A stretch of DNA of 64,000 bases from Acidimicrobiales bacterium (GTDB lineage: Bacteria; Actinomycetota; Acidimicrobiia; Acidimicrobiales; Aldehydirespiratoraceae). The stretch spans positions 1 to 64,000 of the forward strand of contig JAQWLJ010000002.1 of NCBI GenBank assembly GCA_029247365.1, given 5' to 3'. Numbering within the stretch: position 1 is the stretch's first letter; each line of letters starts with the position of its first letter. The notes under the pieces were generated by a model. It did not search any database, was not told the origin of the DNA, and saw nothing but the letters and a program-made list of their open reading frames with translations. The position numbers were made by a program, and so were the translations under genes. Shown here in pieces: positions 1 through 64,000 of this stretch.

Positions 1-60
1 TTCCTCATCGCATAGTGGGGTCATCACCCTTCCCTGATGCCTGAAATGGGCCACGGTGGC

Positions 61-225
61 ATGTTGAGGCGTTGGTTCGGGTTATGCCGCCCCAAGAATG
101 GCGAACGTTCCTGGCTCCACAAGAACGAACCGGTGGCGTCCGGACGGTACGTGCGTTGTGTGCGATGCAAGAAAAGGCGCAATGACTGGACTGAGCCTCC
201 AGATCAAATGGTCTACGTCGACTGA
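61..225 (+). CDS. hypothetical small basic cysteine-containing protein
   Basis: A 54-residue frame, very basic, with single cysteines near residues 8, 34 and 37 in a C-V-R-C-K-K-R-R context that recalls tiny zinc-ribbon-like proteins common in actinomycetes. An in-frame ATG lies 8 codons upstream at 37. No good ribosome binding site is visible for either start. I do not recognise a family. It could be a chance frame in an otherwise gene-poor stretch. Confidence 0.3.
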   Translation: MLRRWFGLCRPKNGERSWLHKNEPVASGRYVRCVRCKKRRNDWTEPPDQMVYVD

Positions 226-238
226 ACCTCCAGACCAA
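190..238. repeat. two 18-base direct repeats, 31-base period
   Basis: ACTGAGCCTCCAGATCAA at 190-207 recurs with two changes at 221-238. A related 26-base segment ending in a GACAGACCG core (about 235-260) recurs with about five mismatches just after the small membrane ORF (about 421-446). The repeats therefore flank 299-406. Function unknown. Confidence 0.45.
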
Positions 239-298
239 CACGACGGACAGACCGTAAGCATGGAGAGTTAGTACGGGGCCGCGATCTATGGTCTCGAG

Positions 299-406
299 AT
301 GTCAGATGCTGAACCCGAGAAGAAAAGCTACGTGTGGCTCTATGTCCTTTCGGGACTGTTTGCCTTGGTCCTCTACATCGTTCAGGCGAACGTCGGTTGG
401 ATCTAG
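299..406 (+). CDS. 35-residue single-pass membrane microprotein
   Basis: A short frame from ATG to TAG. The N-terminus is polar (MSDAEPEKKS). About 20 hydrophobic residues follow, rich in W, L, Y, F and V (roughly residues 11-30), then a short polar tail. This is the shape of a bacterial single-transmembrane microprotein with a cytosolic charged head. No strong Shine-Dalgarno sequence is visible upstream. It stands alone between repeats and has no recognisable family. The clean hydrophobic segment is the main argument that it is real. Confidence 0.5.
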   Translation: MSDAEPEKKSYVWLYVLSGLFALVLYIVQANVGWI

Positions 407-653
407 TCCGACCAACAGACCAACATCACCGACAGACCGCAAACACTCGGTTCCGCGCAGCAGGCATCTATCAATACGAGGAGTACTGGTAAGCCCCGCT
501 GGCCAGGGGCAGGCCTCTGCAGCTGAGGGCTCAGTCCTCGATGACGAAGCCAGTGGCCGCCGTCGAGAACGCAACTGAGCTCCGTGCTTGGGCCGGTGCC
601 ACTGCGCGGAGCGCATCCGCCCGGTGTTGGGCCCGGCATCTACCATCTGCCCA
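407..653. other. no supported gene
   Basis: Several short frames exist on both strands, but none has a family signature, start signal or membrane segment I can defend. It carries the second copy of the repeat noted at 235-260. Confidence 0.5.
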
Positions 654-947
654 ATGATCTTTCATATTCAGCACTCCCATGACGAGAGCACATGTCCGTT
701 CGATACGCCTGAGGCCCTCGGGTCGACGTTTGGCGCAGTGCTTCCGAGTCTCGAAGCGCACGATGTAAACGTTCTTGGTGCATGGGTGGATCCGCCCGGC
801 CACCAGTTCTTCTTCGTGGTGGAGACCGACGACTATGCCGCGCTCGTCGATGGCTTGGCGCCGATCGTGTCCTCGGGCTCCGCAACGGTCCGGCCCGTGA
901 GAGACATGCAAGCCGCTGTCGCAACGCGGATGAACCCGGACAGCTGA
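654..947 (+). CDS. small dimeric alpha/beta-barrel-like protein (DUF3303-type)
   Basis: A 97-residue protein starting M-I-F-H-I-Q-H-S. Two beta-strand/helix units and a W-V-D-P-P-G-H-Q-F-F-F-V-V-E core resemble small ferredoxin-fold proteins such as DUF3303 or muconolactone-isomerase-like families. A longer reading from 588 has an unconvincing N-terminus, so I take the ATG at 654. No neighbour shares its strand closely; the TetR gene begins about 170 bases downstream. The biochemical role is unknown. The family assignment rests on overall pattern only. Confidence 0.55.
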   Translation: MIFHIQHSHDESTCPFDTPEALGSTFGAVLPSLEAHDVNVLGAWVDPPGHQFFFVVETDDYAALVDGLAPIVSSGSATVRPVRDMQAAVATRMNPDS

Positions 948-1090
948 TTCGAGGGACTACTGGCCGAATTCACGGCCGCTTCGGTTGGGCAGTGGAACTC
1001 GGTAGTTCCCCTGCCCAACCAGCGTTCGCTGCCTTCTCAAGGGTCCTCCACGTGTTGGTACCGCGACCAGTATCGGCCTGACCATTGTGT

Positions 1091-1108
1091 ACCTAACGAA
1101 CGTTAGGT
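1091..1108. promoter_or_regulatory. probable TetR operator
   Basis: ACCTAACG-AA-CGTTAGGT, with perfect 8-base arms around two bases. It sits 11 bases before the TetR start codon at 1120, the usual place for autorepression of the TetR-carboxylase-dehydrogenase operon. I found no second copy in the window. Confidence 0.7.
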
Positions 1109-1119
1109 AGGCTTGGAAT

Positions 1120-1722
1120 ATGACCGTCGTGGAAGGCATGGCCATCGACCAGTACGGGGCTCGGCAGCGAATTCTCGACTCAACTGCCGAACTGGTCATC
1201 GAGCACGGTGTCGCCGGGGTTGCGCAGCGTCAAATCGCCGATCGGGTCGGGATCCGCGCCGCATCGCTCTACCACCACTTCGCAAGCAAGAACGAGATTG
1301 TCGAAGCCGTCTTTCGTCGAGGCATCGACGTCATGGAGGGCGCATGGGACGAAGCCGCCGACGCCACCCACGGGGCTGACCCATACCCCCGACTCGCAGC
1401 TCACATCCGTGCCCATCTCTCCGCCCTGTTCGATCACGGCCCCTACACCGCAGCGCACGTCAGCGCCTTTCGGACCGCGCCAGCGGCGGTTCGTGACGCA
1501 GTCGTCCCGATGCGGGATGCCTACGAGGCCCGGTGGACGGGATTACTCGGTGAACTCGCGGCGGACGGCGAATTGGCCAACGGCACCCCGATCGGTCTCA
1601 GCCGCCTCGCCCTGTTTGGCGCCATGAACACCACCGTCGAATGGTTCGATGCCGACCGGGGCAATCTCGACGAACTTGCCGAGGTCATCACGCGTCAGTT
1701 CTGGAACGGGGTCGCCGCATGA
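1120..1722 (+). CDS. TetR family transcriptional repressor
   Basis: A 200-residue one-domain regulator. The N-terminal helix-turn-helix lies at about residues 15-60, with the typical Q-R-Q-I-A-D-R-V-G-I and S-L-Y-H-H-F-x-S-K pattern. The rest is the helical ligand-binding domain. An alternative ATG lies at 1138. The operator directly upstream implies autoregulation. Its stop overlaps the start of the carboxylase beta gene, so it is the first gene of the acyl-CoA carboxylase/dehydrogenase operon and probably senses an acyl-CoA of that pathway. TetR regulators control terpenoid (AtuR) and other branched acyl-CoA operons elsewhere. Confidence 0.9.
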   Translation: MTVVEGMAIDQYGARQRILDSTAELVIEHGVAGVAQRQIADRVGIRAASLYHHFASKNEIVEAVFRRGIDVMEGAWDEAADATHGADPYPRLAAHIRAHLSALFDHGPYTAAHVSAFRTAPAAVRDAVVPMRDAYEARWTGLLGELAADGELANGTPIGLSRLALFGAMNTTVEWFDADRGNLDELAEVITRQFWNGVAA

Positions 1723-3341
1723 GACCCATCGAGTCCCGGGTAGATGCCGGCGGAGAGGCCTTCGCCACCAACCGCGCTGCCTACGACGAACTCGTCACGA
1801 CACTGCGCGACCGCCAGCAGGTCGCCATCGACGGCGGAACCGGCCGTACCCGTTCGATCGAGCGGCACCTGTCCCGAGGCAAAGTCATGGTCCGCGACCG
1901 CATCGACATGGTCACCGACCACAACTCGGCGTTCCTCGAGTTCTCGACCCTTTCGGGCTTCGGCCAGTACGGCGACGAGGTGCCCGGCGGCGGCATCGTC
2001 ACCGGTATCGGCATCGTCCATGGTGTGCCCTGGGTGTTCATCGCCAACGATGCGACGGTCAAGGGCGGCTCACTCGTCCCAATCGCCATCAAGAAGCACG
2101 TCCGCGCCCAAGAGATCGCCGAGGAGAACCGCCTCGGTGTGATCTACCTCGTCGACTCTGGCGGCGCCTTCCTCCCCCTTCAGGACGAGATCTTCCCCGA
2201 CAAAGATCACTTCGGTGGCAGCTTCTATCGCCAGGCCCGGTTGTCGGCAATGGGCCTACCCCAACTGTCGGTCGTCCTCGGCGGCTGCACCGCCGGCGGG
2301 GCCTACGTGCCCGCCCTCAGTGACGAGGTGATCATGGTCGAGGGCATCGGCCGCATCTACCTCGGCGGTCCTCCGATCGTGAAGGCTGCGCTCGGCGAGA
2401 TCATCGAACCCGACGACTTGGGCGGCGCCGAGCTCCACACTCGGCTCTCGGGCGTCAGCGACTACATGGCCAGCACCGAGCAGGAGGCCTACGGCAAGCT
2501 CCGCGAGATTTGTGGCACCACCAACCAGCGTCGGATCGATGCCCGACAGCCATGGATGGATTGGACCGAGGCCGAGGCCCCGGCGTACGAAGCCGACGAG
2601 TTGTACGGGATCGTCTCGGCCGACGACCGCATCCCCTTCGACGCAACCGAGATCATCGCCCGTATCGCCGACGGCTCGAAGTTCTCACCGTTCAAGCCCG
2701 AGTGGGGCGAGTCGATCATCACCGGCTTCGCCCGCATCTGGGGGCACATGGTCGGCATTATCGCCAACAACGGCATCATCTTCAGCGAGTCGGCCCTCAA
2801 GGCGACGCACTTCATCGAGCTGTGTGAACAACGCCGGATCCCGCTCCTGTTCCTGCAGAACACGTCTGGCTACATGGTCGGCCGCGACTCTGAAGTTGGT
2901 GGCATCGCCAAGAACGGGGCAAAGATGGTGGCGGCGGTGGCAAACGCCACCGTGCCGAAATACACGGTGCTCATCGGCGGCTCCTACGGCGCCGGCAACT
3001 ATGGCATGTGCGGACGCGGCTTCAACCCGCGAATGCTCTTTGCCTGGCCGAACTCACGCATCGCCACCATGGCCGCCGACACCGCCGAGACGGTGCTCGT
3101 CGACATCCGTCTCGCCGGCATGAAAGGCGCCGAGACGACCGACGAAGAGATCGCCGCGCTTCGGGCCGAGGTTCGCGGCCAGTACGAGGAACAATCCGAC
3201 CCCTATTTCGCAACGTCGCGGCTGTGGGACGACGGCCTTATTGACCCGGTCGATACCCGCGATGCCTTGGGGCTGTGCCTGGCGCTCGCCGCTCGCCATG
3301 ACGAACCCACGCCCGGGCCGGGCCTGGTCTACCGGATGTGA
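1719..3341 (+). CDS. acyl-CoA carboxylase, carboxyltransferase (beta) subunit, methylcrotonyl/geranyl-type
   Basis: A 540-residue carboxyltransferase that moves carboxybiotin CO2 onto an acyl-CoA. The start ATG overlaps the TetR stop (ATGA). Hallmarks are V-D-S-G-G-A near residue 145, the G-G-C-T-A-G-G-A-Y-V-P-A oxyanion region, L-G-G-P-P-I-V-K-A-A, H-T-R-L-S-G-V-S-D, and a C-terminal W-D-D-G-L-I-D-P-x-D-T-R followed by a terminal Y-R-M. These match methylcrotonyl-CoA or geranyl-CoA carboxylase beta better than propionyl-CoA carboxylase. The paired alpha subunit follows 12 bases downstream. Leucine or acyclic terpenoid breakdown cannot be separated by sequence reading alone. Confidence 0.9.
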   Translation: MRPIESRVDAGGEAFATNRAAYDELVTTLRDRQQVAIDGGTGRTRSIERHLSRGKVMVRDRIDMVTDHNSAFLEFSTLSGFGQYGDEVPGGGIVTGIGIVHGVPWVFIANDATVKGGSLVPIAIKKHVRAQEIAEENRLGVIYLVDSGGAFLPLQDEIFPDKDHFGGSFYRQARLSAMGLPQLSVVLGGCTAGGAYVPALSDEVIMVEGIGRIYLGGPPIVKAALGEIIEPDDLGGAELHTRLSGVSDYMASTEQEAYGKLREICGTTNQRRIDARQPWMDWTEAEAPAYEADELYGIVSADDRIPFDATEIIARIADGSKFSPFKPEWGESIITGFARIWGHMVGIIANNGIIFSESALKATHFIELCEQRRIPLLFLQNTSGYMVGRDSEVGGIAKNGAKMVAAVANATVPKYTVLIGGSYGAGNYGMCGRGFNPRMLFAWPNSRIATMAADTAETVLVDIRLAGMKGAETTDEEIAALRAEVRGQYEEQSDPYFATSRLWDDGLIDPVDTRDALGLCLALAARHDEPTPGPGLVYRM

Positions 3342-3353
3342 GGTGAGGGACTG

Positions 3354-5192
3354 ATGCGCATTCTCATCGCCAACCGAGGCGAGATCGCCCGCCGGGTCAT
3401 TCGGACCGCGAAGCGACTCGGCCACGAGACCGTTGCCGTGTACGCCGAGCCCGACACCGGTGCCCCATTCACCGCCGAAGCCGACCGGGCCGAGCTCATC
3501 GGGCCGGCGACTCTGGCCGAGTCGTACCTCTCGACCGAGCGGCTGCTGACCGCCGCAGCCACAACCGGTGCCAACGCCGTGCACCCCGGCTATGGCTTCC
3601 TGTCCGAGAATGCCGACTTTGCCCACGCGGTCCTCAAAGCCGGGCTGATCTGGATCGGTCCGAACCCCGAGGTCATCGCCACCATGGGCTCCAAGATCGA
3701 AGCCCGCCGACTCGCCGCTGAGGCGAACGTTCCGATCATTCCCGGCTACTCCGACTCACAGAACCCCGCCCACCTCACCTCAGCGGCCGAACGAATCGGC
3801 TACCCAGTCCTCGTCAAGGCCGCAGCTGGGGGTGGTGGTAAGGGCATTCGTATTGCACCGACGCCGGCACACTTTGCGAACGCCCTGACCGAGGCGATCA
3901 CCGAGGCCGAGCGTTCCTTCGGGGACGGGCGCGTGATCGTCGAGCGCTACATCACCCGACCACGCCACGTCGAGGTGCAGGTCGTAGGCGACAAGCACGG
4001 CACCGTGATCGAACTCGGCACCCGAGAGTGCTCGGTCCAGCGGCGCTACCAGAAGCTCCTCGAAGAGGCACCGGCCCCGAACCTGCCGGAATCGACCGAG
4101 ACCGGCCTGCGCAAAGCAGCCATTCGCCTCGCCGGGTCGATCGGGTACGACTCCACCGGCACCGTCGAGTTCGTGGTCGACGACGAGACCGGCGACTACT
4201 TCTTCCTCGAGATGAACACCCGCTTGCAGGTCGAGCATCCCGTGACCGAAGAGATCACCGGGCTCGACCTCGTCGAGCTCCAACTCCGGGCTGCGACATC
4301 GTTACCCCTAGGCGTGGGGGACATCACGTTCTCCGGCCATGCGATCGAGGCCCGGATCAATGCCGAAGACGCCGCCGCTGGATTCGTTCCCCAAACCGGC
4401 ACGGTCACCGTCCTCTCACTGCCGGTGAGCGCCCGATGGGACGCTGCGATCGAGGTCGGCACCCCGATCACGCCGCCCTATCCCCCGAGGATCGCCCAGC
4501 TGATCGTCCCCGGCGCCAACCGAGACGTCACGATCTCCAAGCTCGCCGCAGCCCTCGACGGCCTTCTGATCGGTGGCGTCGTGACGAATGGCGGGTTCCA
4601 TCGCTGGCTGATCGACCGAGCCGAGTTCCGCGCCGGGCACATCACCACACGATTCCTCGACGAGGCCGACCTGCCCAACGACTACGGCACCGAAGAGGCC
4701 GCGGCGATCGCCGCCTTCTCCCCGGCGGGCCCCGGACCCTGGGCCGGCGGTGACCGCCGCTTTACCCCCCATCAGTCCCACCGTGTGGCGTCAGTTCGGT
4801 CGCTAAACGGCGACATCCACGATGTCGTCCCCGTCCCCGGCCCCTCGGTCGACGGGGTGGTCAACATGCGCGGTCAGTCCCACACCTTCGAGCGCCTGAC
4901 GCGGTCAAGCCGATGGGCACCGACCTCCAGCGGGGCCCACGGATCGGCCAACGCTGTGGTCGCGCCATTCCCGGCCGTCGTCGCTGACGTCCATGTCGAA
5001 GCGGGTCAAGCCGTCGATGGCTCCGACCCGGTGGTCGTCATCGAGGCGATGAAGATGCTTCACACACTCACCGCAGGCGGGCCGGGCATGGTCGCCGACG
5101 TGCGTGTCGCACCAGGCGACCAGGTCGAGACGAACCAGATTCTCGTGACGTTCGAGGAGGAAGATCCAGTGCGAGAGGAAGCAAATGCGTAA
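3354..5192 (+). CDS. acyl-CoA carboxylase, biotin carboxylase/carrier (alpha) subunit
   Basis: A 612-residue ATP-dependent biotin carboxylase fused to its carrier domain. It starts M-R-I-L-I-A-N-R-G-E-I-A, typical of the family. The ATP-grasp glycine loop begins at Lys155 (K-A-A-A-G-G-G-G-K-G). The region with L-E-M-N-T-R-L-Q-V-E-H-P holds metal-binding and catalytic residues. The C-terminus has E-A-M-K-M, with Lys567 the biotin attachment site. It forms the complex with the beta subunit encoded just upstream. Its last codons overlap the dehydrogenase start by 8 bases. Confidence 0.93.
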   Translation: MRILIANRGEIARRVIRTAKRLGHETVAVYAEPDTGAPFTAEADRAELIGPATLAESYLSTERLLTAAATTGANAVHPGYGFLSENADFAHAVLKAGLIWIGPNPEVIATMGSKIEARRLAAEANVPIIPGYSDSQNPAHLTSAAERIGYPVLVKAAAGGGGKGIRIAPTPAHFANALTEAITEAERSFGDGRVIVERYITRPRHVEVQVVGDKHGTVIELGTRECSVQRRYQKLLEEAPAPNLPESTETGLRKAAIRLAGSIGYDSTGTVEFVVDDETGDYFFLEMNTRLQVEHPVTEEITGLDLVELQLRAATSLPLGVGDITFSGHAIEARINAEDAAAGFVPQTGTVTVLSLPVSARWDAAIEVGTPITPPYPPRIAQLIVPGANRDVTISKLAAALDGLLIGGVVTNGGFHRWLIDRAEFRAGHITTRFLDEADLPNDYGTEEAAAIAAFSPAGPGPWAGGDRRFTPHQSHRVASVRSLNGDIHDVVPVPGPSVDGVVNMRGQSHTFERLTRSSRWAPTSSGAHGSANAVVAPFPAVVADVHVEAGQAVDGSDPVVVIEAMKMLHTLTAGGPGMVADVRVAPGDQVETNQILVTFEEEDPVREEANA

Positions 5193-6330
5193 CGCCTACA
5201 TGACCGACGAACTCGACGCGATCTACGACCAGACCGTCGAGTTCGTGACCAACGAGGTGCTGCCGAGCGGCGACGCCTGGGAAGACGCCGGGAAAGTCCC
5301 GCGCGACGTACTGCGTCAGATGGGCGAACTCGGCATGTTTGGCTTGCGCGTGCCTGAGGAACACGGCGGACTCGGTCTGGGGATGCTCGCCTCGGCGACA
5401 TTCTCCGAGGCGCTCGGTGCGTCGACGTTCGCCGGTTTCGACGTCACTGTGCTGGTCCACACCGACATGGCCGGCCCGCACCTCATCAACTCCGGGAGCC
5501 CTGAGCAGCACGCCGAGTGGGTCCCAAAGATGTTGTCTGGCGACGCGATCTTTTCGATCGGCGTATCCGAGCCCGACGCAGGCTCCGACGTGGCCGGCAT
5601 CCGTTCGTCAGCCCTGAAGGACGGCGACGGCTGGCGGATCAACGGTCGCAAGATGTTCATCACCAACGCGGTCTACGGCGACCTGACGATCGTTGCGGCC
5701 CGCACCGATCCCGACAACAAGTACGGCATCACGATGTTCCTCGTGCCAGCCGGCACCGAGGGGTTCGAGGTTGCCACGAAGCTCAACAAGCACGGCTGGC
5801 TGTGCTCCGACACCGCTGAACTCGTGCTTGACGATGTGTGGGTCTCCGACGAGCAGGTGCTCGGCACGGTGCACCGCGGGTTCTACGAAACCATGAAGAA
5901 CTTCCAGAACGAGCGCATGGTGCTCGTCGGGATGGGCATCGGCGCCGCCCAGGCTGCGATCGACATGACCAACGCCTACACCCAAGAACGCAAAGCGTTC
6001 GGCGGGCACCTGTACGACCTCGGCGCGATTCGTCAGCGCATGGCGATGAACCAGGCCAAGATCGACGCCGTCCGAGCATCGATGTACCACGCCGCGTGGA
6101 TGCATGACGTCGGTCAGGACAACGTCAAGGCGATGTCGGGGGCAAAGGCCTGGGGGGCCGAGGTCGTCAACCAGGTGATGTACGACTGTGTGCAGTTCCA
6201 TGGCGGCATGGGTTACATGCGCGAATCGGCTATCGAGCGCATGTACCGCGATGCACGCATCCTGCCGATCGGCGGTGGTGCCACCGAGGTCATGCTCGAA
6301 GAGGTCGCCAAGCGGTCCTACACGCCATAG
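5185..6330 (+). CDS. acyl-CoA dehydrogenase, isovaleryl/citronellyl-CoA type
   Basis: A 381-residue FAD enzyme that makes the alpha,beta double bond, feeding the carboxylase upstream. A GAGAGGA ribosome site precedes the ATG; an in-frame ATG at 5200 is an alternative. The usual catalytic Glu of the Y-E-G-T motif is absent (I-G-G-G-A-T-E, Gly364). A Glu is present in the helix-G motif N-E-R at residue 243, the arrangement of isovaleryl-CoA dehydrogenase. With the methylcrotonyl/geranyl-type carboxylase this supports leucine or citronellol/geraniol catabolism. Confidence 0.88.
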   Translation: MRNAYMTDELDAIYDQTVEFVTNEVLPSGDAWEDAGKVPRDVLRQMGELGMFGLRVPEEHGGLGLGMLASATFSEALGASTFAGFDVTVLVHTDMAGPHLINSGSPEQHAEWVPKMLSGDAIFSIGVSEPDAGSDVAGIRSSALKDGDGWRINGRKMFITNAVYGDLTIVAARTDPDNKYGITMFLVPAGTEGFEVATKLNKHGWLCSDTAELVLDDVWVSDEQVLGTVHRGFYETMKNFQNERMVLVGMGIGAAQAAIDMTNAYTQERKAFGGHLYDLGAIRQRMAMNQAKIDAVRASMYHAAWMHDVGQDNVKAMSGAKAWGAEVVNQVMYDCVQFHGGMGYMRESAIERMYRDARILPIGGGATEVMLEEVAKRSYTP

Positions 6331-6366
6331 CCGGCTGTTCTCCCCCTCGGTCGGGCACCAGGCGAG

Positions 6367-7671
6367 CTACGCCGGCTGAGCGAGGAGTTCAGCGACCGAC
6401 GAGGCCTGCTCCAGACCAGCCGCAGCCGGACCGGCGTAGGACCGGAACTTCGCCATGACTGCCTCGTCGCTAAGTGGGGTGTGCGGATCACCCGTTGCCT
6501 CGGTGTCGGCCGACTCGAAGCGGCGGCCATCGGTCAACGTGAGCGCCACTCGAGCAAAGCGTCGGGCTGGGAACGCCGCATTGTGATCGTCGTCCTCGAC
6601 GATGCGAATCGCGGCCGAGAGCCGATTAATCGCCTCGTCATGGAGTCCGCTCGTGACGGTGGTAGGCGTGACCTCGCCGCGCACGATCGTCGCCGCAACG
6701 GGAAACGGCAGCGAGTACTGCGCCTGCTCCGTGGTGGCAGGATGACGGACGGCCAAACGAGCACCTTCGTGAAACGTCGTCACCTCGACATCGGCAACAT
6801 CGGCCGCACGCAACCCATGCCTCGTCATCAGACCGTGTGCGGCAGTAACCGCCGGCTGAGCCCACCGGCACACGGGGAACTGCTTCAGATACTGATCACC
6901 GATCAACCAGGTTGAACCGAGGTCAGACCAGAAATCGGTCACCTCGGGCGAATCGATCGTGATCGCCGGTGCACCGGTGAACCCATCGGCCGCCAGGTAG
7001 GTCGCCGAGACTCCGGCCATCGCTCCCCAACCTGACCCGTCCTTGAGCATCGTGGGATGGTCGATCACCCGCATCATCTGTGACCGGGGACCGTGGTACT
7101 CGGCGATACCGACCGCCTCGGCTGTGGTGGCCGCGTCAAGGCGGAGGGTTCGACTGCCGACGAGTGCACAGCCGACCGCGATCCACGCGCCCGAGGTGTG
7201 ATAATCAGGCACCGTGGCGTGGAGGGCAATGCCGGCACGGGTCGCAACCTCGTAGCCGACGATCAGCGCGGCCATGAACTCGTCCCAGTCGTCGATCTGC
7301 TCCGCCGCGTGAAGGGCCAGCAACGCTGGCAGCAAGCCACACCCGGTATGGCCTTTGGTCAGGCGGTGGCCGTCGTGGGCATCGATCGAATCGATCGTCA
7401 TACCGCCAGCGAGTGCGGCGCCCGCGGGTGATACCAGCCGGCTATCAAAGAGCATCGGTGCCGACTTCGCCCCCGAGCCCGCGCCGAAGTGGGCCACGGC
7501 GTGGTCGCGAATGATCCGGCTCAGTTCCGTCTTCGAACCAGCGGCGGCGACACCCAACAGGTCGAGCAGGAGCCGGCGACCGAGCCGGACTGCGTCGTCG
7601 GGGATGTCCGCCAGTGTCGTCTCGTGGGTGAACGAGAGAACGTGGTGGAGCTCAGTCGCGGGGCGGCTCAT
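6367..7671 (-). CDS. MmgE/PrpD family protein
   Basis: A 434-residue member of the 2-methylcitrate dehydratase / cis-aconitate decarboxylase fold. Visible signatures are L-L-L-D-L-L-G-V-A-A-A-G near the N-terminus, A-H-D-G-H-R-L-T-K-G-H-T-G in the active-site region, and D-Q-Y-L-K-Q-F-P-V-C-R-W-A-Q-P. The start is set at the ATG at 7671; a longer reading adds an arginine-rich tail that is the reverse of other coding DNA. It overlaps the DUF3291 gene by 20 bases and is the last gene of a four-gene operon that begins at 9581. The substrate is unknown. Confidence 0.88.
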   Translation of the reverse strand: MSRPATELHHVLSFTHETTLADIPDDAVRLGRRLLLDLLGVAAAGSKTELSRIIRDHAVAHFGAGSGAKSAPMLFDSRLVSPAGAALAGGMTIDSIDAHDGHRLTKGHTGCGLLPALLALHAAEQIDDWDEFMAALIVGYEVATRAGIALHATVPDYHTSGAWIAVGCALVGSRTLRLDAATTAEAVGIAEYHGPRSQMMRVIDHPTMLKDGSGWGAMAGVSATYLAADGFTGAPAITIDSPEVTDFWSDLGSTWLIGDQYLKQFPVCRWAQPAVTAAHGLMTRHGLRAADVADVEVTTFHEGARLAVRHPATTEQAQYSLPFPVAATIVRGEVTPTTVTSGLHDEAINRLSAAIRIVEDDDHNAAFPARRFARVALTLTDGRRFESADTEATGDPHTPLSDEAVMAKFRSYAGPAAAGLEQASSVAELLAQPA

Positions 7672-8101
7672 GAGCGTCACGGAACGAGAACGCGTACGGC
7701 GACGACCCGTGCGTCCGGAGATGTTCGAGTCGTTCGATGGCCCCCTGCGGCGTGGGACGGTCACCTTCAGGCACCCACCACATCACCGTCGTCGCCTCGA
7801 CCTCGACCTCGAACCACTCCGTGCGGCGTTGGAGGAACTCGACATGCTCGGACTTGTACGCATAGTTCCAGAGTGACTCGACGTCCTTCCACACCGTGAG
7901 GTTGAGCAGGATTCTCGTATCGGCCAACGCGTGGGTGTCGACTGCGGCGCCCGGCTCATCGCCATATCGCCACACCGCACCGGGCGACTGGTCGCCGAGC
8001 GTGTTGATGCGATCAAGGTGGTCCACGAACCCTGCGAAGCGTGGGTCGTCATTGTCGTACTTCGCCTTGAGGACGTTGAGCTGCGCGAGCTCCCAGGTCA
8101 T
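7652..8101 (-). CDS. DUF3291 family protein
   Basis: 149 residues starting M-T-W-E-L-A-Q-L-N. It carries F-V-D-H-L-D-R-I-N near residue 25, S-P-G-A-V-W-R, the N-L-T-V-W-K-D-V-E-S-L core, and M-W-W-V-P-E-G-D-R-P-T near the C-terminus. All are typical of DUF3291, a dimeric alpha/beta-barrel family of unknown function. It is coupled to its neighbours: a 4-base overlap with the hydratase gene before it and 20 bases with the MmgE gene after it. The context suggests a role in the same catabolic operon. Confidence 0.85.
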   Translation of the reverse strand: MTWELAQLNVLKAKYDNDDPRFAGFVDHLDRINTLGDQSPGAVWRYGDEPGAAVDTHALADTRILLNLTVWKDVESLWNYAYKSEHVEFLQRRTEWFEVEVEATTVMWWVPEGDRPTPQGAIERLEHLRTHGSSPYAFSFRDAHEPPRD

Positions 8102-8874
8102 TCGCGGGGACCGAACTCCGCCCGCCGCTTCTCGACGAATGAGGCAATGCCTTCCTGGCCGTCGCGCGACGCGGCTCCGGCGGCCATCACCCCGGTGGCG
8201 AACTCGTACGCATCAGCCGTGGCCATGTCGTACTGCGCGTAGTAGGCCCGCTTGCCCTCCATCTTCGAGGTTGCCGAACCACGTATCGATCGGCGCATGA
8301 GTTCGTCGGTCGCCTCCACGAGTTCGACGTCGGGCACCACCCGGTTCACCAATCCCCAGTCGGCCGCCGTGTGGGAATCGATCGGGTCGCCGGTGATCGC
8401 CATCTCGAGGCCACGCTTGCGGCCGACAGCACGGGCGATGCCAACCATCGGCGTGTGGCAGAACAGACCGCCCTTGCCCCCCGGAGCCTGGAACGCCGAC
8501 GACTCGGCGGCAACCGCCATGTCGCACATCGAGACGAGCTGACAACCTGCGGCGGTGGCGAGCGCGTGGACGCGGGCGATGACGACCTGCGGAATTTGCT
8601 GGATCAGCAGCATCATCTCAGTGCAGAGCTCAAGAAGCTCACGAGCCTCGGCTTCGGTCGACCCGAGCATGTCGCCGAAGTTATGGCCAGCGGAAAACAC
8701 AGGCCCTTCGGCTGCGAGGATCACGCCGAGTGCATCGGACGCCGCGGTCTGCTGGAGCGCGCTGCGCAGTTCAATCATGGTGTCGCGGGCGAGGACGTTC
8801 CGCTTGTCGGGGTTGGCGAGCGTGATGGTGACCACAGTGTCGTCCCGCTCGACCCGGATTCGCTCGTAGGTCAT
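8098..8874 (-). CDS. enoyl-CoA hydratase/isomerase family (ECHDC3-like)
   Basis: A 258-residue crotonase-fold protein. The oxyanion-hole motif F-S-A-G-H-N-F lies near residue 65, with V-H-A-L-A-T-A-A-G-C-Q-L and L-F-C-H-T-P-M-V-G-I-A-R-A-V-G further on. The latter two match the ECHDC3 branch better than classical crotonase. The paired catalytic glutamates of enoyl-CoA hydratase are not at the usual positions, so hydration is uncertain. The start at 8874 overlaps the GATase stop by four bases. Confidence 0.82.
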   Translation of the reverse strand: MTYERIRVERDDTVVTITLANPDKRNVLARDTMIELRSALQQTAASDALGVILAAEGPVFSAGHNFGDMLGSTEAEARELLELCTEMMLLIQQIPQVVIARVHALATAAGCQLVSMCDMAVAAESSAFQAPGGKGGLFCHTPMVGIARAVGRKRGLEMAITGDPIDSHTAADWGLVNRVVPDVELVEATDELMRRSIRGSATSKMEGKRAYYAQYDMATADAYEFATGVMAAGAASRDGQEGIASFVEKRRAEFGPRE

Positions 8875-9581
8875 GCCCGCCAAGATACCGCGGCCTCGAC
8901 CAACCAACCGAAGATCGGGTCGGTGGCCCGCTCGGCCATCATCTCGGGGTGCCATTGCACGCTCACGATCGGAAGCGAACGGTGCTCCAGACCTTCGACG
9001 CTACCGTCAGGGGCGCGCGCGGACACGACATAGTCGGGCGCGACCTCGTCAACGGTCTGGTGGTGCAGCGAGTTGACCTCGCGGCTCGCACCGTAGATTC
9101 CGGCGAGCACCGTTCCCTCGGCGAACTCGACCGAGTGGACCGTCGTCTCGGGCGGCACGTCGAAGTGGGCGTGGGGAGGGACGTCTTGGTTGAGGGTGCC
9201 GCCCCCGTGCACGTTGGTGATCTGCAGCCCGCGACAGATGCCGAGGACCGGCAGTCGACGCTCGACGGCGAGGCTCATCAGCGCGAGCTCAAGATCGTCA
9301 CGCAGCACTTCGGGTTCGAAAAGATCGACTTCGGCGTTGCGGCCGTAACGGTCGGGGCTGATATCGGTGCCACCCGTGAGGACCAGGCCATCGAGGCGGG
9401 CGACATAGTCGGACGGATCGGCATCGACGGGCAGAAGGATCGGCAATCCACCGGCCTCCTGCACAGCCCGACTGTAGTCAGTCAGGTACATGTCGATGTC
9501 AACATCGGCGAGAGGCTCAGGGATCCCCTCGATCATGTGCCCCTTCTTACGACGTCCGACAAGACCGATCAGCGGCTTCAT
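8871..9581 (-). CDS. class I glutamine amidotransferase-like gamma-glutamyl hydrolase (PuuD-type, peptidase C26)
   Basis: 236 residues. The nucleophile is Cys116 in G-I-C-R-G-L-Q, and W-H-P-E near the C-terminus supplies His and Glu. L-V-L-T-G-G-T-D-I-S-P is the usual C26 signature. PuuD enzymes release glutamate from gamma-glutamyl amine intermediates. It is divergent from a glutamine-synthetase-like gene across a shared operator at 9609-9624, which strengthens a gamma-glutamylation role. It is the first gene of the leftward operon with ECH, DUF3291 and MmgE. The start is the ATG at 9581; an in-frame start eight codons upstream would overlap the promoter. Confidence 0.85.
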   Translation of the reverse strand: MKPLIGLVGRRKKGHMIEGIPEPLADVDIDMYLTDYSRAVQEAGGLPILLPVDADPSDYVARLDGLVLTGGTDISPDRYGRNAEVDLFEPEVLRDDLELALMSLAVERRLPVLGICRGLQITNVHGGGTLNQDVPPHAHFDVPPETTVHSVEFAEGTVLAGIYGASREVNSLHHQTVDEVAPDYVVSARAPDGSVEGLEHRSLPIVSVQWHPEMMAERATDPIFGWLVEAAVSWRA

Positions 9582-9608
9582 CGTGTCGACATTAGCTGCG
9601 CCCAAGAC

Positions 9609-9624
9609 CGTTCGGCACCAAACG
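9609..9624. promoter_or_regulatory. shared inverted-repeat operator, copy 1
   Basis: CGTTCGG-CA-CCAAACG, 7-base arms with one mismatch. It lies between the divergent PuuD-type and glutamine-synthetase-like genes, with close relatives at 15531, 15552, 19872 and 20762. Confidence 0.6.
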
Positions 9625-9650
9625 AGTAGGGTCTGCGACGCAATCCCAGA

Positions 9651-9656
9651 AGGAGG
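9651..9656 (+). promoter_or_regulatory. strong ribosome binding site
   Basis: AGGAGG, four bases before the ATG at 9661. It fixes the start of the glutamine-synthetase-like gene and rules out the long upstream extension. Confidence 0.75.
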
Positions 9657-9660
9657 CTTG

Positions 9661-10974
9661 ATGACTGCCTACGACCGCTATCGCGTGCTGTGGCCCGACC
9701 ACCTCGGCCTTGCCCGCGGCAAGTACCTTCCGGCGCGCCTCGTCGAGAAGGGCACCGGCCACTGTGCCTCAGCCTTTGCGCTCGGCTACGACCGATCGCT
9801 GCTCCCCGCGCCCGGCTCGTACCTGCTCGAAGGACTGAAAGATGTCTGGGCGACAATGGATCCCGACACGATCAAGCCGAGCTGGGAAGACGATCGCACA
9901 GGCGTCGCGGTTGCCCATCTCGACTTCGAGGGCTCGCCGTACACCTTCGCCCCACGTCACGCCCTCCACAAGGCGATCACCGACTGGGCCGAACTCGGCT
10001 ACACGGTAAAGGTCGGCATCGAACTCGAGGCCTACGTTATGGAACCCGACGGCGACGGGGGCTGGAAACGCTGGGAGACGCCCCGCTCGATGGTCTACGG
10101 CACCGGCCTAGGTTCAGACCCCGACGGCGTGATCGACGACATCATGTGGACCGCAGAGCGATGCGGCTTCAAGACCGAGTCCATCAACGCCGAGTTCGAC
10201 GAGGCCCAGTTCGAGCTCACGCTCGAGTACGACGACGCGCTTCGGGCTATCGATGACATCTTCCTCTTTCGTGTCATGGCCCGTGAGGTTGCCCTTGCCC
10301 ACGGCCTCGACCTCACCTTCCTCGGCAAGCCTTTCGCCGGTGTCTCGGGCTCGGGCGTCCACGTCAACTTCTCGCTGCTCGACGCTGATGGCAACAACGC
10401 ACTGATCGACGACTCGTCCGACGACGGACTCTCAGCGCTCGCCAAAGGTTGTCTCGCCGGACTCGTCGAGCACCACAGGGGGATGACAGCGCTCTGTGTG
10501 CCGACCGTTACCGGGTACCGCCGCCTGCAGCCCGGTGAGCTTTGCGGCTACTGGGCGAACTGGGGTTTCGACCACCGCTGCGCCGGCAACCGCGTTCCCG
10601 AGGTCGGCGGGCCTGGGACCCGCATCGAGAGTCGCCTGGCCGACGGTTCGGCCAACATCCATCTTGCCGTCGCCACCGTGCTCCAAGGGGCCCGCCTCGG
10701 GGTGGTGAACGCGCTCGACTGTCCCGACCCGATGGTCGAAGACGGCTTCGAAGAGGTGAACACCGATGTCCACTCGGCGGAGAATCTTCGGGACGCACTC
10801 GCCGACCTCGCCACCGACACGGTGCTGCAGGAGGCCGTGGGGCAGGACGTCTGCGACAACTTCCTCTTCAACAAGGAAGCAGAATGGGACCGCTTCATCG
10901 AAGCGGTAGGGGCCTTCGAGAGCGGTGACCAGGCAACAGCCTGGGAGCTTTCCGAGTACCTCATGTATCACTGA
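9661..10974 (+). CDS. glutamine synthetase family protein, probable gamma-glutamyl-amine ligase
   Basis: 437 residues with the glutamine synthetase catalytic domain: G-I-E-L-E-A-Y metal site near residue 120, N-A-E-F-D-E-A-Q-F-E-L, G-S-G-V-H-V-N-F, and N-R-V-P-E-V with R-I-E-S-R-L. The N-terminal domain is short and unlike biosynthetic GlnA. PuuA, TdnQ and IpuC use this fold to gamma-glutamylate polyamines, aniline or isopropylamine. The PuuD-type hydrolase encoded divergently and the P450 42 bases downstream suggest glutamylation of an amine before oxidation. The amine itself cannot be read from the sequence. Confidence 0.85.
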   Translation: MTAYDRYRVLWPDHLGLARGKYLPARLVEKGTGHCASAFALGYDRSLLPAPGSYLLEGLKDVWATMDPDTIKPSWEDDRTGVAVAHLDFEGSPYTFAPRHALHKAITDWAELGYTVKVGIELEAYVMEPDGDGGWKRWETPRSMVYGTGLGSDPDGVIDDIMWTAERCGFKTESINAEFDEAQFELTLEYDDALRAIDDIFLFRVMAREVALAHGLDLTFLGKPFAGVSGSGVHVNFSLLDADGNNALIDDSSDDGLSALAKGCLAGLVEHHRGMTALCVPTVTGYRRLQPGELCGYWANWGFDHRCAGNRVPEVGGPGTRIESRLADGSANIHLAVATVLQGARLGVVNALDCPDPMVEDGFEEVNTDVHSAENLRDALADLATDTVLQEAVGQDVCDNFLFNKEAEWDRFIEAVGAFESGDQATAWELSEYLMYH

Positions 10975-11016
10975 CGCATCCTTGTGGACGGCGATGCAGC
11001 GTTCCCGAAAGGCACC

Positions 11017-12171
11017 ATGAGCCATCTCGGCGACCACATCACACTGGCCGACCTTGAGGTCGAGCCCGACCCGATCCTGACGCGGCTGCGCTCGCACGAA
11101 CCGGTCTGCTGGGTGCCTGCGCTTGAGATGTGGCTCGTGACCCGGTGGGACGACGTCGCCTTCATGGAGGCGAACCCCGAACTTTTTTCTGCGGCCACCG
11201 AGCCGTCGTTTCTCGCTCGGGCCCTCGGTCCCACCATGCTCACCTGCGATCCACCCGCCCACACGCGACTGCAACAGATCATGCAGCCGCCATTTCAGCC
11301 GGGCGGCCGCAGCGGTTCGTTCGTGTCCGAAGAGCTGGCGCGCATCGCCGACGAGCTCCTCGATGCCGTCGACCCAGCCGGATTCGACCTCATGACCGAC
11401 TACGCCCAGCTGCTGTCGGCGGGCGCGCTGGCAACGGTGCTCGGACTGGACCATCACGGCTACAAGCAGATGTGGGAATGGTGCGAAGGCCTCTGCGCCG
11501 ACATTGCGAATTTTGAGAACGACCCCGAGCTCACCAAGACCGGCGCGGCCGCGAAGGCATCCCTCGGCGCAGCGATCGCCGACCGGATTGCCGACGCGGG
11601 AGGCGACGACTCTGCAATCTCGTACTTCCTGCGCGAGGGAGCCACACCCGAAGAAATCGTCAACAATGTCCGGCTGATGATCTCCGGGGGGATCAATGAG
11701 CCCCGCGACGGCATCGGACTTGCGGTCCACGTGCTGTTGACCCGCCCCGATCTGCGTGCCCAGGTCGACGCCGACCCCGCCAAGCTCCGACGGCTCATTG
11801 AGGAGATCTTCCGGGTCTACACACCCGTCGGAACTGTCACCCGCCAGGCGACCCAAGACCTCGAGCTCGCCGGGGTGCCGATCGCACAGGGCGACCTCGT
11901 CAGCGGAGTGTTGCGGTCGATCAATCTCGATGAGACGCACTGGACCAACCCGACCGAGATCGACCTCGATCGCCGCGAAGGCAGCCACGCCGCGTTTGCG
12001 CTCGGGGCGCACCGCTGCCTTGGCGAGTGGCTCGGCCGCCAAGAAGTGCGCGTTGGCGTGGAGCGGGTGTTGGGTCGCTTCCCCGACCTCCGGATGGCGT
12101 ACGGCGCTGACATCGAGATTCGCGGCTTCGAGTTCCGAGGGCCGCACTCGCTGCCCGTCTCTGCGGGGTAG
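11017..12171 (+). CDS. cytochrome P450 with atypical I-helix
   Basis: 384 residues. The haem-thiolate motif F-A-L-G-A-H-R-C-L-G has Cys334, and E-I-F-R supplies the ExxR pair. The I-helix oxygen-activation motif is not A-G-x-D-T but G-G-I-N-E-P-R-D-G at 224-232, so the usual acid-alcohol pair is replaced. A GAAAGG site precedes the ATG at 11017; a GTG 11 codons upstream is less likely. Probably cotranscribed with the glutamine-synthetase-like gene, so its substrate may be the glutamylated amine. No ferredoxin or reductase gene is adjacent. Confidence 0.88.
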   Translation: MSHLGDHITLADLEVEPDPILTRLRSHEPVCWVPALEMWLVTRWDDVAFMEANPELFSAATEPSFLARALGPTMLTCDPPAHTRLQQIMQPPFQPGGRSGSFVSEELARIADELLDAVDPAGFDLMTDYAQLLSAGALATVLGLDHHGYKQMWEWCEGLCADIANFENDPELTKTGAAAKASLGAAIADRIADAGGDDSAISYFLREGATPEEIVNNVRLMISGGINEPRDGIGLAVHVLLTRPDLRAQVDADPAKLRRLIEEIFRVYTPVGTVTRQATQDLELAGVPIAQGDLVSGVLRSINLDETHWTNPTEIDLDRREGSHAAFALGAHRCLGEWLGRQEVRVGVERVLGRFPDLRMAYGADIEIRGFEFRGPHSLPVSAG

Positions 12172-12198
12172 GTCCCCGGTGATGGTCGCTGCGGGGGC

Positions 12199-13077
12199 TT
12201 AGGCCCCTGCGTACCAATCGGCGATCGCCCGGCCGATCTCGTCGGGGCTGTCCTCCTGTACGAAGTGGTTGCCCGCGACCGTCACCTCGGTCTGGTTTGG
12301 CCAGCTCCGGCAAAAATCGAGCTGCGGGCCCTTGAGGATCGCGCCGGGCTCGGCGTTGATGAAGAGCTTCGGGAGATCGCTGGCACTGAGCCAGTCGGCA
12401 TAGTCCTGCGCAATCTCGACGACGTCGGCAGGCTCACCACTGATCGGGATTTCGCGCGGCCAGGTGAGGGTCGGGCGGCGATGGTCCTTTTCGACGAAGG
12501 GCCGTCGATACTCATTCATCTCCGCGTCGCTGAGATCGCGAATGATCGAACCCGGCAGTACCGCCTCGATGAAGAGGTTCTTCTCGATCACCATGTCCTC
12601 GCCCGCTTCAGACCGAAAACCCTGGAAGATCCGGGTGGCGGCGTCGGGCCACTCGTCCCAGGTGACCGGCCGGACGATTGCCTCCATGTAGCAGATGCCC
12701 TTCATTCGGTCGCGATGACGGTTCGCCCAGTCGAATCCGAGTGCCGAACCCCAGTCGTGGATGACGAGCGTGACGTTGCCGCCGATGTCGAGTTCGTCGA
12801 GCAGCCCGTCGAGGTACTCACGATGCTCGACAAAGCGATACGAGCCGGGTCCAGTGTCGTCGAGTTTGTCGCTGTCTCCTTGGCCGATCAGATCGGGAAC
12901 GATCACGCGGCCGAGATGTTCAACATGAGGGACGATATTGCGCCATAGGTACGACGAGGTTGGGTTGCCGTGGAGGAAGACGATTGCATCGCCGCTCCCC
13001 CGCTCGTGGTACGCCATCCGCTTGCCGTTGACAGTCGCGAAGGACTTGTGGAGAGGCGTGGAGTCGAAGTCGCTCAT
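12199..13077 (-). CDS. dhaA: haloalkane dehalogenase (HLD-II type)
   Basis: A 292-residue alpha/beta-hydrolase. The nucleophile is Asp108 in H-D-W-G-S, with halide-binding Asn38 in H-G-N-P-T-S-S and Trp109. Glu132 in M-E-A-I and His271 in N-H-F-V-Q-E-D complete an Asp-His-Glu triad. All five residues that distinguish DhaA-type dehalogenases from epoxide hydrolases are present. Length matches DhaA/LinB. The cap carries G-E-P-A-D-V-V, also typical. It hydrolyses carbon-halogen bonds to alcohol and halide in the cytoplasm. It stands alone, divergent from the HpaI-type aldolase gene. Confidence 0.9.
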
Positions 13078-13244
13078 TGCCAGATGTTGGCACTCCAGCG
13101 GGCTACTGGACCAATGAGAGCGCGCCTCCCGCTGTCGAGGATGCCGGCGTTCGCACCAGCAGCTGCCACGATCATCGCCGGGCCGGTGGCTGCACCACCT
13201 TCACCAGGGGTAACGGTCGCGCCTGACCTGCTAAAAACGCACAC

Positions 13245-14027
13245 ATGCGATCAATGCGACAGCGATGGGCCGACGGCGACAACCTCATCGGCGGGTGGCT
13301 TTCCATCCCCGCCACCCTTTCGGCCGAAGTGATGGCTCGGGCTGGTTTCGACTATGTGTGTGTCGACACCCAGCACGGCGCAGTCGAGTATCAGATCACT
13401 GTCGAGCTGATCCGGGCGATCGACCATGGCGGTTCGACGCCGATCGTGCGCGTGCCGTGGAACGAGCCCGGCATCATCGGCAAGATGCTCGACGCCGGCG
13501 CGGAGGGCGTCATCATCCCGATGGTCAACACCGTCGAAGAGGCCGAAGCCGCGGTCAGGGCCTGTCGGTACGCGCCGCAAGGCGGGTCGCGTTCGTTCGG
13601 ACCCACGGTCGGTCGTGTCCGCCGCGACGACTACGTCGAGTGGGCCGCGGAGAACGTCGCAGTCATCCCGATGATCGAGACCAAGCAGGCGGTTGAGAAC
13701 CTGCCCGACATCCTCCAGGTGCCCGGGATCGATGCCGTATACGTCGGGCCCGCTGACCTCTCGCTGACGCTCGGCCTGCCGCCCGGCAACAACGACGGTG
13801 ACGCCGCGTTCGACGAGGCCTACGCCACGATCATCGCCGAGTGCCAGAAGGTCGGCGTGATGCCCGGCTGCCATGCGACCGGTTCGCTCGTGCAACAGCG
13901 ATTCGGTCAGGGCATGCGCATGGTCACCGCCATCGCCGATCAGTTGGCGCTGGCCGCGGGAGCGAAGGCTGATCTGGCCCGCGCCCGTGGCGCCGATGCC
14001 GGCGGCGGAAGCAGCGCGCTGTACTGA
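13245..14027 (+). CDS. HpcH/HpaI family aldolase
   Basis: A 260-residue class II aldolase of the 4-hydroxy-2-oxo-acid type. Signatures are G-W-L-S-I-P near the N-terminus, V-D-T-Q-H-G with the catalytic His, R-V-P-W, I-P-M-V-N-T-x-E-E-A, and V-G-P-A-D-L-S with the metal-site Asp. The ATG at 13254 is an alternative start. It converges on the aldehyde dehydrogenase gene with a 7-base gap. HpaI cleaves the last intermediate of homoprotocatechuate meta cleavage to pyruvate and semialdehyde. The HpaD- and HpaE-like genes nearby make that kind of role plausible. Confidence 0.85.
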   Translation: MRSMRQRWADGDNLIGGWLSIPATLSAEVMARAGFDYVCVDTQHGAVEYQITVELIRAIDHGGSTPIVRVPWNEPGIIGKMLDAGAEGVIIPMVNTVEEAEAAVRACRYAPQGGSRSFGPTVGRVRRDDYVEWAAENVAVIPMIETKQAVENLPDILQVPGIDAVYVGPADLSLTLGLPPGNNDGDAAFDEAYATIIAECQKVGVMPGCHATGSLVQQRFGQGMRMVTAIADQLALAAGAKADLARARGADAGGGSSALY

Positions 14028-14034
14028 GCGACAC

Positions 14035-15504
14035 TCAGACGGTGGTTCCGTCGAGGATCATCACCGTCTTCAGATCGGCATGAAAGTCGAGAGCGTGGTC
14101 ACCACCCTCACGGCCGATGCCCGAGATGCCGCAGCCACCAAACGGCGCTGTCAGGTCGCGCACCAGGAACGTGTTGACCCAGATGAGGCCAGCTCGGATC
14201 TCGTGCCCCAAGCGCTCGGCCCGCTCACGCGACCCGGTGTAGACGATCGAGCTCAAGCCGTACGCCGTCGAGTTCGCAAGCTTCAGCGCCTCGGCATCGT
14301 CGGTGAACGTCTGCAGGGTGAGCACCGGCCCGAAGATCTCGCACTGAACGACCTCACTGTCGTTCGACAGAGGTTCGATAAGGGTCGGCTCATAGTGCAG
14401 CGACCCATCAACCTTGTTCCCGCCGCGCACGATCGAGTCGCCGTTCGCCTGCGCCCGCTCGATGAACCCGTGCACCCGATCGCGATGATCGGGATGTGCC
14501 ATCGGCGCAATATCGGTGCCGGGTTCACGTGGGTCGCCGAGCACCAGCGCATCGGCGTGGGCATGAAAACACTCGAGGAAGGCGTCGCGAATCGACTCCT
14601 CAACGAGCAGTCGCGTACCGGCAAGACAGACCTGGCCCGAGTCATCGAACTGCCACGCCGCCTTTTTCGCCGCGGCGTCGAGGTCGGCGTCTGCGAAGAC
14701 GAGAAACGGACCCTTGCCACCGAGTTCAGCGGTGAACGGGACAATGTTCTCGGCTGCCGCCTTGCCGATCTGACGGGCAGTCGGAGGCGAACCGGTGAAC
14801 GTGATCCGCCGAACCCGGGGATCGGCCACCAGTGCGGCGCCTACCTCGTCGCCGATGCCCTGTACAAGGTTGTAGGCACCAGGTGGGAACCCAGCCTGGT
14901 TGGCGAGGTCGGCGAGGAGGGCGGCCGAGAGCGGTGACCATTCCGCCGGCTTGTGAATAACCGAGTTCCCCGCCGCCAGAGCGGGAGCAAGCTTCCACGT
15001 CGACAACATGAACGGCGCGTTCCACGGCGTGATCACCACAGCAGGACCGGCAGGTATGCGAAGTACCCGATTGTCCATGTCCTTGGCGCCCCAGTGGCGC
15101 TCTTCGTGTTCGACGATGAGGTCGGCGTAGAGCCGGAAGTTGGTGGCGCCCCGGCTGACGAGTCGCCGCTTCATCGACTGTTCGAGGAACCCCATGTCGA
15201 GACACTCAACGTGGGCAATCTCCTCGTTGTGCTCCTCGATGAGGTCGGCGAGGGTGTGCATGGTGGCGGCCCGCTCGTTGACGGTGAAGCGACTCCAGGC
15301 CGCGAAGCCGTCGACCGCTGCGGCGATAGCGGCATCGGCGGCGGTGGCGTCGCCGCGGGCCACGTCGGCGAGATGCATGCCGTCCCAGTCGAGGGGTGAA
15401 CGGCTTTCGAAGGTGACCGGCGACCCGACCCAGGTACCGCCGATCATGTGCCCAGTCGGGACTGTGACGCCGTCAATGTCGGCGATGAGTTCGCGCTCAG
15501 CCAT
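14035..15504 (-). CDS. NAD(P)-dependent aldehyde dehydrogenase (muconate-semialdehyde/HpaE-like)
   Basis: 489 residues. Glu260 lies in A-E-L-G-G-K and the catalytic Cys293 in S-G-Q-V-C-L-A-G. I-T-P-W-N-A-P-F is the Rossmann signature. The C-terminal R-D-L-T-A-P-F-G-G with S-G-I-G-R-E-G-G resembles 2-hydroxymuconate or 5-carboxymethyl-2-hydroxymuconate semialdehyde dehydrogenases. Divergent from the MarR gene, with two operator copies between them, so it is a likely direct target. Its meta-cleavage role is supported by the LigB dioxygenase and HpaI aldolase in the same region; betaine-aldehyde-type specificity is not excluded. Confidence 0.88.
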   Translation of the reverse strand: MAERELIADIDGVTVPTGHMIGGTWVGSPVTFESRSPLDWDGMHLADVARGDATAADAAIAAAVDGFAAWSRFTVNERAATMHTLADLIEEHNEEIAHVECLDMGFLEQSMKRRLVSRGATNFRLYADLIVEHEERHWGAKDMDNRVLRIPAGPAVVITPWNAPFMLSTWKLAPALAAGNSVIHKPAEWSPLSAALLADLANQAGFPPGAYNLVQGIGDEVGAALVADPRVRRITFTGSPPTARQIGKAAAENIVPFTAELGGKGPFLVFADADLDAAAKKAAWQFDDSGQVCLAGTRLLVEESIRDAFLECFHAHADALVLGDPREPGTDIAPMAHPDHRDRVHGFIERAQANGDSIVRGGNKVDGSLHYEPTLIEPLSNDSEVVQCEIFGPVLTLQTFTDDAEALKLANSTAYGLSSIVYTGSRERAERLGHEIRAGLIWVNTFLVRDLTAPFGGCGISGIGREGGDHALDFHADLKTVMILDGTTV

Positions 15505-15530
15505 GGCCCGACGCTAGTCGATCTCCCAAT

Positions 15531-15546
15531 CGTTTGGCACCTAACG
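15531..15546. promoter_or_regulatory. shared inverted-repeat operator, copy 2
   Basis: CGTTTGG-CA-CCTAACG, one mismatch between arms. It lies 21 bases centre to centre from copy 3, two helical turns, between the aldehyde dehydrogenase and MarR genes. Confidence 0.65.
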
Positions 15547-15551
15547 AATTC

Positions 15552-15567
15552 CGTTCGGATCCGAACG
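15552..15567. promoter_or_regulatory. shared inverted-repeat operator, copy 3
   Basis: CGTTCGG-AT-CCGAACG, a perfect 16-base palindrome. It ends 27 bases before the preferred MarR start and abuts an alternative GTG at 15571. Autoregulation is likely. Confidence 0.7.
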
Positions 15568-15594
15568 ACCGTGAAGGCCCGCTATGGTCGGCCC

Positions 15595-16101
15595 GTGGCC
15601 AAACCGACCGATGGCGACGAGATCCTCGACGCCGAACAGCAGATCCAGGCGGTACTCGGCAACCGACCCCTCGACTTCACGTCGATGCAGGCCATCTCGA
15701 ACATCTACCGGGCCGCAGCCGCCGTCCGCCGGCGGGCGGAACGCACGGTTCTCGCCGAGCACAACCTCTCGTGGGGCGGGTTCACCTGCCTGTGGGTGCT
15801 GTGGGTCTGGGGTGAGATGGAGACGGCAAGCCTTGCTGCTGAGTGCGACCTCGCCAAGGGCACACTCACCGGCCTCCTCACCACGCTCGAGAAGCAAGAA
15901 CTCGTCGAGCGTGAGCGACTCGAAGCCGACCGTCGCCGCGTGATGGTTCACCTGACCACGGACGGCTGCGCCACGATCGAGGCAGTCTTCCCGATCTTCA
16001 ACGAGTTTGAGGGGGAGATGTCGATCGGCCTCTCCGACGCACAAAAGCACGAGCTTGCCCACCACCTACGCCAGGTGATCAGCAATGCCACCGATGCCTG
16101 A
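15595..16101 (+). CDS. MarR family transcriptional regulator (HpaR-like context)
   Basis: 168 residues with a winged-helix domain: S-W-G-G-F-T-C-L-W near residue 60, A-A-E-C-D-L-A-K-G-T-L-T-G-L-L recognition helix, and an E-A-D-R-R-R-V wing followed by V-H-L-T-T-D-G. GTG at 15595 is preferred; GTG at 15571 is also in frame. Divergent from the aldehyde dehydrogenase gene across two operator copies. Three more copies stand before other catabolic genes in the window, so this is the best candidate for the shared regulator. The ligand is probably a pathway aromatic or acyl-CoA. Confidence 0.88.
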   Translation: MAKPTDGDEILDAEQQIQAVLGNRPLDFTSMQAISNIYRAAAAVRRRAERTVLAEHNLSWGGFTCLWVLWVWGEMETASLAAECDLAKGTLTGLLTTLEKQELVERERLEADRRRVMVHLTTDGCATIEAVFPIFNEFEGEMSIGLSDAQKHELAHHLRQVISNATDA

Positions 16102-16217
16102 GGCAGGCGAGCTGAACATGGGGCTCGACAACCTGTTCGGGTAGGAGACCTCACCAGTGACGGTTCCCGTGTCCAGTACCCGCCGTCGGTCATCGTCGGT
16201 GGGTGAGGACTCGGTTG

Positions 16218-17366
16218 TCAGTCGGCCCGCCGACGAAGTTCGTCAAGCAGCGCAGGGTCGTGCTGGCCGATACCCGGCACCACTGGAGTCGCATCGGGCG
16301 TGCCGTCGATGTTGAACGGGGCTCGATAGGTCTCGGCTCGGCCCGTCGGGACATCGGTCTCGACGAAGCGATCGCGGGCCCGCAGTTGCTCATGCTCCCA
16401 CAAGGCAATCGGATCGTTGACTCGACTGAACGCAATGCGAGCCGACCGCAGACGGCCAAGCATCTCCTCGGCCCCGGCCGACGCGAGACCAGCCCGGAGC
16501 AGGGGTTCGAACTCGTCGATGTGGCTAACGCGTGCCTCGTTTGTGGCGAATCGCTCATCAGCCACGAGGTCGGGCATACCGAGCGCGTTGCGGGCGAGTG
16601 CCTCCCACTCGGTCTGGTTCTGCACCGCGAGCAGAATCTCACTGCTATCGGCCAGGGAGTAGATCCCGTAGGGCGAGATCATGGCGTGGCGATGGCCAAC
16701 TCGGCTCGGGCGGACGCCGCGTCCGACCGCGCCGTATGTCGGTGCTGCGGTCCATTCGGCGAGACACTCAAGCATCGAGATCTCGATCGTGGCCCCGTCC
16801 CCCGTCTGCGCACGGCGATATAGCGCTGCCAGGACCGACGACAACGCGTACATGGCGCTGGCGATATCGGCGGCCGAGAAGCCGACTTTGCTCGGCGCCT
16901 CCTCGGACCCGGTGAGGGAGATGGCCCCGGCCTCGGCCTGGATGGCGAGGTCGTAGGCCTTATCGTCGGTGCGAGGGCCACCGAGGCCGTAGCCGCTGAT
17001 GCCGCAGGCGATGATCGACGGGTGCCGCTCTCGCACCTGATGTGCGAGTAGGCCGGCGCGCTCCGCTCCGGCGGGCGCGAGGTTCTGGATGAACACATCG
17101 GCGCCCGCAAGCAGCCTGTCGAACGTCGCCCGGTCGTCAGGGTCCTTCAGGTCGAGTTCGAGACTGTCCTTCCCGCGGTTTCCCCACACGAAGAACGCCG
17201 AACTGCCGTCCACGGTGGTGTCGTAGTCGCGGGCGAAGTCGCCCGTGCCGGGGCGTTCGATCTTGAGGACCCGAGCGCCAAGATCAACCAATTGACGAGT
17301 GCAGAACGGCGCGGCGATCGCTTGCTCGACGGCGAGCACGATGACTCCGTCGAGCGGAGCACTCAC
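16218..17366 (-). CDS. class III (CaiB/BaiF) CoA-transferase
   Basis: 382 residues. N-terminal V-L-D-x-A/E-Q-type region, L-G-A-R-V-L-K-I-E-R-P-G-T-G-D, N-R-G-K-D-S-L-E-L-D-L-K, and the catalytic Asp139 in K-A-Y-D-L-A-I-Q are all family hallmarks. It moves CoA between carboxylic acids through an aspartyl-CoA intermediate. The GTG start overlaps the stop of the preceding desulfinase-like gene by one base. In Variovorax a family III CoA-transferase activates 3-sulfinopropionate next to the desulfinase gene, which is an apt parallel. Confidence 0.88.
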   Translation of the reverse strand: MSAPLDGVIVLAVEQAIAAPFCTRQLVDLGARVLKIERPGTGDFARDYDTTVDGSSAFFVWGNRGKDSLELDLKDPDDRATFDRLLAGADVFIQNLAPAGAERAGLLAHQVRERHPSIIACGISGYGLGGPRTDDKAYDLAIQAEAGAISLTGSEEAPSKVGFSAADIASAMYALSSVLAALYRRAQTGDGATIEISMLECLAEWTAAPTYGAVGRGVRPSRVGHRHAMISPYGIYSLADSSEILLAVQNQTEWEALARNALGMPDLVADERFATNEARVSHIDEFEPLLRAGLASAGAEEMLGRLRSARIAFSRVNDPIALWEHEQLRARDRFVETDVPTGRAETYRAPFNIDGTPDATPVVPGIGQHDPALLDELRRRAD

Positions 17367-18571
17367 TATGAGTCCTTCGGCAGGAAGCCGCCGCGGGTCT
17401 GCGGCAGCTTCATGTCGAGGATGCGGCCGGCAACAACGGTGCGGAGGATCTGGGCGGTGCCACCGCCGATGGTGAACATCCGGACATCGCGGTACATCCG
17501 CTCAAGCGGGTTGTGCCGCGAGTACCCGGCCGCGCCGTGCACCTGAAGCGCATCGCTGACGATCTGAATCGCAGCTTCCGACGTGAAGATCTTGGCCTGC
17601 GCAGCCAGGGTCGGGTCGGGGAAGGCCGAGCCATCGGAGCCACGGGAGGCCGCGGCCCGATAGGTCAGAGAGCGAGCCGCTTCAAGCTTGACGCTCATGT
17701 CGGCGAGCATCCACTGCAACCCCTGGAACTCTGCGATCGGCCGGTCGAACTGTTCGCGCTCCTTCGAGAACGCGATCGCCTGGTCGTACGCTCCCTGGGC
17801 GAGGCCGAGGGCGACCGTGCCCGCGCCGACCCGCTGCGCGTTGTAGGCGTTCATGAGGTCGGCGAACCCACGACGAAGACCCGACGGCGGCATCACCACC
17901 ATGCCGGGAGCGATGTACATATCTTCGAACATGACCTCCATCTCCGGGATGGCCCGCAGTCCCATCGTTGGTTCACGCCGACCAAAGCGGAGCCCCTCGG
18001 TCTCATCTCGGATGGCGAGGAACCCGCCGATCCCTTCCTCGTTGCCGTCCTCGTCGAACACCCGGGCGAAGATCAGGTGGAGGCGGCTGACGGTTCCACC
18101 AGTGATCCAGTGCTTGGTACCGTTGAGGATGAAGCCGTCGCCCTTGCGATCGGCCCGGGTCGTCATCATCGACGCGGCAGAGCCGGCATCAGGCTCGGTG
18201 ATGCAGATGGCGGGCTTGTCACCAGCAAGCACGAGCTCGGCTGCGAGCTGCTTCTGCTCGTGGGTGCCGTAGGTCATCACTGCAGAGATCGCACCCATGT
18301 TGGCCTCGACCGCTATTCGACCCGTCACGCCACAGACCTTGGCCATCTCTTCGACGACCAGCACGGCGTCGTGAATCGAATGCCCAGCACCGCCGTACTC
18401 AGGGGGGATGCACATGCCGGTAAACCCGGCCTGCTGCAGCGCGTCGACATTTGGCCACGGATACTGCTCGGCCTCGTCGACCTCCGCAGCACGGGACCCG
18501 ATGACCTCCTGGGCCAACGACCGGGCCTGGGCCTGGATGTCGAGTTGTTCGTGGGTCAGTTGCCAGGTCAT
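17366..18571 (-). CDS. acyl-CoA dehydrogenase-fold protein, 3-sulfinopropanoyl-CoA desulfinase-like
   Basis: 401 residues with the full acyl-CoA dehydrogenase fold: T-E-P-D-A-G-S near residue 126 and W-I-T-G-G at 155. Both possible catalytic bases are missing: Gln246 in N-A-Q-R and Gly370 in I-G-G-G-T. The described desulfinase of Advenella lacks them in the same way (Gln246, Gly366) and relies on Arg84; Arg85 here sits in the matching T-G-R-I segment. The C-terminal I-L-D-M-K-L-P-Q-T-R also fits that branch as I recall it. The coupled class III CoA-transferase supports the call. The desulfinase function is inferred, not proven. Confidence 0.72.
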   Translation of the reverse strand: MTWQLTHEQLDIQAQARSLAQEVIGSRAAEVDEAEQYPWPNVDALQQAGFTGMCIPPEYGGAGHSIHDAVLVVEEMAKVCGVTGRIAVEANMGAISAVMTYGTHEQKQLAAELVLAGDKPAICITEPDAGSAASMMTTRADRKGDGFILNGTKHWITGGTVSRLHLIFARVFDEDGNEEGIGGFLAIRDETEGLRFGRREPTMGLRAIPEMEVMFEDMYIAPGMVVMPPSGLRRGFADLMNAYNAQRVGAGTVALGLAQGAYDQAIAFSKEREQFDRPIAEFQGLQWMLADMSVKLEAARSLTYRAAASRGSDGSAFPDPTLAAQAKIFTSEAAIQIVSDALQVHGAAGYSRHNPLERMYRDVRMFTIGGGTAQILRTVVAGRILDMKLPQTRGGFLPKDS

Positions 18572-18578
18572 GTCGATC

Positions 18579-19766
18579 TCAGTAGCTCTTGGGTAGGCCG
18601 AGGCACTTCTGTGCGACGAAGGCCAGGACGAGATTGTTGTTGATCGGGGCGACCTGGTAGAGCCGAGTCTCTCGAAGCTTGCGTTCGATGTCGTACTCCG
18701 TGGCGAACCCAAAGCCACCGAACGTCTGCACTGCGGCGTTGCCGGCCTCCCACGACGCCTCCGACGCCAGCATCTTCGCCATGTTTGCTTCGGCGCCGCA
18801 CGACTCGCCTCGGTCAAACATGTTGGCAGCCTGCCAGCGCATGAGATCGGCGGCTCGAAGGTTGGCGTAGGCCTTCGCGAGGGGGAACTGAACCCCCTGG
18901 TTCATGCCGATCGGGCGGCCGAATACGTGCCGTTCATTGGCGTAGTCACTCGCCTTGTCGAGGAAGAAACGGCCATCGCCGATGCACTCGCCCGCGATCA
19001 GGATCCGCTCCGCGTTCATACCATCGAGGATGTGACGGAATCCCGTTCCCTCAGTGCCGATGAGCGCACCGGCTGGGATTTTGACGTCGTCGAAGAACAC
19101 CTCGTTGGTGTTGTGGTTCATCATTGTTGGGATGGGGTTGATCGTCAGCCCGGGGATGAGGTCGCCCGAGTCGTCACGCATCTCAACGATGAAGACTGAT
19201 AGCCCTTCGACCCGGTTCACCACCTCGTCGGCCGGGGTCGTCCGGGCGAGCAGGATCATGAGGTCGGACTGACGGGCTCGGCTGGTCCAGATCTTCTGCC
19301 CGTTGATCCGCCACATGTCGCCTTCACGCACGGCTCGGGTCGAGATCGCCGTGGTCTCAGAGCCAGCGGTGGGTTCGGTCACGCCGAACGCCTGGAGTCT
19401 TTTTCGGCCATCGGCGACCTGGGGCAGATAGTGCTGTTTCTGCTCTTCGGAACCGTGCCGGAGCAGCGTGCCCATCACGTACATCTGGGCATGGCAGGCC
19501 GACGGGTTGCCGCCGCTTGCCGAGATCTCCTCGAGGATCACCGACGCACCTGCGAGGCTCAGCCCTCCACCGCCGTACTGTTCGGGGATCAACGAGCCGA
19601 GCCAGCCTTGATCAGTGAGTTCTTGAACAAACTCCGTCGGATAGTTGTCCGGCTCGAGACCGCGCCAGTAGGCGTTGCCGTACTTGTCGCAGAGTCGACG
19701 GACTTCGGTCCGGATGTCATCGAAGTCTTGGGGCTTGGCATCAGACGCATGGGGCACGGCCTGCAT
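18579..19766 (-). CDS. acyl-CoA dehydrogenase
   Basis: 395 residues. F-G-V-T-E-P-T-A-G-S-E-T binds FAD and substrate, and N-A-E-R-I-L-I-A-G-E gives a helix-G Glu near residue 256. The canonical Y-E-G-T site is replaced by Q-V-A-P-I-N-N-N, as in a common actinobacterial and proteobacterial branch often found with CoA-transferases. First gene of a leftward operon with the desulfinase-like (7-base gap) and CoA-transferase genes. The operator at 19871-19888 lies about 105 bases upstream and is shared with the divergent decarboxylase-like gene. Confidence 0.88.
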   Translation of the reverse strand: MQAVPHASDAKPQDFDDIRTEVRRLCDKYGNAYWRGLEPDNYPTEFVQELTDQGWLGSLIPEQYGGGGLSLAGASVILEEISASGGNPSACHAQMYVMGTLLRHGSEEQKQHYLPQVADGRKRLQAFGVTEPTAGSETTAISTRAVREGDMWRINGQKIWTSRARQSDLMILLARTTPADEVVNRVEGLSVFIVEMRDDSGDLIPGLTINPIPTMMNHNTNEVFFDDVKIPAGALIGTEGTGFRHILDGMNAERILIAGECIGDGRFFLDKASDYANERHVFGRPIGMNQGVQFPLAKAYANLRAADLMRWQAANMFDRGESCGAEANMAKMLASEASWEAGNAAVQTFGGFGFATEYDIERKLRETRLYQVAPINNNLVLAFVAQKCLGLPKSY

Positions 19767-19870
19767 CCTCCCAGACCCTCGGATGCGGCGTCATGCCGGC
19801 CTGGCAGATGTCTCCGAGGCGGAAAGGCGACGCCAACGCCTCCAGCAAGCATGCAGGCACATCCGGTTGA

Positions 19871-19888
19871 TCGTTTGGAGCCAAACGA
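19871..19888. promoter_or_regulatory. shared inverted-repeat operator, copy 4
   Basis: TCGTTTGG-AG-CCAAACGA, perfect 8-base arms. It lies between the acyl-CoA dehydrogenase operon and the acetoacetate-decarboxylase-like gene, 15 bases before the latter's ATG. Confidence 0.7.
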
Positions 19889-19902
19889 ATTACGGTGCCG
19901 CC

Positions 19903-20715
19903 ATGGCCGAACTCAAGGGCTTCACGTACCCCCGCACGCCCACCGGAGCCGGCAGTGTCGTCCCCGATCCGCCCTGGCACTATTCCGGCGACATGCTCAC
20001 TGTTGAGTTCCGCACCGATCCGACCAACGTGGCCGAGTTGCTCCCCAACGGGTTCGAACTCGCCGATGACGACCCGGGCGCGTGCGCGCTGATCTGGGCG
20101 TGGTGGCAGAGTTGCTCGGACACGTTCGAGGAACTCCTCGACCCAGTCCGCGCCCAGTACAACGAGACCTTCCTCGTCGTGCGCTGCAAGTACGACGGCA
20201 TCACCTACAGCCGGGCCGCCTACATCTGGGTCGACAAGGACTTCGCCATGGCCCGCGGCCACGTGCAGGGCTATCCGAAGAAGCTCGGTGAAATGTGGAT
20301 GACTAAGCCGGTGCCGTTCGGCAAGGCAGGACCCCGCCTCGAGCCGGGTGGCCGGTTCGGTGCCACACTCTCGACGTTCGGCCGCCGCATCGCCAACGCC
20401 ACCTTCACCATCAGCGGTGAAGCCGAGTCGCCTGGCTTCGTGAACGGCCATCCGATGCTGCATAGCCGCCAGATGCCCGCGATCGAGATGGACGGCCGCG
20501 ACTCGCTCGACGAACTCGTCACCATGAGCGGGTACGACGCCGAGATCGGCCCGACCTACGCGGGCGACGCCACACTGGAGCTTTTCGACTCCCCCACCGA
20601 AGAACTCACCGCCCTTGCACCCTTCGAGGTTGTCGGCGGCTACTTCCGACAGGTCGGCCAGTCGATGCATGCCGGCACGACCGTCGCCGCCAACCCGAAC
20701 CCGATGGCGGAGTGA
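19903..20715 (+). CDS. acetoacetate decarboxylase family protein
   Basis: 270 residues. The Schiff-base motif G-Y-P-K-K-L-G-E holds Lys126 and Lys127, matching the Lys115-Lys116 pair of clostridial acetoacetate decarboxylase. G-x-x-H-V-Q-G precedes it. Start at the ATG at 19903, just after operator copy 4; a longer reading runs back across the operator and into the neighbour. Family members also act as aldolase-dehydratases or decarboxylases on other oxo acids, so the substrate is open. Followed by its own 77-base gap, operator copy 5 and a P450 gene. Confidence 0.87.
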   Translation: MAELKGFTYPRTPTGAGSVVPDPPWHYSGDMLTVEFRTDPTNVAELLPNGFELADDDPGACALIWAWWQSCSDTFEELLDPVRAQYNETFLVVRCKYDGITYSRAAYIWVDKDFAMARGHVQGYPKKLGEMWMTKPVPFGKAGPRLEPGGRFGATLSTFGRRIANATFTISGEAESPGFVNGHPMLHSRQMPAIEMDGRDSLDELVTMSGYDAEIGPTYAGDATLELFDSPTEELTALAPFEVVGGYFRQVGQSMHAGTTVAANPNPMAE

Positions 20716-20758
20716 CAGACCTCGGCACAGCGGGCTAGCTGTTCGCTCAGCTCGTTTG

Positions 20759-20780
20759 AATCGTTTGGTACCAAACGATT
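20759..20780. promoter_or_regulatory. shared inverted-repeat operator, copy 5
   Basis: A perfect 22-base palindrome with arm AATCGTTTGGT; the CGTTTGG-TA-CCAAACG core is at 20762-20777. A CGTTTG half-site lies at 20753. It ends 12 bases before the P450 ATG. Confidence 0.75.
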
Positions 20781-20792
20781 AGAGTGACACCC

Positions 20793-22070
20793 ATGTCCGA
20801 GTCCGCCACGTTCGCCAACGACTACCTCGCCGATCTCGGCCCCGACGACGCCGACATCACCTCACACGACACCTACACCAACGGAGTCCCGCACGCTACC
20901 TTCGCCCGGCTCCGCCGCGAAGACCCGGTCCACTGGACCCCGGAGACCGACGGCGCCGGCTTCTGGTCGATCACCAGGTACGACCACGCGCTACACGTGA
21001 GCCGCGACGTCGCCACGTTCACCTCCGAGCCAGGCATCCGGCTCGAGGAGATGGACGCGGAAGAGAACGCGGCACGCAAGACCATGATGGAGATGGACCC
21101 ACCGGAGCACACCCGCTACCGGCGCCTGGTCAACAAGGGCTTCACGCGCCGCACCGTCGAGAGCTACGAAGAGCCGATCCGCGCCCTCGCCGCCGAGGTC
21201 GTCGAGCGGGCCCTGCAGAACGACACGTTCGACTTCGTCCACGACATCGCCGAAGAACTCCCGATGCGAATGCTCGGCACGCTGCTCGGCACCGCCGACG
21301 AGCACGGCCGGCAGCTCGTTGCCTGGGGCGATGCCCTGCTCGGCAACACCGATCCCGACTTCACCGACTTTCCGGTCGACCTCGTCGACACCGACGAGTT
21401 CCGCATGGTGCCGTTCCGCTCCCCCGCAGCGATCGAGATCTTCCGGTTCGCGCAAGAGCAGGCCGAGGACCGCCGAACCTGCCCCCGCGACGACATCATC
21501 AGCCAACTGCTCGAACCCGCGATCGACGGCGTGCCACTCACCGATCACGAGTTCAACAACTTCTTCACACTGCTCGTCGGGGCCGGCAACGACACCACCC
21601 GCTACACGATGACCCACGGCGTCTGGACGATGATGAACCATCCCCAGCTGTGGCGGGGTCTGCGTGACCACCCGGAGCTGATGGCGAACGCGGTCGAAGA
21701 GGTGTTGCGGACGAGCGCAGTGACGATGCACTTCCGCCGCACCGCCGCCGTCGACACGGAACTGGGGGGCAAGCAGATCACGGCTGGCGACAAGGTTGCC
21801 ATATGGTTCAACTCCGCCAACCACGACGACGACGGATTCCCCAACCCGTTCCGCTTCGACATGACCCGAGAGAAGAACGACCATATGGCCTTCGGCCGCA
21901 ACGGGCCCCACCTCTGCCTCGGAGCCTGGCTAGCCCGCATGGAGGTTCGCCTCGTCTTCGAGGAACTGATGAAGCGCATTGACCGGCTCGAGCCGGCCGG
22001 CGAGATCGCCCACCTTCGCTCGAACTTCATCGCCGGGATCAAGCGCATGCCGGTCCGCGTGGTCGCGTAG
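20793..22070 (+). CDS. cytochrome P450
   Basis: 425 residues with a canonical I-helix A-G-N-D-T-T at 264-269, E-V-L-R as ExxR, and haem motif F-G-R-N-G-P-H-L-C-L-G with Cys375. D-P-P-E-H-T-R-Y-R-R is the usual C-helix. It resembles the CYP125/142/124-type steroid and terpenoid hydroxylases in general pattern. The ATG at 20793 follows the operator; a GTG three codons earlier is possible. First gene of a three-gene operon with the LigB dioxygenase and a GATase. Electron partners are not encoded nearby. Confidence 0.9.
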   Translation: MSESATFANDYLADLGPDDADITSHDTYTNGVPHATFARLRREDPVHWTPETDGAGFWSITRYDHALHVSRDVATFTSEPGIRLEEMDAEENAARKTMMEMDPPEHTRYRRLVNKGFTRRTVESYEEPIRALAAEVVERALQNDTFDFVHDIAEELPMRMLGTLLGTADEHGRQLVAWGDALLGNTDPDFTDFPVDLVDTDEFRMVPFRSPAAIEIFRFAQEQAEDRRTCPRDDIISQLLEPAIDGVPLTDHEFNNFFTLLVGAGNDTTRYTMTHGVWTMMNHPQLWRGLRDHPELMANAVEEVLRTSAVTMHFRRTAAVDTELGGKQITAGDKVAIWFNSANHDDDGFPNPFRFDMTREKNDHMAFGRNGPHLCLGAWLARMEVRLVFEELMKRIDRLEPAGEIAHLRSNFIAGIKRMPVRVVA

Positions 22071-22100
22071 GCGAGCAAGAGAACCGCTAAGGAGGAGATC

Positions 22101-22961
22101 ATGGGAGCAATTGTTGGAGCAGCGCTCGTGTCGCACGTCCCCACCCTCGTCCTGCCGGAAGCCATCCGCCGAGAGATGAACCACGGCAACGACACGACCT
22201 TGCACGCCGGGCTTCATCAGCTCCGTGCCGAAAAGCTCGATGCCCTCGGGGCCGACACGATCGTCGTGCTCGATACCCACTGGTTCACCACAATCGAGCA
22301 CATCGTCGACTCACGCGACCGCCGCACCGGTCGGTACACATCCGAGGAACTCCCCCGCGGGATGAGCCAAGTCCCTTACGACATGCCCGGCGACCGCACG
22401 CTCGCTGAGGCCTGGGCAGCCCAGTCCGAGGGTCGCGACGACACCTGGATCACTGCGATCGACGATGAGTGCCTGCCGGTCCATTACCCCACCATCAACC
22501 TCCTCGAGTTTCTGCAAGGTGACGAAGCGTGGGTGTCGGCCGGCATCTGCCAGACCGCTGAAGCCGACGACTTCCTGCTCTTCGGCCGACTGCTTGCCGA
22601 CGCCGTGGCGTCGCTTGACCGGCGGGTCGTGATCCTCGCCAGCGGCGGGCTGAGCCACCGGTTCTGGCCGCTCCGAGAGTTCCGCGACCACGAAGCCGCC
22701 AACCCTGACCAGCACGTCCGTGCCCCCGCCGCAGCTGCAGCCGACCGTCAGGTGCTCGAGTGGCTTGCACTGGGGGACCACGCTGCGATTCTCGACTTTC
22801 TCCCCGAGTTTCAAACGCACGCGCCCGAAGGCTTCTTCGGCCACTATCTCACGATGCTCGGCGCGCTCGGCGGTGCGGCTTGCACGGTCACCGGCGACCA
22901 GTTCGGCGAGTACGAGGCCGTAGGCGGGACCGGCCAGGCTCACGTATGGTTCGACCTGTGA
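22101..22961 (+). CDS. class III (LigB) extradiol dioxygenase, 3,4-dihydroxyphenylacetate 2,3-dioxygenase-like
   Basis: 286 residues. A strong AAGGAGGAGATC site precedes the ATG. His12 in S-H-V-P-T, D-T-H-W-F near residue 59, and L-S-H-R-F-W near residue 187 match the iron-ligand and acid-base regions of HpaD. N-H-G-N and a terminal G-T-G-Q-A-H-V-W-F also fit. It opens catechol rings next to a hydroxyl (meta cleavage). Located 30 bases after the P450, which may supply a ring hydroxyl. Its stop overlaps the next gene's GTG. Confidence 0.88.
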   Translation: MGAIVGAALVSHVPTLVLPEAIRREMNHGNDTTLHAGLHQLRAEKLDALGADTIVVLDTHWFTTIEHIVDSRDRRTGRYTSEELPRGMSQVPYDMPGDRTLAEAWAAQSEGRDDTWITAIDDECLPVHYPTINLLEFLQGDEAWVSAGICQTAEADDFLLFGRLLADAVASLDRRVVILASGGLSHRFWPLREFRDHEAANPDQHVRAPAAAAADRQVLEWLALGDHAAILDFLPEFQTHAPEGFFGHYLTMLGALGGAACTVTGDQFGEYEAVGGTGQAHVWFDL

Positions 22962-23683
22962 GCGACCCCAGTCGAAACGCCCTCGTCATCGCCCACGAAC
23001 CAGATGGCCCATCGGGGCAGGTGGGAGTTCGCCTCACCGATCGCGGGTTCAGCCTCCACACCCATCTGGTGACCGACGACTACAAACAGCCCCAAGCGTT
23101 CGCGCCCTGGCCCGCATTCGCAGACTTCGACCTGATCGTTGTCATGGGGTCCGTGCGATCCCTCACGAACAAAGCCGAGATCAGCTCCTGGGTCGGCGAG
23201 GAGATCGCCGATATCCGTGCCGCGATCGAGCGCGACCAGCCAGTGCTCGGCGTGTGCTTCGGTGGCCAACTGATCGCCGATGCGATGGGCGGCTCAGTCG
23301 AGGTGTCGCCAACGGTAGAGATCGGCTGGCACGACGTCGAGCCGCTCAAGGGCGCCCCTTCGGTCATCGGCGATGGGCCGTGGTTCCAGTGGCACCACGA
23401 CCGCTTCCACGCCCCGCCCGCGGCCCAGGTTCTTGGCCGCACGACGTCGTCGACGCAGCTGATGTGCCTGGGTCGAAGCGTCGGCACCCAGTTCCACCCT
23501 GAGGTCGACGTCCCCCATGTGCAGGGCTTCCTCCGGGACGCACCGGCGGACTACCTCGACGAGGTCGGCATCGTCGCTGACGCAATGATCGAGACGATGG
23601 CAGCGATGCAGTCTGACAACTCAAGGCGCTGCCACACCCTGGTTGATTGGTTCCTTGACGAAATCGCGTTTCCGGTCAAGTAG
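22958..23683 (+). CDS. class I glutamine amidotransferase (GMP-synthase-like GATase)
   Basis: 241 residues from a GTG overlapping the dioxygenase stop (GTGA). The nucleophile is Cys100 in L-G-V-C-F-G-G-Q; F-H-P-E supplies His and Glu. V-V-M-G-S starts the oxyanion region. It has no fused synthetase domain. In aniline degradation a similar stand-alone GATase (TdnT/AtdA2) pairs with a glutamine-synthetase-like ligase. The pairing here with the ligase at 9661 is through shared operators, not adjacency. It could instead serve an unrelated amidotransferase role. Confidence 0.82.
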   Translation: MSDPSRNALVIAHEPDGPSGQVGVRLTDRGFSLHTHLVTDDYKQPQAFAPWPAFADFDLIVVMGSVRSLTNKAEISSWVGEEIADIRAAIERDQPVLGVCFGGQLIADAMGGSVEVSPTVEIGWHDVEPLKGAPSVIGDGPWFQWHHDRFHAPPAAQVLGRTTSSTQLMCLGRSVGTQFHPEVDVPHVQGFLRDAPADYLDEVGIVADAMIETMAAMQSDNSRRCHTLVDWFLDEIAFPVK

Positions 23684-23687
23684 CGGT

Positions 23688-25166
23688 TCAACCGAGCTGT
23701 GACTGCGGGGCCCAGGTGGCGTGGGTACCGCTGGAGATGCGTTCGGGAAGCTTGACCCGACAGATCGGACCCGCTGTTGGGTCGGTGGCGTCGAAGATCT
23801 CGCAGTGCGACACGTCGTTGACAATGTCGGACGAGTAGGTCAGCAGGTACGCGTCATCTTCGGCCGTCGACCCAAGCTTCGGCGCAACGACCGTCTCGGA
23901 GATGAAGGTGCCCTCGGGGGCCTCCCACAACTCCTCGACCCCAGTGACCATGTCTTGCTTCACCAAGCCGTCGAACACGAACAGCCCGTGCGAACAGCGG
24001 GCGTTGTAGCTGAAGCGGTACGGTCGACCCAGGTGCTGCCCGTTGACCATCGGGAACTCGAGACACTGATCGCTGAGCGACTCCTCCTTGGTCTCGCCGG
24101 TGACAAGATTGAACCGCCAGCGATGCTGGCGGGCCTGCAGCACGTTCATGTCGAGCGTTTCGAACCCTTTGTGGTGTGGGTTGACCCCCGCACTACGGTC
24201 GACGCCCCGGGCGGTCGGGTTGTGCTGGAAAAAGCCGTCGAGCACGATCTCGTCGCCATCCTCGTAGGCGTTCGTCCAGTGGAGCACGAACGTCGGGTCG
24301 GCCTCGAACCATCGGATGTCGTCGGTCGTGCCGTGCCGAGGCACGATCGCAAACCGACTCGGGAGGTCGCGCCGAAACACATTGGAGTAGAAGCCGTTAG
24401 CCAAGGCCTCGGGGTCCCAGAACAGCGGAAGGTCGTTCAGGATCGAGTAGTTCTCGGTAAACATCATGTCGTGGGGCAAGCGCGGCCCTGGGAGCGGGAT
24501 ATCGATGTATGTCGACACGTGACCCTCGGGGTCGATCACGCCGTAGTGCATGTACGGCGCCTCGACGCCATAGTTGAAGAACAACAATTCACCCGTGTGC
24601 TCGTCGACTCGCTTGTGAGCTGACACACCCTCGGCCGGGAACCAGTCGTCCCAGCGGGTGGTGCCCTTCGTCTCGAGCGTGTGCGGGTCGAGACGATAGA
24701 GCTCGCCGCACTGGTAAAAGCTCGCCAGCGCCTCACCCCGGTGGACGACCACGTCGGTGGACGCATTGTCTTTCATCATCGACCGCGCTCCCCAACCATG
24801 GTCGGCGACGGCGTTCGACGGATGTTCGGTGATGCCGGCCCACAGCGAACGACCCGCCTGCTGCTCGGCAAGGAACCCTTCGGTACGCACGAACCGGTTC
24901 GAATAGCGGGCCTCACCCCCACCGAACGAGATCGAATGCAGCATCGCGTCGCCGTCGAACGGGTGGTATCGCTTGACCGGTTCGAAAACGGCGGTTTCGG
25001 TGTTTCGCAGGTAGGTGCCAGCCAGATCGTCGGGGATCTCACCCTCGACGTCGAGGTCCCACGCGTCGTACTCGCGGTATTGCGGGCGCCACGCGCCGCT
25101 GCGATACGGATGATCGTCATCGGGCGCAAGCCCGCCATGCACCTCGTTCACCAACTGGACCTGCAT
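23688..25166 (-). CDS. carotenoid cleavage oxygenase family protein
   Basis: 492 residues, a seven-bladed propeller iron enzyme that cleaves conjugated double bonds of carotenoids, apocarotenoids or stilbenes to aldehydes. The four iron-ligand His are visible in context: V-S-A-H-K-R-V-D, L-P-H-D-M-M-F-T-E-N-Y, V-L-H-W-T-N-A-Y-E, and G-T-H-A-T-W-A-P near the C-terminus. ATG at 25166 chosen; ATG at 25184 is also in frame. Divergent from an acyl-CoA ligase, thiolase and hydratase operon, which could process the cleavage product after oxidation. Confidence 0.9.
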   Translation of the reverse strand: MQVQLVNEVHGGLAPDDDHPYRSGAWRPQYREYDAWDLDVEGEIPDDLAGTYLRNTETAVFEPVKRYHPFDGDAMLHSISFGGGEARYSNRFVRTEGFLAEQQAGRSLWAGITEHPSNAVADHGWGARSMMKDNASTDVVVHRGEALASFYQCGELYRLDPHTLETKGTTRWDDWFPAEGVSAHKRVDEHTGELLFFNYGVEAPYMHYGVIDPEGHVSTYIDIPLPGPRLPHDMMFTENYSILNDLPLFWDPEALANGFYSNVFRRDLPSRFAIVPRHGTTDDIRWFEADPTFVLHWTNAYEDGDEIVLDGFFQHNPTARGVDRSAGVNPHHKGFETLDMNVLQARQHRWRFNLVTGETKEESLSDQCLEFPMVNGQHLGRPYRFSYNARCSHGLFVFDGLVKQDMVTGVEELWEAPEGTFISETVVAPKLGSTAEDDAYLLTYSSDIVNDVSHCEIFDATDPTAGPICRVKLPERISSGTHATWAPQSQLG

Positions 25167-25221
25167 CCCCCCAGGTTGACGCATAGAGACGAGCGGCGCC
25201 ATCTCTGGCAGGCTGGCAGCC

Positions 25222-26799
25222 ATGAGCGAGCCGATGTCGATCGATGATCTTGTCCGTCGTGCCGTGGCGGCCCGACCCGACGCTGCGGCCTTGGCCGACG
25301 CACCAAACCGTGAATCGGTCGACGGCGGTGACCCGATCCGCCTGACCTGGTCGGAGCTCGACGCACGAATCGACGGCGCAGCCGCAGCCCTCACCGACCT
25401 CGGCGCGGGTCCTGGTGTACCAGTCGGGATCCAGCTCGCGAACGTCGCCGAGCTACCGATCACGATCCTCGCCTGTTTTCGGCTCGGGGCCATCGCCGTT
25501 CCCTTCCCGATTCAGCACCGTGCCCACGAGCTCCGCCACGGTGTCGAGACCGCCGGATTCGAGGTCTTCGTCACGACCAACCGACCCGACCGCCCTGACC
25601 AGGTCGACGCCGCCACCGCCACACTCGGTGCCTACGGAGCCATGGCGATCTCAACGCCCTCGACGGAGCCCGGCCCGCCAGTTGCATCTCCACCTCTCGG
25701 CGCCGACATCCGGGCAACGATCTGCTGGACGTCCGGCACGACCGGCACCCCCAAAGGAGTCCCGCGTACCCACGGCCAGTGGATGGCGTCGTCGAGTTTC
25801 CAGGTCAACGAGCTACGGATCAGCTCAGCCGACCGCATCCTGTGCCCATTCCCGGTGGTCAACATGGCGGGCATCGGCGGGATGCTCGTGCCATGGGTCG
25901 AGGCCGGTGCATTCCTCGCACTCCATCAGCCCCTCGACCTCCAAGTATTCCTCGGGCAGCTCGTCAGTGAGCGGGTCACCTACACCGTGGTGCCACCCGC
26001 TGCGCTCAACATGCTCCTGGGCAACACCGAGCTGCTCGACTCGCTCGACCTGTCAAACATCCGCACGATCTCATCGGGCTCAGCGCCCCTCGACCCGTGG
26101 ATGGTTGAGGGCTGGCAGGAACGCGGCATCGAGATCGCCAACGTGTTTGGGTCGAACGAGGGCGCTGCGTTGCTGTCGACGCTGGCGGCGGTGCCCGACC
26201 CCATCGAGCGAGCCCGCTACTTCCCGGTCCCCGACCGGCCAGGTGTCGAGATCAAGGTCGTCAACCTCGATGACGAAAGTACGATCACCGGAGCCGAGAC
26301 CGTCGGCGAGCTGCGCTTCCGGGGCATCACGGTCTTCGATGGCTATGTCGGCAGCGACGGAGCCGAATTCGACGCCGACGGCTGGTACCGCACCGGTGAT
26401 CTGTTCGAGTACGTCGCCGGCGACGACCCGCCTCGACTGCTGAAGTTCGTCGACCGGGCCAAGGACATCATCATCCGCGGCGGTATGAACATCAGCGCCG
26501 CCGAGGTCGAGGCGCTGGTCGCCGACCATCCGGCCATCGTGGAGTGCGCAGCCATCGGCTTTCCTCACCCTGATCTCGGCGAGAAGGTCGGCGTGTTTGC
26601 CGTGGCTGGCCCCGACACCAACCCTCCGTCGCTCGATGAACTCATCGCCCACCTACGCGACCACGAGATCGCCAGCTACAAGCTTCCCGAACGGCTCGAG
26701 TACGTCGACGCCCTTCCCCGCAACCCTGTGGGCAAGGTCGTCAAACCTGATCTCCGACAAGTCTGGCGCCAGCCAACGACAACAGGGAGCGAACAGTGA
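25222..26799 (+). CDS. AMP-forming acyl-CoA synthetase
   Basis: A 525-residue ANL-family ligase that activates a carboxylic acid to acyl-CoA through an acyl-adenylate. P-loop W-T-S-G-T-T-G-T-P-K-G near residue 173, a V-F-G-S-N-E-G-type core motif, Y-R-T-G-D, and the hinge R-A-K-D-I-I-I-R-G-G-M-N-I-S are present. The C-terminal catalytic lysine lies in P-V-G-K-V. First gene of a tightly coupled operon: its TGA overlaps the thiolase GTG. The N-terminal pocket is not diagnostic of chain length. Confidence 0.9.
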   Translation: MSEPMSIDDLVRRAVAARPDAAALADAPNRESVDGGDPIRLTWSELDARIDGAAAALTDLGAGPGVPVGIQLANVAELPITILACFRLGAIAVPFPIQHRAHELRHGVETAGFEVFVTTNRPDRPDQVDAATATLGAYGAMAISTPSTEPGPPVASPPLGADIRATICWTSGTTGTPKGVPRTHGQWMASSSFQVNELRISSADRILCPFPVVNMAGIGGMLVPWVEAGAFLALHQPLDLQVFLGQLVSERVTYTVVPPAALNMLLGNTELLDSLDLSNIRTISSGSAPLDPWMVEGWQERGIEIANVFGSNEGAALLSTLAAVPDPIERARYFPVPDRPGVEIKVVNLDDESTITGAETVGELRFRGITVFDGYVGSDGAEFDADGWYRTGDLFEYVAGDDPPRLLKFVDRAKDIIIRGGMNISAAEVEALVADHPAIVECAAIGFPHPDLGEKVGVFAVAGPDTNPPSLDELIAHLRDHEIASYKLPERLEYVDALPRNPVGKVVKPDLRQVWRQPTTTGSEQ

Positions 26800-28007
26800 C
26801 TGCAATCCTCGGTGGCCATCAAACCGACTTCGCCCGCAACATCGCGAAGCAGGACCAGGACGTGAGCGACCTCACGAAGGAAGCAATCGAGGCCGTTCTC
26901 ACCGATGCCGGTATCGACGCAGCCGACATCGAGTCGATCCATGTCGGGAATGCATTTGGCCAGCTCTACAACGGCCAAGGCCACCTTGGCGCAATGCCCG
27001 CCACGGTCATTCCCGAGCTGTGGGGGGTGCCGTCGATGCGGCATGAAGCCGCGTGCGCGTCGTCGTCAATGGCCACGCTCACCGCCATGGCCGAGATCGA
27101 GGCTGGCCGCTACGACTGTGTGCTCGTCCTCGGTGTCGAGCAGGAGAAAAACATGCCGGGCGCTCAGGCTGCGTCCGTCCAGACCGCGGCCGCCTGGGTT
27201 GGCCACGAGACCGAAGGGGTCGAGTTCTTCTGGCCCTATGCCTTCAATCGCGTCGCCGATGAATACGACCGCCGCTACGGGATCAACGACGAACACCTGC
27301 GTGCGATCGGCGAACTCAACCTGCGCAACGCACAGGACAATCCGAACGCGCAGACCCGGATGTGGAACCTCACGCCCGAGTCCTTCACCGACGACGACCA
27401 CGCCAACCCCGTCGTTGAGGGCCGGCTCCGGCGCAACGACGTCACCCAGATCACCGACGGTGCCGCCGGTGTCGTGTTGGTGAGCAACCGCTGGCTCGAG
27501 GCGAAGGGCCTCAAGCCCAAGGCTCGCATCGCAGGCTGGGGCCACACCACCGTCGGGCTGCCGATCGACCAGAAGTTCGAGCGCAGCTCCGACAGCGAGT
27601 ACGTGATGCCCCACGTTCGCCGGGCGATCACCGATGCCTTTGGGCGCGCTGGGATCAGCGGCACCGACGATCTCGACGCGATCGAGACCCACGACTGCAT
27701 GACGCCATCGGAGTACCTCGCCATCGACCACTTCGGCATCACCGCGGCCGGTGAATCGTTCAAGGCGGTCGAGGAAGGCTGGCTCGAACGCGACGGCACG
27801 ATGCCCGTGAACGCAAGTGGCGGATTGATCGGCGGTGGACACCCCGTCGGGGCCACCGGTGCCCGCATGCTGGTCGACTCGATGAAGCAGGTAACCGGCA
27901 CCGCGGGCGACTACCAGGTCGAGGGCGCCGCCCGCGTCGCCACACTCAACATCGGCGGCTCTACCGCCACCACCGCCTCGTTCATCGTGGAGGGTGAGGT
28001 CGGGTGA
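26796..28007 (+). CDS. thiolase family protein (SCP2/acetyl-CoA acetyltransferase-like)
   Basis: 403 residues from a GTG overlapping the ligase stop. The nucleophilic Cys sits in H-E-A-A-C-A-S-S-S near residue 89; the second region has E-T-H-D-C-M-T and the third G-G-G-H-P-V-G-A-T-G-A-R. These place it in the SCP-2-type thiolase branch rather than FadA. It likely cleaves or condenses beta-ketoacyl-CoA from the ligase and hydratase encoded on either side. The catalytic residues appear intact. Confidence 0.88.
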   Translation: MTAILGGHQTDFARNIAKQDQDVSDLTKEAIEAVLTDAGIDAADIESIHVGNAFGQLYNGQGHLGAMPATVIPELWGVPSMRHEAACASSSMATLTAMAEIEAGRYDCVLVLGVEQEKNMPGAQAASVQTAAAWVGHETEGVEFFWPYAFNRVADEYDRRYGINDEHLRAIGELNLRNAQDNPNAQTRMWNLTPESFTDDDHANPVVEGRLRRNDVTQITDGAAGVVLVSNRWLEAKGLKPKARIAGWGHTTVGLPIDQKFERSSDSEYVMPHVRRAITDAFGRAGISGTDDLDAIETHDCMTPSEYLAIDHFGITAAGESFKAVEEGWLERDGTMPVNASGGLIGGGHPVGATGARMLVDSMKQVTGTAGDYQVEGAARVATLNIGGSTATTASFIVEGEVG

Positions 28008-28879
28008 CCGCTCCCGACTTTGAGCACATCATCCTCGATATCGAGGACGGCATCGCCACGGTAACCCTGAACCGGCCCGACAAGCTCAATGCGTTGAACG
28101 AGCCGATGCGTCGTGAACTGATGACTGTCCTCGACCACACCGATGCCAACGACGATGTGCGGGCCGTGATCTGGACCGGCGCCGGTCGCGGCTACTGCGC
28201 GGGGGCCGACCTCTCTGGAGGCAGCGGCACGTTCGACTACTCCGCGAGCGTCGGCGATGACTCGGACAAGCCGCGCGTACAGCGCGACGGTGGCGGCCGA
28301 CTCACACTGCGCATCTACGACTCGATCAAACCGATCATCGGCGCGATCAACGGCGCTGCAGTCGGCGTTGGCGTCACCATGACGCTGCCGATGGACATTC
28401 GGCTGGCGTCGACCGATGCGAAATTCGGGTTCGTGTTTGCCCGCCGCGGCATCGTGCCTGAAGCATGTTCGAGTTGGTTCCTTCCCCGGGTCGTCGGAAT
28501 CAGTCGAGCACTCGAGTGGACCTACAGCGGTCGTGTTTTCCCTGCCGCCGAGGCCCACGACGCCGGCCTGGTTCGCAGCCTTCACGCGCCCGACGAGCTT
28601 CTCCCGGCCGCCCGCGAGCTCGCCCGTTCCTTTGCCGACGAGACGTCGCCCTTGTCGGTGTCGACCGCCCGCCAGATGCTTTGGCGGATGCTGGGTGCCG
28701 ACCATCCGATGGAGGCCCACAAGGTGGACAGCCGGATGGTGCAAGAGCTCGGTGCCGGGCCCGACGCCGCCGAGGGTGTCGCCAGCTTCCTCGAAAAGCG
28801 TCCCGCACATTTTCAAGGCAAGCCCAGTAGCCAGTTGCCGCCGAGCGTTCCTTGGTGGGACGAGCGACCCTTCGAGTGA
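28004..28879 (+). CDS. enoyl-CoA hydratase/isomerase family protein
   Basis: 291 residues, GTG overlapping the thiolase stop. Crotonase marks: T-L-N-R-P-D-K-L-N-A-L-N, oxyanion loop Y-C-A-G-A-D-L, G-A-A-V-G-V-G, and R-R-G-I-V-P-E-A, whose Glu aligns with the catalytic Glu164 of crotonase. Last gene of the ligase-thiolase-hydratase operon, so it probably hydrates the enoyl-CoA of the same substrate. Confidence 0.88.
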   Translation: MTAPDFEHIILDIEDGIATVTLNRPDKLNALNEPMRRELMTVLDHTDANDDVRAVIWTGAGRGYCAGADLSGGSGTFDYSASVGDDSDKPRVQRDGGGRLTLRIYDSIKPIIGAINGAAVGVGVTMTLPMDIRLASTDAKFGFVFARRGIVPEACSSWFLPRVVGISRALEWTYSGRVFPAAEAHDAGLVRSLHAPDELLPAARELARSFADETSPLSVSTARQMLWRMLGADHPMEAHKVDSRMVQELGAGPDAAEGVASFLEKRPAHFQGKPSSQLPPSVPWWDERPFE

Positions 28880-28897
28880 AAGTCGACCGCCGCCGCA

Positions 28898-28910
28898 CTT
28901 ACGGCGTAAG
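28898..28910. promoter_or_regulatory. palindromic site before the desaturase
   Basis: CTTACG-G-CGTAAG, a perfect 13-base odd-centred palindrome, 8 bases before the GTG start. It is placed where a repressor would block the desaturase promoter. No second copy and no adjacent regulator gene seen. Its AAGG end could also serve as ribosome site. Confidence 0.45.
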
Positions 28911-28918
28911 GTTGACGT

Positions 28919-29851
28919 GTGTCTGACACCAGCAACCAACTCCGGATCGAACTCCGCAACGAACGTCGGAAGGTTGCGCCGCACCGCGGCGGCATTGCCG
29001 CGCGGCTCATTGCGACTTGGGCATTCTTCATCGCCGCCTGGGTTGCGCTCGCAGCTGCCACGGTTTCGGGCCCCGTCCCCCTGTGGCTCGGGGCGTTCAC
29101 AAGCTTTGCGATCGCCACCACCTTCTACATGCCCCTGCACGAGGCCGCCCACGGCAACGTCTGGGGCGACGTCTCGACCGCCCGCTGGGGTGAGGAAGTC
29201 GTGGGCATAGCGTCGTCGTTTTGGGTCGGGTTCTCGTATCGGGGGCACCGGATCAGCCACATGAAGCACCACGCCTTCACCAACGATCCTGCCAAAGACC
29301 CCGACTTCTTCGTCCACGGAACCAAGCTCGAGTTGATCCCGAAGCTCTACGCCGGGACCTTGATCTCAACCTTGCTTCCGCTGTTTGCGTTCGTGCCTTG
29401 GGCTCGCATGCTCCTTCCGAAGGTGATCAAAGAGCAGGGTGGCCGTCTTGATCGCAGCCCCGAGGAAGACCGCTACATGTTCCGCTTCTGGTTGATGCGC
29501 ACTGCCGCGCTGGTCACTGCGTTTGCGCTCGGCTTCGGTTGGGAAGCTCTGTGGCTCTGGTTCGTTCCCAGCGCCTTCGTGACCTGGTGGCTGGCACTCA
29601 TCTTCGCTTGGTACCCGCACCACCCTGCCGACGGGCAGGTCGGTCGCTACGTGGATACGCGCGTTGCGACGTTCCCCGGATCGACGATCATCATTCGAGG
29701 CCACGACCACCACGCACTCCACCATCTGTTTCCCCGCGTCGTGCACTACCGGTTGCCGAAGCTGTGGCAAGAGATCGGCCCGGAGATGACCGAGAAGGGT
29801 GTGCGTACCGAGGGGACAGCACTCGGCGCTACCGGTCCGGTCGTCTGGTAG
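28919..29851 (+). CDS. membrane fatty acid desaturase/hydroxylase family protein
   Basis: 310 residues, GTG start. Three histidine clusters for a diiron centre: H-E-A-A-H near residue 75, H-R-I-S-H-M-K-H-H near residue 110, and H-D-H-H-A-L-H-H-L-F-P near residue 263. At least four hydrophobic segments span the membrane. The fold covers acyl desaturases and carotene hydroxylases or ketolases; I cannot choose between them, though the carotenoid-type oxygenase 4 kb away is suggestive. Its end is 3 bases from the convergent SulP gene. Confidence 0.85.
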   Translation: MSDTSNQLRIELRNERRKVAPHRGGIAARLIATWAFFIAAWVALAAATVSGPVPLWLGAFTSFAIATTFYMPLHEAAHGNVWGDVSTARWGEEVVGIASSFWVGFSYRGHRISHMKHHAFTNDPAKDPDFFVHGTKLELIPKLYAGTLISTLLPLFAFVPWARMLLPKVIKEQGGRLDRSPEEDRYMFRFWLMRTAALVTAFALGFGWEALWLWFVPSAFVTWWLALIFAWYPHHPADGQVGRYVDTRVATFPGSTIIIRGHDHHALHHLFPRVVHYRLPKLWQEIGPEMTEKGVRTEGTALGATGPVVW

Positions 29852-29854
29852 CAC

Positions 29855-31348
29855 TCAGTCTTCGAGGTGGAGAGCCGCCCCGCGCGCGGCGCCCTGTCGC
29901 ACGTTCGTGATCTCGAAGGACACGCGGTTGTCAGCGTTGCCAATCTCCTCGACGATTCGACGGAGCGCCGCGGCAGCCGAGTAGTCCATGCGGCCAACTC
30001 CGCCCAGGTCGAGCACCACCGACGCTATGTCGGGGTGCTCGGCGATCTCTCGGCGGATCAACCGCTCAACACTGGGAATCGTGGCAAACCACAACACCCC
30101 CTCCGGCGCAACGGTGAGAACATCACCAGTGCGAAAGCTCGGCGTCGTGACCCGTAATTCGCGATACAGATGAGCGCCGAGAGCGAGCGCGACACCAACG
30201 AGAACACCCCGCTCGACACGGGGGGCAGAGACCAGGGTGGCAATCAACGTGCCGATGCCCACCGCAGCCTGCAACCGATTGCGCTGGACGAGCCGCACCA
30301 GGTCGCCGACTGCAACGAGCTTGACCACTGCGCCGAGAACGATTGCGCCGAGGATCGCAGTGGGGAGTGCCTCGAGCAGAGGTGTGAGCGGGAGTGCAAG
30401 CAGCACGAAGAACCCCGTGATCGCACCGGCCCAGGCGCTGTTCGCCCCCGCAAGGCGGTTGAGTGAGCTTCGGCTGAACGAACCACCGACCGGGAACGCA
30501 CCCGAGATCGCAGCGGCCAGGTTCGCCACACCCTGCGAGACCATCTCCCGGTTGGCGTCCCACGGCTCGCGTTCCTTTGCGGCGAACGTTCGGGCAATCG
30601 AGGACGGCTCGGCAAACCCGACGAGCGCGATAACAAGCGCAGGCAGAACGAGATCACCGACCTGGCCCCACGGAAAATCGAACGTCAGCGACACAAACCC
30701 GCCATCGAGCTCACCGACCACACTTCCGGTGTAGTCCGTCCGCTCGGAAACGATCACACCGACAATGACAGCGACCAAGACCCCAGGGAAGAGCTTGTGG
30801 AGCCAGCGCCCCCCGAACATACAGACGAGCGTCAGCACAGCGAAACCGATTGCCCCGGCCTGCCATTCATCGGGCGACGTAAGCGACTGCCAGGCATCGG
30901 GCAGGATGCCATCGCCATCGGTCGCAACATCGAAGACCTTCGGCAGTTGGCTCGACAGGATCAGGACCGCTGCACCAGTCGTGAACCCGGTTAGCACGGG
31001 CTCCGACAGAAGGTAGGCCACCCCACCCATGCGCAGCAGCCCGAGTGCCACGCGGAACCCGCCGACAAGCAGCGCCAGCAGCGCCGCTAACTCGATGTAC
31101 TGGCCAGACTCAGGGGCAGCAAGGGGCTCAAGCGCCCCGAACGCCAGCAGCGCAGTGAGCGCAACCGGGCCGGTCTGCAGGTAGCGCGACGAGACGAAGA
31201 TTGCAGCGAGAATCGGCGGTAAGGCCGACGCGAACAAGCCGTATTGCGGGGGCATGCCCGCGATCTCGGCGTAGGCGAGCGACTGCGGCAACGCAACAAG
31301 AGCGACCGACATGCCGGCGACGACGTCACCCACGCTCGGCCTCGGCAT
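29855..31348 (-). CDS. SulP family anion permease with STAS domain
   Basis: About 497 residues. The N-terminal region has L-V-A-L-P-Q-S-L-A-Y-A and G-M-P-P-Q-Y-G-L-F, hallmarks of SulP sulfate/bicarbonate transporters; about ten or more transmembrane segments follow. G-A-F-P-V-G-G-S-F-S-R-S-S-L-N is the conserved central motif. A C-terminal STAS domain (about residue 385 on) has V-V-L-D-L-G-G-V-G-R-M-D. The start at 31348 has a GAAGGGG site nine bases upstream; an ATG at 31366 is possible. The anion is not predictable from sequence. Confidence 0.9.
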   Translation of the reverse strand: MPRPSVGDVVAGMSVALVALPQSLAYAEIAGMPPQYGLFASALPPILAAIFVSSRYLQTGPVALTALLAFGALEPLAAPESGQYIELAALLALLVGGFRVALGLLRMGGVAYLLSEPVLTGFTTGAAVLILSSQLPKVFDVATDGDGILPDAWQSLTSPDEWQAGAIGFAVLTLVCMFGGRWLHKLFPGVLVAVIVGVIVSERTDYTGSVVGELDGGFVSLTFDFPWGQVGDLVLPALVIALVGFAEPSSIARTFAAKEREPWDANREMVSQGVANLAAAISGAFPVGGSFSRSSLNRLAGANSAWAGAITGFFVLLALPLTPLLEALPTAILGAIVLGAVVKLVAVGDLVRLVQRNRLQAAVGIGTLIATLVSAPRVERGVLVGVALALGAHLYRELRVTTPSFRTGDVLTVAPEGVLWFATIPSVERLIRREIAEHPDIASVVLDLGGVGRMDYSAAAALRRIVEEIGNADNRVSFEITNVRQGAARGAALHLED

Positions 31349-31433
31349 TGTCGTCAGCCCCTTCATTGTCTGTCAGGCTAGGCGGGCCGCTACCACCACG
31401 CCGACGTAGGGCTTTACGTTGGTCGTCCGTTTA

Positions 31434-31448
31434 TTAGCCTGAGGCTAA
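31434..31448. promoter_or_regulatory. inverted repeat before malonyl-CoA decarboxylase
   Basis: TTAGCC-TGA-GGCTAA, perfect 6-base arms, 22 bases before the ATG. A probable operator for this gene. Four bases on, GGAAGC (31452-31457) and GCTTCC (31465-31470) form a second dyad ending exactly at the ATG, which could fold over the start region of the mRNA. Confidence 0.5.
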
Positions 31449-31470
31449 GTCGGAAGCGTAAGCTGCTTCC

Positions 31471-32658
31471 ATGACGGCAGACGTGACGCGAGAGCTCGCA
31501 GCACTCCAGGAGGCCTTCCGAGCCCTGGCCCGCCTGCGTGACGAGGGTGCGGCGCGCAGTCTTGCGGAGGTGGTTGTCCGCCGCTACGAGCGGCTCCGGT
31601 CCCCTGAAACAGCCGCCCAGCGCCGCGCCCTGTTCCACCTTCTCGCCACCTCCTTCGGGCCCGACGCAGGAGCGCTTGACGCCGCAATCGCGAACTGGAC
31701 CAACGATCGCTCGCCGGACGCAGCGAGCACGTTGTGGCGGGCGGCCGAGGCGCCTCGCCTTGAACTACTTCGGGCGATCAACCTGGCCGACGACGGCATC
31801 CACACTCTCCTGCGAATGCGGGGCGATCTACTCGATCTGCGAGACCCGGAACTCGCCCCAGTCGAGCAAGATCTTGCCTACCTTCTCGCCTCGTGGTTCA
31901 ACCGTGGGTTCCTCGACCTGCGAAGCATCGACTGGACGACCCCGGCGATAACCCTGGAGAAGCTCATCGAGTACGAGGCCGTGCACGAGATCCGCGGCTG
32001 GGATGATCTCCGACGCCGACTCCAGAGCGATCGGCGTTGCTATGGCTTCTTCCATCCGAGTTTGCCAGCCGAACCACTGATCTTCGTCGAGATCGCGCTC
32101 GTCGACGGCCTTGCGACAAACATCGCCGACGTCATCGACGCACCCACACCCAACCCAACCCAAGCTGACCCACCCGATACGGCGATCTTCTACTCGATCA
32201 CCAACTCCCAGCCCGGTCTGCGGGGGATCCCACTCGGTGACTTCCTCCTCAAACAGGTGATCGACGAGCTTCGGCGCACCGTCCCAAGCCTTACCCGCTT
32301 CTCGACGCTCTCACCCGTTCCTGGTCTGCGGGCGTGGGCCGAGTCGAACGTCACCACCCTCGGCGAGATCGACCAGACAGACGCGCCAATCCGAGCCTTG
32401 GCCGCCCAGTACCTCCTCACCGCCAAGCGAGATGCCGAACCGCTCGACCCGGTGGCTCGTTTTCACCTACGCAATGGCGCACGACTTGAGCAGATCAACC
32501 TGGACGGCGACCGCTCCGCCAAGGGCCAGCGTGAGTCGTACGGCGTACTTGTCAACTACCTGTACGAACCCGCTGCGCTCGCCGACAATCACGAGGCTTA
32601 CGTCAACGAAGGCCGGGTCGCCCACAGCACCGAGATCGCAGCGCTGATCAACGACTAG
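31471..32658 (+). CDS. malonyl-CoA decarboxylase
   Basis: 395 residues. The N-terminal helical domain is followed by a GNAT-fold catalytic domain. Key regions are H-E-I-R-G-W-D-D-L-R-R-R-L, C-Y-G-F-F-H-P, F-Y-S-I-T-N-S-Q-P-G-L-R-G-I with the catalytic Ser, and F-H-L-R-N-G-A-R-L with the catalytic His. It converts malonyl-CoA to acetyl-CoA and CO2 and so relieves malonyl-CoA build-up or uses malonate. No malonate ligase or transporter is adjacent. Length fits bacterial enzymes. Confidence 0.92.
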   Translation: MTADVTRELAALQEAFRALARLRDEGAARSLAEVVVRRYERLRSPETAAQRRALFHLLATSFGPDAGALDAAIANWTNDRSPDAASTLWRAAEAPRLELLRAINLADDGIHTLLRMRGDLLDLRDPELAPVEQDLAYLLASWFNRGFLDLRSIDWTTPAITLEKLIEYEAVHEIRGWDDLRRRLQSDRRCYGFFHPSLPAEPLIFVEIALVDGLATNIADVIDAPTPNPTQADPPDTAIFYSITNSQPGLRGIPLGDFLLKQVIDELRRTVPSLTRFSTLSPVPGLRAWAESNVTTLGEIDQTDAPIRALAAQYLLTAKRDAEPLDPVARFHLRNGARLEQINLDGDRSAKGQRESYGVLVNYLYEPAALADNHEAYVNEGRVAHSTEIAALIND

Positions 32659-32703
32659 CGGCCACGACGGTCACGATCTCACGGGCAGCGGTTGGCGCAA
32701 CCA

Positions 32704-32734
32704 GACGCCGAGCGTGTCGGCCCGACGAGGCGTC
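32704..32734. terminator. possible bidirectional hairpin
   Basis: Nested arms GACGCC...GGCGTC enclose GTCGG-C-CCGAC. It lies between the convergent malonyl-CoA decarboxylase and sarcosine oxidase delta genes. No T-tract follows, so it would be a poor intrinsic terminator in the classical sense. Confidence 0.3.
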
Positions 32735-32978
32735 AACCAGGCGGTTCAACCCATTCGTCGGTCCGACTGTCGCGCCACAGCGTGACCCATCGGCGACAAC
32801 CGGACAGGTGGAACCAGGCTTCGCGAACAACGCCGTGTTCGTTGGTATGCATGTAGCCACGGTCGACGTCACGAGCATCGGGGTCGGCGATCGCGTCTGG
32901 AACGACAGGGATCTCACCATGGACCCACTCCTCGACCGAACGCGGGCCACAATGCGGGCAACGGATCCGCAAGCTCAT
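32733..32978 (-). CDS. soxD: sarcosine oxidase delta subunit
   Basis: 81 residues. The Zn-type motif C-P-H-C-G-P-R sits at residues 7-13. G-C-R-R-W follows late in the protein, matching the second Cys-containing end of SoxD, and Y-M-H-T-N is the typical mid-region. SoxD is the small zinc-binding subunit of heterotetrameric sarcosine oxidase. Its ATG overlaps the soxB stop by one base. It closes a soxA-G-B-D operon; the more common order is B-D-A-G. Confidence 0.85.
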   Translation of the reverse strand: MSLRIRCPHCGPRSVEEWVHGEIPVVPDAIADPDARDVDRGYMHTNEHGVVREAWFHLSGCRRWVTLWRDSRTDEWVEPPG

Positions 32979-34186
32979 CAGTGCGTTCCCGACGATCCGC
33001 GATCAGCCAGCGTGCGGTCACGGCCGAATCGGTCGAGGGCAAACGGCGCCATCAGTTCCGGCACCACACCGGTAGCGATGCGTTCGGCCATGACCTCACC
33101 GCCTGCGGGGATCGCCTTGAATCCCCACGTGCCCCAGCCGGTGGTGACCAGGAAGCCATCGACCCCGGTGTCGCCCATGACCGGCGAATAGTCCGGCGAC
33201 ATGTCACAACTTCCGGTCCACTGGCGCAACACCCGGAGCTCGCGCATGAAGGGCAGAACGGTAATGGCCCGATGCGATAGCGACGCCAACAAGTCATGAG
33301 TCGAGCGTCGGGAGTAGCTCGGCTGTCGATCGATCTCAGCGCCGAGCAGCATCTGGCCGCGGGCGGTCTGCGAGACGTAGAAACCGAGATCGCCGGAGGC
33401 GACGATCGGGTCGAATCGCCGCTGGTGCCGGTTGGTGACGAACGCCTGGAGTGGGTGGGTCCGGATCGGCAGCCGCACGCCAGCCATATCGGCGAGCACC
33501 GTGGCGTTGCCACCGACCGCGGAGACCACCGTGCCGGCTGCGATCCGTCCCCCAGCCGTCTCGACACCGACGACGCGCCCTGCGTCGTGCACAAGACCGA
33601 TCACTGCGGTACCGGGGGCGACGTGGACCCCCCGACGCATCGCGCCCTCGGCGAGCGCCCACACCACCCGATCGTGGCGAGCGGTCGCTCCCTGATGAAA
33701 CGATGCCCCCAAGACAGTGGGAAACCCGCCGCCGCAGGTGAGATCGACCTCGGGACACACCTCTGCGATCTCGTCGGGTTCGAGATAAACGGTCTCGGCA
33801 CCAAACGCCTGGTTCACCGCCGAGCGGGCCCGCTCCTGGCGAACGCCCGCCTCGGAGTGCGCCATCCAGAGCAGTCCCTTGCGATCGTGCATCATCGCCC
33901 GGCCTGTCTCGTCCTCGAGTGCCCGGTAGCGCTCGAGCGAGTGCTGATAGAACCGCACTGCCTCCGGGATGCCGTAGTTGGCCCGGATGACGGTGGTGTT
34001 TCGTCCGGTGTTGCCACCGCCGATATAGCCGGATTCGAGCACGAGCACGTTGGTGATGTCATGACGGGTCGCCAGGTGATAGGCGATGGACAGGCCGTGG
34101 CCACCCCCACCGACGATGACCACGTCGTAGCTCACCTCGGGTTCGTTCCACCGGAGGGTGATCTCGGCCTCGGGATGCTCGTTCAC
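32978..34186 (-). CDS. soxB: sarcosine oxidase beta subunit
   Basis: 402 residues from a GTG overlapping the soxG stop (GTGA). N-terminal FAD-binding V-V-I-V-G-G-G-G-H-G, then G-Y-I-G-G-G-N-T-G-R-N-T-T-V-I-R-A-N-Y, the DAO-family pattern specific to sarcosine oxidase beta. T-A-R-H-D-R-V and a C-terminal T-G-W-G-T-W-G-F-K-A-I-P-A-G-G are typical. It oxidises sarcosine N-methyl groups with the alpha subunit and passes methylene to folate. Length is normal. Confidence 0.92.
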   Translation of the reverse strand: MNEHPEAEITLRWNEPEVSYDVVIVGGGGHGLSIAYHLATRHDITNVLVLESGYIGGGNTGRNTTVIRANYGIPEAVRFYQHSLERYRALEDETGRAMMHDRKGLLWMAHSEAGVRQERARSAVNQAFGAETVYLEPDEIAEVCPEVDLTCGGGFPTVLGASFHQGATARHDRVVWALAEGAMRRGVHVAPGTAVIGLVHDAGRVVGVETAGGRIAAGTVVSAVGGNATVLADMAGVRLPIRTHPLQAFVTNRHQRRFDPIVASGDLGFYVSQTARGQMLLGAEIDRQPSYSRRSTHDLLASLSHRAITVLPFMRELRVLRQWTGSCDMSPDYSPVMGDTGVDGFLVTTGWGTWGFKAIPAGGEVMAERIATGVVPELMAPFALDRFGRDRTLADRGSSGTH

Positions 34187-34581
34187 GCCAGCACCTCCAC
34201 GAGTCGGTCCTCGAAGTCGTCGGCCAACACACCCTGCACAACAAGCCACCAACAGTCGGTGTTGACAATGACCTTCGCCGGGATGCCCGCGATCGCGCCC
34301 TGGCCGAGCCCGTGGGCGGGGGGCGGCCACGTCGCCGCGCCCTCGAAGACGCGAGTGCCCGCGGCGGGCGAGAGCACGAAGCGCACCCAACCCGTGTCGG
34401 GAAACACGATCGCATGCGGCTCAGGAGCAGCCGCGTCGAGCACGTCGAGCAGCAATACCTCATCGGGCGCGAGCCGCAACTCGGTGGCATCGGCCGGCCA
34501 TCTCGCAGCATCGAGCGCGGTTGGGGTGGCGGCGATCCTCACTGCGGCAATTCGCTCGCGGACGACGGCGAACTCAGCCAC
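34183..34581 (-). CDS. soxG: short sarcosine oxidase gamma subunit-like protein
   Basis: 132 residues from a GTG at 34581 that overlaps the soxA end by 8 bases. Position between alpha and beta genes and weak similarity (L-A-P-D-E-V-L-L-L, V-F-P-D-T-G-W-V) are the evidence. Known SoxG proteins are near 200 residues, so this one is short, and the C-terminus with D-C-W-W-L-V-V-Q-G is unlike the usual tail. Likely a reduced gamma subunit; a different small partner is possible. Confidence 0.65.
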   Translation of the reverse strand: MAEFAVVRERIAAVRIAATPTALDAARWPADATELRLAPDEVLLLDVLDAAAPEPHAIVFPDTGWVRFVLSPAAGTRVFEGAATWPPPAHGLGQGAIAGIPAKVIVNTDCWWLVVQGVLADDFEDRLVEVLA

Positions 34582-36712
34582 GGGCCCGCGTTCCCGCTGG
34601 GTCGTAGAACGGCAACGCAACGCGCCGGGCACTCTCACCTTCGATCCAAACTTCTTCAGGAAGCTCACCATCAGCCAATCGGATCCACGCGAGCATCACT
34701 GACCGGTCGAGCGTCGGCGACCAAGCCGCGGATGTGACATAGCCCGCATATTCGCCGTCGGGGGTCCAAGCCACTGCGCCTTCGAACGGCGCCGGGCCCT
34801 CACTCTCGAGCCCCACCAATTGCTTATCGAGCGCGAGTCGGTTGGTTCGCTCGACAGCGTGTCGGCCGATGAAGTTGCCACTGTCGAGGTTGACCATCCA
34901 GTCATGATGAAGTCGCCGTGGTGTCGAGTCGTAGTCGGAGTCCTGGCCGACGATGATGTGGCCCTTTTCAAGCCGGAGCCGCGAGAGCGCGTCGAGCCCA
35001 TGGGGCACCACACCGAGATCGGCTCCTGCGTCGAGGAGAGCGTGCCAGAGCTCACCGGATCGGGCGAATGGATGGTGCAGCTCGAAACTGACCTCTCCGG
35101 TGAAGCTCAGCCGAACGACACGACACGGCACGTTGGCGATGTCGCTCTCGGTGTGCTGCAACATGGGCAGCGTTTCGTCGAACCCCACCCGGGCCAACAG
35201 TTCGGGCGCCCGCGGCCCAGTGACGTTGATCGCGCCCAGCGCCATCGTCACGTTCATCCACCGAACATTGAGGTGGGCGGTCCAGTCGCGGAACCACATC
35301 TCGGCGACGCTTGCGCCACCCGAAGTGACGGTTACGAAGAAGCGATCACCTTCGGGTTCGCGAAGGATCATGCCGTCATCAAGGACGTAGCCGCGTTCGT
35401 CCAACATCAGCACATAGCGGCTCCGGCCCGGGCGGATCGTCGAGACATCGGTCGAGATAAGCCGCTGCAGCGCAGCCTCGGCATCGGGGCCCGACACGAT
35501 GAACTTGCCAAGCGTGCCGACGTCCCCGAGTGACACGGCGTTGCGGACAGCGTCGTACTCGGCCCCGACGTCGGAGTACATCCATGGCCGCCACCAGCCA
35601 CCAAGGCGGTCCATCGTGGCGCCTGCCGCCTCGTGAATTGCATGAAGCGAGGTGCGCGGGACAGCGGGATGGTGTCGACCGGCGGCAATCTCGGAGAGCG
35701 TGGCTTGCCGGGCAACGGGGCGGGCGGTGAATGGGGCTTCGACCGACCCGGTGCGATCGGCGATAAAGCTCTGAAGGTAGGGCGAGCACACCGCACCCTG
35801 GCACACACCGGTTCCGGCGAGGCTGGCTCGCTTGAGTAGCTCCATGCTCGTGAACCCGCGCGCCCACGCTTCGGCGAGTTCGGCCATCGTCGTCTCGTTG
35901 CATGGGCATACCGTGCCCTCGACCGGGCACGGTGGTGGCGACGCAGCCGTAGCGGCGTCACCGACAGTGTCGATCGCCAGCCCGGCACCCATCCGAGCAA
36001 GAACCTCGTTGGGCGTGGTCCCAATGTCGACGATCACGGCATCGCACTCGATTCGCTCGCCACCGACCACCACCGAGCGAACCCGAATGTCGCCTTCGAA
36101 GCGGTCCGGAGGACCGGTGATCCTCACCGTCTGGCCGAGATCGACGCCCGCCGCAGTCAACCGCTCAGCGGCCATCGGCGTGTACAGCCCGGCAAGGTCA
36201 TTCCCCGGACAGACGGGGAGGAGCGGCAGCGCGCCGGTCGCAACCACGACTCGATTGACATGGGCGTGCACCATGCCGTCGTCGGTCCTGACGGCGACCA
36301 TCGGGCCCGGGTAGATCCCAATCGCCTCGCTCCCGTCCTTTGCGTCCACGATCGGCGCGCCGGCAGCCGCCGCGGCGGCTCGGCCCGACTCACCGCCACC
36401 AATCACGATCACTTCATGATGGATATTTCGAACAGCGACCGGTCGCTCGGGCGAGGCGATGCTCGGCAGCACAGGTGGAGCACCGGTCGGATGCGCCCGC
36501 ACGACCATGCCTTCCCGAGCGAGCGTCTGACACGTGTGGACGTAGGCACTGCCGTCGACCTCGGCCACACAGTGCGGTGAGTGGCCTTCGGCACACAGCG
36601 TCCCGCCCCCGGTTGGATGGATGCCGACCCGGACGAGCGCGGTAAGGAGATGATCACCCGTATCGAAGGGCACAGCTGTACCGTCGAATGTGAACTCTCC
36701 CGAGCCGGTCAT
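34574..36712 (-). CDS. soxA: sarcosine oxidase alpha subunit, compact form
   Basis: 712 residues; typical alpha subunits are about 950-1000. The N-terminal ferredoxin-like domain has C-A-E-G-H-S-P-H-C. V-I-V-I-G-G-G-E-S-G-R-A-A begins the dinucleotide fold, but the following region is much shorter than usual, with V-V-V-A-T-G-A-L-P as the second half. A C-P-C-N-E-T-T with C-Q-G-A-V-C cluster follows. The C-terminal half is the folate-binding GcvT-like domain (G-G-W-W-R-P-W-M-Y, G-H-I-I-V-G-Q-D). First gene of the leftward operon; the frame is intact. Confidence 0.88.
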   Translation of the reverse strand: MTGSGEFTFDGTAVPFDTGDHLLTALVRVGIHPTGGGTLCAEGHSPHCVAEVDGSAYVHTCQTLAREGMVVRAHPTGAPPVLPSIASPERPVAVRNIHHEVIVIGGGESGRAAAAAAGAPIVDAKDGSEAIGIYPGPMVAVRTDDGMVHAHVNRVVVATGALPLLPVCPGNDLAGLYTPMAAERLTAAGVDLGQTVRITGPPDRFEGDIRVRSVVVGGERIECDAVIVDIGTTPNEVLARMGAGLAIDTVGDAATAASPPPCPVEGTVCPCNETTMAELAEAWARGFTSMELLKRASLAGTGVCQGAVCSPYLQSFIADRTGSVEAPFTARPVARQATLSEIAAGRHHPAVPRTSLHAIHEAAGATMDRLGGWWRPWMYSDVGAEYDAVRNAVSLGDVGTLGKFIVSGPDAEAALQRLISTDVSTIRPGRSRYVLMLDERGYVLDDGMILREPEGDRFFVTVTSGGASVAEMWFRDWTAHLNVRWMNVTMALGAINVTGPRAPELLARVGFDETLPMLQHTESDIANVPCRVVRLSFTGEVSFELHHPFARSGELWHALLDAGADLGVVPHGLDALSRLRLEKGHIIVGQDSDYDSTPRRLHHDWMVNLDSGNFIGRHAVERTNRLALDKQLVGLESEGPAPFEGAVAWTPDGEYAGYVTSAAWSPTLDRSVMLAWIRLADGELPEEVWIEGESARRVALPFYDPAGTRARG

Positions 36713-36760
36713 CGCGACAGCCTAGAAAGAACGACGAAGCCACGGGTACGGTTCGTTGTC

Positions 36761-37753
36761 ATGTCGGCGAACGTTCGTCTCCCCAAGGCTCCCGTCCTCA
36801 TCGACCGGGTCGTTGACGACCCCGAGGCGATCCGCCAGATGGCACGTGACCACGGCCCGTATTGGCAGCCCGGTCGGGTGTTGTCGACATCCAAGTCGTT
36901 CAATGAGGTCTCCGACAACGACGGCGACGATGCTGTCACCGACTTTGCGAACGCGCTGGTGGGCCCGACGTTTCGCGGTCAGTGGGCGTTCGCCGAACCC
37001 ATCGTTGACGGATCAGCCGAGCTACTGGCCCACCAGGGCTTCAGCGACGCCGCCCGGCGGATGTACGGCTGGGACGTGGTCGTTCCTGAGCAGGTGTACG
37101 TCAACCTCTCGACCCCGATGCCGAGACAAGGCTTTTCTCATACCGACATTCCCGAGTTTCGCGGTGTCGATCGCCGTAACGCGCCGGCCTGGCTGCTTAC
37201 CGCAATGGGCGTCAGCCGCCTGTTTGAAGCCGAGCGCATCCACATCGTCACTGCAGTCGCGTGGTTCTACCGCGGCGAGGCCGGCGGATTCCGCTACTGG
37301 CCCGACGGCGTCGACGGCGAGTCCTTTCTCCACAACGACACCTGGAACACCGCCATCGTCGGCGACAACGACTTCATGCCGCACGAGGTCCAACGCATCG
37401 GGCCCCGAGGTGCCACAAAGCCGCCTGGCATGACGCTGAGCACTGAGATGATCTACGAGGCGCCCTACTGGCACATCGTCGAGCAGGGCGAGGTCCTTGC
37501 GAGCTACCCCGATCCCGCGATCCGGCTGTCGCTGAGCTGGAAGGCAAAGGTGTTCCGAAATGATGCCGAGCACGCAGCCGCGGTCGACGGCAACGGCCTC
37601 TCGATCGACGACGCCATCACCCGTCTGGGCGCCGACCTTGCCGCAAGCGACACGCCCGAGCCCCTCGCGGGCACCTCGGTCGAGTCGACCGATCTGCAGG
37701 CTCAACTGCAACGGCGCTACTCGGCGTACGCCGTGAGCGCCCAAGCCACCTGA
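36761..37753 (+). CDS. putative non-haem iron (2-oxoglutarate-type) oxygenase-like protein
   Basis: 330 residues of no family I recognise outright. A possible iron triad is His127-x-Asp129 (G-F-S-H-T-D-I-P-E) and His208 (D-F-M-P-H-E-V-Q-R), with Arg212 or Arg216 as a co-substrate anchor. Spacing and a W-F-Y-R-G-E-A-G-G-F-R-Y-W-P-D-G strand region between them look like a jelly-roll. Divergent from soxA by 48 bases and convergent with the MFS gene. The oxygenase assignment is an inference from the motif spacing. Confidence 0.5.
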   Translation: MSANVRLPKAPVLIDRVVDDPEAIRQMARDHGPYWQPGRVLSTSKSFNEVSDNDGDDAVTDFANALVGPTFRGQWAFAEPIVDGSAELLAHQGFSDAARRMYGWDVVVPEQVYVNLSTPMPRQGFSHTDIPEFRGVDRRNAPAWLLTAMGVSRLFEAERIHIVTAVAWFYRGEAGGFRYWPDGVDGESFLHNDTWNTAIVGDNDFMPHEVQRIGPRGATKPPGMTLSTEMIYEAPYWHIVEQGEVLASYPDPAIRLSLSWKAKVFRNDAEHAAAVDGNGLSIDDAITRLGADLAASDTPEPLAGTSVESTDLQAQLQRRYSAYAVSAQAT

Positions 37754-37755
37754 GG

Positions 37756-38913
37756 TCAGAACTCGTTGCGGATCCAAAATGTCAGGGCCGACCCGACAAG
37801 CATGCTCGTCCCGACAAGGAGCCACATCGCACCGAAACCGTGTTCGTCGATCATCCAGCCAGTCGCAAGAGGGCCGGCGAACACACCGAGATAGATGCCC
37901 ATCTGCGTCACCCCGCTCGCCGCGCCCGAGGCGTCGCCGTTGGCGCGCATGATGCCGAAGTTGGTGAACACCGGCCACACCCAGCCCGCACCGAACGCAA
38001 GGAGGGTCGAAAGCACGTGGATACCGGCGGTGCCCTTGGCGAGTCCCAACATGCCGATCGATCCGAGCGCAGCGAGCCCTGCGGCCATCGTGTAGGGCCG
38101 CGTTGCCATCGTGTCGGTCCGTACGCCCCAAAACAGCCGCCACCCGATCCCAAACGCGGCGCCGAGGCTGAGCATCCAGCCTGCGACCCCCTCGCTGAGG
38201 CCGGCATCGACACCGGACGCAACTGTCCACGAGGTAAGCCCGCCAGCCGCGAACGCGAGGAATGCACCACCGATAAGCGACCATCCCAGCGCCCGTCGCG
38301 TGGAGCCGGGCCGGGCGGATCGAAATGCATCGCTGCTCTCGAACTCGACGACGCCCTGCACCAACACCAACGCGACCACGGCGAGCACGACTCCCAAGAC
38401 GAAGGTCGACCGCCAACCAAGGGTCAAGGCGAGCAGCGGCACGGTCGCGCCACTGACCATCGCGGCCGACGGCATGCCCGACTGCTTGAGAGCGATCGCC
38501 AGGCCCAATCTCGGAAGTCGGGCACTCGTGAGGGCAAGGTTCACTGCGGTCTGGTTGAGCGCATTCACTCCCCCGCACAGCGCGAGCAGCGCGACCATCG
38601 TCGAGAACGAGTCTGCGACGGTGGCGATGAGACCCTGACCGATAATCGTCACCACCAGGCAGCCGGTGAGCTGGCGCCGGGGCCCGATTCGCTGCACCAG
38701 CCGCCCGCCGAGGATCGATGAGGCAGTTGCCGCAAGGAAGTACGCACTCATCGCCCAGCCGTACCGGCCCGCGGTGATGCCAAACTCGTCACTGATCTGA
38801 ACCGATGCCGCTCCGACGAGAAAACCTGGGTAGACGCATGCGACCGTGGCCACGACCATCGTCGAGACGAGACGACGGTCGGTCGCCGGGATGAGCGGGG
38901 TGGGTGTGGTCAC
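37756..38913 (-). CDS. MFS transporter
   Basis: 385 residues from a GTG overlapping the acetyltransferase stop (GTGA). About twelve hydrophobic segments; G-G-R-L-V-Q-R-I-G-P-R-R fits the loop 2-3 motif and R-L-G-L-A-I-A-L-K-Q-S-G-M-P the CynX/NimT-type signature. Short cytoplasmic loops, no extra domain. The substrate is not predictable. Translational coupling with the tandem GNAT protein suggests a joint detoxification or resistance role. Confidence 0.85.
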   Translation of the reverse strand: MTTPTPLIPATDRRLVSTMVVATVACVYPGFLVGAASVQISDEFGITAGRYGWAMSAYFLAATASSILGGRLVQRIGPRRQLTGCLVVTIIGQGLIATVADSFSTMVALLALCGGVNALNQTAVNLALTSARLPRLGLAIALKQSGMPSAAMVSGATVPLLALTLGWRSTFVLGVVLAVVALVLVQGVVEFESSDAFRSARPGSTRRALGWSLIGGAFLAFAAGGLTSWTVASGVDAGLSEGVAGWMLSLGAAFGIGWRLFWGVRTDTMATRPYTMAAGLAALGSIGMLGLAKGTAGIHVLSTLLAFGAGWVWPVFTNFGIMRANGDASGAASGVTQMGIYLGVFAGPLATGWMIDEHGFGAMWLLVGTSMLVGSALTFWIRNEF

Positions 38914-39944
38914 ACGGTTCGGAGGTCGAGCCGCGCCTCGATCTCGCCGTCGATGATCTTGCCCGTGGGCACGAACCCGCACGCGAGATACATCGGTTCG
39001 GGCGAACCGACCCCCGAAACGTACGAGACGTCGAGTTCATCGTGACCCCAGCTGCGGACGAGCCCGACCACCTGATCGATGACCCGTCGTCCAATGCCGC
39101 GGCGCTGATGGCGCCGATCGATCATGAGTCGCCACAGGTAGGGGCGGTCGCCGCTCTCGGTCGCGGTGTCGAGCATGACAAATCCGGCCAGCTCACCGTC
39201 AGCCATCACTGCGCGGTGCCACGGCGTCACCGGCTTTCCGTCGTAGGGCTCAGGAATGTGCGCCTCGGCGAGCGACACGCCATTCGGGCTCACCATACGT
39301 TCCTGACTCTTGTGGGTGGAGAGTTCGATGACGGGGCGGACCTTGTCCCAGGTGATCTCCTCGAGCATGACCGCGTCGGGCGGGCCGGTCGGGCGTGCGG
39401 TCCATGCCTCGAAGTCGGCGCGGGTGGTGCCGTACAGCCAGTCGTCGCTGTTCTCGTCGCCGACCCACCGCGACAGGCGCGTGTGACCTTCGTGCACGAA
39501 CCCGAGCCGTTCGACGATCCGAGCGGATCGGTGGTTATCGGGGTGCAGGGTCGCACTGATGCGCGTGAGTTTTGGATCCGAGAACAGGTGGTCGACGAGG
39601 CCGCAGGTGGCCTCGTGTGCGTAGCCCCTTCCCCACTCCTCGCGGGCGAAGGTGTAGCCGATCTCGGCCGCTCGACCCTCCCACTGGAGCTTCAGCGAGA
39701 GGTCACCGACAATCCGGCCGCCATCGAGGGTTTCCACCGTGAGCATCCACCAGTCATCATCGACCGGTTCAGAGATCTCGCCGGTTTCCGCCAACACGAT
39801 CCGTGCACGCTCCTCGGGCCACGGAAGCGTCCAGTCCTGGTACTTGGCCACCTCGGGATGGTTGCGACGAGCGACGAGTGCGTCGAGGTCAGAGGCCAGG
39901 GGCCGCCGCAGGCGCAGACGTTCGGTCTCGATCGGCTCGAACAT
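38910..39944 (-). CDS. tandem GNAT-domain N-acetyltransferase
   Basis: 344 residues with two GNAT domains. The first (about 1-165) is RimJ-like: E-T-E-R-L-R-L-R-R-P, E-W-G-R-G-Y-A-H-E-A with the acetyl-CoA loop, and N-x-x-S-A-R-I-V-E-R-L-G-F. The second (about 195-344) has R-R-H-Q-R-R-G-I-G-R-R-V-I as its loop and S-P-E-P-M-Y-L-A-C-G-F. Start at the ATG at 39944; upstream residues are junk-like. Both acetyl-CoA loops look intact. Confidence 0.83.
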   Translation of the reverse strand: MFEPIETERLRLRRPLASDLDALVARRNHPEVAKYQDWTLPWPEERARIVLAETGEISEPVDDDWWMLTVETLDGGRIVGDLSLKLQWEGRAAEIGYTFAREEWGRGYAHEATCGLVDHLFSDPKLTRISATLHPDNHRSARIVERLGFVHEGHTRLSRWVGDENSDDWLYGTTRADFEAWTARPTGPPDAVMLEEITWDKVRPVIELSTHKSQERMVSPNGVSLAEAHIPEPYDGKPVTPWHRAVMADGELAGFVMLDTATESGDRPYLWRLMIDRRHQRRGIGRRVIDQVVGLVRSWGHDELDVSYVSGVGSPEPMYLACGFVPTGKIIDGEIEARLDLRTV

Positions 39945-40187
39945 GGCCGCGACCCTACGCCGCAGGTCAGGGGTCGAGATGGTGGATGCCGAATGGAACC
40001 GGACCGGTCGTTCCAAACGTCGCGTGGACCCTCGCCATACCGCCTCGCACTCCCCGACTCGATGCCCGCCTGCCCTATCCGGCCACCCACGGCCGCACAA
40101 TGGGTCCCGATTGCACGCTTCGGAACCACGTGTGTCCGCGACGTCGCCCTTGGGATTCGGCTGGACTCACGTGAAAGACTGCCCGGC

Positions 40188-40928
40188 ATGGACAGCATGA
40201 CCGTCGCACGAAGCCTCCGAGGATCGATCGGCATGTTGGCCATGGCCTGGTTGCTGGACGAATCCACCACTGCCAAGGCAGTAGCCACCGGACTCGACGC
40301 GCCCGGCCGAGGCGCGTACGCCGTTGGCCGACTCGGCGTTCTGGGTGACTGCCCCCCAGACGCCGTCGTGAGCGCCGCCTACTTCTGGGAACCCAACCTG
40401 ATGCGCACGATGGTGGCCGATGGCCGCGCCCTGAAGACTCCGGCCGAGGGCGCAGCGATCTACACCCGTATTTGCCAGGAGTGGGGAGCCGAGCGCCTGG
40501 CCGGTCTCGACGGTGTCGAGCGCCTCGGCGAGATCCTCACAAAGGTCGTCGATTCGGCATCTCCACTCGGTGCACCAATGTTCGTCGGCTGGCGCGACAT
40601 GCCCCGCCCCAGCGAACCGGGGCCGGCGCAGACGTTCCAACTTGCGCAGGTAATGCGCGAGCTGCGTTTCAGTCGGCACTGCATCGCGGTCCAAGCTGCG
40701 GGCCTCGGTCCACTCGAAGCCATCCTGTCGGGGCCCGCTGGCGACTGGAACGCCACAATGTTCGGCTGGCCCGAGCCATACCCCGACACGACCGGCTTCG
40801 CCGAGACCCGCGAGGAAGCCGAGGCCGCCACCGATCGCCTTCACGCCGCCGACCTTGACATCCTGACCGACGTGGAGCGCGCCGATCTACGCGATCTCGC
40901 CAAAGCCGCCCGTACCCACCATGGCTGA
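40188..40928 (+). CDS. SCO6745-family-like protein
   Basis: 246 residues. G-R-G-A-Y-A-V-G-R-L-G-V-L-G followed by V-V-S-A-A-Y-F-W-E-P-N-L-M matches the actinobacterial SCO6745 pattern (G-R-A-A-P-L-G ... F-Y-N-F-x-P). The remainder is helical, with R-H-C-I-A-V-Q-A-A-G-L-G-P-L-E-A-I-L near the C-terminus. Family function is not settled. Followed after 12 bases by the nitroreductase fusion gene, so probably cotranscribed. The ATG at 40188 is preferred; longer readings run antisense through the GNAT gene. Confidence 0.6.
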   Translation: MDSMTVARSLRGSIGMLAMAWLLDESTTAKAVATGLDAPGRGAYAVGRLGVLGDCPPDAVVSAAYFWEPNLMRTMVADGRALKTPAEGAAIYTRICQEWGAERLAGLDGVERLGEILTKVVDSASPLGAPMFVGWRDMPRPSEPGPAQTFQLAQVMRELRFSRHCIAVQAAGLGPLEAILSGPAGDWNATMFGWPEPYPDTTGFAETREEAEAATDRLHAADLDILTDVERADLRDLAKAARTHHG

Positions 40929-40940
40929 CCGGGAAACATC

Positions 40941-42092
40941 ATGACCGACACCCCCTTCGACGTCGCCGAGATCGACAAGCTGCTCACCACGACTCGCACC
41001 GTGCGCAAGCGTCTCGACTTCGACCGCGAGGTCTCCGACCAGATCATCTTCGACTGCATCGACGTCGCTGAGCAGGCGCCGAGCGGCGGCAACGACGCGA
41101 GCCGCCGCTGGATTGTCATTCGCGACGAGGCAACGAAGCAGGCGTGCGGTGAGATCTACCGTCGCAATGGCGATTTCATGATCAACGTCGCAGACCGACT
41201 GGTCGGCAGCGGCCACGGCAAGGAACGCGTCTTCAGCTCGTCGGCGTACCTGGTCGAAAACTTTGCCAAGGCGCCTGCGCTGGTCATCGCTGCGATCTGG
41301 GGCACCCACGACAACTCCGGCCGTCCCGGCTTGTTCGATTCCGTTATTCAGTCAGCGTGGAGCTTCAATCTCGCGCTCCGCGCCCGCGGCCTCGGCTCGG
41401 CGTGGACCACCCTTCTCAACACAAGCGTCGAGGAACTCGCCGAGCTCCTGGGCATTCCCCCCGGGGTCACCACGATCGTGACGTTCCCGGTCGCGTACAC
41501 GAAGGGAACCGACTTCAAGCCGGTCGCCCGCCGCCCCGCCGAGCAGATCACCTACTTTGACCGCTGGGGCTACACCCGGTCCCAGGCCAGCGAGGACGGG
41601 GGCACTCACTTCGAAGATGGCCCCGGCGTCGTTGCCGAGGTCGACATTGTGGCACCCCCAAGGGCGGTCTGGCCGCTCGTTTCCGACATCACGTTCCCGG
41701 CCCGAGCCGGCACCGAACTTCAAGGCGCCGAGTGGACGACGGACGATCGCGGCATCGGGGCGATCTTCATCGGCCACAACAAGCTCGGCGGCAACAAGTG
41801 GAGCCTCGACAACCACATCACCGCCTACGAGGAGGGTCGAGTCTTCGAGTGGTCGACCGTCGACCCTGCGAGCCCCGGCGGCCGGTGGCGCTTCGAGATC
41901 ATGGACCAGGGAGTTGGCAGTCGTGTCCGGTTCTCGGTCGAGATTGGAATGGAGAACAACCTCACCTATCCGATAGCGATGGGCTCCGACGACCCGGTCG
42001 CAGTGCTGAACGGCCGCCGCAAGGGCATCAAGGCCAACATGCAGAAAACACTCGACGCCCTGAAGGCAGGGGTGGAGGGAGCTCGTTCGTAA
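40941..42092 (+). CDS. nitroreductase-SRPBCC fusion protein
   Basis: 383 residues. Residues 1-210 are a nitroreductase domain: R-T-V-R-K-R near residue 19, Q-A-P-S-G-G-N, and G-L-G-S-A-W-T-T, which bind FMN. From about 225 an SRPBCC (polyketide-cyclase/START-like) domain begins with V-V-A-E-V-D-I-V-A-P-P-R-A-V-W-P-L-V-S-D-I, the usual opening of that fold, and ends in a long amphipathic helix. Reduction and ligand binding are thus joined in one chain. A direct-repeat copy begins exactly at its stop codon. Confidence 0.85.
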   Translation: MTDTPFDVAEIDKLLTTTRTVRKRLDFDREVSDQIIFDCIDVAEQAPSGGNDASRRWIVIRDEATKQACGEIYRRNGDFMINVADRLVGSGHGKERVFSSSAYLVENFAKAPALVIAAIWGTHDNSGRPGLFDSVIQSAWSFNLALRARGLGSAWTTLLNTSVEELAELLGIPPGVTTIVTFPVAYTKGTDFKPVARRPAEQITYFDRWGYTRSQASEDGGTHFEDGPGVVAEVDIVAPPRAVWPLVSDITFPARAGTELQGAEWTTDDRGIGAIFIGHNKLGGNKWSLDNHITAYEEGRVFEWSTVDPASPGGRWRFEIMDQGVGSRVRFSVEIGMENNLTYPIAMGSDDPVAVLNGRRKGIKANMQKTLDALKAGVEGARS

Positions 42093-42222
42093 AGCAGGGG
42101 TAGAGGGTGTCTTGCAGGGTTTGGTGTCTTGCGCTTCCGCGCGACTGTCTCCATCCAATGCAAGGTCACGAAGCAAGGAATAAAAAGAACTATCGATGCT
42201 GACTCGGTGTCATAACCGGTGG
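42090..42222 (+). repeat. 3'-flank direct repeat, copy A
   Basis: About 133 bases beginning at the TAA of the nitroreductase fusion. It is roughly 75-80% identical by eye to copy B 550 bases downstream, with a 26-base identical run (42099-42124 and 42649-42674). Inside, GGTGTCTTGC occurs twice with a 7-base spacer. No transposase, terminal inverted repeat or attC core is visible. Confidence 0.8.
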
Positions 42223-42357
42223 TGACAATGACGTTGCAGCGCCTCGAAGACGGTTGATCGCAACTGTTCTCTAAGACAGCTCGCCCCAACGAACTTACGG
42301 CTGTGGTACAAACGTCGGGAATCATTCACGCAGGAAGCGTTGATAGAGCGAAGCACC

Positions 42358-42642
42358 ATGGCCGAAAACGCTGAAGAACCGAACGAACCACCGTCCTTTC
42401 TCAAAGGCTTACGGGAAGACCTCGGTGAGGCTGCGAAAGACCTCCGAATCCGGGAGCTCGAAAGGGAGCTTGAAGTCAAGGACGCCAAAACCACGGACCG
42501 GCTCGCAAAGAAAGACGCCCGGATCGCGGAACTTGAAACGCTTCTTGAACAACGTGAGACAGATCTGACCGAACTGCAGGCAAAGAAACGGTGGCTACCT
42601 ACGAGCCTGCGACGAAATCCCCCTTTGGAGTCAGAGGTGTAA
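42358..42642 (+). CDS. small coiled-coil protein
   Basis: 94 residues, strongly charged. Residues about 30-78 form a heptad-like run of E, K, R, L and A (R-E-L-E-R-E-L-E-V-K, L-A-K-K-D-A-R-I-A-E-L-E-T-L-L), so a coiled coil is likely. The N-terminus is acidic and proline-rich; the C-terminus is basic. No family recognised. It lies alone between two direct repeats and its base composition is less GC-rich than its neighbours, hinting at a separate origin. An in-frame TTG lies at 42340. Confidence 0.6.
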   Translation: MAENAEEPNEPPSFLKGLREDLGEAAKDLRIRELERELEVKDAKTTDRLAKKDARIAELETLLEQRETDLTELQAKKRWLPTSLRRNPPLESEV

Positions 42643-42775
42643 ACCAGAGGTAGAGGGTGTCTTGCAGGGTTTGGCGTCTTGCGCGGTCGTGCGGCTGTCT
42701 TCCTCCGGAACGGGGTCACGAAGCCACGACTAGCCGAAAGGACTATCGGCGCTGACTCAGTGTCATAGCCGGTCG
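42640..42775 (+). repeat. 3'-flank direct repeat, copy B
   Basis: Second copy, starting at the TAA of the coiled-coil gene just as copy A starts at the nitroreductase stop. On the reverse strand both copies keep an open frame of about 45 codons with similar peptides and several third-position changes, but neither frame has a convincing start. Confidence 0.8.
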
Positions 42776-42899
42776 TTGCGTTGACAGTACCCAATCAGAG
42801 GTGGGGCTGCCTGCCCCCACGAATAGACGACCTCTCTCCGCTGAGGAGGGGCCTGTCGAGCACAACCAGCTATCGGGGGCCGTGGTCTACGGTTGCGAC

Positions 42900-43547
42900 A
42901 TGGCGTCCTTCGAACACACGATCAACGACCTCGCCGGCCTGCGCGCCCACTACCGCGACCCCAGCCAACTCGTGCAGAACAAGGCGACCGATCACCTCGA
43001 CGATGGCTGCCGCGACTTCATCGGCCGCAGTACCTTCGTCCTCATCGGCACAAGCAGTGCCGACGGTGCTGAGGATGTCTCACCCAAGGGTGGCCATCCG
43101 GGGTTCGTGAAGGTGCTCGACGATCAGCGGCTCGTCATCCCCGACCTCAACGGCAACAATCGGCTCGACTCGTTGCAAAACATCGTCGAGAACGGCCAGG
43201 TTGGCCTGCTGTTCCTCGTGCCGGGACTGGGCGAGATGCTGCGGGTCAACGGCAGCGCATGCGTGACTGTTGACCCCGAGATCCTCGACGGCTTCACCGA
43301 CGAGTACCGGCGACCGACCAGTGCGATCGGGGTCACTATCCGAGAGGCCTACATCCACTGCGCCAAGGCCATCCGGCGGGGCGCGTTGTGGAACTCCGAT
43401 GAGTGGCCCGAGCCCGAGAGCCGGCCGCGCGTGAGCGAGATCCTCATCGAGCACGCCGGCGTGGGCGAACACATCACCGCCGCCGAGATGTCTGCTGGCC
43501 TCGAGGATTCGTACCGCGAGGACCTCGAAGCCGATCTCCCGGCCTAG
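42900..43547 (+). CDS. pyridoxamine 5'-phosphate oxidase-family FMN protein (MSMEG_1061-like)
   Basis: 215 residues. D-F-I-G-R-S-T-F-V-L-I-G-T-S near residue 40 and D-V-S-P-K-G-G-H-P-G-F-V are typical of the PPOX-class split-barrel; P-D-L-N-G-N-N-R-L-D-S-L-Q-N-I and V-G-L-L-F-L-V-P-G follow. These fit the MSMEG_1061-type actinobacterial group, flavin- or F420-dependent reductases of unknown substrate. Start at the ATG at 42900; a longer frame runs into the repeat spacer. It overlaps the convergent ligase by four bases. Confidence 0.85.
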   Translation: MASFEHTINDLAGLRAHYRDPSQLVQNKATDHLDDGCRDFIGRSTFVLIGTSSADGAEDVSPKGGHPGFVKVLDDQRLVIPDLNGNNRLDSLQNIVENGQVGLLFLVPGLGEMLRVNGSACVTVDPEILDGFTDEYRRPTSAIGVTIREAYIHCAKAIRRGALWNSDEWPEPESRPRVSEILIEHAGVGEHITAAEMSAGLEDSYREDLEADLPA

Positions 43548-45148
43548 AGCTCAACCCATTCGCCTGCTTCCCACTGATCACGGAGCTTGAACTTCTGGAT
43601 CTTGCCCGAACCGGTGAGCGGGAACTCGTCGACCTCGAACCACTGGCGCGGGGTCTTGTGGGGGGCGAGGTGGTCTCGCATGAAGGCGAAGAGTTCGTTC
43701 TTGTCGACATCGTGGCCCGGAGCCGGGCGGACGAAGGCACCGACCGTCTCACCCCACTTCTCGTCGGGCAGACCCACAACCGCAACTTCACCAACCGCGT
43801 CGTGGGCGAAGAGCAACTCCTCGAGTTCCTTGGGATAGATGTTCTCGCCGCCGCGGATAATCATGTCCTTGAGGCGACCCTCGATCGTGCAGTAGCCACG
43901 ATCGTCCATCGCCGCCAGGTCACCGGTGTGAAGCCAGCCATCGGCGTCGATCGTCTCGGCGGTGCGTTCCGGCATCAGGTAGTAGCCATGCATCACCTGA
44001 TACCCGCGGGTGACCAATTCACCGGTTACGCCGACCGGAAGGGTTTCACCCGTCTCGGGGTCGACGATGCGGATCTCCATGCACGGCATCGGGGCACCGA
44101 TCGTGAGGGCCTTGTCCTCAATGGTGTCGTCAGGCCGAGTCATGTTGAGCACCGGCGAGCACTCGGTCTGGCCGTAGACAATCGTGAACGGCGCGCCGAG
44201 CTCCTTCTCGAGCGTGCGGACCAACTGTTCCGGGACCAGTGAACCTCCCGAACAGATCGCCGTCAGCGTGGACAGATCGGTCAGGTCAAAGTTCGGGTGC
44301 TCCATCAAGGCGATGAGCATCGTGGGGACCCCCATCATGCCGTGGCCGCCGTATGTCTCGGTCAACTCGAGCACGAGTCCGGGCTCGAAGGTGGGCACAA
44401 GCACCTGGGTGCACGCCATCGAGACCGACCCAAGCACCGACATTGCGCTCCCGGCGGTGTGGAACAGAGGCATCTGGGTGATGATCACACTGCCCTCCTC
44501 CATCCCCAGCCGGTCGAAGTAGTGGTTGGCGTTGGTAACAAGGCCTCGGTGGTGGAGGGCCGCCCCCTTGGGAAAGCCAGTCGTGCCGGACGTGTACTGG
44601 ATCATCACTTGGTCGCCAGGAGCGACGGCAGGCAGCTCGGTCGAGGGGTCGCCCGAGGCGAGGAAGTCGTCCCACTGACTGAATCGAATGATCTCCTCAA
44701 GGTCGGGGCAGTCCTCGCGGACCTTTTCGGCTGTGGAAAGCATCGGGTTGCCCCGATGCTCGTCGACCACAAAGAGGCCCTTCGAGTTCGACTGGCTCAC
44801 CACGTACTGGAGCTCGTTGGCTTGGTACCCCGGATTCACCGTCACGATCGTCATACCAGCGAGCGCGCAGCCAAGCTCGACCAGTACCCATTCCGGGATG
44901 TTGTGAGCCCAAACAGCCACATGATCGCCACGCGAAAAGCGGGTGAGCAGAGCTTTCGCAGTCCGCTCCGCATCGACGAGCAGGTCGGCGTACGTCCACA
45001 CGCGACGGTCAGCCGCTTCATCGGCTCCTTCGATCAGAGCGACCCGGTCGCCAGCGCGCGTTGCGGCTGCCCGCAGGAGGTCGCCAATCGTGGTGTCAAG
45101 AACCCCGGGGTCGTCGACGCCGAATGCGTGTGATTGCGTTAGTGCCAT
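43544..45148 (-). CDS. AMP-forming acyl-CoA synthetase (FadD-like)
   Basis: 534 residues. Y-T-S-G-T-T-G-F-P-K-G-A near residue 193 is the P-loop, Y-G-Q-T-E-C-S-P the adenylate motif, H-T-G-D-L near 420, and R-L-K-D-M-I-I-R-G-G-E-N-I-Y-P the hinge. The C-terminal G-S-G-K-I-Q-K holds the catalytic Lys. Resembles medium/long-chain FadD2/FadD3-like ligases. Start at the ATG at 45148. Divergent from the methyltransferase gene by 64 bases. Confidence 0.9.
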   Translation of the reverse strand: MALTQSHAFGVDDPGVLDTTIGDLLRAAATRAGDRVALIEGADEAADRRVWTYADLLVDAERTAKALLTRFSRGDHVAVWAHNIPEWVLVELGCALAGMTIVTVNPGYQANELQYVVSQSNSKGLFVVDEHRGNPMLSTAEKVREDCPDLEEIIRFSQWDDFLASGDPSTELPAVAPGDQVMIQYTSGTTGFPKGAALHHRGLVTNANHYFDRLGMEEGSVIITQMPLFHTAGSAMSVLGSVSMACTQVLVPTFEPGLVLELTETYGGHGMMGVPTMLIALMEHPNFDLTDLSTLTAICSGGSLVPEQLVRTLEKELGAPFTIVYGQTECSPVLNMTRPDDTIEDKALTIGAPMPCMEIRIVDPETGETLPVGVTGELVTRGYQVMHGYYLMPERTAETIDADGWLHTGDLAAMDDRGYCTIEGRLKDMIIRGGENIYPKELEELLFAHDAVGEVAVVGLPDEKWGETVGAFVRPAPGHDVDKNELFAFMRDHLAPHKTPRQWFEVDEFPLTGSGKIQKFKLRDQWEAGEWVEL

Positions 45149-45212
45149 TCCCGCAGCTTCCGTCGAACCCCGTCGACGGTCAAGCGGCAGCCAGGGTGAC
45201 AGAATCCCCCGC

Positions 45213-46136
45213 ATGTCCCACTATGACGAACTCATCGCCGACGCCCGAGCTGGTAAACCGATCATGATCGATGGCGGCACGGGTTCGGAGTGCATCCGGC
45301 GCGGTGTACCAGAGTCCGATCACGGGTGGAGTGGGGCCGCGGCCCTGACCCATCCGGAGATCGTCAAGACGATCCACGCTGACTATCTCAAGCTCGGGGC
45401 ACGCATCATCGTTGCGAATACGTTCGCGACGGGAGCCAACATCTTGCGCGACGTCGGTAAGCCGGACCGCTTCGAGGAGGTCAACCGCTGCGCCGTCGAG
45501 ATTGCGCTTGACGCTCGGGCCGCGGCCGGCACAGCCGCCGAGCAGGTCGTCGTCGGCGCAGGCATCAGCAACTGGAGCTTCTCGGGTGACCGGCCCGACC
45601 TCGTCACCCTGCGCGAGGACACCGCTGCCCAGGCTGCGATCATGCGCGACGCAGGAGCAGAGCTGCTGATCCTCGAGATGATGGTCGATATACCTCGCAT
45701 GACGGCCACACTCGACGGCGCAACCACTGCGAGTCTTCCAATCTGGGTCGGTTTCTCGCTCGGGCCCGAACAGGGCTGTGAAGCTGACGAGATCGGCGAA
45801 CCGATCGAGCTGCGGGAAGGCGGCCTGCTTCGCGACGCTGTTGCGATCGCGTCGGACTACCCCACCGTCGACGCCATGGCCATCATGCACTCCGATGTCC
45901 GTGTCGCCGAACGCGGCGTTCAGGCACTCCATGCCACCTGGGCTGGTCCGGTCGGGGTGTGGGCGCACGCCGCAGGCATGGTCGACGGCAAGATCATCCA
46001 CGACGGCATTGTCAGCCCGCTGGAGTACGCCGCACACGTACCGGCGTGGCGGGCCGCAGGCGCCACGATGGTTGGCGGATGTTGCGGGATCGGTCCGTCG
46101 CACATGGCCGAGGTCGCTCCACTCCTGTCTGACTGA
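45213..46136 (+). CDS. homocysteine S-methyltransferase family protein
   Basis: 307 residues forming a TIM barrel with a zinc-thiolate site: N-terminal I-M-I-D-G-G-T-G-S-E, A-N-T-F-A-T-G-A-N near residue 70, and V-G-G-C-C-G-I-G-P near the C-terminus, which supplies two zinc cysteines. The third ligand position near residue 230 reads A-H-A-A-G rather than N-C, so the zinc site may be altered. Methyl donors in the family include betaine and S-methylmethionine. Sarcosine oxidase elsewhere in the window is compatible with methylamine-linked one-carbon metabolism. Confidence 0.82.
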   Translation: MSHYDELIADARAGKPIMIDGGTGSECIRRGVPESDHGWSGAAALTHPEIVKTIHADYLKLGARIIVANTFATGANILRDVGKPDRFEEVNRCAVEIALDARAAAGTAAEQVVVGAGISNWSFSGDRPDLVTLREDTAAQAAIMRDAGAELLILEMMVDIPRMTATLDGATTASLPIWVGFSLGPEQGCEADEIGEPIELREGGLLRDAVAIASDYPTVDAMAIMHSDVRVAERGVQALHATWAGPVGVWAHAAGMVDGKIIHDGIVSPLEYAAHVPAWRAAGATMVGGCCGIGPSHMAEVAPLLSD

Positions 46137-46228
46137 TCGGCCGATGGCGACGCGGCCTGACGGGGCGGCTTGACCAACCATCCACGTTGTTGCAGCGAAG
46201 GTTTGGTGTCGGTGCAAAACTGTGGGCC

Positions 46229-47101
46229 ATGGCTGATCCCGTCCTGTACGAGGAACGCGACGACATCGCGATCATCACCCTCAACCGTCCCGAGAAGAAG
46301 AACACACTCACCGACGCACTGATCCAGGGGGTCGCCGACGGTATCGACGCCGCAACGAAGTCTCCCGAGGTTGCCGCCATCGTCCTGCGGGGAGCCGGAG
46401 GCACGCTCACGGCTGGGTACGACCTCACACCGGACTCCGGTCCGATCGAGTCTGGGTGGTCGACGCCGTACGGCGCAAAGGGGCCGCGCCCCCGAGAGGG
46501 CGCGTGGGATCCGGTCCGCGACTACCAGTTCATGGGCAACAACGTCCGACGGTTCATGAAGATCTGGGAGTGCCCGAAGCCAGTGATCGGACAGATCGAA
46601 GGCTGGGCGATTGGTGGCGCCACCGACATGATCCTCTGCGCCGACCTCCTCTACATGGCGAGCGACGCCCATATCGGGTACGCCCCGAGCCGCATCTATG
46701 GCACCCCCACGACGATGATGTGGGTGTATCGGCTCGGACTTGAACACGCCAAGCAGTACCTGCTCACCGGGCGGGCGATCGATGCGCCCGAAGCCCATCG
46801 CATTGGCCTTGTCTCCCACGTCGTGGATCATGGCGACATCACCGACGTTGTCGAGGCTGAAGCTCGACGCTTTGCCAACATTCCTGCGAACCAACTGGCG
46901 CTCAACAAGCTCCTCATCAATCAGGCGTTCGAGAACATGGGGCTTCGCACCAGCCAGATGCTGGGCACGTTCTTTGACGGCGCGACCCGCCACACCGAGG
47001 AGGCGTACCGGTGGGTCGAGGGATTCTCAGAGCAGGGCTTTCGCGAAGCCGTTCGCGAACGCGACGACCCGTGGGAGGACTACGGCAGCGCTCCACGCTG
47101 A
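46229..47101 (+). CDS. enoyl-CoA hydratase/isomerase family protein
   Basis: 290 residues. T-L-N-R-P-E-K-K-N-T-L-T, oxyanion loop L-T-A-G-Y-D-L, and G-W-A-I-G-G-A-T-D-M are crotonase marks. An insert of about 25 residues follows the oxyanion loop. Near the usual Glu164 position the sequence is Y-G-T-P-T-T, so the classical hydratase base is missing. Monocistronic, with the arylsulfatase gene converging from downstream. Reaction unknown. Confidence 0.83.
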   Translation: MADPVLYEERDDIAIITLNRPEKKNTLTDALIQGVADGIDAATKSPEVAAIVLRGAGGTLTAGYDLTPDSGPIESGWSTPYGAKGPRPREGAWDPVRDYQFMGNNVRRFMKIWECPKPVIGQIEGWAIGGATDMILCADLLYMASDAHIGYAPSRIYGTPTTMMWVYRLGLEHAKQYLLTGRAIDAPEAHRIGLVSHVVDHGDITDVVEAEARRFANIPANQLALNKLLINQAFENMGLRTSQMLGTFFDGATRHTEEAYRWVEGFSEQGFREAVRERDDPWEDYGSAPR

Positions 47102-47152
47102 GCCAGTACGCCGCAGCACCGGCCCCTCACAACAAACCCGCTCGCCCGGAAT

Positions 47153-49450
47153 TTACGCCTTGCTCCACTGTGGACGCGGGGTCCACACCTGCGATGTGGG
47201 GTCGGTCCTAAGTTCGACCACCCGGATGTCGCCAGCGAAGGCGAACGCTCCCCGATAGTGCTCGTATGCCACCGGGGTACCCCAACTTCGACCGATACAG
47301 AGGCCCTCCTGCACCATCGAATAGCCCATCGGCGTGATTCGGAATCGCTCCGACGAGTCGACGACCTCGCCATCGACGACGAGCGCTGCTGTGCCCCATC
47401 CCTGCTCGGTGGGGCGGTACTCGACCCCCACCTCACATTCGCGGCCGACCGGCAGAGGCGGCCCGACGAGTTCGTGCATCTCCATCTTCAGCACGTTGTG
47501 GACGTAGTACGGCCGGGCATTCTTCACGAACAGCGACCAACCGGCGAGCTCGCCGCCCTGGCACACCAGGATCCCATCATCGGCGTCACTGCGACGGGTG
47601 ATGGACGCCGTGAGAGAGTGTTCGCAGTTGAGGATGCGCGGTAGGGACGGATTCGGGATCGGCCGCGTGCCCGAGAAGTAACGGTAAACGTCGCGACCCT
47701 CCGATGCCGCTGGCCGCTTCGGATCGATGAACCGCTCACGACCGCGGTCGTCGAGCGGGAGGACATTGTGGGCTTCGGCCTCCTGCCACCACAGGTCGAT
47801 CAGTTCCGTGAGCTTGTCGGGCTGCTCGGAAGCGAGGTTGTGAGCCTGGCTGTAGTCCTCTGTCTGGTGGTACAGCTCCCACCGATCGTCGTTCCAGTCG
47901 GTGCCGGGCGCGTGCCACGTCACCGCCATCCAGCCGTCGTGGTAGATCGCGCGACTGCCGAGCATTTCGTAGTACTGCGTGTCCTTCGTCTCCGGTGCTC
48001 CTGGGTCGGTGATCGTTGCGGCAAAGCTCACTCCCTCGAGCGGCTGCTGGTCGACACCGTTGACACGGCTCGGGATCGGCAGACCCGCAAGCTCGAGCAA
48101 TGTCGGGTAGATGTCGGTCACGTGGTGGTACTGGGTGCGGATCGCCCCCGGATCATGGATTCGTGACGGCCAATGCACGATCATCGGGTCGGTGTTGCCC
48201 CCTCGATGAGTGTCGCGCTTCCATCGCTTGAAGGGTGTGTTGCCAGCCATTGACCACCCCATGGGGTAGTGCGGGTCGGTATGTGGGCCACCGAGTTCCT
48301 CGACCTGCCCCATCATCTCGGCGACCGACATGTTCATCTGGTTGCGGAATCGCTCGGTATTCGTGGTGCCACGCTGACCGCCCTCCGACGACGCGCCGTT
48401 GTCGGAGAAGAAAAGCAGGAGCGTGTCGTCGAGGATCTCCAGATCACGCAACGCACCGACGAGTCGGCCGATCTGTGCATCGGTGTGGTCGACAAACCCG
48501 CAGTAGGTCTCGTGGAGGCGAGCGAACAGGTACTTCGAGTCGTCATCGAGTTCGTCCCACAACGCGACCCCCGGGTTGCGCTCAGGCAGGTCGCAGTCAG
48601 TGGGGACCACGCCGAGTTCCTTCTGCCGCTCGAAGATCCGGTCGCGCTCCACGTCCCATCCGTGGTCGAAGCGCCCCCGATAGGGCGCAATGAACTCCTC
48701 AGGCGCATGAAAAGGGCAATGCGACGCGCCAAAAGGCAGATACGCGAAAAAGGGCCGTCCGCTCGCCACCTGCTGCTGGTCTTGGATCATCGCAATGAGG
48801 TTGTCGACCAGGTCTTCGCTGACGTGATAGTCGCCACCATCGCGGCCCTCGCTAGGGGTTGGCACACGGTGGTTGTCGACCGTGATCATCGGGTGCCACT
48901 GGTCGACCTCACCGGGAAGAAACCCATAGAAGCGTTCGAAGCCCTGGCCGAGCGGCCACCGGTCGAACGGCCCCGCCGCGGTCGCCTCCGACGTCGGCGT
49001 GAGGTGCCACTTCCCCGCGCAGTAGGTCGAGTAGCCAGTCTGGCGGAGCACCTCAGCGATCGATGCAGCCGACTTCGGCAGGAACGAGTTCGAGCCAGGG
49101 AAGCCGGTCGCCATCTCAGCGATCGTGGCGAACCCAACCGAGTGGTGATTACGGCCGGTCAGCAGCGCCGCCCGGGTCGGTGAGCAAAGTGCAGTCGTAT
49201 GGAAGTTCGTGTAACGGAGACCGTTCTCGGCCAGGGCGGCGATATGAGGTGCATCGACGGGGCCGCCGTAGCACGACAGCTGCCCAAAGCCCAGGTCGTC
49301 CATCAGGATTACGACGATGTTGGGAGCCTTCTCCGGCGGACGAGCAGGTGGCGGCCAGTCCGGTGTCGACTCGGCGTAGGTGGCCTTGATCTCCCCACCG
49401 AACGACGGCGGCTTCGGCGGAAGGATGTCGGTCGGGTGCATGTCAGCCAT
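47153..49450 (-). CDS. type I arylsulfatase
   Basis: 765 residues. D-D-L-G-F-G near residue 51 begins the metal site; Cys89 in C-S-P-T-R-A-A-L-L-T-G-R is the formylglycine precursor. G-K-W-H-L-T and F-F-S-D-N-G-A-S-S-E-G-G are further metal- and sulfate-binding motifs. A C-terminal beta-rich domain follows. Length matches the 750-800-residue bacterial arylsulfatase group. No signal peptide, so it is likely cytoplasmic. No formylglycine-generating enzyme gene lies nearby. Confidence 0.92.
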   Translation of the reverse strand: MADMHPTDILPPKPPSFGGEIKATYAESTPDWPPPARPPEKAPNIVVILMDDLGFGQLSCYGGPVDAPHIAALAENGLRYTNFHTTALCSPTRAALLTGRNHHSVGFATIAEMATGFPGSNSFLPKSAASIAEVLRQTGYSTYCAGKWHLTPTSEATAAGPFDRWPLGQGFERFYGFLPGEVDQWHPMITVDNHRVPTPSEGRDGGDYHVSEDLVDNLIAMIQDQQQVASGRPFFAYLPFGASHCPFHAPEEFIAPYRGRFDHGWDVERDRIFERQKELGVVPTDCDLPERNPGVALWDELDDDSKYLFARLHETYCGFVDHTDAQIGRLVGALRDLEILDDTLLLFFSDNGASSEGGQRGTTNTERFRNQMNMSVAEMMGQVEELGGPHTDPHYPMGWSMAGNTPFKRWKRDTHRGGNTDPMIVHWPSRIHDPGAIRTQYHHVTDIYPTLLELAGLPIPSRVNGVDQQPLEGVSFAATITDPGAPETKDTQYYEMLGSRAIYHDGWMAVTWHAPGTDWNDDRWELYHQTEDYSQAHNLASEQPDKLTELIDLWWQEAEAHNVLPLDDRGRERFIDPKRPAASEGRDVYRYFSGTRPIPNPSLPRILNCEHSLTASITRRSDADDGILVCQGGELAGWSLFVKNARPYYVHNVLKMEMHELVGPPLPVGRECEVGVEYRPTEQGWGTAALVVDGEVVDSSERFRITPMGYSMVQEGLCIGRSWGTPVAYEHYRGAFAFAGDIRVVELRTDPTSQVWTPRPQWSKA

Positions 49451-49597
49451 CGGCGAAGTCTGACCGGTACGAAAACCTCGCGCCAGACATCTCCGAATCC
49501 TTTCAACGACCCACTCATTTACCTCACCGCCGAGTCGGCACCATGGGGGCTCCCCAAGCGACCCCGGCCCCGATTGGCCGCAGCGATGTCCCCGCGC

Positions 49598-50770
49598 TCA
49601 GCCCGCTCGCAAACCTGCCGCTGCCGCGCCCGCGCGCCGCCCGGTGCTCAGGCAGGCCTGGATCAGATAGCCGCCGGTCGGGGCGTCCCAGGCCAACATC
49701 TCGCCGGCAACCCAGGTCCCGGGGCGGCGGTGCAGCATGCCGCTCTCGTCGACTTCCCCCGCTACGACACCTCCAGCCGAACTGATCGCCCGGCGGATCG
49801 AGGCAAGGCACTGCAGCGGGAGCGGCACCGCCTTGGCAAGCGCAGCCAGGTCGCCTGGGTTCGTCGGTGGCTGGTTGCCGGTTGCCTCTCGAATGATCGC
49901 AACTGCCACCGGTTGCAGGCCAACGCGTCGAAACCAGGTAGCGAGTGAGTCCTTCGGGCGGCGCCGGTCGGCAAATCGTTGTGCCAAGCCGGCCTCGGTG
50001 AAATCGGGTTGCAGATCAATCTCAAGCCACGGCTGTCCCCCCGCAAGCGCAACACGAATCTGCGGATTCAGTGCGTAGATGGGACCGCCCTCCAGGCCCG
50101 ACGCAGTGATGGTCGGCTCACCCCGCACGGTCCGGCCACCGACCGACACAGCCACATTCTTGAGCGGTGTGCCCTCGAATCGCTCGAGGAGCGCCGCTGA
50201 CCACTCGACGTCGACGCCCGCGTTTGAGGCGACGAGCGGATCGACGGCAATGTCGGAGGCCGCGAACGCAGTGACCCAGGAGCCGTCACCGCCGACCAAC
50301 GGCCACGAAGCGCCCCCCAACGCGAGCACAGTACGTTCGCTGGTGTCGTCGAAACCCGTCCATGGCGTGCCCGACTCGAACCTCACGCCCAGCTCAGTGA
50401 GACGGGCCAGCCAAGCACGCACCAGTGCAGTTGCTCGCATCGCCGCCGGGAACACCCGCCCACTCGACCCCACGAACGTGTCGGCCCCGAGCTCGTCGGC
50501 CCACGTCCGCACAGCGGAAGGCGGAAAGGCCCGGATCGCCGGCTCGACCAACTCGCGGCCATCGCTGTAGCGACCCAGAAGCTGCTCAAGCGGTTCGTCG
50601 TGCGTGAGATTCAACCCGGAACGACCGGCCAGTAACAAGACGCGACCAAATGAGCGCCGCTGATCGCGCAACGTCACCCGCGCCCCGACGGTCGCTGCGG
50701 CTTCGGCGGCCATCAGGCCAGCCGGTCCGGCGCCGACCACGACCACATGCGGCTGGCTGCTCGACTCCAC
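49598..50770 (-). CDS. NAD(P)/FAD-dependent oxidoreductase (HI0933/TIGR03862-type)
   Basis: 390 residues from GTG. N-terminal V-V-V-G-A-G-P-A-G-L-M-A-A-E binds FAD; L-L-A-G-R-S-G-L-N-L-T-H is the family-specific stretch; V-L-A-L-G-G-A-S-W-P and a C-terminal G-E-M-L-A-W-D-A-P-T-G-G-Y-L-I-Q-A-C match the TIGR03862 (PP4765-type) flavoproteins. Substrate unknown. Flanked by 147 noncoding bases on the sulfatase side and divergent from the sterol-desaturase-family gene. Confidence 0.88.
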   Translation of the reverse strand: MESSSQPHVVVVGAGPAGLMAAEAAATVGARVTLRDQRRSFGRVLLLAGRSGLNLTHDEPLEQLLGRYSDGRELVEPAIRAFPPSAVRTWADELGADTFVGSSGRVFPAAMRATALVRAWLARLTELGVRFESGTPWTGFDDTSERTVLALGGASWPLVGGDGSWVTAFAASDIAVDPLVASNAGVDVEWSAALLERFEGTPLKNVAVSVGGRTVRGEPTITASGLEGGPIYALNPQIRVALAGGQPWLEIDLQPDFTEAGLAQRFADRRRPKDSLATWFRRVGLQPVAVAIIREATGNQPPTNPGDLAALAKAVPLPLQCLASIRRAISSAGGVVAGEVDESGMLHRRPGTWVAGEMLAWDAPTGGYLIQACLSTGRRAGAAAAGLRAG

Positions 50771-50810
50771 GCGAGCACCCTAGGCCCGCGAGTGGGGCAC
50801 ACTGAGCCTC

Positions 50811-51737
50811 GTGAAAGGATCCGGCAAACTCCCCCTTGACACGGTCGACATCGCCTCCGGGCCTATCTTCATCGCGACGATGCTGTGGGAGGCAAAGATC
50901 CTCCGCGAGCGCAACCAGCGAGAGTTCGGCGATCTTGACAGCTGGACCGGTGAGCAGTTGTCCGATCCGACCGACCCACCCGACCCGTTGGTCCCGGTCG
51001 GCTACGACACGACCGATACTCGTGCGAGTCTGCTGATGCTGCTGGGCAACGTGACGGTCAACGCCTTGCTGGCACCGGTCTTCGCCAAGACCACGAGCAC
51101 GCTCTACGAACGACGGTTCTTCACGATCAAGAACCCCGTCGCGTCGTGGGTGACTGCCTTCATCGCGTGGGACTTCATCTACTACTGGAGCCATCGCTGG
51201 CAGCACGAGCGACGACTCCTGTGGGCGAACCATGTCACCCACCACTCAAGCGAGCGTTACAACCTCTCGACGGCGCTTCGCCAGCCCTGGCAGAGCTACC
51301 TCACGTTCTTCAGCTATCTGCCGATGCCGCTGCTCGGGTTCCCACCCAACCAGATCGCCAAAGCCAGCCAACTCAACCTGCTTTACCAGTATTGGATCCA
51401 CACCGAGGTGATCGACAAGCTCCCACCCACAGCCGAGGCGGTCCTCAACACCCCGTCGCATCATCGGGTCCATCACGGTGCAAATCCCCACTACATCGAC
51501 AAGAACTACGCCGGCGTATTCATCGTCTGGGACAAGCTGTTCGGCTCCTTCGAACCCGAACATCGGCGAGTGAAGTACGGCCTCACAACAAATCTCGATA
51601 CGCACAACCCGTTTCAAATCGCGTACCACGAAACCACCGACATCGTTCGCGACGTCGTCCAGCGCCGGGGCTGGCGTACCAAGCTGCGCTCGGTCCTTGG
51701 CCGCACCGGCTGGGACCCCGACGGCAGCGTCACCTGA
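50811..51737 (+). CDS. sterol desaturase/fatty acid hydroxylase family protein
   Basis: 308 residues, GTG start. Histidine motifs of a membrane diiron hydroxylase: H-R-W-Q-H near residue 128, H-V-T-H-H near 143, and H-H-R-V-H-H near 222, with F-I-A-W-D-F-I-Y-Y-W before the first. Several hydrophobic segments. Members hydroxylate or desaturate sterols, fatty acids or carotenoids. The full histidine set is present, so it should be active. Confidence 0.88.
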   Translation: MKGSGKLPLDTVDIASGPIFIATMLWEAKILRERNQREFGDLDSWTGEQLSDPTDPPDPLVPVGYDTTDTRASLLMLLGNVTVNALLAPVFAKTTSTLYERRFFTIKNPVASWVTAFIAWDFIYYWSHRWQHERRLLWANHVTHHSSERYNLSTALRQPWQSYLTFFSYLPMPLLGFPPNQIAKASQLNLLYQYWIHTEVIDKLPPTAEAVLNTPSHHRVHHGANPHYIDKNYAGVFIVWDKLFGSFEPEHRRVKYGLTTNLDTHNPFQIAYHETTDIVRDVVQRRGWRTKLRSVLGRTGWDPDGSVT

Positions 51738-51859
51738 ACGATCTGGCCGGCTGCAGCGTTCGAGGAATCCGCCGAGACGGCTGCGGCTCTCCCAGGCCCT
51801 CTTGGGGCAGCCTGCACCCATCTCGGACACCGAGGCGTTGGCCGCTACGGTGGGCGGCC

Positions 51860-53044
51860 GTGCAGCTCTTCGACACGGCCCGCGGTGAGGTCGTCCCGTT
51901 CGAACCGGGCCCCGAGGTCCGAATGTATGTCTGCGGCATAACGCCGTACGACTCGACCCACCTCGGCCATGCGAACACGTACCTCCTCTACGACCTCCTG
52001 ATCCGGCGTCTCGAAGATCTCGGCCACGAGGTCAAGCTTGTCCGCAACATCACCGATGTCGACGACTCGATCCTGCCGAAGGCTCGCGAACTCGGTATCG
52101 ACTTCCTCGAGCTCGCCGCCAGCGAGACGGCCCGCTTCCACCGCGACATGGTGGCCCTCAACACAAGGCCTGTCTTCAACGAGCCTCACGCCACAAAGTG
52201 GGTCGCCGAGATGGTCGACATCATCGAAGTGCTCGAAGCGAAGGGCCATACCTACGTGGTCGGCGGCACCGTCTTCTACGACGTGTCGACGTTCCCAGAC
52301 TTCGGTGCCCTCTCGGGCTACAGCGACGAACAAATGATTGAGCTCTCCGCAGAGCGGGGCGGCAATCCCAACGACCCGCGGTTACGCAACCCGCTCGACT
52401 TCATCCTCTGGCAGCCATCTCTCGATGACGAACCGATGTGGCCATCGCCATGGGGGGACGGTCGCCCTGGTTGGCACATCGAGTGTTCGGCGATGTCGAT
52501 GGGAATCCTTGGCCCAACCCTCGACTTGCACGGCGGCGGTTCGGATCTGATCTTCCCACATCACGAGTGCAGCCGGGCCCAGAGCGAGGCGGCTAACGGC
52601 GTCACCTTTGCGAAGCACTGGATGCACGGCTGCATGGTGGCGTATCAGGGAACCAAGATGTCGAAGTCGCTCGGCAACCTCGTGTTCGTGAGTGAGCTTT
52701 CGAAAACCCACGACCCACGGGCCATCCGACTTGCGCTGATGCGTCACCACTACCGCACCGACTGGGAGTGGTTCGACGACGACATCGAAGTCGGCGCCAA
52801 GCTGCTCGACCGGATGCACCGGGCCGCCCATGCCACGGGGGGCCCTGACCCTTCGGGCTTCGCGGACCGTGCACGCGCTGCGCTCGATAACGACCTTGAT
52901 GCACCGACGGCGCTCGCGGTACTGACCGAGCTCACCGACGCGATTCTCCAGGGCGGGGACGACCCTGCAGCCCCTACAGTTTTGGCTGAACTTGGTGCGC
53001 TCGTTGGCGTCGACCTCAGCGCCGCTCCCGCCCCGATCAGCTAA
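51860..53044 (+). CDS. mshC: cysteine ligase MshC-like (cysteinyl-tRNA synthetase paralogue)
   Basis: 394 residues from GTG. Class I catalytic motifs H-L-G-H (in [10 protein letters not shown]) and K-M-S-K-S. C-G-I-T-P-Y-D rather than C-G-P-T-V-Y-D, N-I-T-D-V-D-D, and the lack of the C-terminal anticodon domain match MshC, which joins cysteine to GlcN-inositol in mycothiol synthesis. It stops 25 bases before a true cysS. Assignment against a truncated CysRS rests on the I-T-P-Y-D motif and length. Confidence 0.8.
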
Positions 53045-53069
53045 ACCCCGAACCAGAGAGAGCCAACCC

Positions 53070-54452
53070 GTGATCCGCCTCTACGACACGCTCACCGGCG
53101 ACGTCCGTGCGCTTGCGCAGCGCGACGAGGGCAAGATCTCGCTGTACGCGTGTGGGCCCACCGTCTACGACCACCCGCACCTCGGGCACGCCCGCCAGGC
53201 TATGACGTACGACTTCATGCGCCGTTACTTCGAATGGCAGGGTCTCAAGGTCCACCACGCTGCCAACGTCACCGACATCGACGACAACATCATCAACCGC
53301 GCCAACCGAGAGGGCTCGACCGAACCCGAGGTCGCAGCCGAGTGGAAAGCGGTCTACGACGAGGCGATCTTCGAAGGTCTCAACATCCTCCATCCTCACG
53401 ACCGCCCTCACGCCACCGAGTTCGTCGATGAGATGGTCGAGTTCATCCAGACCCTGGTCGACAACGGCACCGCCTACGCCAATGACTCCGGCGTGTACCT
53501 CCGGGTGCATCTCGTCGAGGGTTACGGCGACCTCGTCCACCGCTCGCTCGACGAGCTCCGAGAGGGCGCCGGCGCCCGCGTTGAAGTTGACGACAACAAG
53601 GAAGATCCGCTCGACTTCGCGCTCTGGAAGGCAGCCAAGCCCGGCGAGCCTGTCTGGCCTTCACCGTGGGGTGACGGTCGTCCGGGCTGGCACATCGAGT
53701 GCGTCGCCATGAGTCTCGGCATCCTCGGTGACGGATTCGACCTTCACGGTGGTGGAACCGATCTCGCGTTCCCGCATCACACCAACGAACGAGCCGAAGC
53801 GATCGCCGCAGGCCGCGACTTCGCTCAGCACTGGGCGCACAATGCGATGCTCAACATCGGTGGTGAGAAGATGTCGAAGTCGCTCGGGAACTACACAACG
53901 ATCGGCGCGCTCCTCGACGAACACCCCGACAACGGGCGAGCCCTCCGCCTCGCGCTGCTGCAAACGCACTACCGCAAGACGATGGAGCTCAACACGGGCG
54001 TAATGGAACAGGCCCGCGAGGGCGTCAAGCGCCTCGACGCGATGGCACGCAAGGCGACGTCGGCAGGCGTGGCGCTCAACGGCACTGAACGTGACGCCGA
54101 TGCGATCGCTGCGTTCACCGCAGCGATGGACGACGATCTCGGCACTCCCGAAGGAGTCGCGACCATGTTTGAGACGATCCGCCGGGCCAACGCCGCCCTC
54201 GACGCTGGCGACGACTCGGCCGCGATTCTTGCCGCGACCGCAACCGATCTCGCCGCCGCGATGGGCCTCGAAATCCAGGACTCCGAACCGGCCGGCGACG
54301 ACGACGCCGAGATCGGCGCCCTGGTCACGGCTCGAACCCAGGCACGAGACGACAAAGACTTCGCCGAAGCCGACCGGATCCGCGACGAACTCACGACACT
54401 GGGAGTAACCGTCGAGGACACTGCGAACGGCCCGATCTGGCATCGTTCGTAA
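53070..54452 (+). CDS. cysS: cysteinyl-tRNA synthetase
   Basis: 460 residues from GTG, with an AGAGAG site upstream. C-G-P-T-V-Y-D, the signature H-L-G-H, N-V-T-D-I-D-D, W-H-I-E-C with the zinc Cys, F-P-H-H-T-N-E with zinc His and Glu, and K-M-S-K-S-L-G-N are all present. The C-terminal DALR-like and anticodon regions are retained, unlike the gene before it. It charges tRNA-Cys. Its TAA is directly followed by the GTG of a serine hydrolase gene. Confidence 0.95.
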   Translation: MIRLYDTLTGDVRALAQRDEGKISLYACGPTVYDHPHLGHARQAMTYDFMRRYFEWQGLKVHHAANVTDIDDNIINRANREGSTEPEVAAEWKAVYDEAIFEGLNILHPHDRPHATEFVDEMVEFIQTLVDNGTAYANDSGVYLRVHLVEGYGDLVHRSLDELREGAGARVEVDDNKEDPLDFALWKAAKPGEPVWPSPWGDGRPGWHIECVAMSLGILGDGFDLHGGGTDLAFPHHTNERAEAIAAGRDFAQHWAHNAMLNIGGEKMSKSLGNYTTIGALLDEHPDNGRALRLALLQTHYRKTMELNTGVMEQAREGVKRLDAMARKATSAGVALNGTERDADAIAAFTAAMDDDLGTPEGVATMFETIRRANAALDAGDDSAAILAATATDLAAAMGLEIQDSEPAGDDDAEIGALVTARTQARDDKDFAEADRIRDELTTLGVTVEDTANGPIWHRS

Positions 54453-55541
54453 GTGACGATCCTCGAACCCGTCCCGCTCGATCAGCTTCCGGTTCTCCCC
54501 TCCCAGCCTGCAGGGGTGCCATGGCCTACCAAGGACTGGCCCACCGGCTCACTCCCCGACCACGTCAACCCAGCCGAACTGGAAAGGCTTATCGAGCGGG
54601 CCTTCGGGCCGGAGCCCGACCCTGGTTTCGGCGAATCGCACGCGCTCGTCATCGTCCACGAAGGTCGTGTCGTCGCCGAGCGCTACGGCACCGACATCGA
54701 GCCCGACACGCCGCTGCTGTCGTGGTCAATGGCCAAGAGCGTCACCCACTCGCTCGTCGGCATCCTCGCCGACGAGGGTCGGCTCGACCCTGAGGCACTC
54801 GCCCCCATCGACGCATGGCGCGGCGCAGACGATCCGCGCAACCGCATCACCCTTGCGCACCTACTTCGCATGACCGACGGGCTCGAGTTCAACGAGGACT
54901 ACGCGCTTCCTTCCGACGATGGCGCCAGCTCGGGCGACGTTCGATGGAGCCACTGCATCGACATGCTGTTTGGTGCCGGGAAGGACGATGTCGCCGGATA
55001 CACCATCGATCGGCCTTCGCGTCACGAGCCTGGCTCCGTCTTCAACTACTCATCGGGCACATCCAACGTCATCGCACGAATCATCAGCGACGAGCTCGGA
55101 GGCGGCCCCGACGGGCTGCGGTCGTTCATGAACGAACGGCTCTTTCATCCGATCGGGGTCAGAACCGCTAATCCAACCTTCGACCTAGCCGGCAACTTCG
55201 TCGGCTCGTCGTACCTCCACATGACCGCACGCGACTGGGCTCGCTACGGCCTCCTCAACCTTCGCGGTGGGGAATGGGACGGCGAGCAGATCTTGCCCCG
55301 CGCGTGGGTCGAGAGCTGCCGACGAGCCTGGGCTGCCGACGCAGAAGGCAACCACTTCGGCACCCACTGGTGGGTTGGCGACGACAGCCGGGGCTCGTTC
55401 TGGTGCAGCGGCTTTGAGATCCAGCGGGTCATCTGCGTGCCGACTACTGACGTCGTTGTTGTTCGGCTCGGCAGGACCCCACAAGAGGACTACGACACAC
55501 CCAAGCGCTGGCTCGACATGATCATCGCCCTCTTCGACTGA
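54453..55541 (+). CDS. serine hydrolase, beta-lactamase/class C family
   Basis: 362 residues. Ser92-x-x-Lys95 (S-M-A-K) is the nucleophile motif and F-N-Y-S-S-G near residue 193 the second tyrosine motif, as in 6-aminohexanoate-dimer hydrolase and EstB-type esterases. A late W-C-S-G-F replaces the K-T-G box. No signal peptide, so cytoplasmic. Starts directly after the cysS stop, so it is likely cotranscribed. Acts on an ester, amide or short peptide; the substrate is not evident. Confidence 0.85.
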   Translation: MTILEPVPLDQLPVLPSQPAGVPWPTKDWPTGSLPDHVNPAELERLIERAFGPEPDPGFGESHALVIVHEGRVVAERYGTDIEPDTPLLSWSMAKSVTHSLVGILADEGRLDPEALAPIDAWRGADDPRNRITLAHLLRMTDGLEFNEDYALPSDDGASSGDVRWSHCIDMLFGAGKDDVAGYTIDRPSRHEPGSVFNYSSGTSNVIARIISDELGGGPDGLRSFMNERLFHPIGVRTANPTFDLAGNFVGSSYLHMTARDWARYGLLNLRGGEWDGEQILPRAWVESCRRAWAADAEGNHFGTHWWVGDDSRGSFWCSGFEIQRVICVPTTDVVVVRLGRTPQEDYDTPKRWLDMIIALFD

Positions 55542-55574
55542 TCGCGTTCCCCGTCACAACGGTCTCCGACTGCA

Positions 55575-57143
55575 CTACCCATCGGCACGATCTCCGACCG
55601 CGTAAACAAAGCCGGAGCGGGTACCGACGATGACCTTCCCGTTCCACAACGCCGGGGTCGACTCGATACAGCCACCGAGCCTGATCTCCCAGAGCTTGGA
55701 GGGCTTGACCGTGGTGTCAGACACATCAAAGGCGTGCAACGTGCCACCGCAGTCGCCCTGGATCCACACATCGTCGACGATCACCGGAGATGCCCACGTC
55801 GGCCCGGGTAAACCGACTCGCCACCGCTCCTCGCCGGTAAACCGATCAAGGCCGAGTACGTCGCCACTGTCGGTCGGCACGATAAGCAGGTCGGCGTGCA
55901 GGCCAGGCGTGGCCCAAATACCCGAATCGAGCCTCGGTCGCTGGTCGACACCCCACACGAGCGCCTCGTCGGGCGGCTTCGTCGGGTCAAGCTTGATGAT
56001 TTGGCCGACCTCCCGGCTGCGAGCAGTGCCCCGCTCGTACTCGACGCCGGCGTAGAGCATCCCCTCGTCGTCGATCACCAACGTGGCGTCGACGTCGTCG
56101 CCGGCCCAGTACCGAAAGACCTGGAAGACATCGAGGCCGTGCTCAAGTCCGGCAAGGTCCCAGCCCTGGATTAGCCCGCCACTATTTGCGAAGTACACGA
56201 CGTTGCCCGACATCGCGACGGAGCTCTCGATGGACACATTGTTCCCGACTGCCCGGGTCAGTTCCTCGTCCCAGCCAGGACGGTTGAACACGAGTTCGGG
56301 CTCGACCGTGACCATGCCGTTCTCGTCGTAGCCCCGGTTGAGCTTCACGACATGGAACTGACTGTTCTCACCGCCTACCAATAGGTGATCGCGCAAGATC
56401 AGCCCTGCGCCATCCCAGTCGTTGTTCCACTTTGTGGGTGACACGTCGAAGGCGTTGAGCGCCCAGAGCTCGCGAGGTTCGGCACCGTCGAACGCGATGA
56501 CTCGATAGTTATTGTCGCGGCTCCCGGTGTACAGCAGCGGGTAGCCGTCAGGGTCGATCGTGACCGACCCTTTGATGATGTCGCCGGTCGGGAACGACGG
56601 CAGCTTCGCCTCGCCGGTGTCGAAGTCGAGGAAGTGCACATGGCGGTCGTACGCCCCGAACGCGACCCAGGTCTCACCACTACGTTCGAAGACGGCCGGC
56701 TGGCCGGTCCACCCCGAGCCACACCAGGTGATTGCCTCGCCCCCAACCGACGACGTCGCACACATTGCGCGATCGGGGTACGACCACACCACCTCGGGAT
56801 CGCTTGGCACCGGACCCCGCCCGTAGTAGGTGCGGGTCGGGTTGCCGCGAAAAGTCAGCAACCCGTCGACGCTGTCTCCGTACGGCTCACCTACCGAGGC
56901 TGGGTCGACCCAGCCTCGGTAGGGCGGCTCGGTAGTGGTTGTTGTCGACGTCGAGGTGGTGGTCGTTGTCGATGTTGTGGTGGTGGAGGACACAACCGGC
57001 GCATCAGCCTGCTCGGCCGGATCGAGCTCGCCGGCCGGGTTTGGCCAGACGATCAACGCCAACAACAACACGACCATGAGCGACAGCCCTGGGATCGCAA
57101 GACGGGCGATTCGGGCAGAGCCCGATAGGGCGCCAGGTGTCAC
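55575..57143 (-). CDS. membrane-anchored PQQ-like beta-propeller protein
   Basis: 522 residues from GTG. One transmembrane segment (about 14-34) is followed by a Thr/Ser-rich linker (about 52-72), then repeated propeller blades with G-x-x-x-A-x-D-x-x-T-G-type turns, such as L-D-F-D-T-G-E-A and L-G-L-D-R-F-T-G-E-E-R-W-R-V. This is a BamB/quinoprotein-like fold without visible PQQ ligands. It would sit outside the membrane on a tether. A 34-base perfect palindrome lies in the DNA where linker meets propeller. Confidence 0.8.
   Translation of the reverse strand: MTPGALSGSARIARLAIPGLSLMVVLLLALIVWPNPAGELDPAEQADAPVVSSTTTTSTTTTTSTSTTTTTEPPYRGWVDPASVGEPYGDSVDGLLTFRGNPTRTYYGRGPVPSDPEVVWSYPDRAMCATSSVGGEAITWCGSGWTGQPAVFERSGETWVAFGAYDRHVHFLDFDTGEAKLPSFPTGDIIKGSVTIDPDGYPLLYTGSRDNNYRVIAFDGAEPRELWALNAFDVSPTKWNNDWDGAGLILRDHLLVGGENSQFHVVKLNRGYDENGMVTVEPELVFNRPGWDEELTRAVGNNVSIESSVAMSGNVVYFANSGGLIQGWDLAGLEHGLDVFQVFRYWAGDDVDATLVIDDEGMLYAGVEYERGTARSREVGQIIKLDPTKPPDEALVWGVDQRPRLDSGIWATPGLHADLLIVPTDSGDVLGLDRFTGEERWRVGLPGPTWASPVIVDDVWIQGDCGGTLHAFDVSDTTVKPSKLWEIRLGGCIESTPALWNGKVIVGTRSGFVYAVGDRADG
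56890..56923. repeat. 34-base perfect palindrome inside a CDS
   Basis: Arm CCTACCGAGGCTGGGTC followed at once by its exact reverse complement, with no spacer. It encodes the stretch Y-R-G-W-V-D-P-A-S-V at the end of the Thr-rich linker. In mRNA it could form a 17-bp hairpin. Confidence 0.95.
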
Positions 57144-57958
57144 ACCGAGAGGCGTAGCTGACCGACCGTAGGCTCGTCGCTATGGAGACCCGAGAGACCT
57201 GCACCAACGGTCAACTCTTCTGGCGGGGCATCACCCGAGCGTGTGGCGTGTGCGGCGAACGCGGGCTCACCCGTCGATTGGTCGCCCTCAGCGAGACATG
57301 CCCCCGGTGTGGCTTCCGATTCGAACGCTACCCGGGCCACTTCCTCGGCGCGGTCACGATGAGCACGATCGTGACATTCGGCCTGATCCTGATCAGCGTG
57401 CTGGTCGGCGTGTGGGTCCTGTGGCCCGACGTCGATGCGCTGCGGCTCTCGATCGTTCCCCTGGCGATCGCGGTAATCGTTCCCGCTGCGTTGCACCCCA
57501 CCTGTAAGACCCTGTGGGTCGCCATCGACCTCATGATGCGACCGCTCACCCCCGGTGAAGCTGTCGCGGATCTCGTCACCGAGGAAGGCGCGCCGCAGGA
57601 GGGGTGAGCGGACCGACGCCACAGCGTCGGGTACGTCACGACCACGCAACGGGCTCCACTGCATCTGGCCCGGCCCCGCAACCTCGGTGCGCGAGCGGTC
57701 AGGATTCGTCGACGAGCCGGGCGCACCGTGGGTGCGAGGCCTCGTCAGCGCGGTGCCACCCGCTGCGGCCCGCAGATCGGTGAGCGTCCATCCCTTGGGT
57801 ACCGAGGCCCGCTCAAGATGCACGGCACACAGCGCAGTTCCGTAACGATCGCCAGTCGGATCGCCCAGCGGAAGCAGCTCCACGCAACACTCACCGTTAT
57901 GAGACAACAGGATGCCCGCCTGCTCTCGACCACATGCCGGACGCTGACACGACGCCAT
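57140..57958 (-). CDS. DUF3499-type protein with long antisense C-terminal frame
   Basis: The first ~120 residues look real: C-Q-R-P-A-C-G-R at the start, L-C-A-V-H-L-E-R and P-K-G-W-T-L-T-D-L-R, the usual DUF3499 zinc-ribbon pattern of actinomycetes, ending near S-P-L-L-R-R-A-F. The frame then stays open without a stop to 57140, lying wholly antisense to the DUF983 gene. Either the protein is 272 residues with an unusual tail or the true end is hidden by a sequence change. The N-terminal part from the ATG at 57958 is the confident portion. Confidence 0.6.
   Translation of the reverse strand: MASCQRPACGREQAGILLSHNGECCVELLPLGDPTGDRYGTALCAVHLERASVPKGWTLTDLRAAAGGTALTRPRTHGAPGSSTNPDRSRTEVAGPGQMQWSPLRGRDVPDAVASVRSPLLRRAFLGDEIRDSFTGGERSHHEVDGDPQGLTGGVQRSGNDYRDRQGNDREPQRIDVGPQDPHADQHADQDQAECHDRAHRDRAEEVARVAFESEATPGACLAEGDQSTGEPAFAAHATRSGDAPPEELTVGAGLSGLHSDEPTVGQLRLSV
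57182..57607 (+). CDS. DUF983 family membrane protein
   Basis: 141 residues. A zinc-ribbon-like C-G-V-C near residue 21 and C-P-R-C near 40 precede two transmembrane segments (about 55-80 and 90-105). This is the DUF983 layout, sometimes linked to cytochrome oxidase neighbourhoods, though none is here. Divergent from the beta-propeller gene. The opposite strand carries an open frame from the DUF3499 gene over its full length. Confidence 0.85.
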   Translation: METRETCTNGQLFWRGITRACGVCGERGLTRRLVALSETCPRCGFRFERYPGHFLGAVTMSTIVTFGLILISVLVGVWVLWPDVDALRLSIVPLAIAVIVPAALHPTCKTLWVAIDLMMRPLTPGEAVADLVTEEGAPQEG

Positions 57959-58060
57959 GGTCGGAACGTACCGAAGGGGTCTGATCCCCTCTGGGATCCT
58001 CATCACATCTGTGGATAACCGCTACCGACTGCTCAGAACGGGGCGGGTTACCCTCCACTC

Positions 58061-58741
58061 ATGATCATCGGGTTCGACGCCGACGACACGCTGTGGCACA
58101 ACGAGGACGGGTTCCAGGCCAGCCACCGCGAGTTCGAATCCCTCCTTGCACAGTGGGCTGACGCCACCACGATCGAAGACCAACTATTCGTCATCGAGCA
58201 GCGCAACATGCCTCGCTACGGCTACGGCGTGAAGGCGTTCACCCTGTCGATGATCGAAACGGCCATCACCGTGTCCGAGGGCGAGGCCAGCGCAGCACTC
58301 ATCGCCGAGATCCTCGACCTTGGTCACGCACTTCTCGACCGGCCCGTCAAACTGATCGACGGCGTCGTTGAGGTGCTCGATGAGCTCGCCGACCTCACCT
58401 TGATGCTCATCACCAAGGGCGATCTCTATCACCAGCTCTCCCGCATCGACTCGAGCGGGCTGCAGGAACGGTTCTGGCAGACCGAGGTCGTCGCCCACAA
58501 GGACGTGCCGACCTATGAGCGAGTGCTCGCCCTCCATGGCGTGGACCCAGCACAGTTTGTCATGGTCGGAAACTCGTTACCCTCCGACGTTCTCCCGGTA
58601 ATCGAGCTCGGCGGACGAGGTGTGCACGTGCCCTATTACGTGACGTGGGGCCACGAACACCACGACGGCGACCACGAAGCTCCAGTAATCGAGTCGCTGA
58701 CCGACCTCCCAGCGCTCCTGTCGGCGTGGGGGATTCGCTGA
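58061..58741 (+). CDS. HAD family hydrolase
   Basis: 226 residues. The nucleophile Asp6 and acid-base Asp8 lie in F-D-A-D-D-T-L-W. L-I-T-K-G-D is motif II, K-D-V-P-T-Y motif III and V-G-N-S-L-P-S-D motif IV. A helical cap sits between motifs I and II. Phosphatase or dehalogenase-type chemistry is possible; the substrate is unknown. Close end-to-end with the methyltransferase gene (3-base gap). Confidence 0.88.
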   Translation: MIIGFDADDTLWHNEDGFQASHREFESLLAQWADATTIEDQLFVIEQRNMPRYGYGVKAFTLSMIETAITVSEGEASAALIAEILDLGHALLDRPVKLIDGVVEVLDELADLTLMLITKGDLYHQLSRIDSSGLQERFWQTEVVAHKDVPTYERVLALHGVDPAQFVMVGNSLPSDVLPVIELGGRGVHVPYYVTWGHEHHDGDHEAPVIESLTDLPALLSAWGIR

Positions 58742-58744
58742 CGC

Positions 58745-59593
58745 TCAGCGCGTCGCGATGATCTGCACCGGGGCGAGGATGCCACTGCGGAGCGCAGCGC
58801 GCAGGTTCTCGAACATGGTGAGAAAGTTTGGACCCATCACGGTGGCGAGGGACAAAGCAGCTGTGCCCTGCTCGTCTCCGGCTGCGGCTGCCCCGACCCG
58901 GCTCACGAATTGAACAACCGCACGAGGTGGGCCCTGTTCGCTACCCACCGCAGGTGCATCCAACGCCATCTGGGTCCGATCCTCAGGCTCGGTGACCGCG
59001 AACCCGGCGGCCTCGAGCGCGGCGACATACGCGTCGGGCGTCTCGACGTGGACATGCTCAGCCGCGCTGGCGAACGGCTGGGGAAGGTCGAAGACCCCTT
59101 CCCCAACACGCATGATGTCGTAGATCGCAAAGCGCCCACCCGCTGGAAGGAGTCCGGCCACCCCAGCAAAGAGTGCGTGTTTGTCGGCGACGTTCATCCC
59201 GACGTGCATCAACATGGCTGCGGTGACAGTGGAATCTGGAGCGAGTTGGTTGGCATTGCCGACCACGAACGCCGTTCGACCAGCGAGCCCAACGCGGGCC
59301 GATAACACGGTGGCCGCGTCGACGAACGATGGCGTGAGGTCAACCCCGGTAACCCGGCAGCCGGTGAGCGAGGCGAGCCGGCGGGCTGGGCCGCCGATCC
59401 CGCAGCCAATGTCGAGGAGGTGATCGTCGGCGCTGAGGCCGAGGTCAGCGGCGAGGGCAGCCGTCGCGGTCGCACCCCCGAGGTGAAACTCGTCGGCCGG
59501 CGCGAGGTCATCGATCCCGATATCGGCGTCGCCGTACGCCGAAAGGATGGCGTCCGCCAGATCAGGTACGCGCGTGTAGTGGTCACTGAGCAC
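58745..59593 (-). CDS. SAM-dependent methyltransferase
   Basis: 282 residues from GTG. L-D-I-G-C-G-I-G-G-P-A-R near residue 60 is motif I, V-T-G-V-D-L-T motif II. D-E-F-H-L-G-G before it resembles the sarcosine/dimethylglycine N-methyltransferase branch. The C-terminal domain is less conserved. Small-molecule N-methylation is plausible but unproved. Divergent from the small zincin gene by 42 bases. Confidence 0.83.
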   Translation of the reverse strand: MLSDHYTRVPDLADAILSAYGDADIGIDDLAPADEFHLGGATATAALAADLGLSADDHLLDIGCGIGGPARRLASLTGCRVTGVDLTPSFVDAATVLSARVGLAGRTAFVVGNANQLAPDSTVTAAMLMHVGMNVADKHALFAGVAGLLPAGGRFAIYDIMRVGEGVFDLPQPFASAAEHVHVETPDAYVAALEAAGFAVTEPEDRTQMALDAPAVGSEQGPPRAVVQFVSRVGAAAAGDEQGTAALSLATVMGPNFLTMFENLRAALRSGILAPVQIIATR

Positions 59594-59635
59594 CTAGCGG
59601 CTCCTCCATTCGAGCACTGCCCTAACGTAACAGTT

Positions 59636-60025
59636 GTGCGTCACTTGGAAGGTCCTGAGCTCACGTCGTATGACGTGATCGATGCCGATCTCGCGAAGCG
59701 GGTCCGCGTCGTCACCGTCCCCGTGTTGCCACGCGGCGCCTCCGGCATGACAATCGGACGCTGGATCTTCCTCAAGAACGACCGCGACCGCGTCGGTGAT
59801 CGCGAACTGATGGCGCACGAGCTTGTCCATGTGCGCCAATACGCCGAGCTCGGCTATCTCCGATTCTCGGTGCGCTATCTCCGCCACTACGCCCTCGGCT
59901 TCCTCCGTCACCGCCATCACCGGAAGGCGTATCTATCGATCCCGGCTGAGGTCGAAGCACGGGCCGACGCCAGTGCCTGGCGGGATCGTCACGCCCGGCG
60001 CGGCGCTCCACAAACGATCGAGTGA
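59636..60025 (+). CDS. small zinc metalloprotease-like (HExxH) protein
   Basis: 129 residues from GTG. H-E-L-V-H at 61-65 is the zincin motif; E-V-E-A-R-A-D near residue 111 could supply the third ligand. This resembles DUF4157-type or similar domains. No signal peptide or membrane segment. Length is near that of stand-alone HExxH domains. A frame upstream to 59420 is antisense to the methyltransferase and not credible. Confidence 0.72.
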   Translation: MRHLEGPELTSYDVIDADLAKRVRVVTVPVLPRGASGMTIGRWIFLKNDRDRVGDRELMAHELVHVRQYAELGYLRFSVRYLRHYALGFLRHRHHRKAYLSIPAEVEARADASAWRDRHARRGAPQTIE

Positions 60026-60047
60026 CACGTGCCCGTTGATCTAGGAT

Positions 60048-60063
60048 GTGAACGACTGTTCAC
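60048..60063. promoter_or_regulatory. TetR-type operator-like dyad before an MFS remnant
   Basis: GTGAAC-GACT-GTTCAC, perfect 6-base arms. This resembles operators that control MFS drug-efflux genes. No TetR gene is adjacent now, suggesting the regulator was lost with most of the transporter. Confidence 0.5.
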
Positions 60064-60431
60064 GTACCCGCCTTCGGGTGGGTCCTGCTACCCCACCCAC
60101 CGATCGGGTCTTCTCGGCCCGGATGGTGCAAGCAGTAGCGCTGACCGAAGCGATCGGTGAGCGGGATGTCAGCATCGGCATGATGAACATGACTGGTCAA
60201 CTGGGCGCGGCCGCTGGCATCACCGTCCTCGGTTCGATGGTGATGTCGGTCTTACGCGCGAGCGTCTACTTCGGCACGCTGTCGACCGGCGCGATCCTTG
60301 CGCTGATCGCCGTCGCAATGGGCAGTGCGATCCGCTTTACCGGTCCAGCCCAGACGCGACCAACCCCGGCCTCGCCCACCGCGCTCTGCAGCGCAGTCGT
60401 GGATCCAGACCGGGGTCGCCGTCGGAGCTAG
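60048..60431 (+). pseudogene. C-terminal remnant of an MFS (DHA2/EmrB-type) transporter
   Basis: From about residue 26 the frame reads like the last part of an EmrB/QacA-type transporter: M-V-Q-A-V-A-L-T-E-A-I-G-E-R-D-V-S-I-G-M-M-N, then Q-L-G-A-A-A-G-I-T-V-L-G-S. Only one or two membrane segments remain of the usual fourteen. An operator-like dyad sits directly before it, as if an internal deletion joined promoter to 3' end. Translation could begin at the ATG at 60123, but a functional transporter is impossible. Confidence 0.65.
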
Positions 60432-60435
60432 GCGG

Positions 60436-61293
60436 TCAGGTCTCGTAGGTGTAGAAGCCTTGGCCAGTCTTACGGCCAAGCTGGCCAGCGGCGACCATGC
60501 GGCGTAGGAGCGGCGGTGGAGCGTAGAAGGCCTCGTTGTATTCGTCGTGGAGCGACTCAGCGGTCCAGAGCATGACATCGAGACCGATCATGTCGCTCAA
60601 CTCCAGCGGACCCATCGGGTGACCGGTGCCAAGCTTCATCGCCTCGTCGATGTCGGCCGCCGAGGCATGGCCGTTCTCGAACATGCGCATCGCCTGACAC
60701 AGGTAGGGGACAAGCAACATGTTGACCACGAAGCCGGCCCGGTCCTTGCAGTGCACGACCCGTTTGCCGAGAACATCGGTGGCGAACGCATCGGCGGTGG
60801 CCTTCGTGTCGTCGGAGGTGCGTTGCGTCGAGATGACCTCGACCAGCTTCATTACCGTCGCCGGGTTGAAGAAGTGCATGCCGACGACCTTGTCGGCACG
60901 CCCGGTGACCATCGCGACCTCAATGATCGGGTACGACGACGTGTTAGTGGCGATGACAGCGTCAGCGCCGAGGATGCCGTCGAGCTCGGTGAAAATTTCC
61001 TTCTTGAGCTCAAGGTTCTCGGGCGCTGCCTCGATCACGAGATCACAGGGGGCAAGATCGGCCATCTCGGTGGTCCACGTGATGTTGGCCACCGCAGCAT
61101 CGCGGGCGGCTTCGTCGAGCTTGCCGCGTGCGACGGCCTTCGCCATCGAGCCTTCGACCTTACCCTGTCCGGCTTCGACGGCCCCAACGTTGATATCGCG
61201 TGCGATCACCATGACGCCGGCCTTCGCCGCTACTTCGATGATGCCCGACCCCATCGCGCCGGTTCCGATCACGCCGAGCGTGTGAATCGCCAC
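60436..61293 (-). CDS. 3-hydroxybutyryl-CoA dehydrogenase family protein
   Basis: 285 residues from GTG. N-terminal Rossmann G-V-I-G-T-G-A-M-G-S-G-I, N-T-S-S-Y near residue 116, and H-F-F-N-P with the catalytic His near 140. Family marks D-R-A-G-F-V-V-N and G-H-P-M-G-P-L-E-L-S-D follow. It oxidises (S)-3-hydroxyacyl-CoA with NAD. The cyclophilin gene ends 2 bases before it and may be cotranscribed. Confidence 0.92.
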   Translation of the reverse strand: MAIHTLGVIGTGAMGSGIIEVAAKAGVMVIARDINVGAVEAGQGKVEGSMAKAVARGKLDEAARDAAVANITWTTEMADLAPCDLVIEAAPENLELKKEIFTELDGILGADAVIATNTSSYPIIEVAMVTGRADKVVGMHFFNPATVMKLVEVISTQRTSDDTKATADAFATDVLGKRVVHCKDRAGFVVNMLLVPYLCQAMRMFENGHASAADIDEAMKLGTGHPMGPLELSDMIGLDVMLWTAESLHDEYNEAFYAPPPLLRRMVAAGQLGRKTGQGFYTYET

Positions 61294-61295
61294 GA

Positions 61296-61850
61296 TCAGC
61301 TCTCCTCGATGGTGACCGACTCGATGACGACGTCGGTGTGGGGACGATCCATACGGTCGGTGTCAACCTGCTGCATCTCGTCGATGATCTCGAGCCCGCT
61401 CACGACCTTGCCAAACAGCGAGTACTGCGGCGGAAGGCCCATACCGCTGGCGCCCGACACGATAAAGAACTGGCTGCCGTTGGTGTTGGGACCGGCGTTG
61501 GCCATCGCCAGCGAGCCGATCTCATAGCGGCCGGGGGCCGGGAGTTCGTCTTCGAAGCGGTAGCCGGGCCCACCGCGACCGGTGCCGGTCGGGTCGCCTC
61601 CCTGGCACATGAAGCCGTTAATGATGCGGTGGAAAATAATGCCGTCGTAGTAGTGGTACCGAGCGAGCGTGACGAAGTTGTTGACCGTCTTTGGCGCCTG
61701 GGCGGCGTTGAGGTGAATCACCAGCGTGCCAAGGCTGGTGACCATCGTTGCGGTGTAGTTCTTCTCGGGGTCGATGCACATCGGGGGTGCTTCATCGAAC
61801 TCCTGCTGCTTCGGGCTGGAACCGTCGGCGTTGGGACACAGGGTCGCCAT
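61296..61850 (-). CDS. peptidyl-prolyl cis-trans isomerase, cyclophilin type
   Basis: 184 residues. I-I-F-H-R-I-I-N-G-F-M-C-Q-G-G-D holds the catalytic Arg region; M-A-N-A-G-P-N-T-N-G-S-Q-F-F-I and L-F-G-K-V-V-S-G complete the signature. A ~55-residue N-terminal stretch precedes the fold, with no signal peptide or membrane anchor. Start at the ATG at 61850; upstream residues are not conserved-looking. It speeds proline isomerisation in the cytoplasm. Confidence 0.92.
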   Translation of the reverse strand: MATLCPNADGSSPKQQEFDEAPPMCIDPEKNYTATMVTSLGTLVIHLNAAQAPKTVNNFVTLARYHYYDGIIFHRIINGFMCQGGDPTGTGRGGPGYRFEDELPAPGRYEIGSLAMANAGPNTNGSQFFIVSGASGMGLPPQYSLFGKVVSGLEIIDEMQQVDTDRMDRPHTDVVIESVTIEES

Positions 61851-61960
61851 GGTGATCTCGCTCTCGTCAAACGTTGTGGGGCGCCCTCGCGCCGTGGCAG
61901 AGGCTACCGCGGGCCAGGGATCACCCAATGAGCTAGCGCCATCCGCTTAGGGTGACGTTT

Positions 61961-62134
61961 GTGAGGGAGACGACACGTCCAAGCCGCCGACGTGCACCGC
62001 GGGTTCTCCACGCGTGCCCGAGTTGTGACGTCACTTGGCGGGGCGACGACACCACTACCTGCTGGTTCTGTGGCTCCCCTGGAGTCGAAGCCGGACACGC
62101 CCGCCTCGTGGTCGAGGACGAGAACGCCGCCTGA
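61961..62134 (+). CDS. small zinc-ribbon protein
   Basis: 57 residues. C-P-S-C and C-W-F-C-G-S-P-G near residues 22 and 37 form a four-cysteine zinc ribbon; the rest is charged. GTG at 61961 has an AGGGTG site six bases upstream; GTG at 61952 is an alternative. No clear family. It precedes the MBL hydrolase gene by 62 bases on the same strand. Small size lowers confidence, but the cysteine spacing is good. Confidence 0.6.
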   Translation: MRETTRPSRRRAPRVLHACPSCDVTWRGDDTTTCWFCGSPGVEAGHARLVVEDENAA

Positions 62135-62196
62135 GTCACTGGATGGCCGCTGGCCGGGCCGGTACCGTGACCCGCAATGACAGATGCAGGGCAACA

Positions 62197-62805
62197 ATGA
62201 CACCGCATTGGGCCGATAGCCGGGTCGAGGTCTACCGGTACGTGGTCGGACCCATGGACAACAACGTGTTTGTGATTCGCTGCCACGAAACGGGCGAAGC
62301 CGTACTGCTCGATGCGGCGAACGAGCACGAGAAGCTTCTCGAATTGTGCGAGAGCCTCGGCGTGCAGACAGTGCTGGAGACCCACGGCCACTGGGACCAC
62401 ATCCAGGCCGTACCCGCGATCCGCGACGCGGGTTACAGGGTCGGGATCGCCGCTGAAGATGCAGCGATGCTGCCCTCGTACGACTACATCCTCGAAGACG
62501 AGTCCGTCATCGAGGTGGGCCGGTTACGGATCCATACACATCACACGCCTGGTCACACCCCAGGGTCGATGTCGTTCAGCGTCGAGGGTGCCCCATTGTT
62601 GTTCAGTGGCGACACCCTCTTCCCGGGCGGCCCGGGTGGGACCCAGTTCGAGGGTGGCGACTTCCCCACGATCATGTGCAGCATCGAAGATCGCATGTTC
62701 CGTCGCTTCGATGCCGAAACGGTCGTTCTCCCTGGCCACGGGCTCGATACCACGCTCGGCACGGAGGCCCCAAACCTCGACGAGTGGGCAGCCCGAGGTT
62801 GGTGA
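62197..62805 (+). CDS. MBL-fold metallo-hydrolase
   Basis: 202 residues. T-H-G-H-W-D-H at 62-68 is the metal motif, with H-T-P-G-H-T-P-G-S, S-G-D-T-L-F and L-P-G-H-G supplying the remaining ligands. Closest in pattern to glyoxalase II-like hydrolases. The start at the ATG at 62197 excludes a longer, non-conserved reading. It hydrolyses a thioester or similar bond; the substrate is unknown. A mycothiol-dependent role is possible given the mshC-like gene but not shown. Confidence 0.87.
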   Translation: MTPHWADSRVEVYRYVVGPMDNNVFVIRCHETGEAVLLDAANEHEKLLELCESLGVQTVLETHGHWDHIQAVPAIRDAGYRVGIAAEDAAMLPSYDYILEDESVIEVGRLRIHTHHTPGHTPGSMSFSVEGAPLLFSGDTLFPGGPGGTQFEGGDFPTIMCSIEDRMFRRFDAETVVLPGHGLDTTLGTEAPNLDEWAARGW

Positions 62806-63086
62806 ATTGACCACCCCGGCACCCGCTTTTTGACGGGCGGGCCGACAATCTCATCGCCGTCATCCCCCCGAGACCTCCGTGATCGCGACCCATAACGCGG
62901 GCACAACCACAACGTTTGGTTTCAGGTTTTTCGGCCGGGACCGTCTTCTTCTCGCCCCGACGCCCCAGCAGTCGACCTCCTCTCTGGCACGACCCCGCAC
63001 CACGATTTGTCACCGACGCGGGAACCACAGACGGATTGCGTTCGTCAGACTCACACTCGATACCCCTCACAGGAACATCCCCGACA
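62806..63086. other. intergenic, no gene seen
   Basis: No supported gene. Near 62817-62842 a short CCCG/CGGG dyad around TTTTT is a weak terminator candidate for the MBL gene. The rest presumably holds the promoter of the lipoprotein gene; no clear elements recognised. Confidence 0.5.
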
Positions 63087-63608
63087 ATGAACCGATTCCG
63101 AACGCTTGCTGCGAGCCTGCTCGCCATCATCGTGTTGGCTGCCGCATGCGGCGACGACACGGCCGACATCGCAGTCGCCGGCGAGGAGCCGTCGAGCAAT
63201 GACAGCAACGACGAACTCCCAGTCAACGACGACGAACCCACCGACGAGCCGCTCAACGCTGGCCCGTACCCCATCGCCGACCTCACCTTCGAGGTGGATC
63301 TCGGTGACGGCGTAACCGCCGCGTACCGCCTTGCGTGCCTCGGCGACACCGCGACGTTCACCGGTGACACCGCCCTCTTCGCCGATGAGGCGTGCCTTGC
63401 GCTCAACGACCTCGAACTTCGTAGCCGGCTGCTTACCGACGACCATCTCGACAGGATGTGCACCGAGCAGTACGGCGGTCCTCAAACGGCCAGCGTCACG
63501 GGAACCCTCACCGATGAACCCGTCGACACCACGATCACTCGTGCGAACGGCTGCGGCATCGCCGATTGGGACCGCGCACTGATCGCCTTGCTCCCGAGTG
63601 CGGCCTGA
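63087..63608 (+). CDS. subtilisin-inhibitor-like lipoprotein
   Basis: 173 residues. A signal peptide ends in lipobox L-A-A-A-C with Cys21 as the lipidation site. An Asp/Glu/Asn-rich linker (about 22-60) precedes a domain resembling SSI-like protease inhibitors: A-Y-R-L-A-C-L-G, M-C-T-E-Q-Y-G-G-P-Q-T-A-S-V-T-G-T-L, and R-A-N-G-C-G-I-A-D-W-D. Four cysteines in that domain could form the two family disulfides. It would be tethered outside the membrane. The inhibitor role is inferred from motif pattern. Confidence 0.72.
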   Translation: MNRFRTLAASLLAIIVLAAACGDDTADIAVAGEEPSSNDSNDELPVNDDEPTDEPLNAGPYPIADLTFEVDLGDGVTAAYRLACLGDTATFTGDTALFADEACLALNDLELRSRLLTDDHLDRMCTEQYGGPQTASVTGTLTDEPVDTTITRANGCGIADWDRALIALLPSAA

Positions 63609-63754
63609 TTTGGACGCCCTGTCGGTCAATCCGGTGGGACACACCATTCACTCACCTGCATTTTCTCGTCATTTGGCGTAAAGGAATCGCCACTCGTGGA
63701 CGAAGACACATCATCGGATCTGCCAGATTGTCCGGCCCGACCAGGAGGTCGCCC

Positions 63755-64000
63755 ATGGGAACCAAGGATCAGCTCATCGAAGCCCTTTCCTTCACCCTTG
63801 AACCGGGTGAAACCATCCAGACGTGGCGTCCGGTTGTCACCAACGGCAAGGTTGCGGAAAGCACCTACCAGACAACCCTCGCCCTGCTCGGACCGAGCGC
63901 TTACTGCGCCGCCACCCGCGGTGCCGTCGCCAGCGTCGGCGAAGTGCCCAGCCGCACCAACCTCGTGGTTGTCACCGACCGGCGTGTCCTTTGGTGCAAC
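63755..64000 (+). CDS. hypothetical protein, 5' end only
   Basis: AGGAGG at 63743-63748 lies six bases before this ATG. The frame runs 82 codons to the window end without a stop. It starts M-G-T-K-D-Q-L-I-E-A-L and ends in V-V-V-T-D-R-R-V-L-W-C, the V-T-D-R-R-(V/I)-L pattern common in bacterial PH-like domains. The fold suggestion is tentative; the rest of the gene lies outside. Confidence 0.7.
   Translation, partial: MGTKDQLIEALSFTLEPGETIQTWRPVVTNGKVAESTYQTTLALLGPSAYCAATRGAVASVGEVPSRTNLVVVTDRRVLWCN

Follow-up and report, generated by a model that had tools for sequence, protein, structure and literature searches.

The coiled-coil open reading frame (ORF) in the window (the whole 64,000-nucleotide stretch of DNA that was analysed) lies between two direct repeats, A and B. 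The best explanation, to which a probability of about one half is assigned, is that these are members of a low-copy, non-coding, non-autonomous and MITE-like family of intergenic repeats, which is built from three modules (R1, R2, and R3) and is tied to the insertion or replacement of single genes. Comparison of the sequences indicates that the repeats are real, that they are lineage-specific, and that they are linked to gene replacement.

Repeat A (42089–42232) and repeat B (42639–42785) are found in direct orientation about 550 bp apart and are 77.6% identical across 147 bp, with an ungapped core that is 80% identical across 94 bp. Their local alignment score is 79, and the best of 1000 dinucleotide shuffles reaches 15. 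A sequence-only reading of this DNA had described two direct repeats that each start at a stop codon, and this description is borne out by an identity of 78% that lies far above the shuffles. The first codon of A is the TAA that ends the preceding ORF (42090–42092), and the first codon of B is the TAA that ends the coiled-coil ORF (42640–42642). Both copies begin at a stop codon because the TAA is itself part of the repeat; the left flanking gene ends in this repeat-derived TAA here, whereas it ends in TGA in relatives. The 26-base run reported as common to A and B, GGTAGAGGGTGTCTTGCAGGGTTTGG, is present. The doubled GGTGTCTTGC reported within the repeats is exact in A, but in B the second unit is altered to GGCGTCTTGC. 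Downstream, A runs on into a partial R3 module and B into an R2 module (Table 1). The other self-matches within the window are mostly 55–66% identical and resemble paralogous genes; the adjacent 900-bp stretches at 51866–52757 and 53079–53976 are 59% identical and are probably tandem paralogous genes.

Table 1. Features of the repeat locus in the window, and the gene that occupies the same slot in the two nearest relatives.
Feature	Position	Strand	Basis or remark
Gene on the left flank, a fusion of nitroreductase and SRPBCC (Polyketide_cyc2)	40941–42092	+	Pfam; orthologs 90% identical in G007, 87% in G006
Segment missing from the two nearest relatives	42086–42886		Similarity ends at 42085–42090 and resumes at 42887
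Repeat copy A, an R1 module with three TGTCT units at spacings of 17 and 21 bp	42090–42232	+
R3-like (partial) module straight after A	42247–42300	+	74–77% identical to R3 on C6 and C14
Orphan coiled-coil ORF, 94 aa, GC 55.7%	42358–42642	+	No relative in searches
Repeat copy B, module R1	42640–42785	+	84% identical to the C6 copy, 78% to A
Module R2 after B	42792–42850	+	83–89% identical to the C14 copy and the two C6 copies of R2
Right flanking gene, FMN-dependent PPOX-type flavoprotein (MSMEG_1061 family)	42900–43547	+	Pfam, NCBIfam; syntenic in relatives
SelL-related redox gene, G007 (contig C24)	L082:5142–5690
SelL-related redox gene, G006 (contig C29)	L083:5186–5728

The genome comprises 3.1 Mb in 75 contigs, and the window is part of contig C23. 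The search for more copies that the sequence-only reading had called for finds R1 on C6, C65, and C17 in addition to the two copies on C23. Five copies of R2 (one each on C23, C14, and C65, and two on C6) and three of R3 (on C6 and C14, and the partial one on C23) complete the family. A sequence profile of R1 scores the five copies at 88–100 bits, with no sixth match in the 178 kb of DNA scanned. R1 is about 114–145 bp long, R2 about 55 bp, and R3 about 165 bp, and the copies are scattered on five contigs without a clustered array. The modules occur in varying order: R2 follows R1 in B and on C6 and C65, and stands without R1 on C6 and C14, while R3 comes after R2 on C6, after the csp gene on C14, and directly after A in its partial form. 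The distance of 550 bp and the direct orientation of A and B would suit a local event, the tandem duplication of a single intergenic region without any mobility, but more copies are present on four other contigs, and the nearer match of B is the C6 copy (84%), not A (78–79%). The dispersed copies refute this explanation, and its probability is negligible. The R1 copies on C65 and C17 share 95.7% identity across 117 bp and lie in unrelated flanks, which argues for a fairly recent, rather than ancient, dispersal of the repeats within the genome.

The starting point at a stop codon is not general. Only A and B, two of the five R1 copies, begin in this way; on C6, about 37 bp separate the copy from the stop of the preceding gene, the C65 copy starts about 250 bp past a stop codon, and the C17 copy about 350 bp after a tRNA-Ala gene, so the question whether copies always follow a stop codon is answered in the negative.

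The link between the repeats and gene replacement comes from the comparison with relatives. Nucleotide similarity to the two nearest relatives (G007 contig C24 and G006 contig C29) breaks off on the left side of the segment given in Table 1 and restarts just upstream of the PPOX-type flavoprotein gene. In both relatives, the slot between the syntenic flanking genes holds a SelL-related redox gene (about 590 bp), the place of which is taken in this genome by A, the orphan coiled-coil ORF, and B. The relatives' gene matches the SelL-related redox family at 133 bits (cut-off 120), and in both it contains an in-frame TGA within the motif HRHIH-TGA-LPC; this codon probably encodes selenocysteine, which would make the product a selenoprotein with a UxxC motif. 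The proposed cassette is therefore missing from the two nearest relatives, where a different gene occupies the syntenic slot, and neither are A and B the only two copies nor is the locus unchanged in relatives.

Three of the repeat loci can be compared with relatives (the window, C6, and C14), and gene content differs at all three, with the repeats inside the differing blocks or at their edges. On C6, a 2.4-kb block is missing in G007, where both flanking genes abut. The block spans from the stop codon of one flanking gene to the start codon of the next, its edges do not coincide with the repeat ends, and it contains an alpha/beta hydrolase gene, R1–R2a, a small gene, and R2b–R3. The small gene (103 aa) matches no Pfam family and has a conserved context elsewhere in G007, G006, G001, G008, and G002. 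C6 has only a 426-bp unit in common with that conserved locus of the congeners. This unit comprises the gene with about 100 bp upstream and about 7 bp beyond the stop codon, has its nearest matches in the congeners (88% and 81%), and is framed on C6 by R1–R2a and R2b–R3. Among the five best candidate places scored, there is no second close copy of the unit in this genome. These observations fit, but do not prove, the relocation of a 426-bp single-gene unit to between repeat copies on C6. The hydrolase of the same block (L002:1684–2958, minus strand) looks composite, as residues 14–299 (286 aa) share 82% identity with a gene from another genus (G028), and residues 329–420 match a different gene in G003, of the same genus, at 61%. 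On C14, R2 and R3 enclose the csp gene, CCGCTGAG marks each of the two junctions, and the slot holds a GGDEF gene in relatives. Alignment of L084:1588–3372 with G007 contig C16 and G006 contig C73 places a small membrane-protein-like ORF, R2, the csp gene, and R3 where the relatives have a PAS-GGDEF gene.

The bracketed ORF is unusual in composition. Its GC content is lower than that of its neighbours, as the sequence-only reading had noted, since 282-bp slices taken from the long ORFs of the window never fall below 59.2%. GC at its three codon positions is 0.70/0.39/0.57, and its coding potential of 0.09 is ambiguous (in-frame gene slices average 0.28 and wrong frames −0.26); by these measures it is probably an atypical gene, and not certainly a gene. 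Searches of 50 genomes of the family, of plasmids, and of viral contigs yield no relatives of the protein, and the coiled-coil matches obtained are at chance level only. An antisense frame of 194 aa (42210–42794, minus strand) spans B and the coiled-coil ORF, and codon-position counts lend no support to coding.

Full elements were not detected in eight congeners, about 50 genomes of the family, and about 400 of the order; in the order-wide search, the best two candidates per genome were scored, and weak copies could escape it. In G029, a member of another genus of the family, a 53-bp stretch resembles R2 with 87% identity (L135:5109–5161, contig C217), close to a contig end and without R1; G029 is listed in the same genus as G028. 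Weak matches in G044 and G010 were judged to be due to chance. Pattern scans of a public genome collection and of viral contigs yield a single match, to the R2 20-mer in an alphaproteobacterial MAG, which has no further sequence in common and looks like chance as well. A phage or plasmid origin of the repeats was rejected, with no phage match and two plasmid matches at chance level. The distribution among the genomes searched indicates that the repeats are lineage-specific.

The main rival to a MITE-like family is plain horizontal replacement, whereby blocks from an unsampled relative would have recombined homologously within the conserved flanking genes, and the repeats would be passive intergenic DNA of the donor. 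In its favour, the edges of the blocks fall on the codons at which the conserved flanking genes stop and start; one other genus is indicated both by the hydrolase, through its similarity to G028, and by the R2-like stretch of G029; and the low GC content of the coiled-coil ORF would also be in keeping with it. However, no genome with multiple copies was found among the about 400 order or about 50 family genomes, the nearly identical C65 and C17 copies occupy unrelated sites of this one genome, and the 426-bp unit is nearest to congeners, not to a foreign donor. Horizontal replacement is considered unlikely, although it stays ahead of the other rivals.

Several properties bear on what kind of element the repeats are. 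A coding repeat was rejected, as differences among R1 copies are spread evenly over codon positions and no frame is kept across all copies; the antisense frame of R1 is open in A, B, and the C6 copy. No covariance model of Rfam scores above its gathering score (the only match, at chance level, has an E value of 0.14 and 21.9 bits, where the gathering score is 40), and neither a terminator nor a sigma-70 promoter is matched in the repeats. Their RNA fold energies equal those of shuffles, and the covariation term of the consensus fold is unfavourable. Of the earlier suggestion that this is a small cassette or a 3′-end element that travels with genes, the cassette-like replacement is real, but a 3′-end RNA element finds no support from fold, terminator, or RNA family. 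A family of regulator operators was likewise rejected, as the genome contains the exact doubled motif just twice, each time within a repeat copy. A broader possibility is that the repeats are a cis-acting regulatory or RNA element (a leader, a terminator, or an operator array of TGTCTTGC units about 17–21 bp apart) that was duplicated together with the genes it controls. Three TGTCT-like units, evenly spaced at about 17 and 21 bp, recur in all R1 copies; four of the five R1 copies are followed downstream by a gene in the same direction; and R2 in copy B can form a GC-rich hairpin. The RNA-family, promoter, terminator, and fold results all speak against such an element, as do the confinement of the exact doubled motif and the unrelated kinds of the downstream genes, and it is regarded as improbable.

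Still less probable is an integron-type origin, in which the repeats would be attC-like sites and the genes would be inserted by a tyrosine integrase. The gene-then-repeat order in the same orientation in the window and on C6 and C65, the single-gene units, and the lineage restriction of the repeats are all reminiscent of cassettes; the attC sites of chromosomal integrons are lineage-restricted. However, inspection of the aligned copies reveals no paired attC cores (RYYYAAC, GTTRRRY) at the repeat ends, that is, no GTTRRRY core with a complementary left core, and folds of single-stranded DNA of either strand are no better than shuffles (z of −0.57, 0.07, −1.69, and −0.28). The loci are scattered rather than arrayed, and the 426-bp unit includes about 100 bp upstream of the start codon. 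The sequence-only reading had seen neither an attC core nor inverted ends; the former holds, while for the latter there is a suggestive resemblance between the start of R1 and the reverse complement of the end of R3 (pairwise p of 0.003–0.9), the profile score of which is equalled by 15 of 150 column shuffles. Terminal inverted repeats of the family are suggestive only at this level. As regards target-site duplication, CCGCTGAG flanks the csp segment on C14 on either side, no clear duplication is seen at the edges of the C6 or C23 blocks, and no transposase is encoded among the Pfam-scanned neighbour genes.

If the repeats belong to a MITE-like family, genes would enter through recombination that involves the repeats. 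A circle with one gene and one repeat module may integrate into a resident repeat via a single crossover, which would produce R1-R2-[gene]-R2-R3 on C6 and R1-R3′-[coiled-coil]-R1-R2 in the window, where the outcome would be the replacement of the SelL-like redox gene by the orphan coiled-coil ORF. The original spread of the repeats would have used a transposase supplied by another element. Several results count against the MITE-like explanation: the copy number is very low for a MITE, none of the Pfam-scanned neighbour genes is a transposase, the inverted ends are not convincing, the C6 and C23 block edges show no clear target-site duplication, and the C6 block ends at codons of its flanking genes instead of at repeat ends. 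An improbable further reading is a single-gene exchange system, neither integron nor classical transposon, in which the modular direct repeats would serve as recombination sites, and genes with their own promoter region, cut near the stop codon, would be inserted at or swapped between intergenic slots.

Should the repeats take part in these events, they would provide a concrete substrate for single-gene swapping in conserved operon-like neighbourhoods of free-living actinobacterial lineages without recognised cassette systems. The gene displaced in the window is related to SelL and probably encodes a selenoprotein, so the loss of selenoprotein genes is another question on which this locus may shed light. 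Even if the repeats are merely hitch-hiking intergenic DNA, they would still be useful markers of recent gene replacement.

Among known systems, integron cassettes with attC sites resemble the family in that a single gene is followed, at or near its stop codon, by a lineage-specific non-coding repeat of about 60–140 bp. The attC cores, folded single-stranded DNA structure, and clustered array of integron cassettes and CALINs are lacking here, and the genes carry their upstream region. A second likeness is to genes bracketed by MITEs, as in the blaPER-1 region (PMC3934969), and to mobile insertion cassettes (MICs), one of which carries qnrS2 (PMC5444012): a passenger gene lies between two short non-coding repeats, with no transposase. 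Those systems have defined inverted ends, whereas here the bracketing copies are direct repeats that have diverged to 78% identity and have no recognised ends. The third comparison is with the bacterial MITEs and other dispersed intergenic repeats such as QMITE2, CIR, ERIC, and Correia elements (reviewed in PMC10969869), which, like this family, are short, non-coding, intergenic, dispersed, lineage-restricted, and without a protein of their own; some of them, such as QMITE2, are found mostly in 3′ untranslated regions (PMC10969869). The family differs from MITEs in having no established terminal inverted repeats or target duplications, only five R1 copies, modules in varying combinations, and a GC-rich sequence with no stable fold. 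For want of established ends, it is not classified as a proven MITE; as a short non-coding element without a transposase gene, present in several dispersed copies, it would count, in a broad sense, among the MITE-like repeats that are dispersed between genes.
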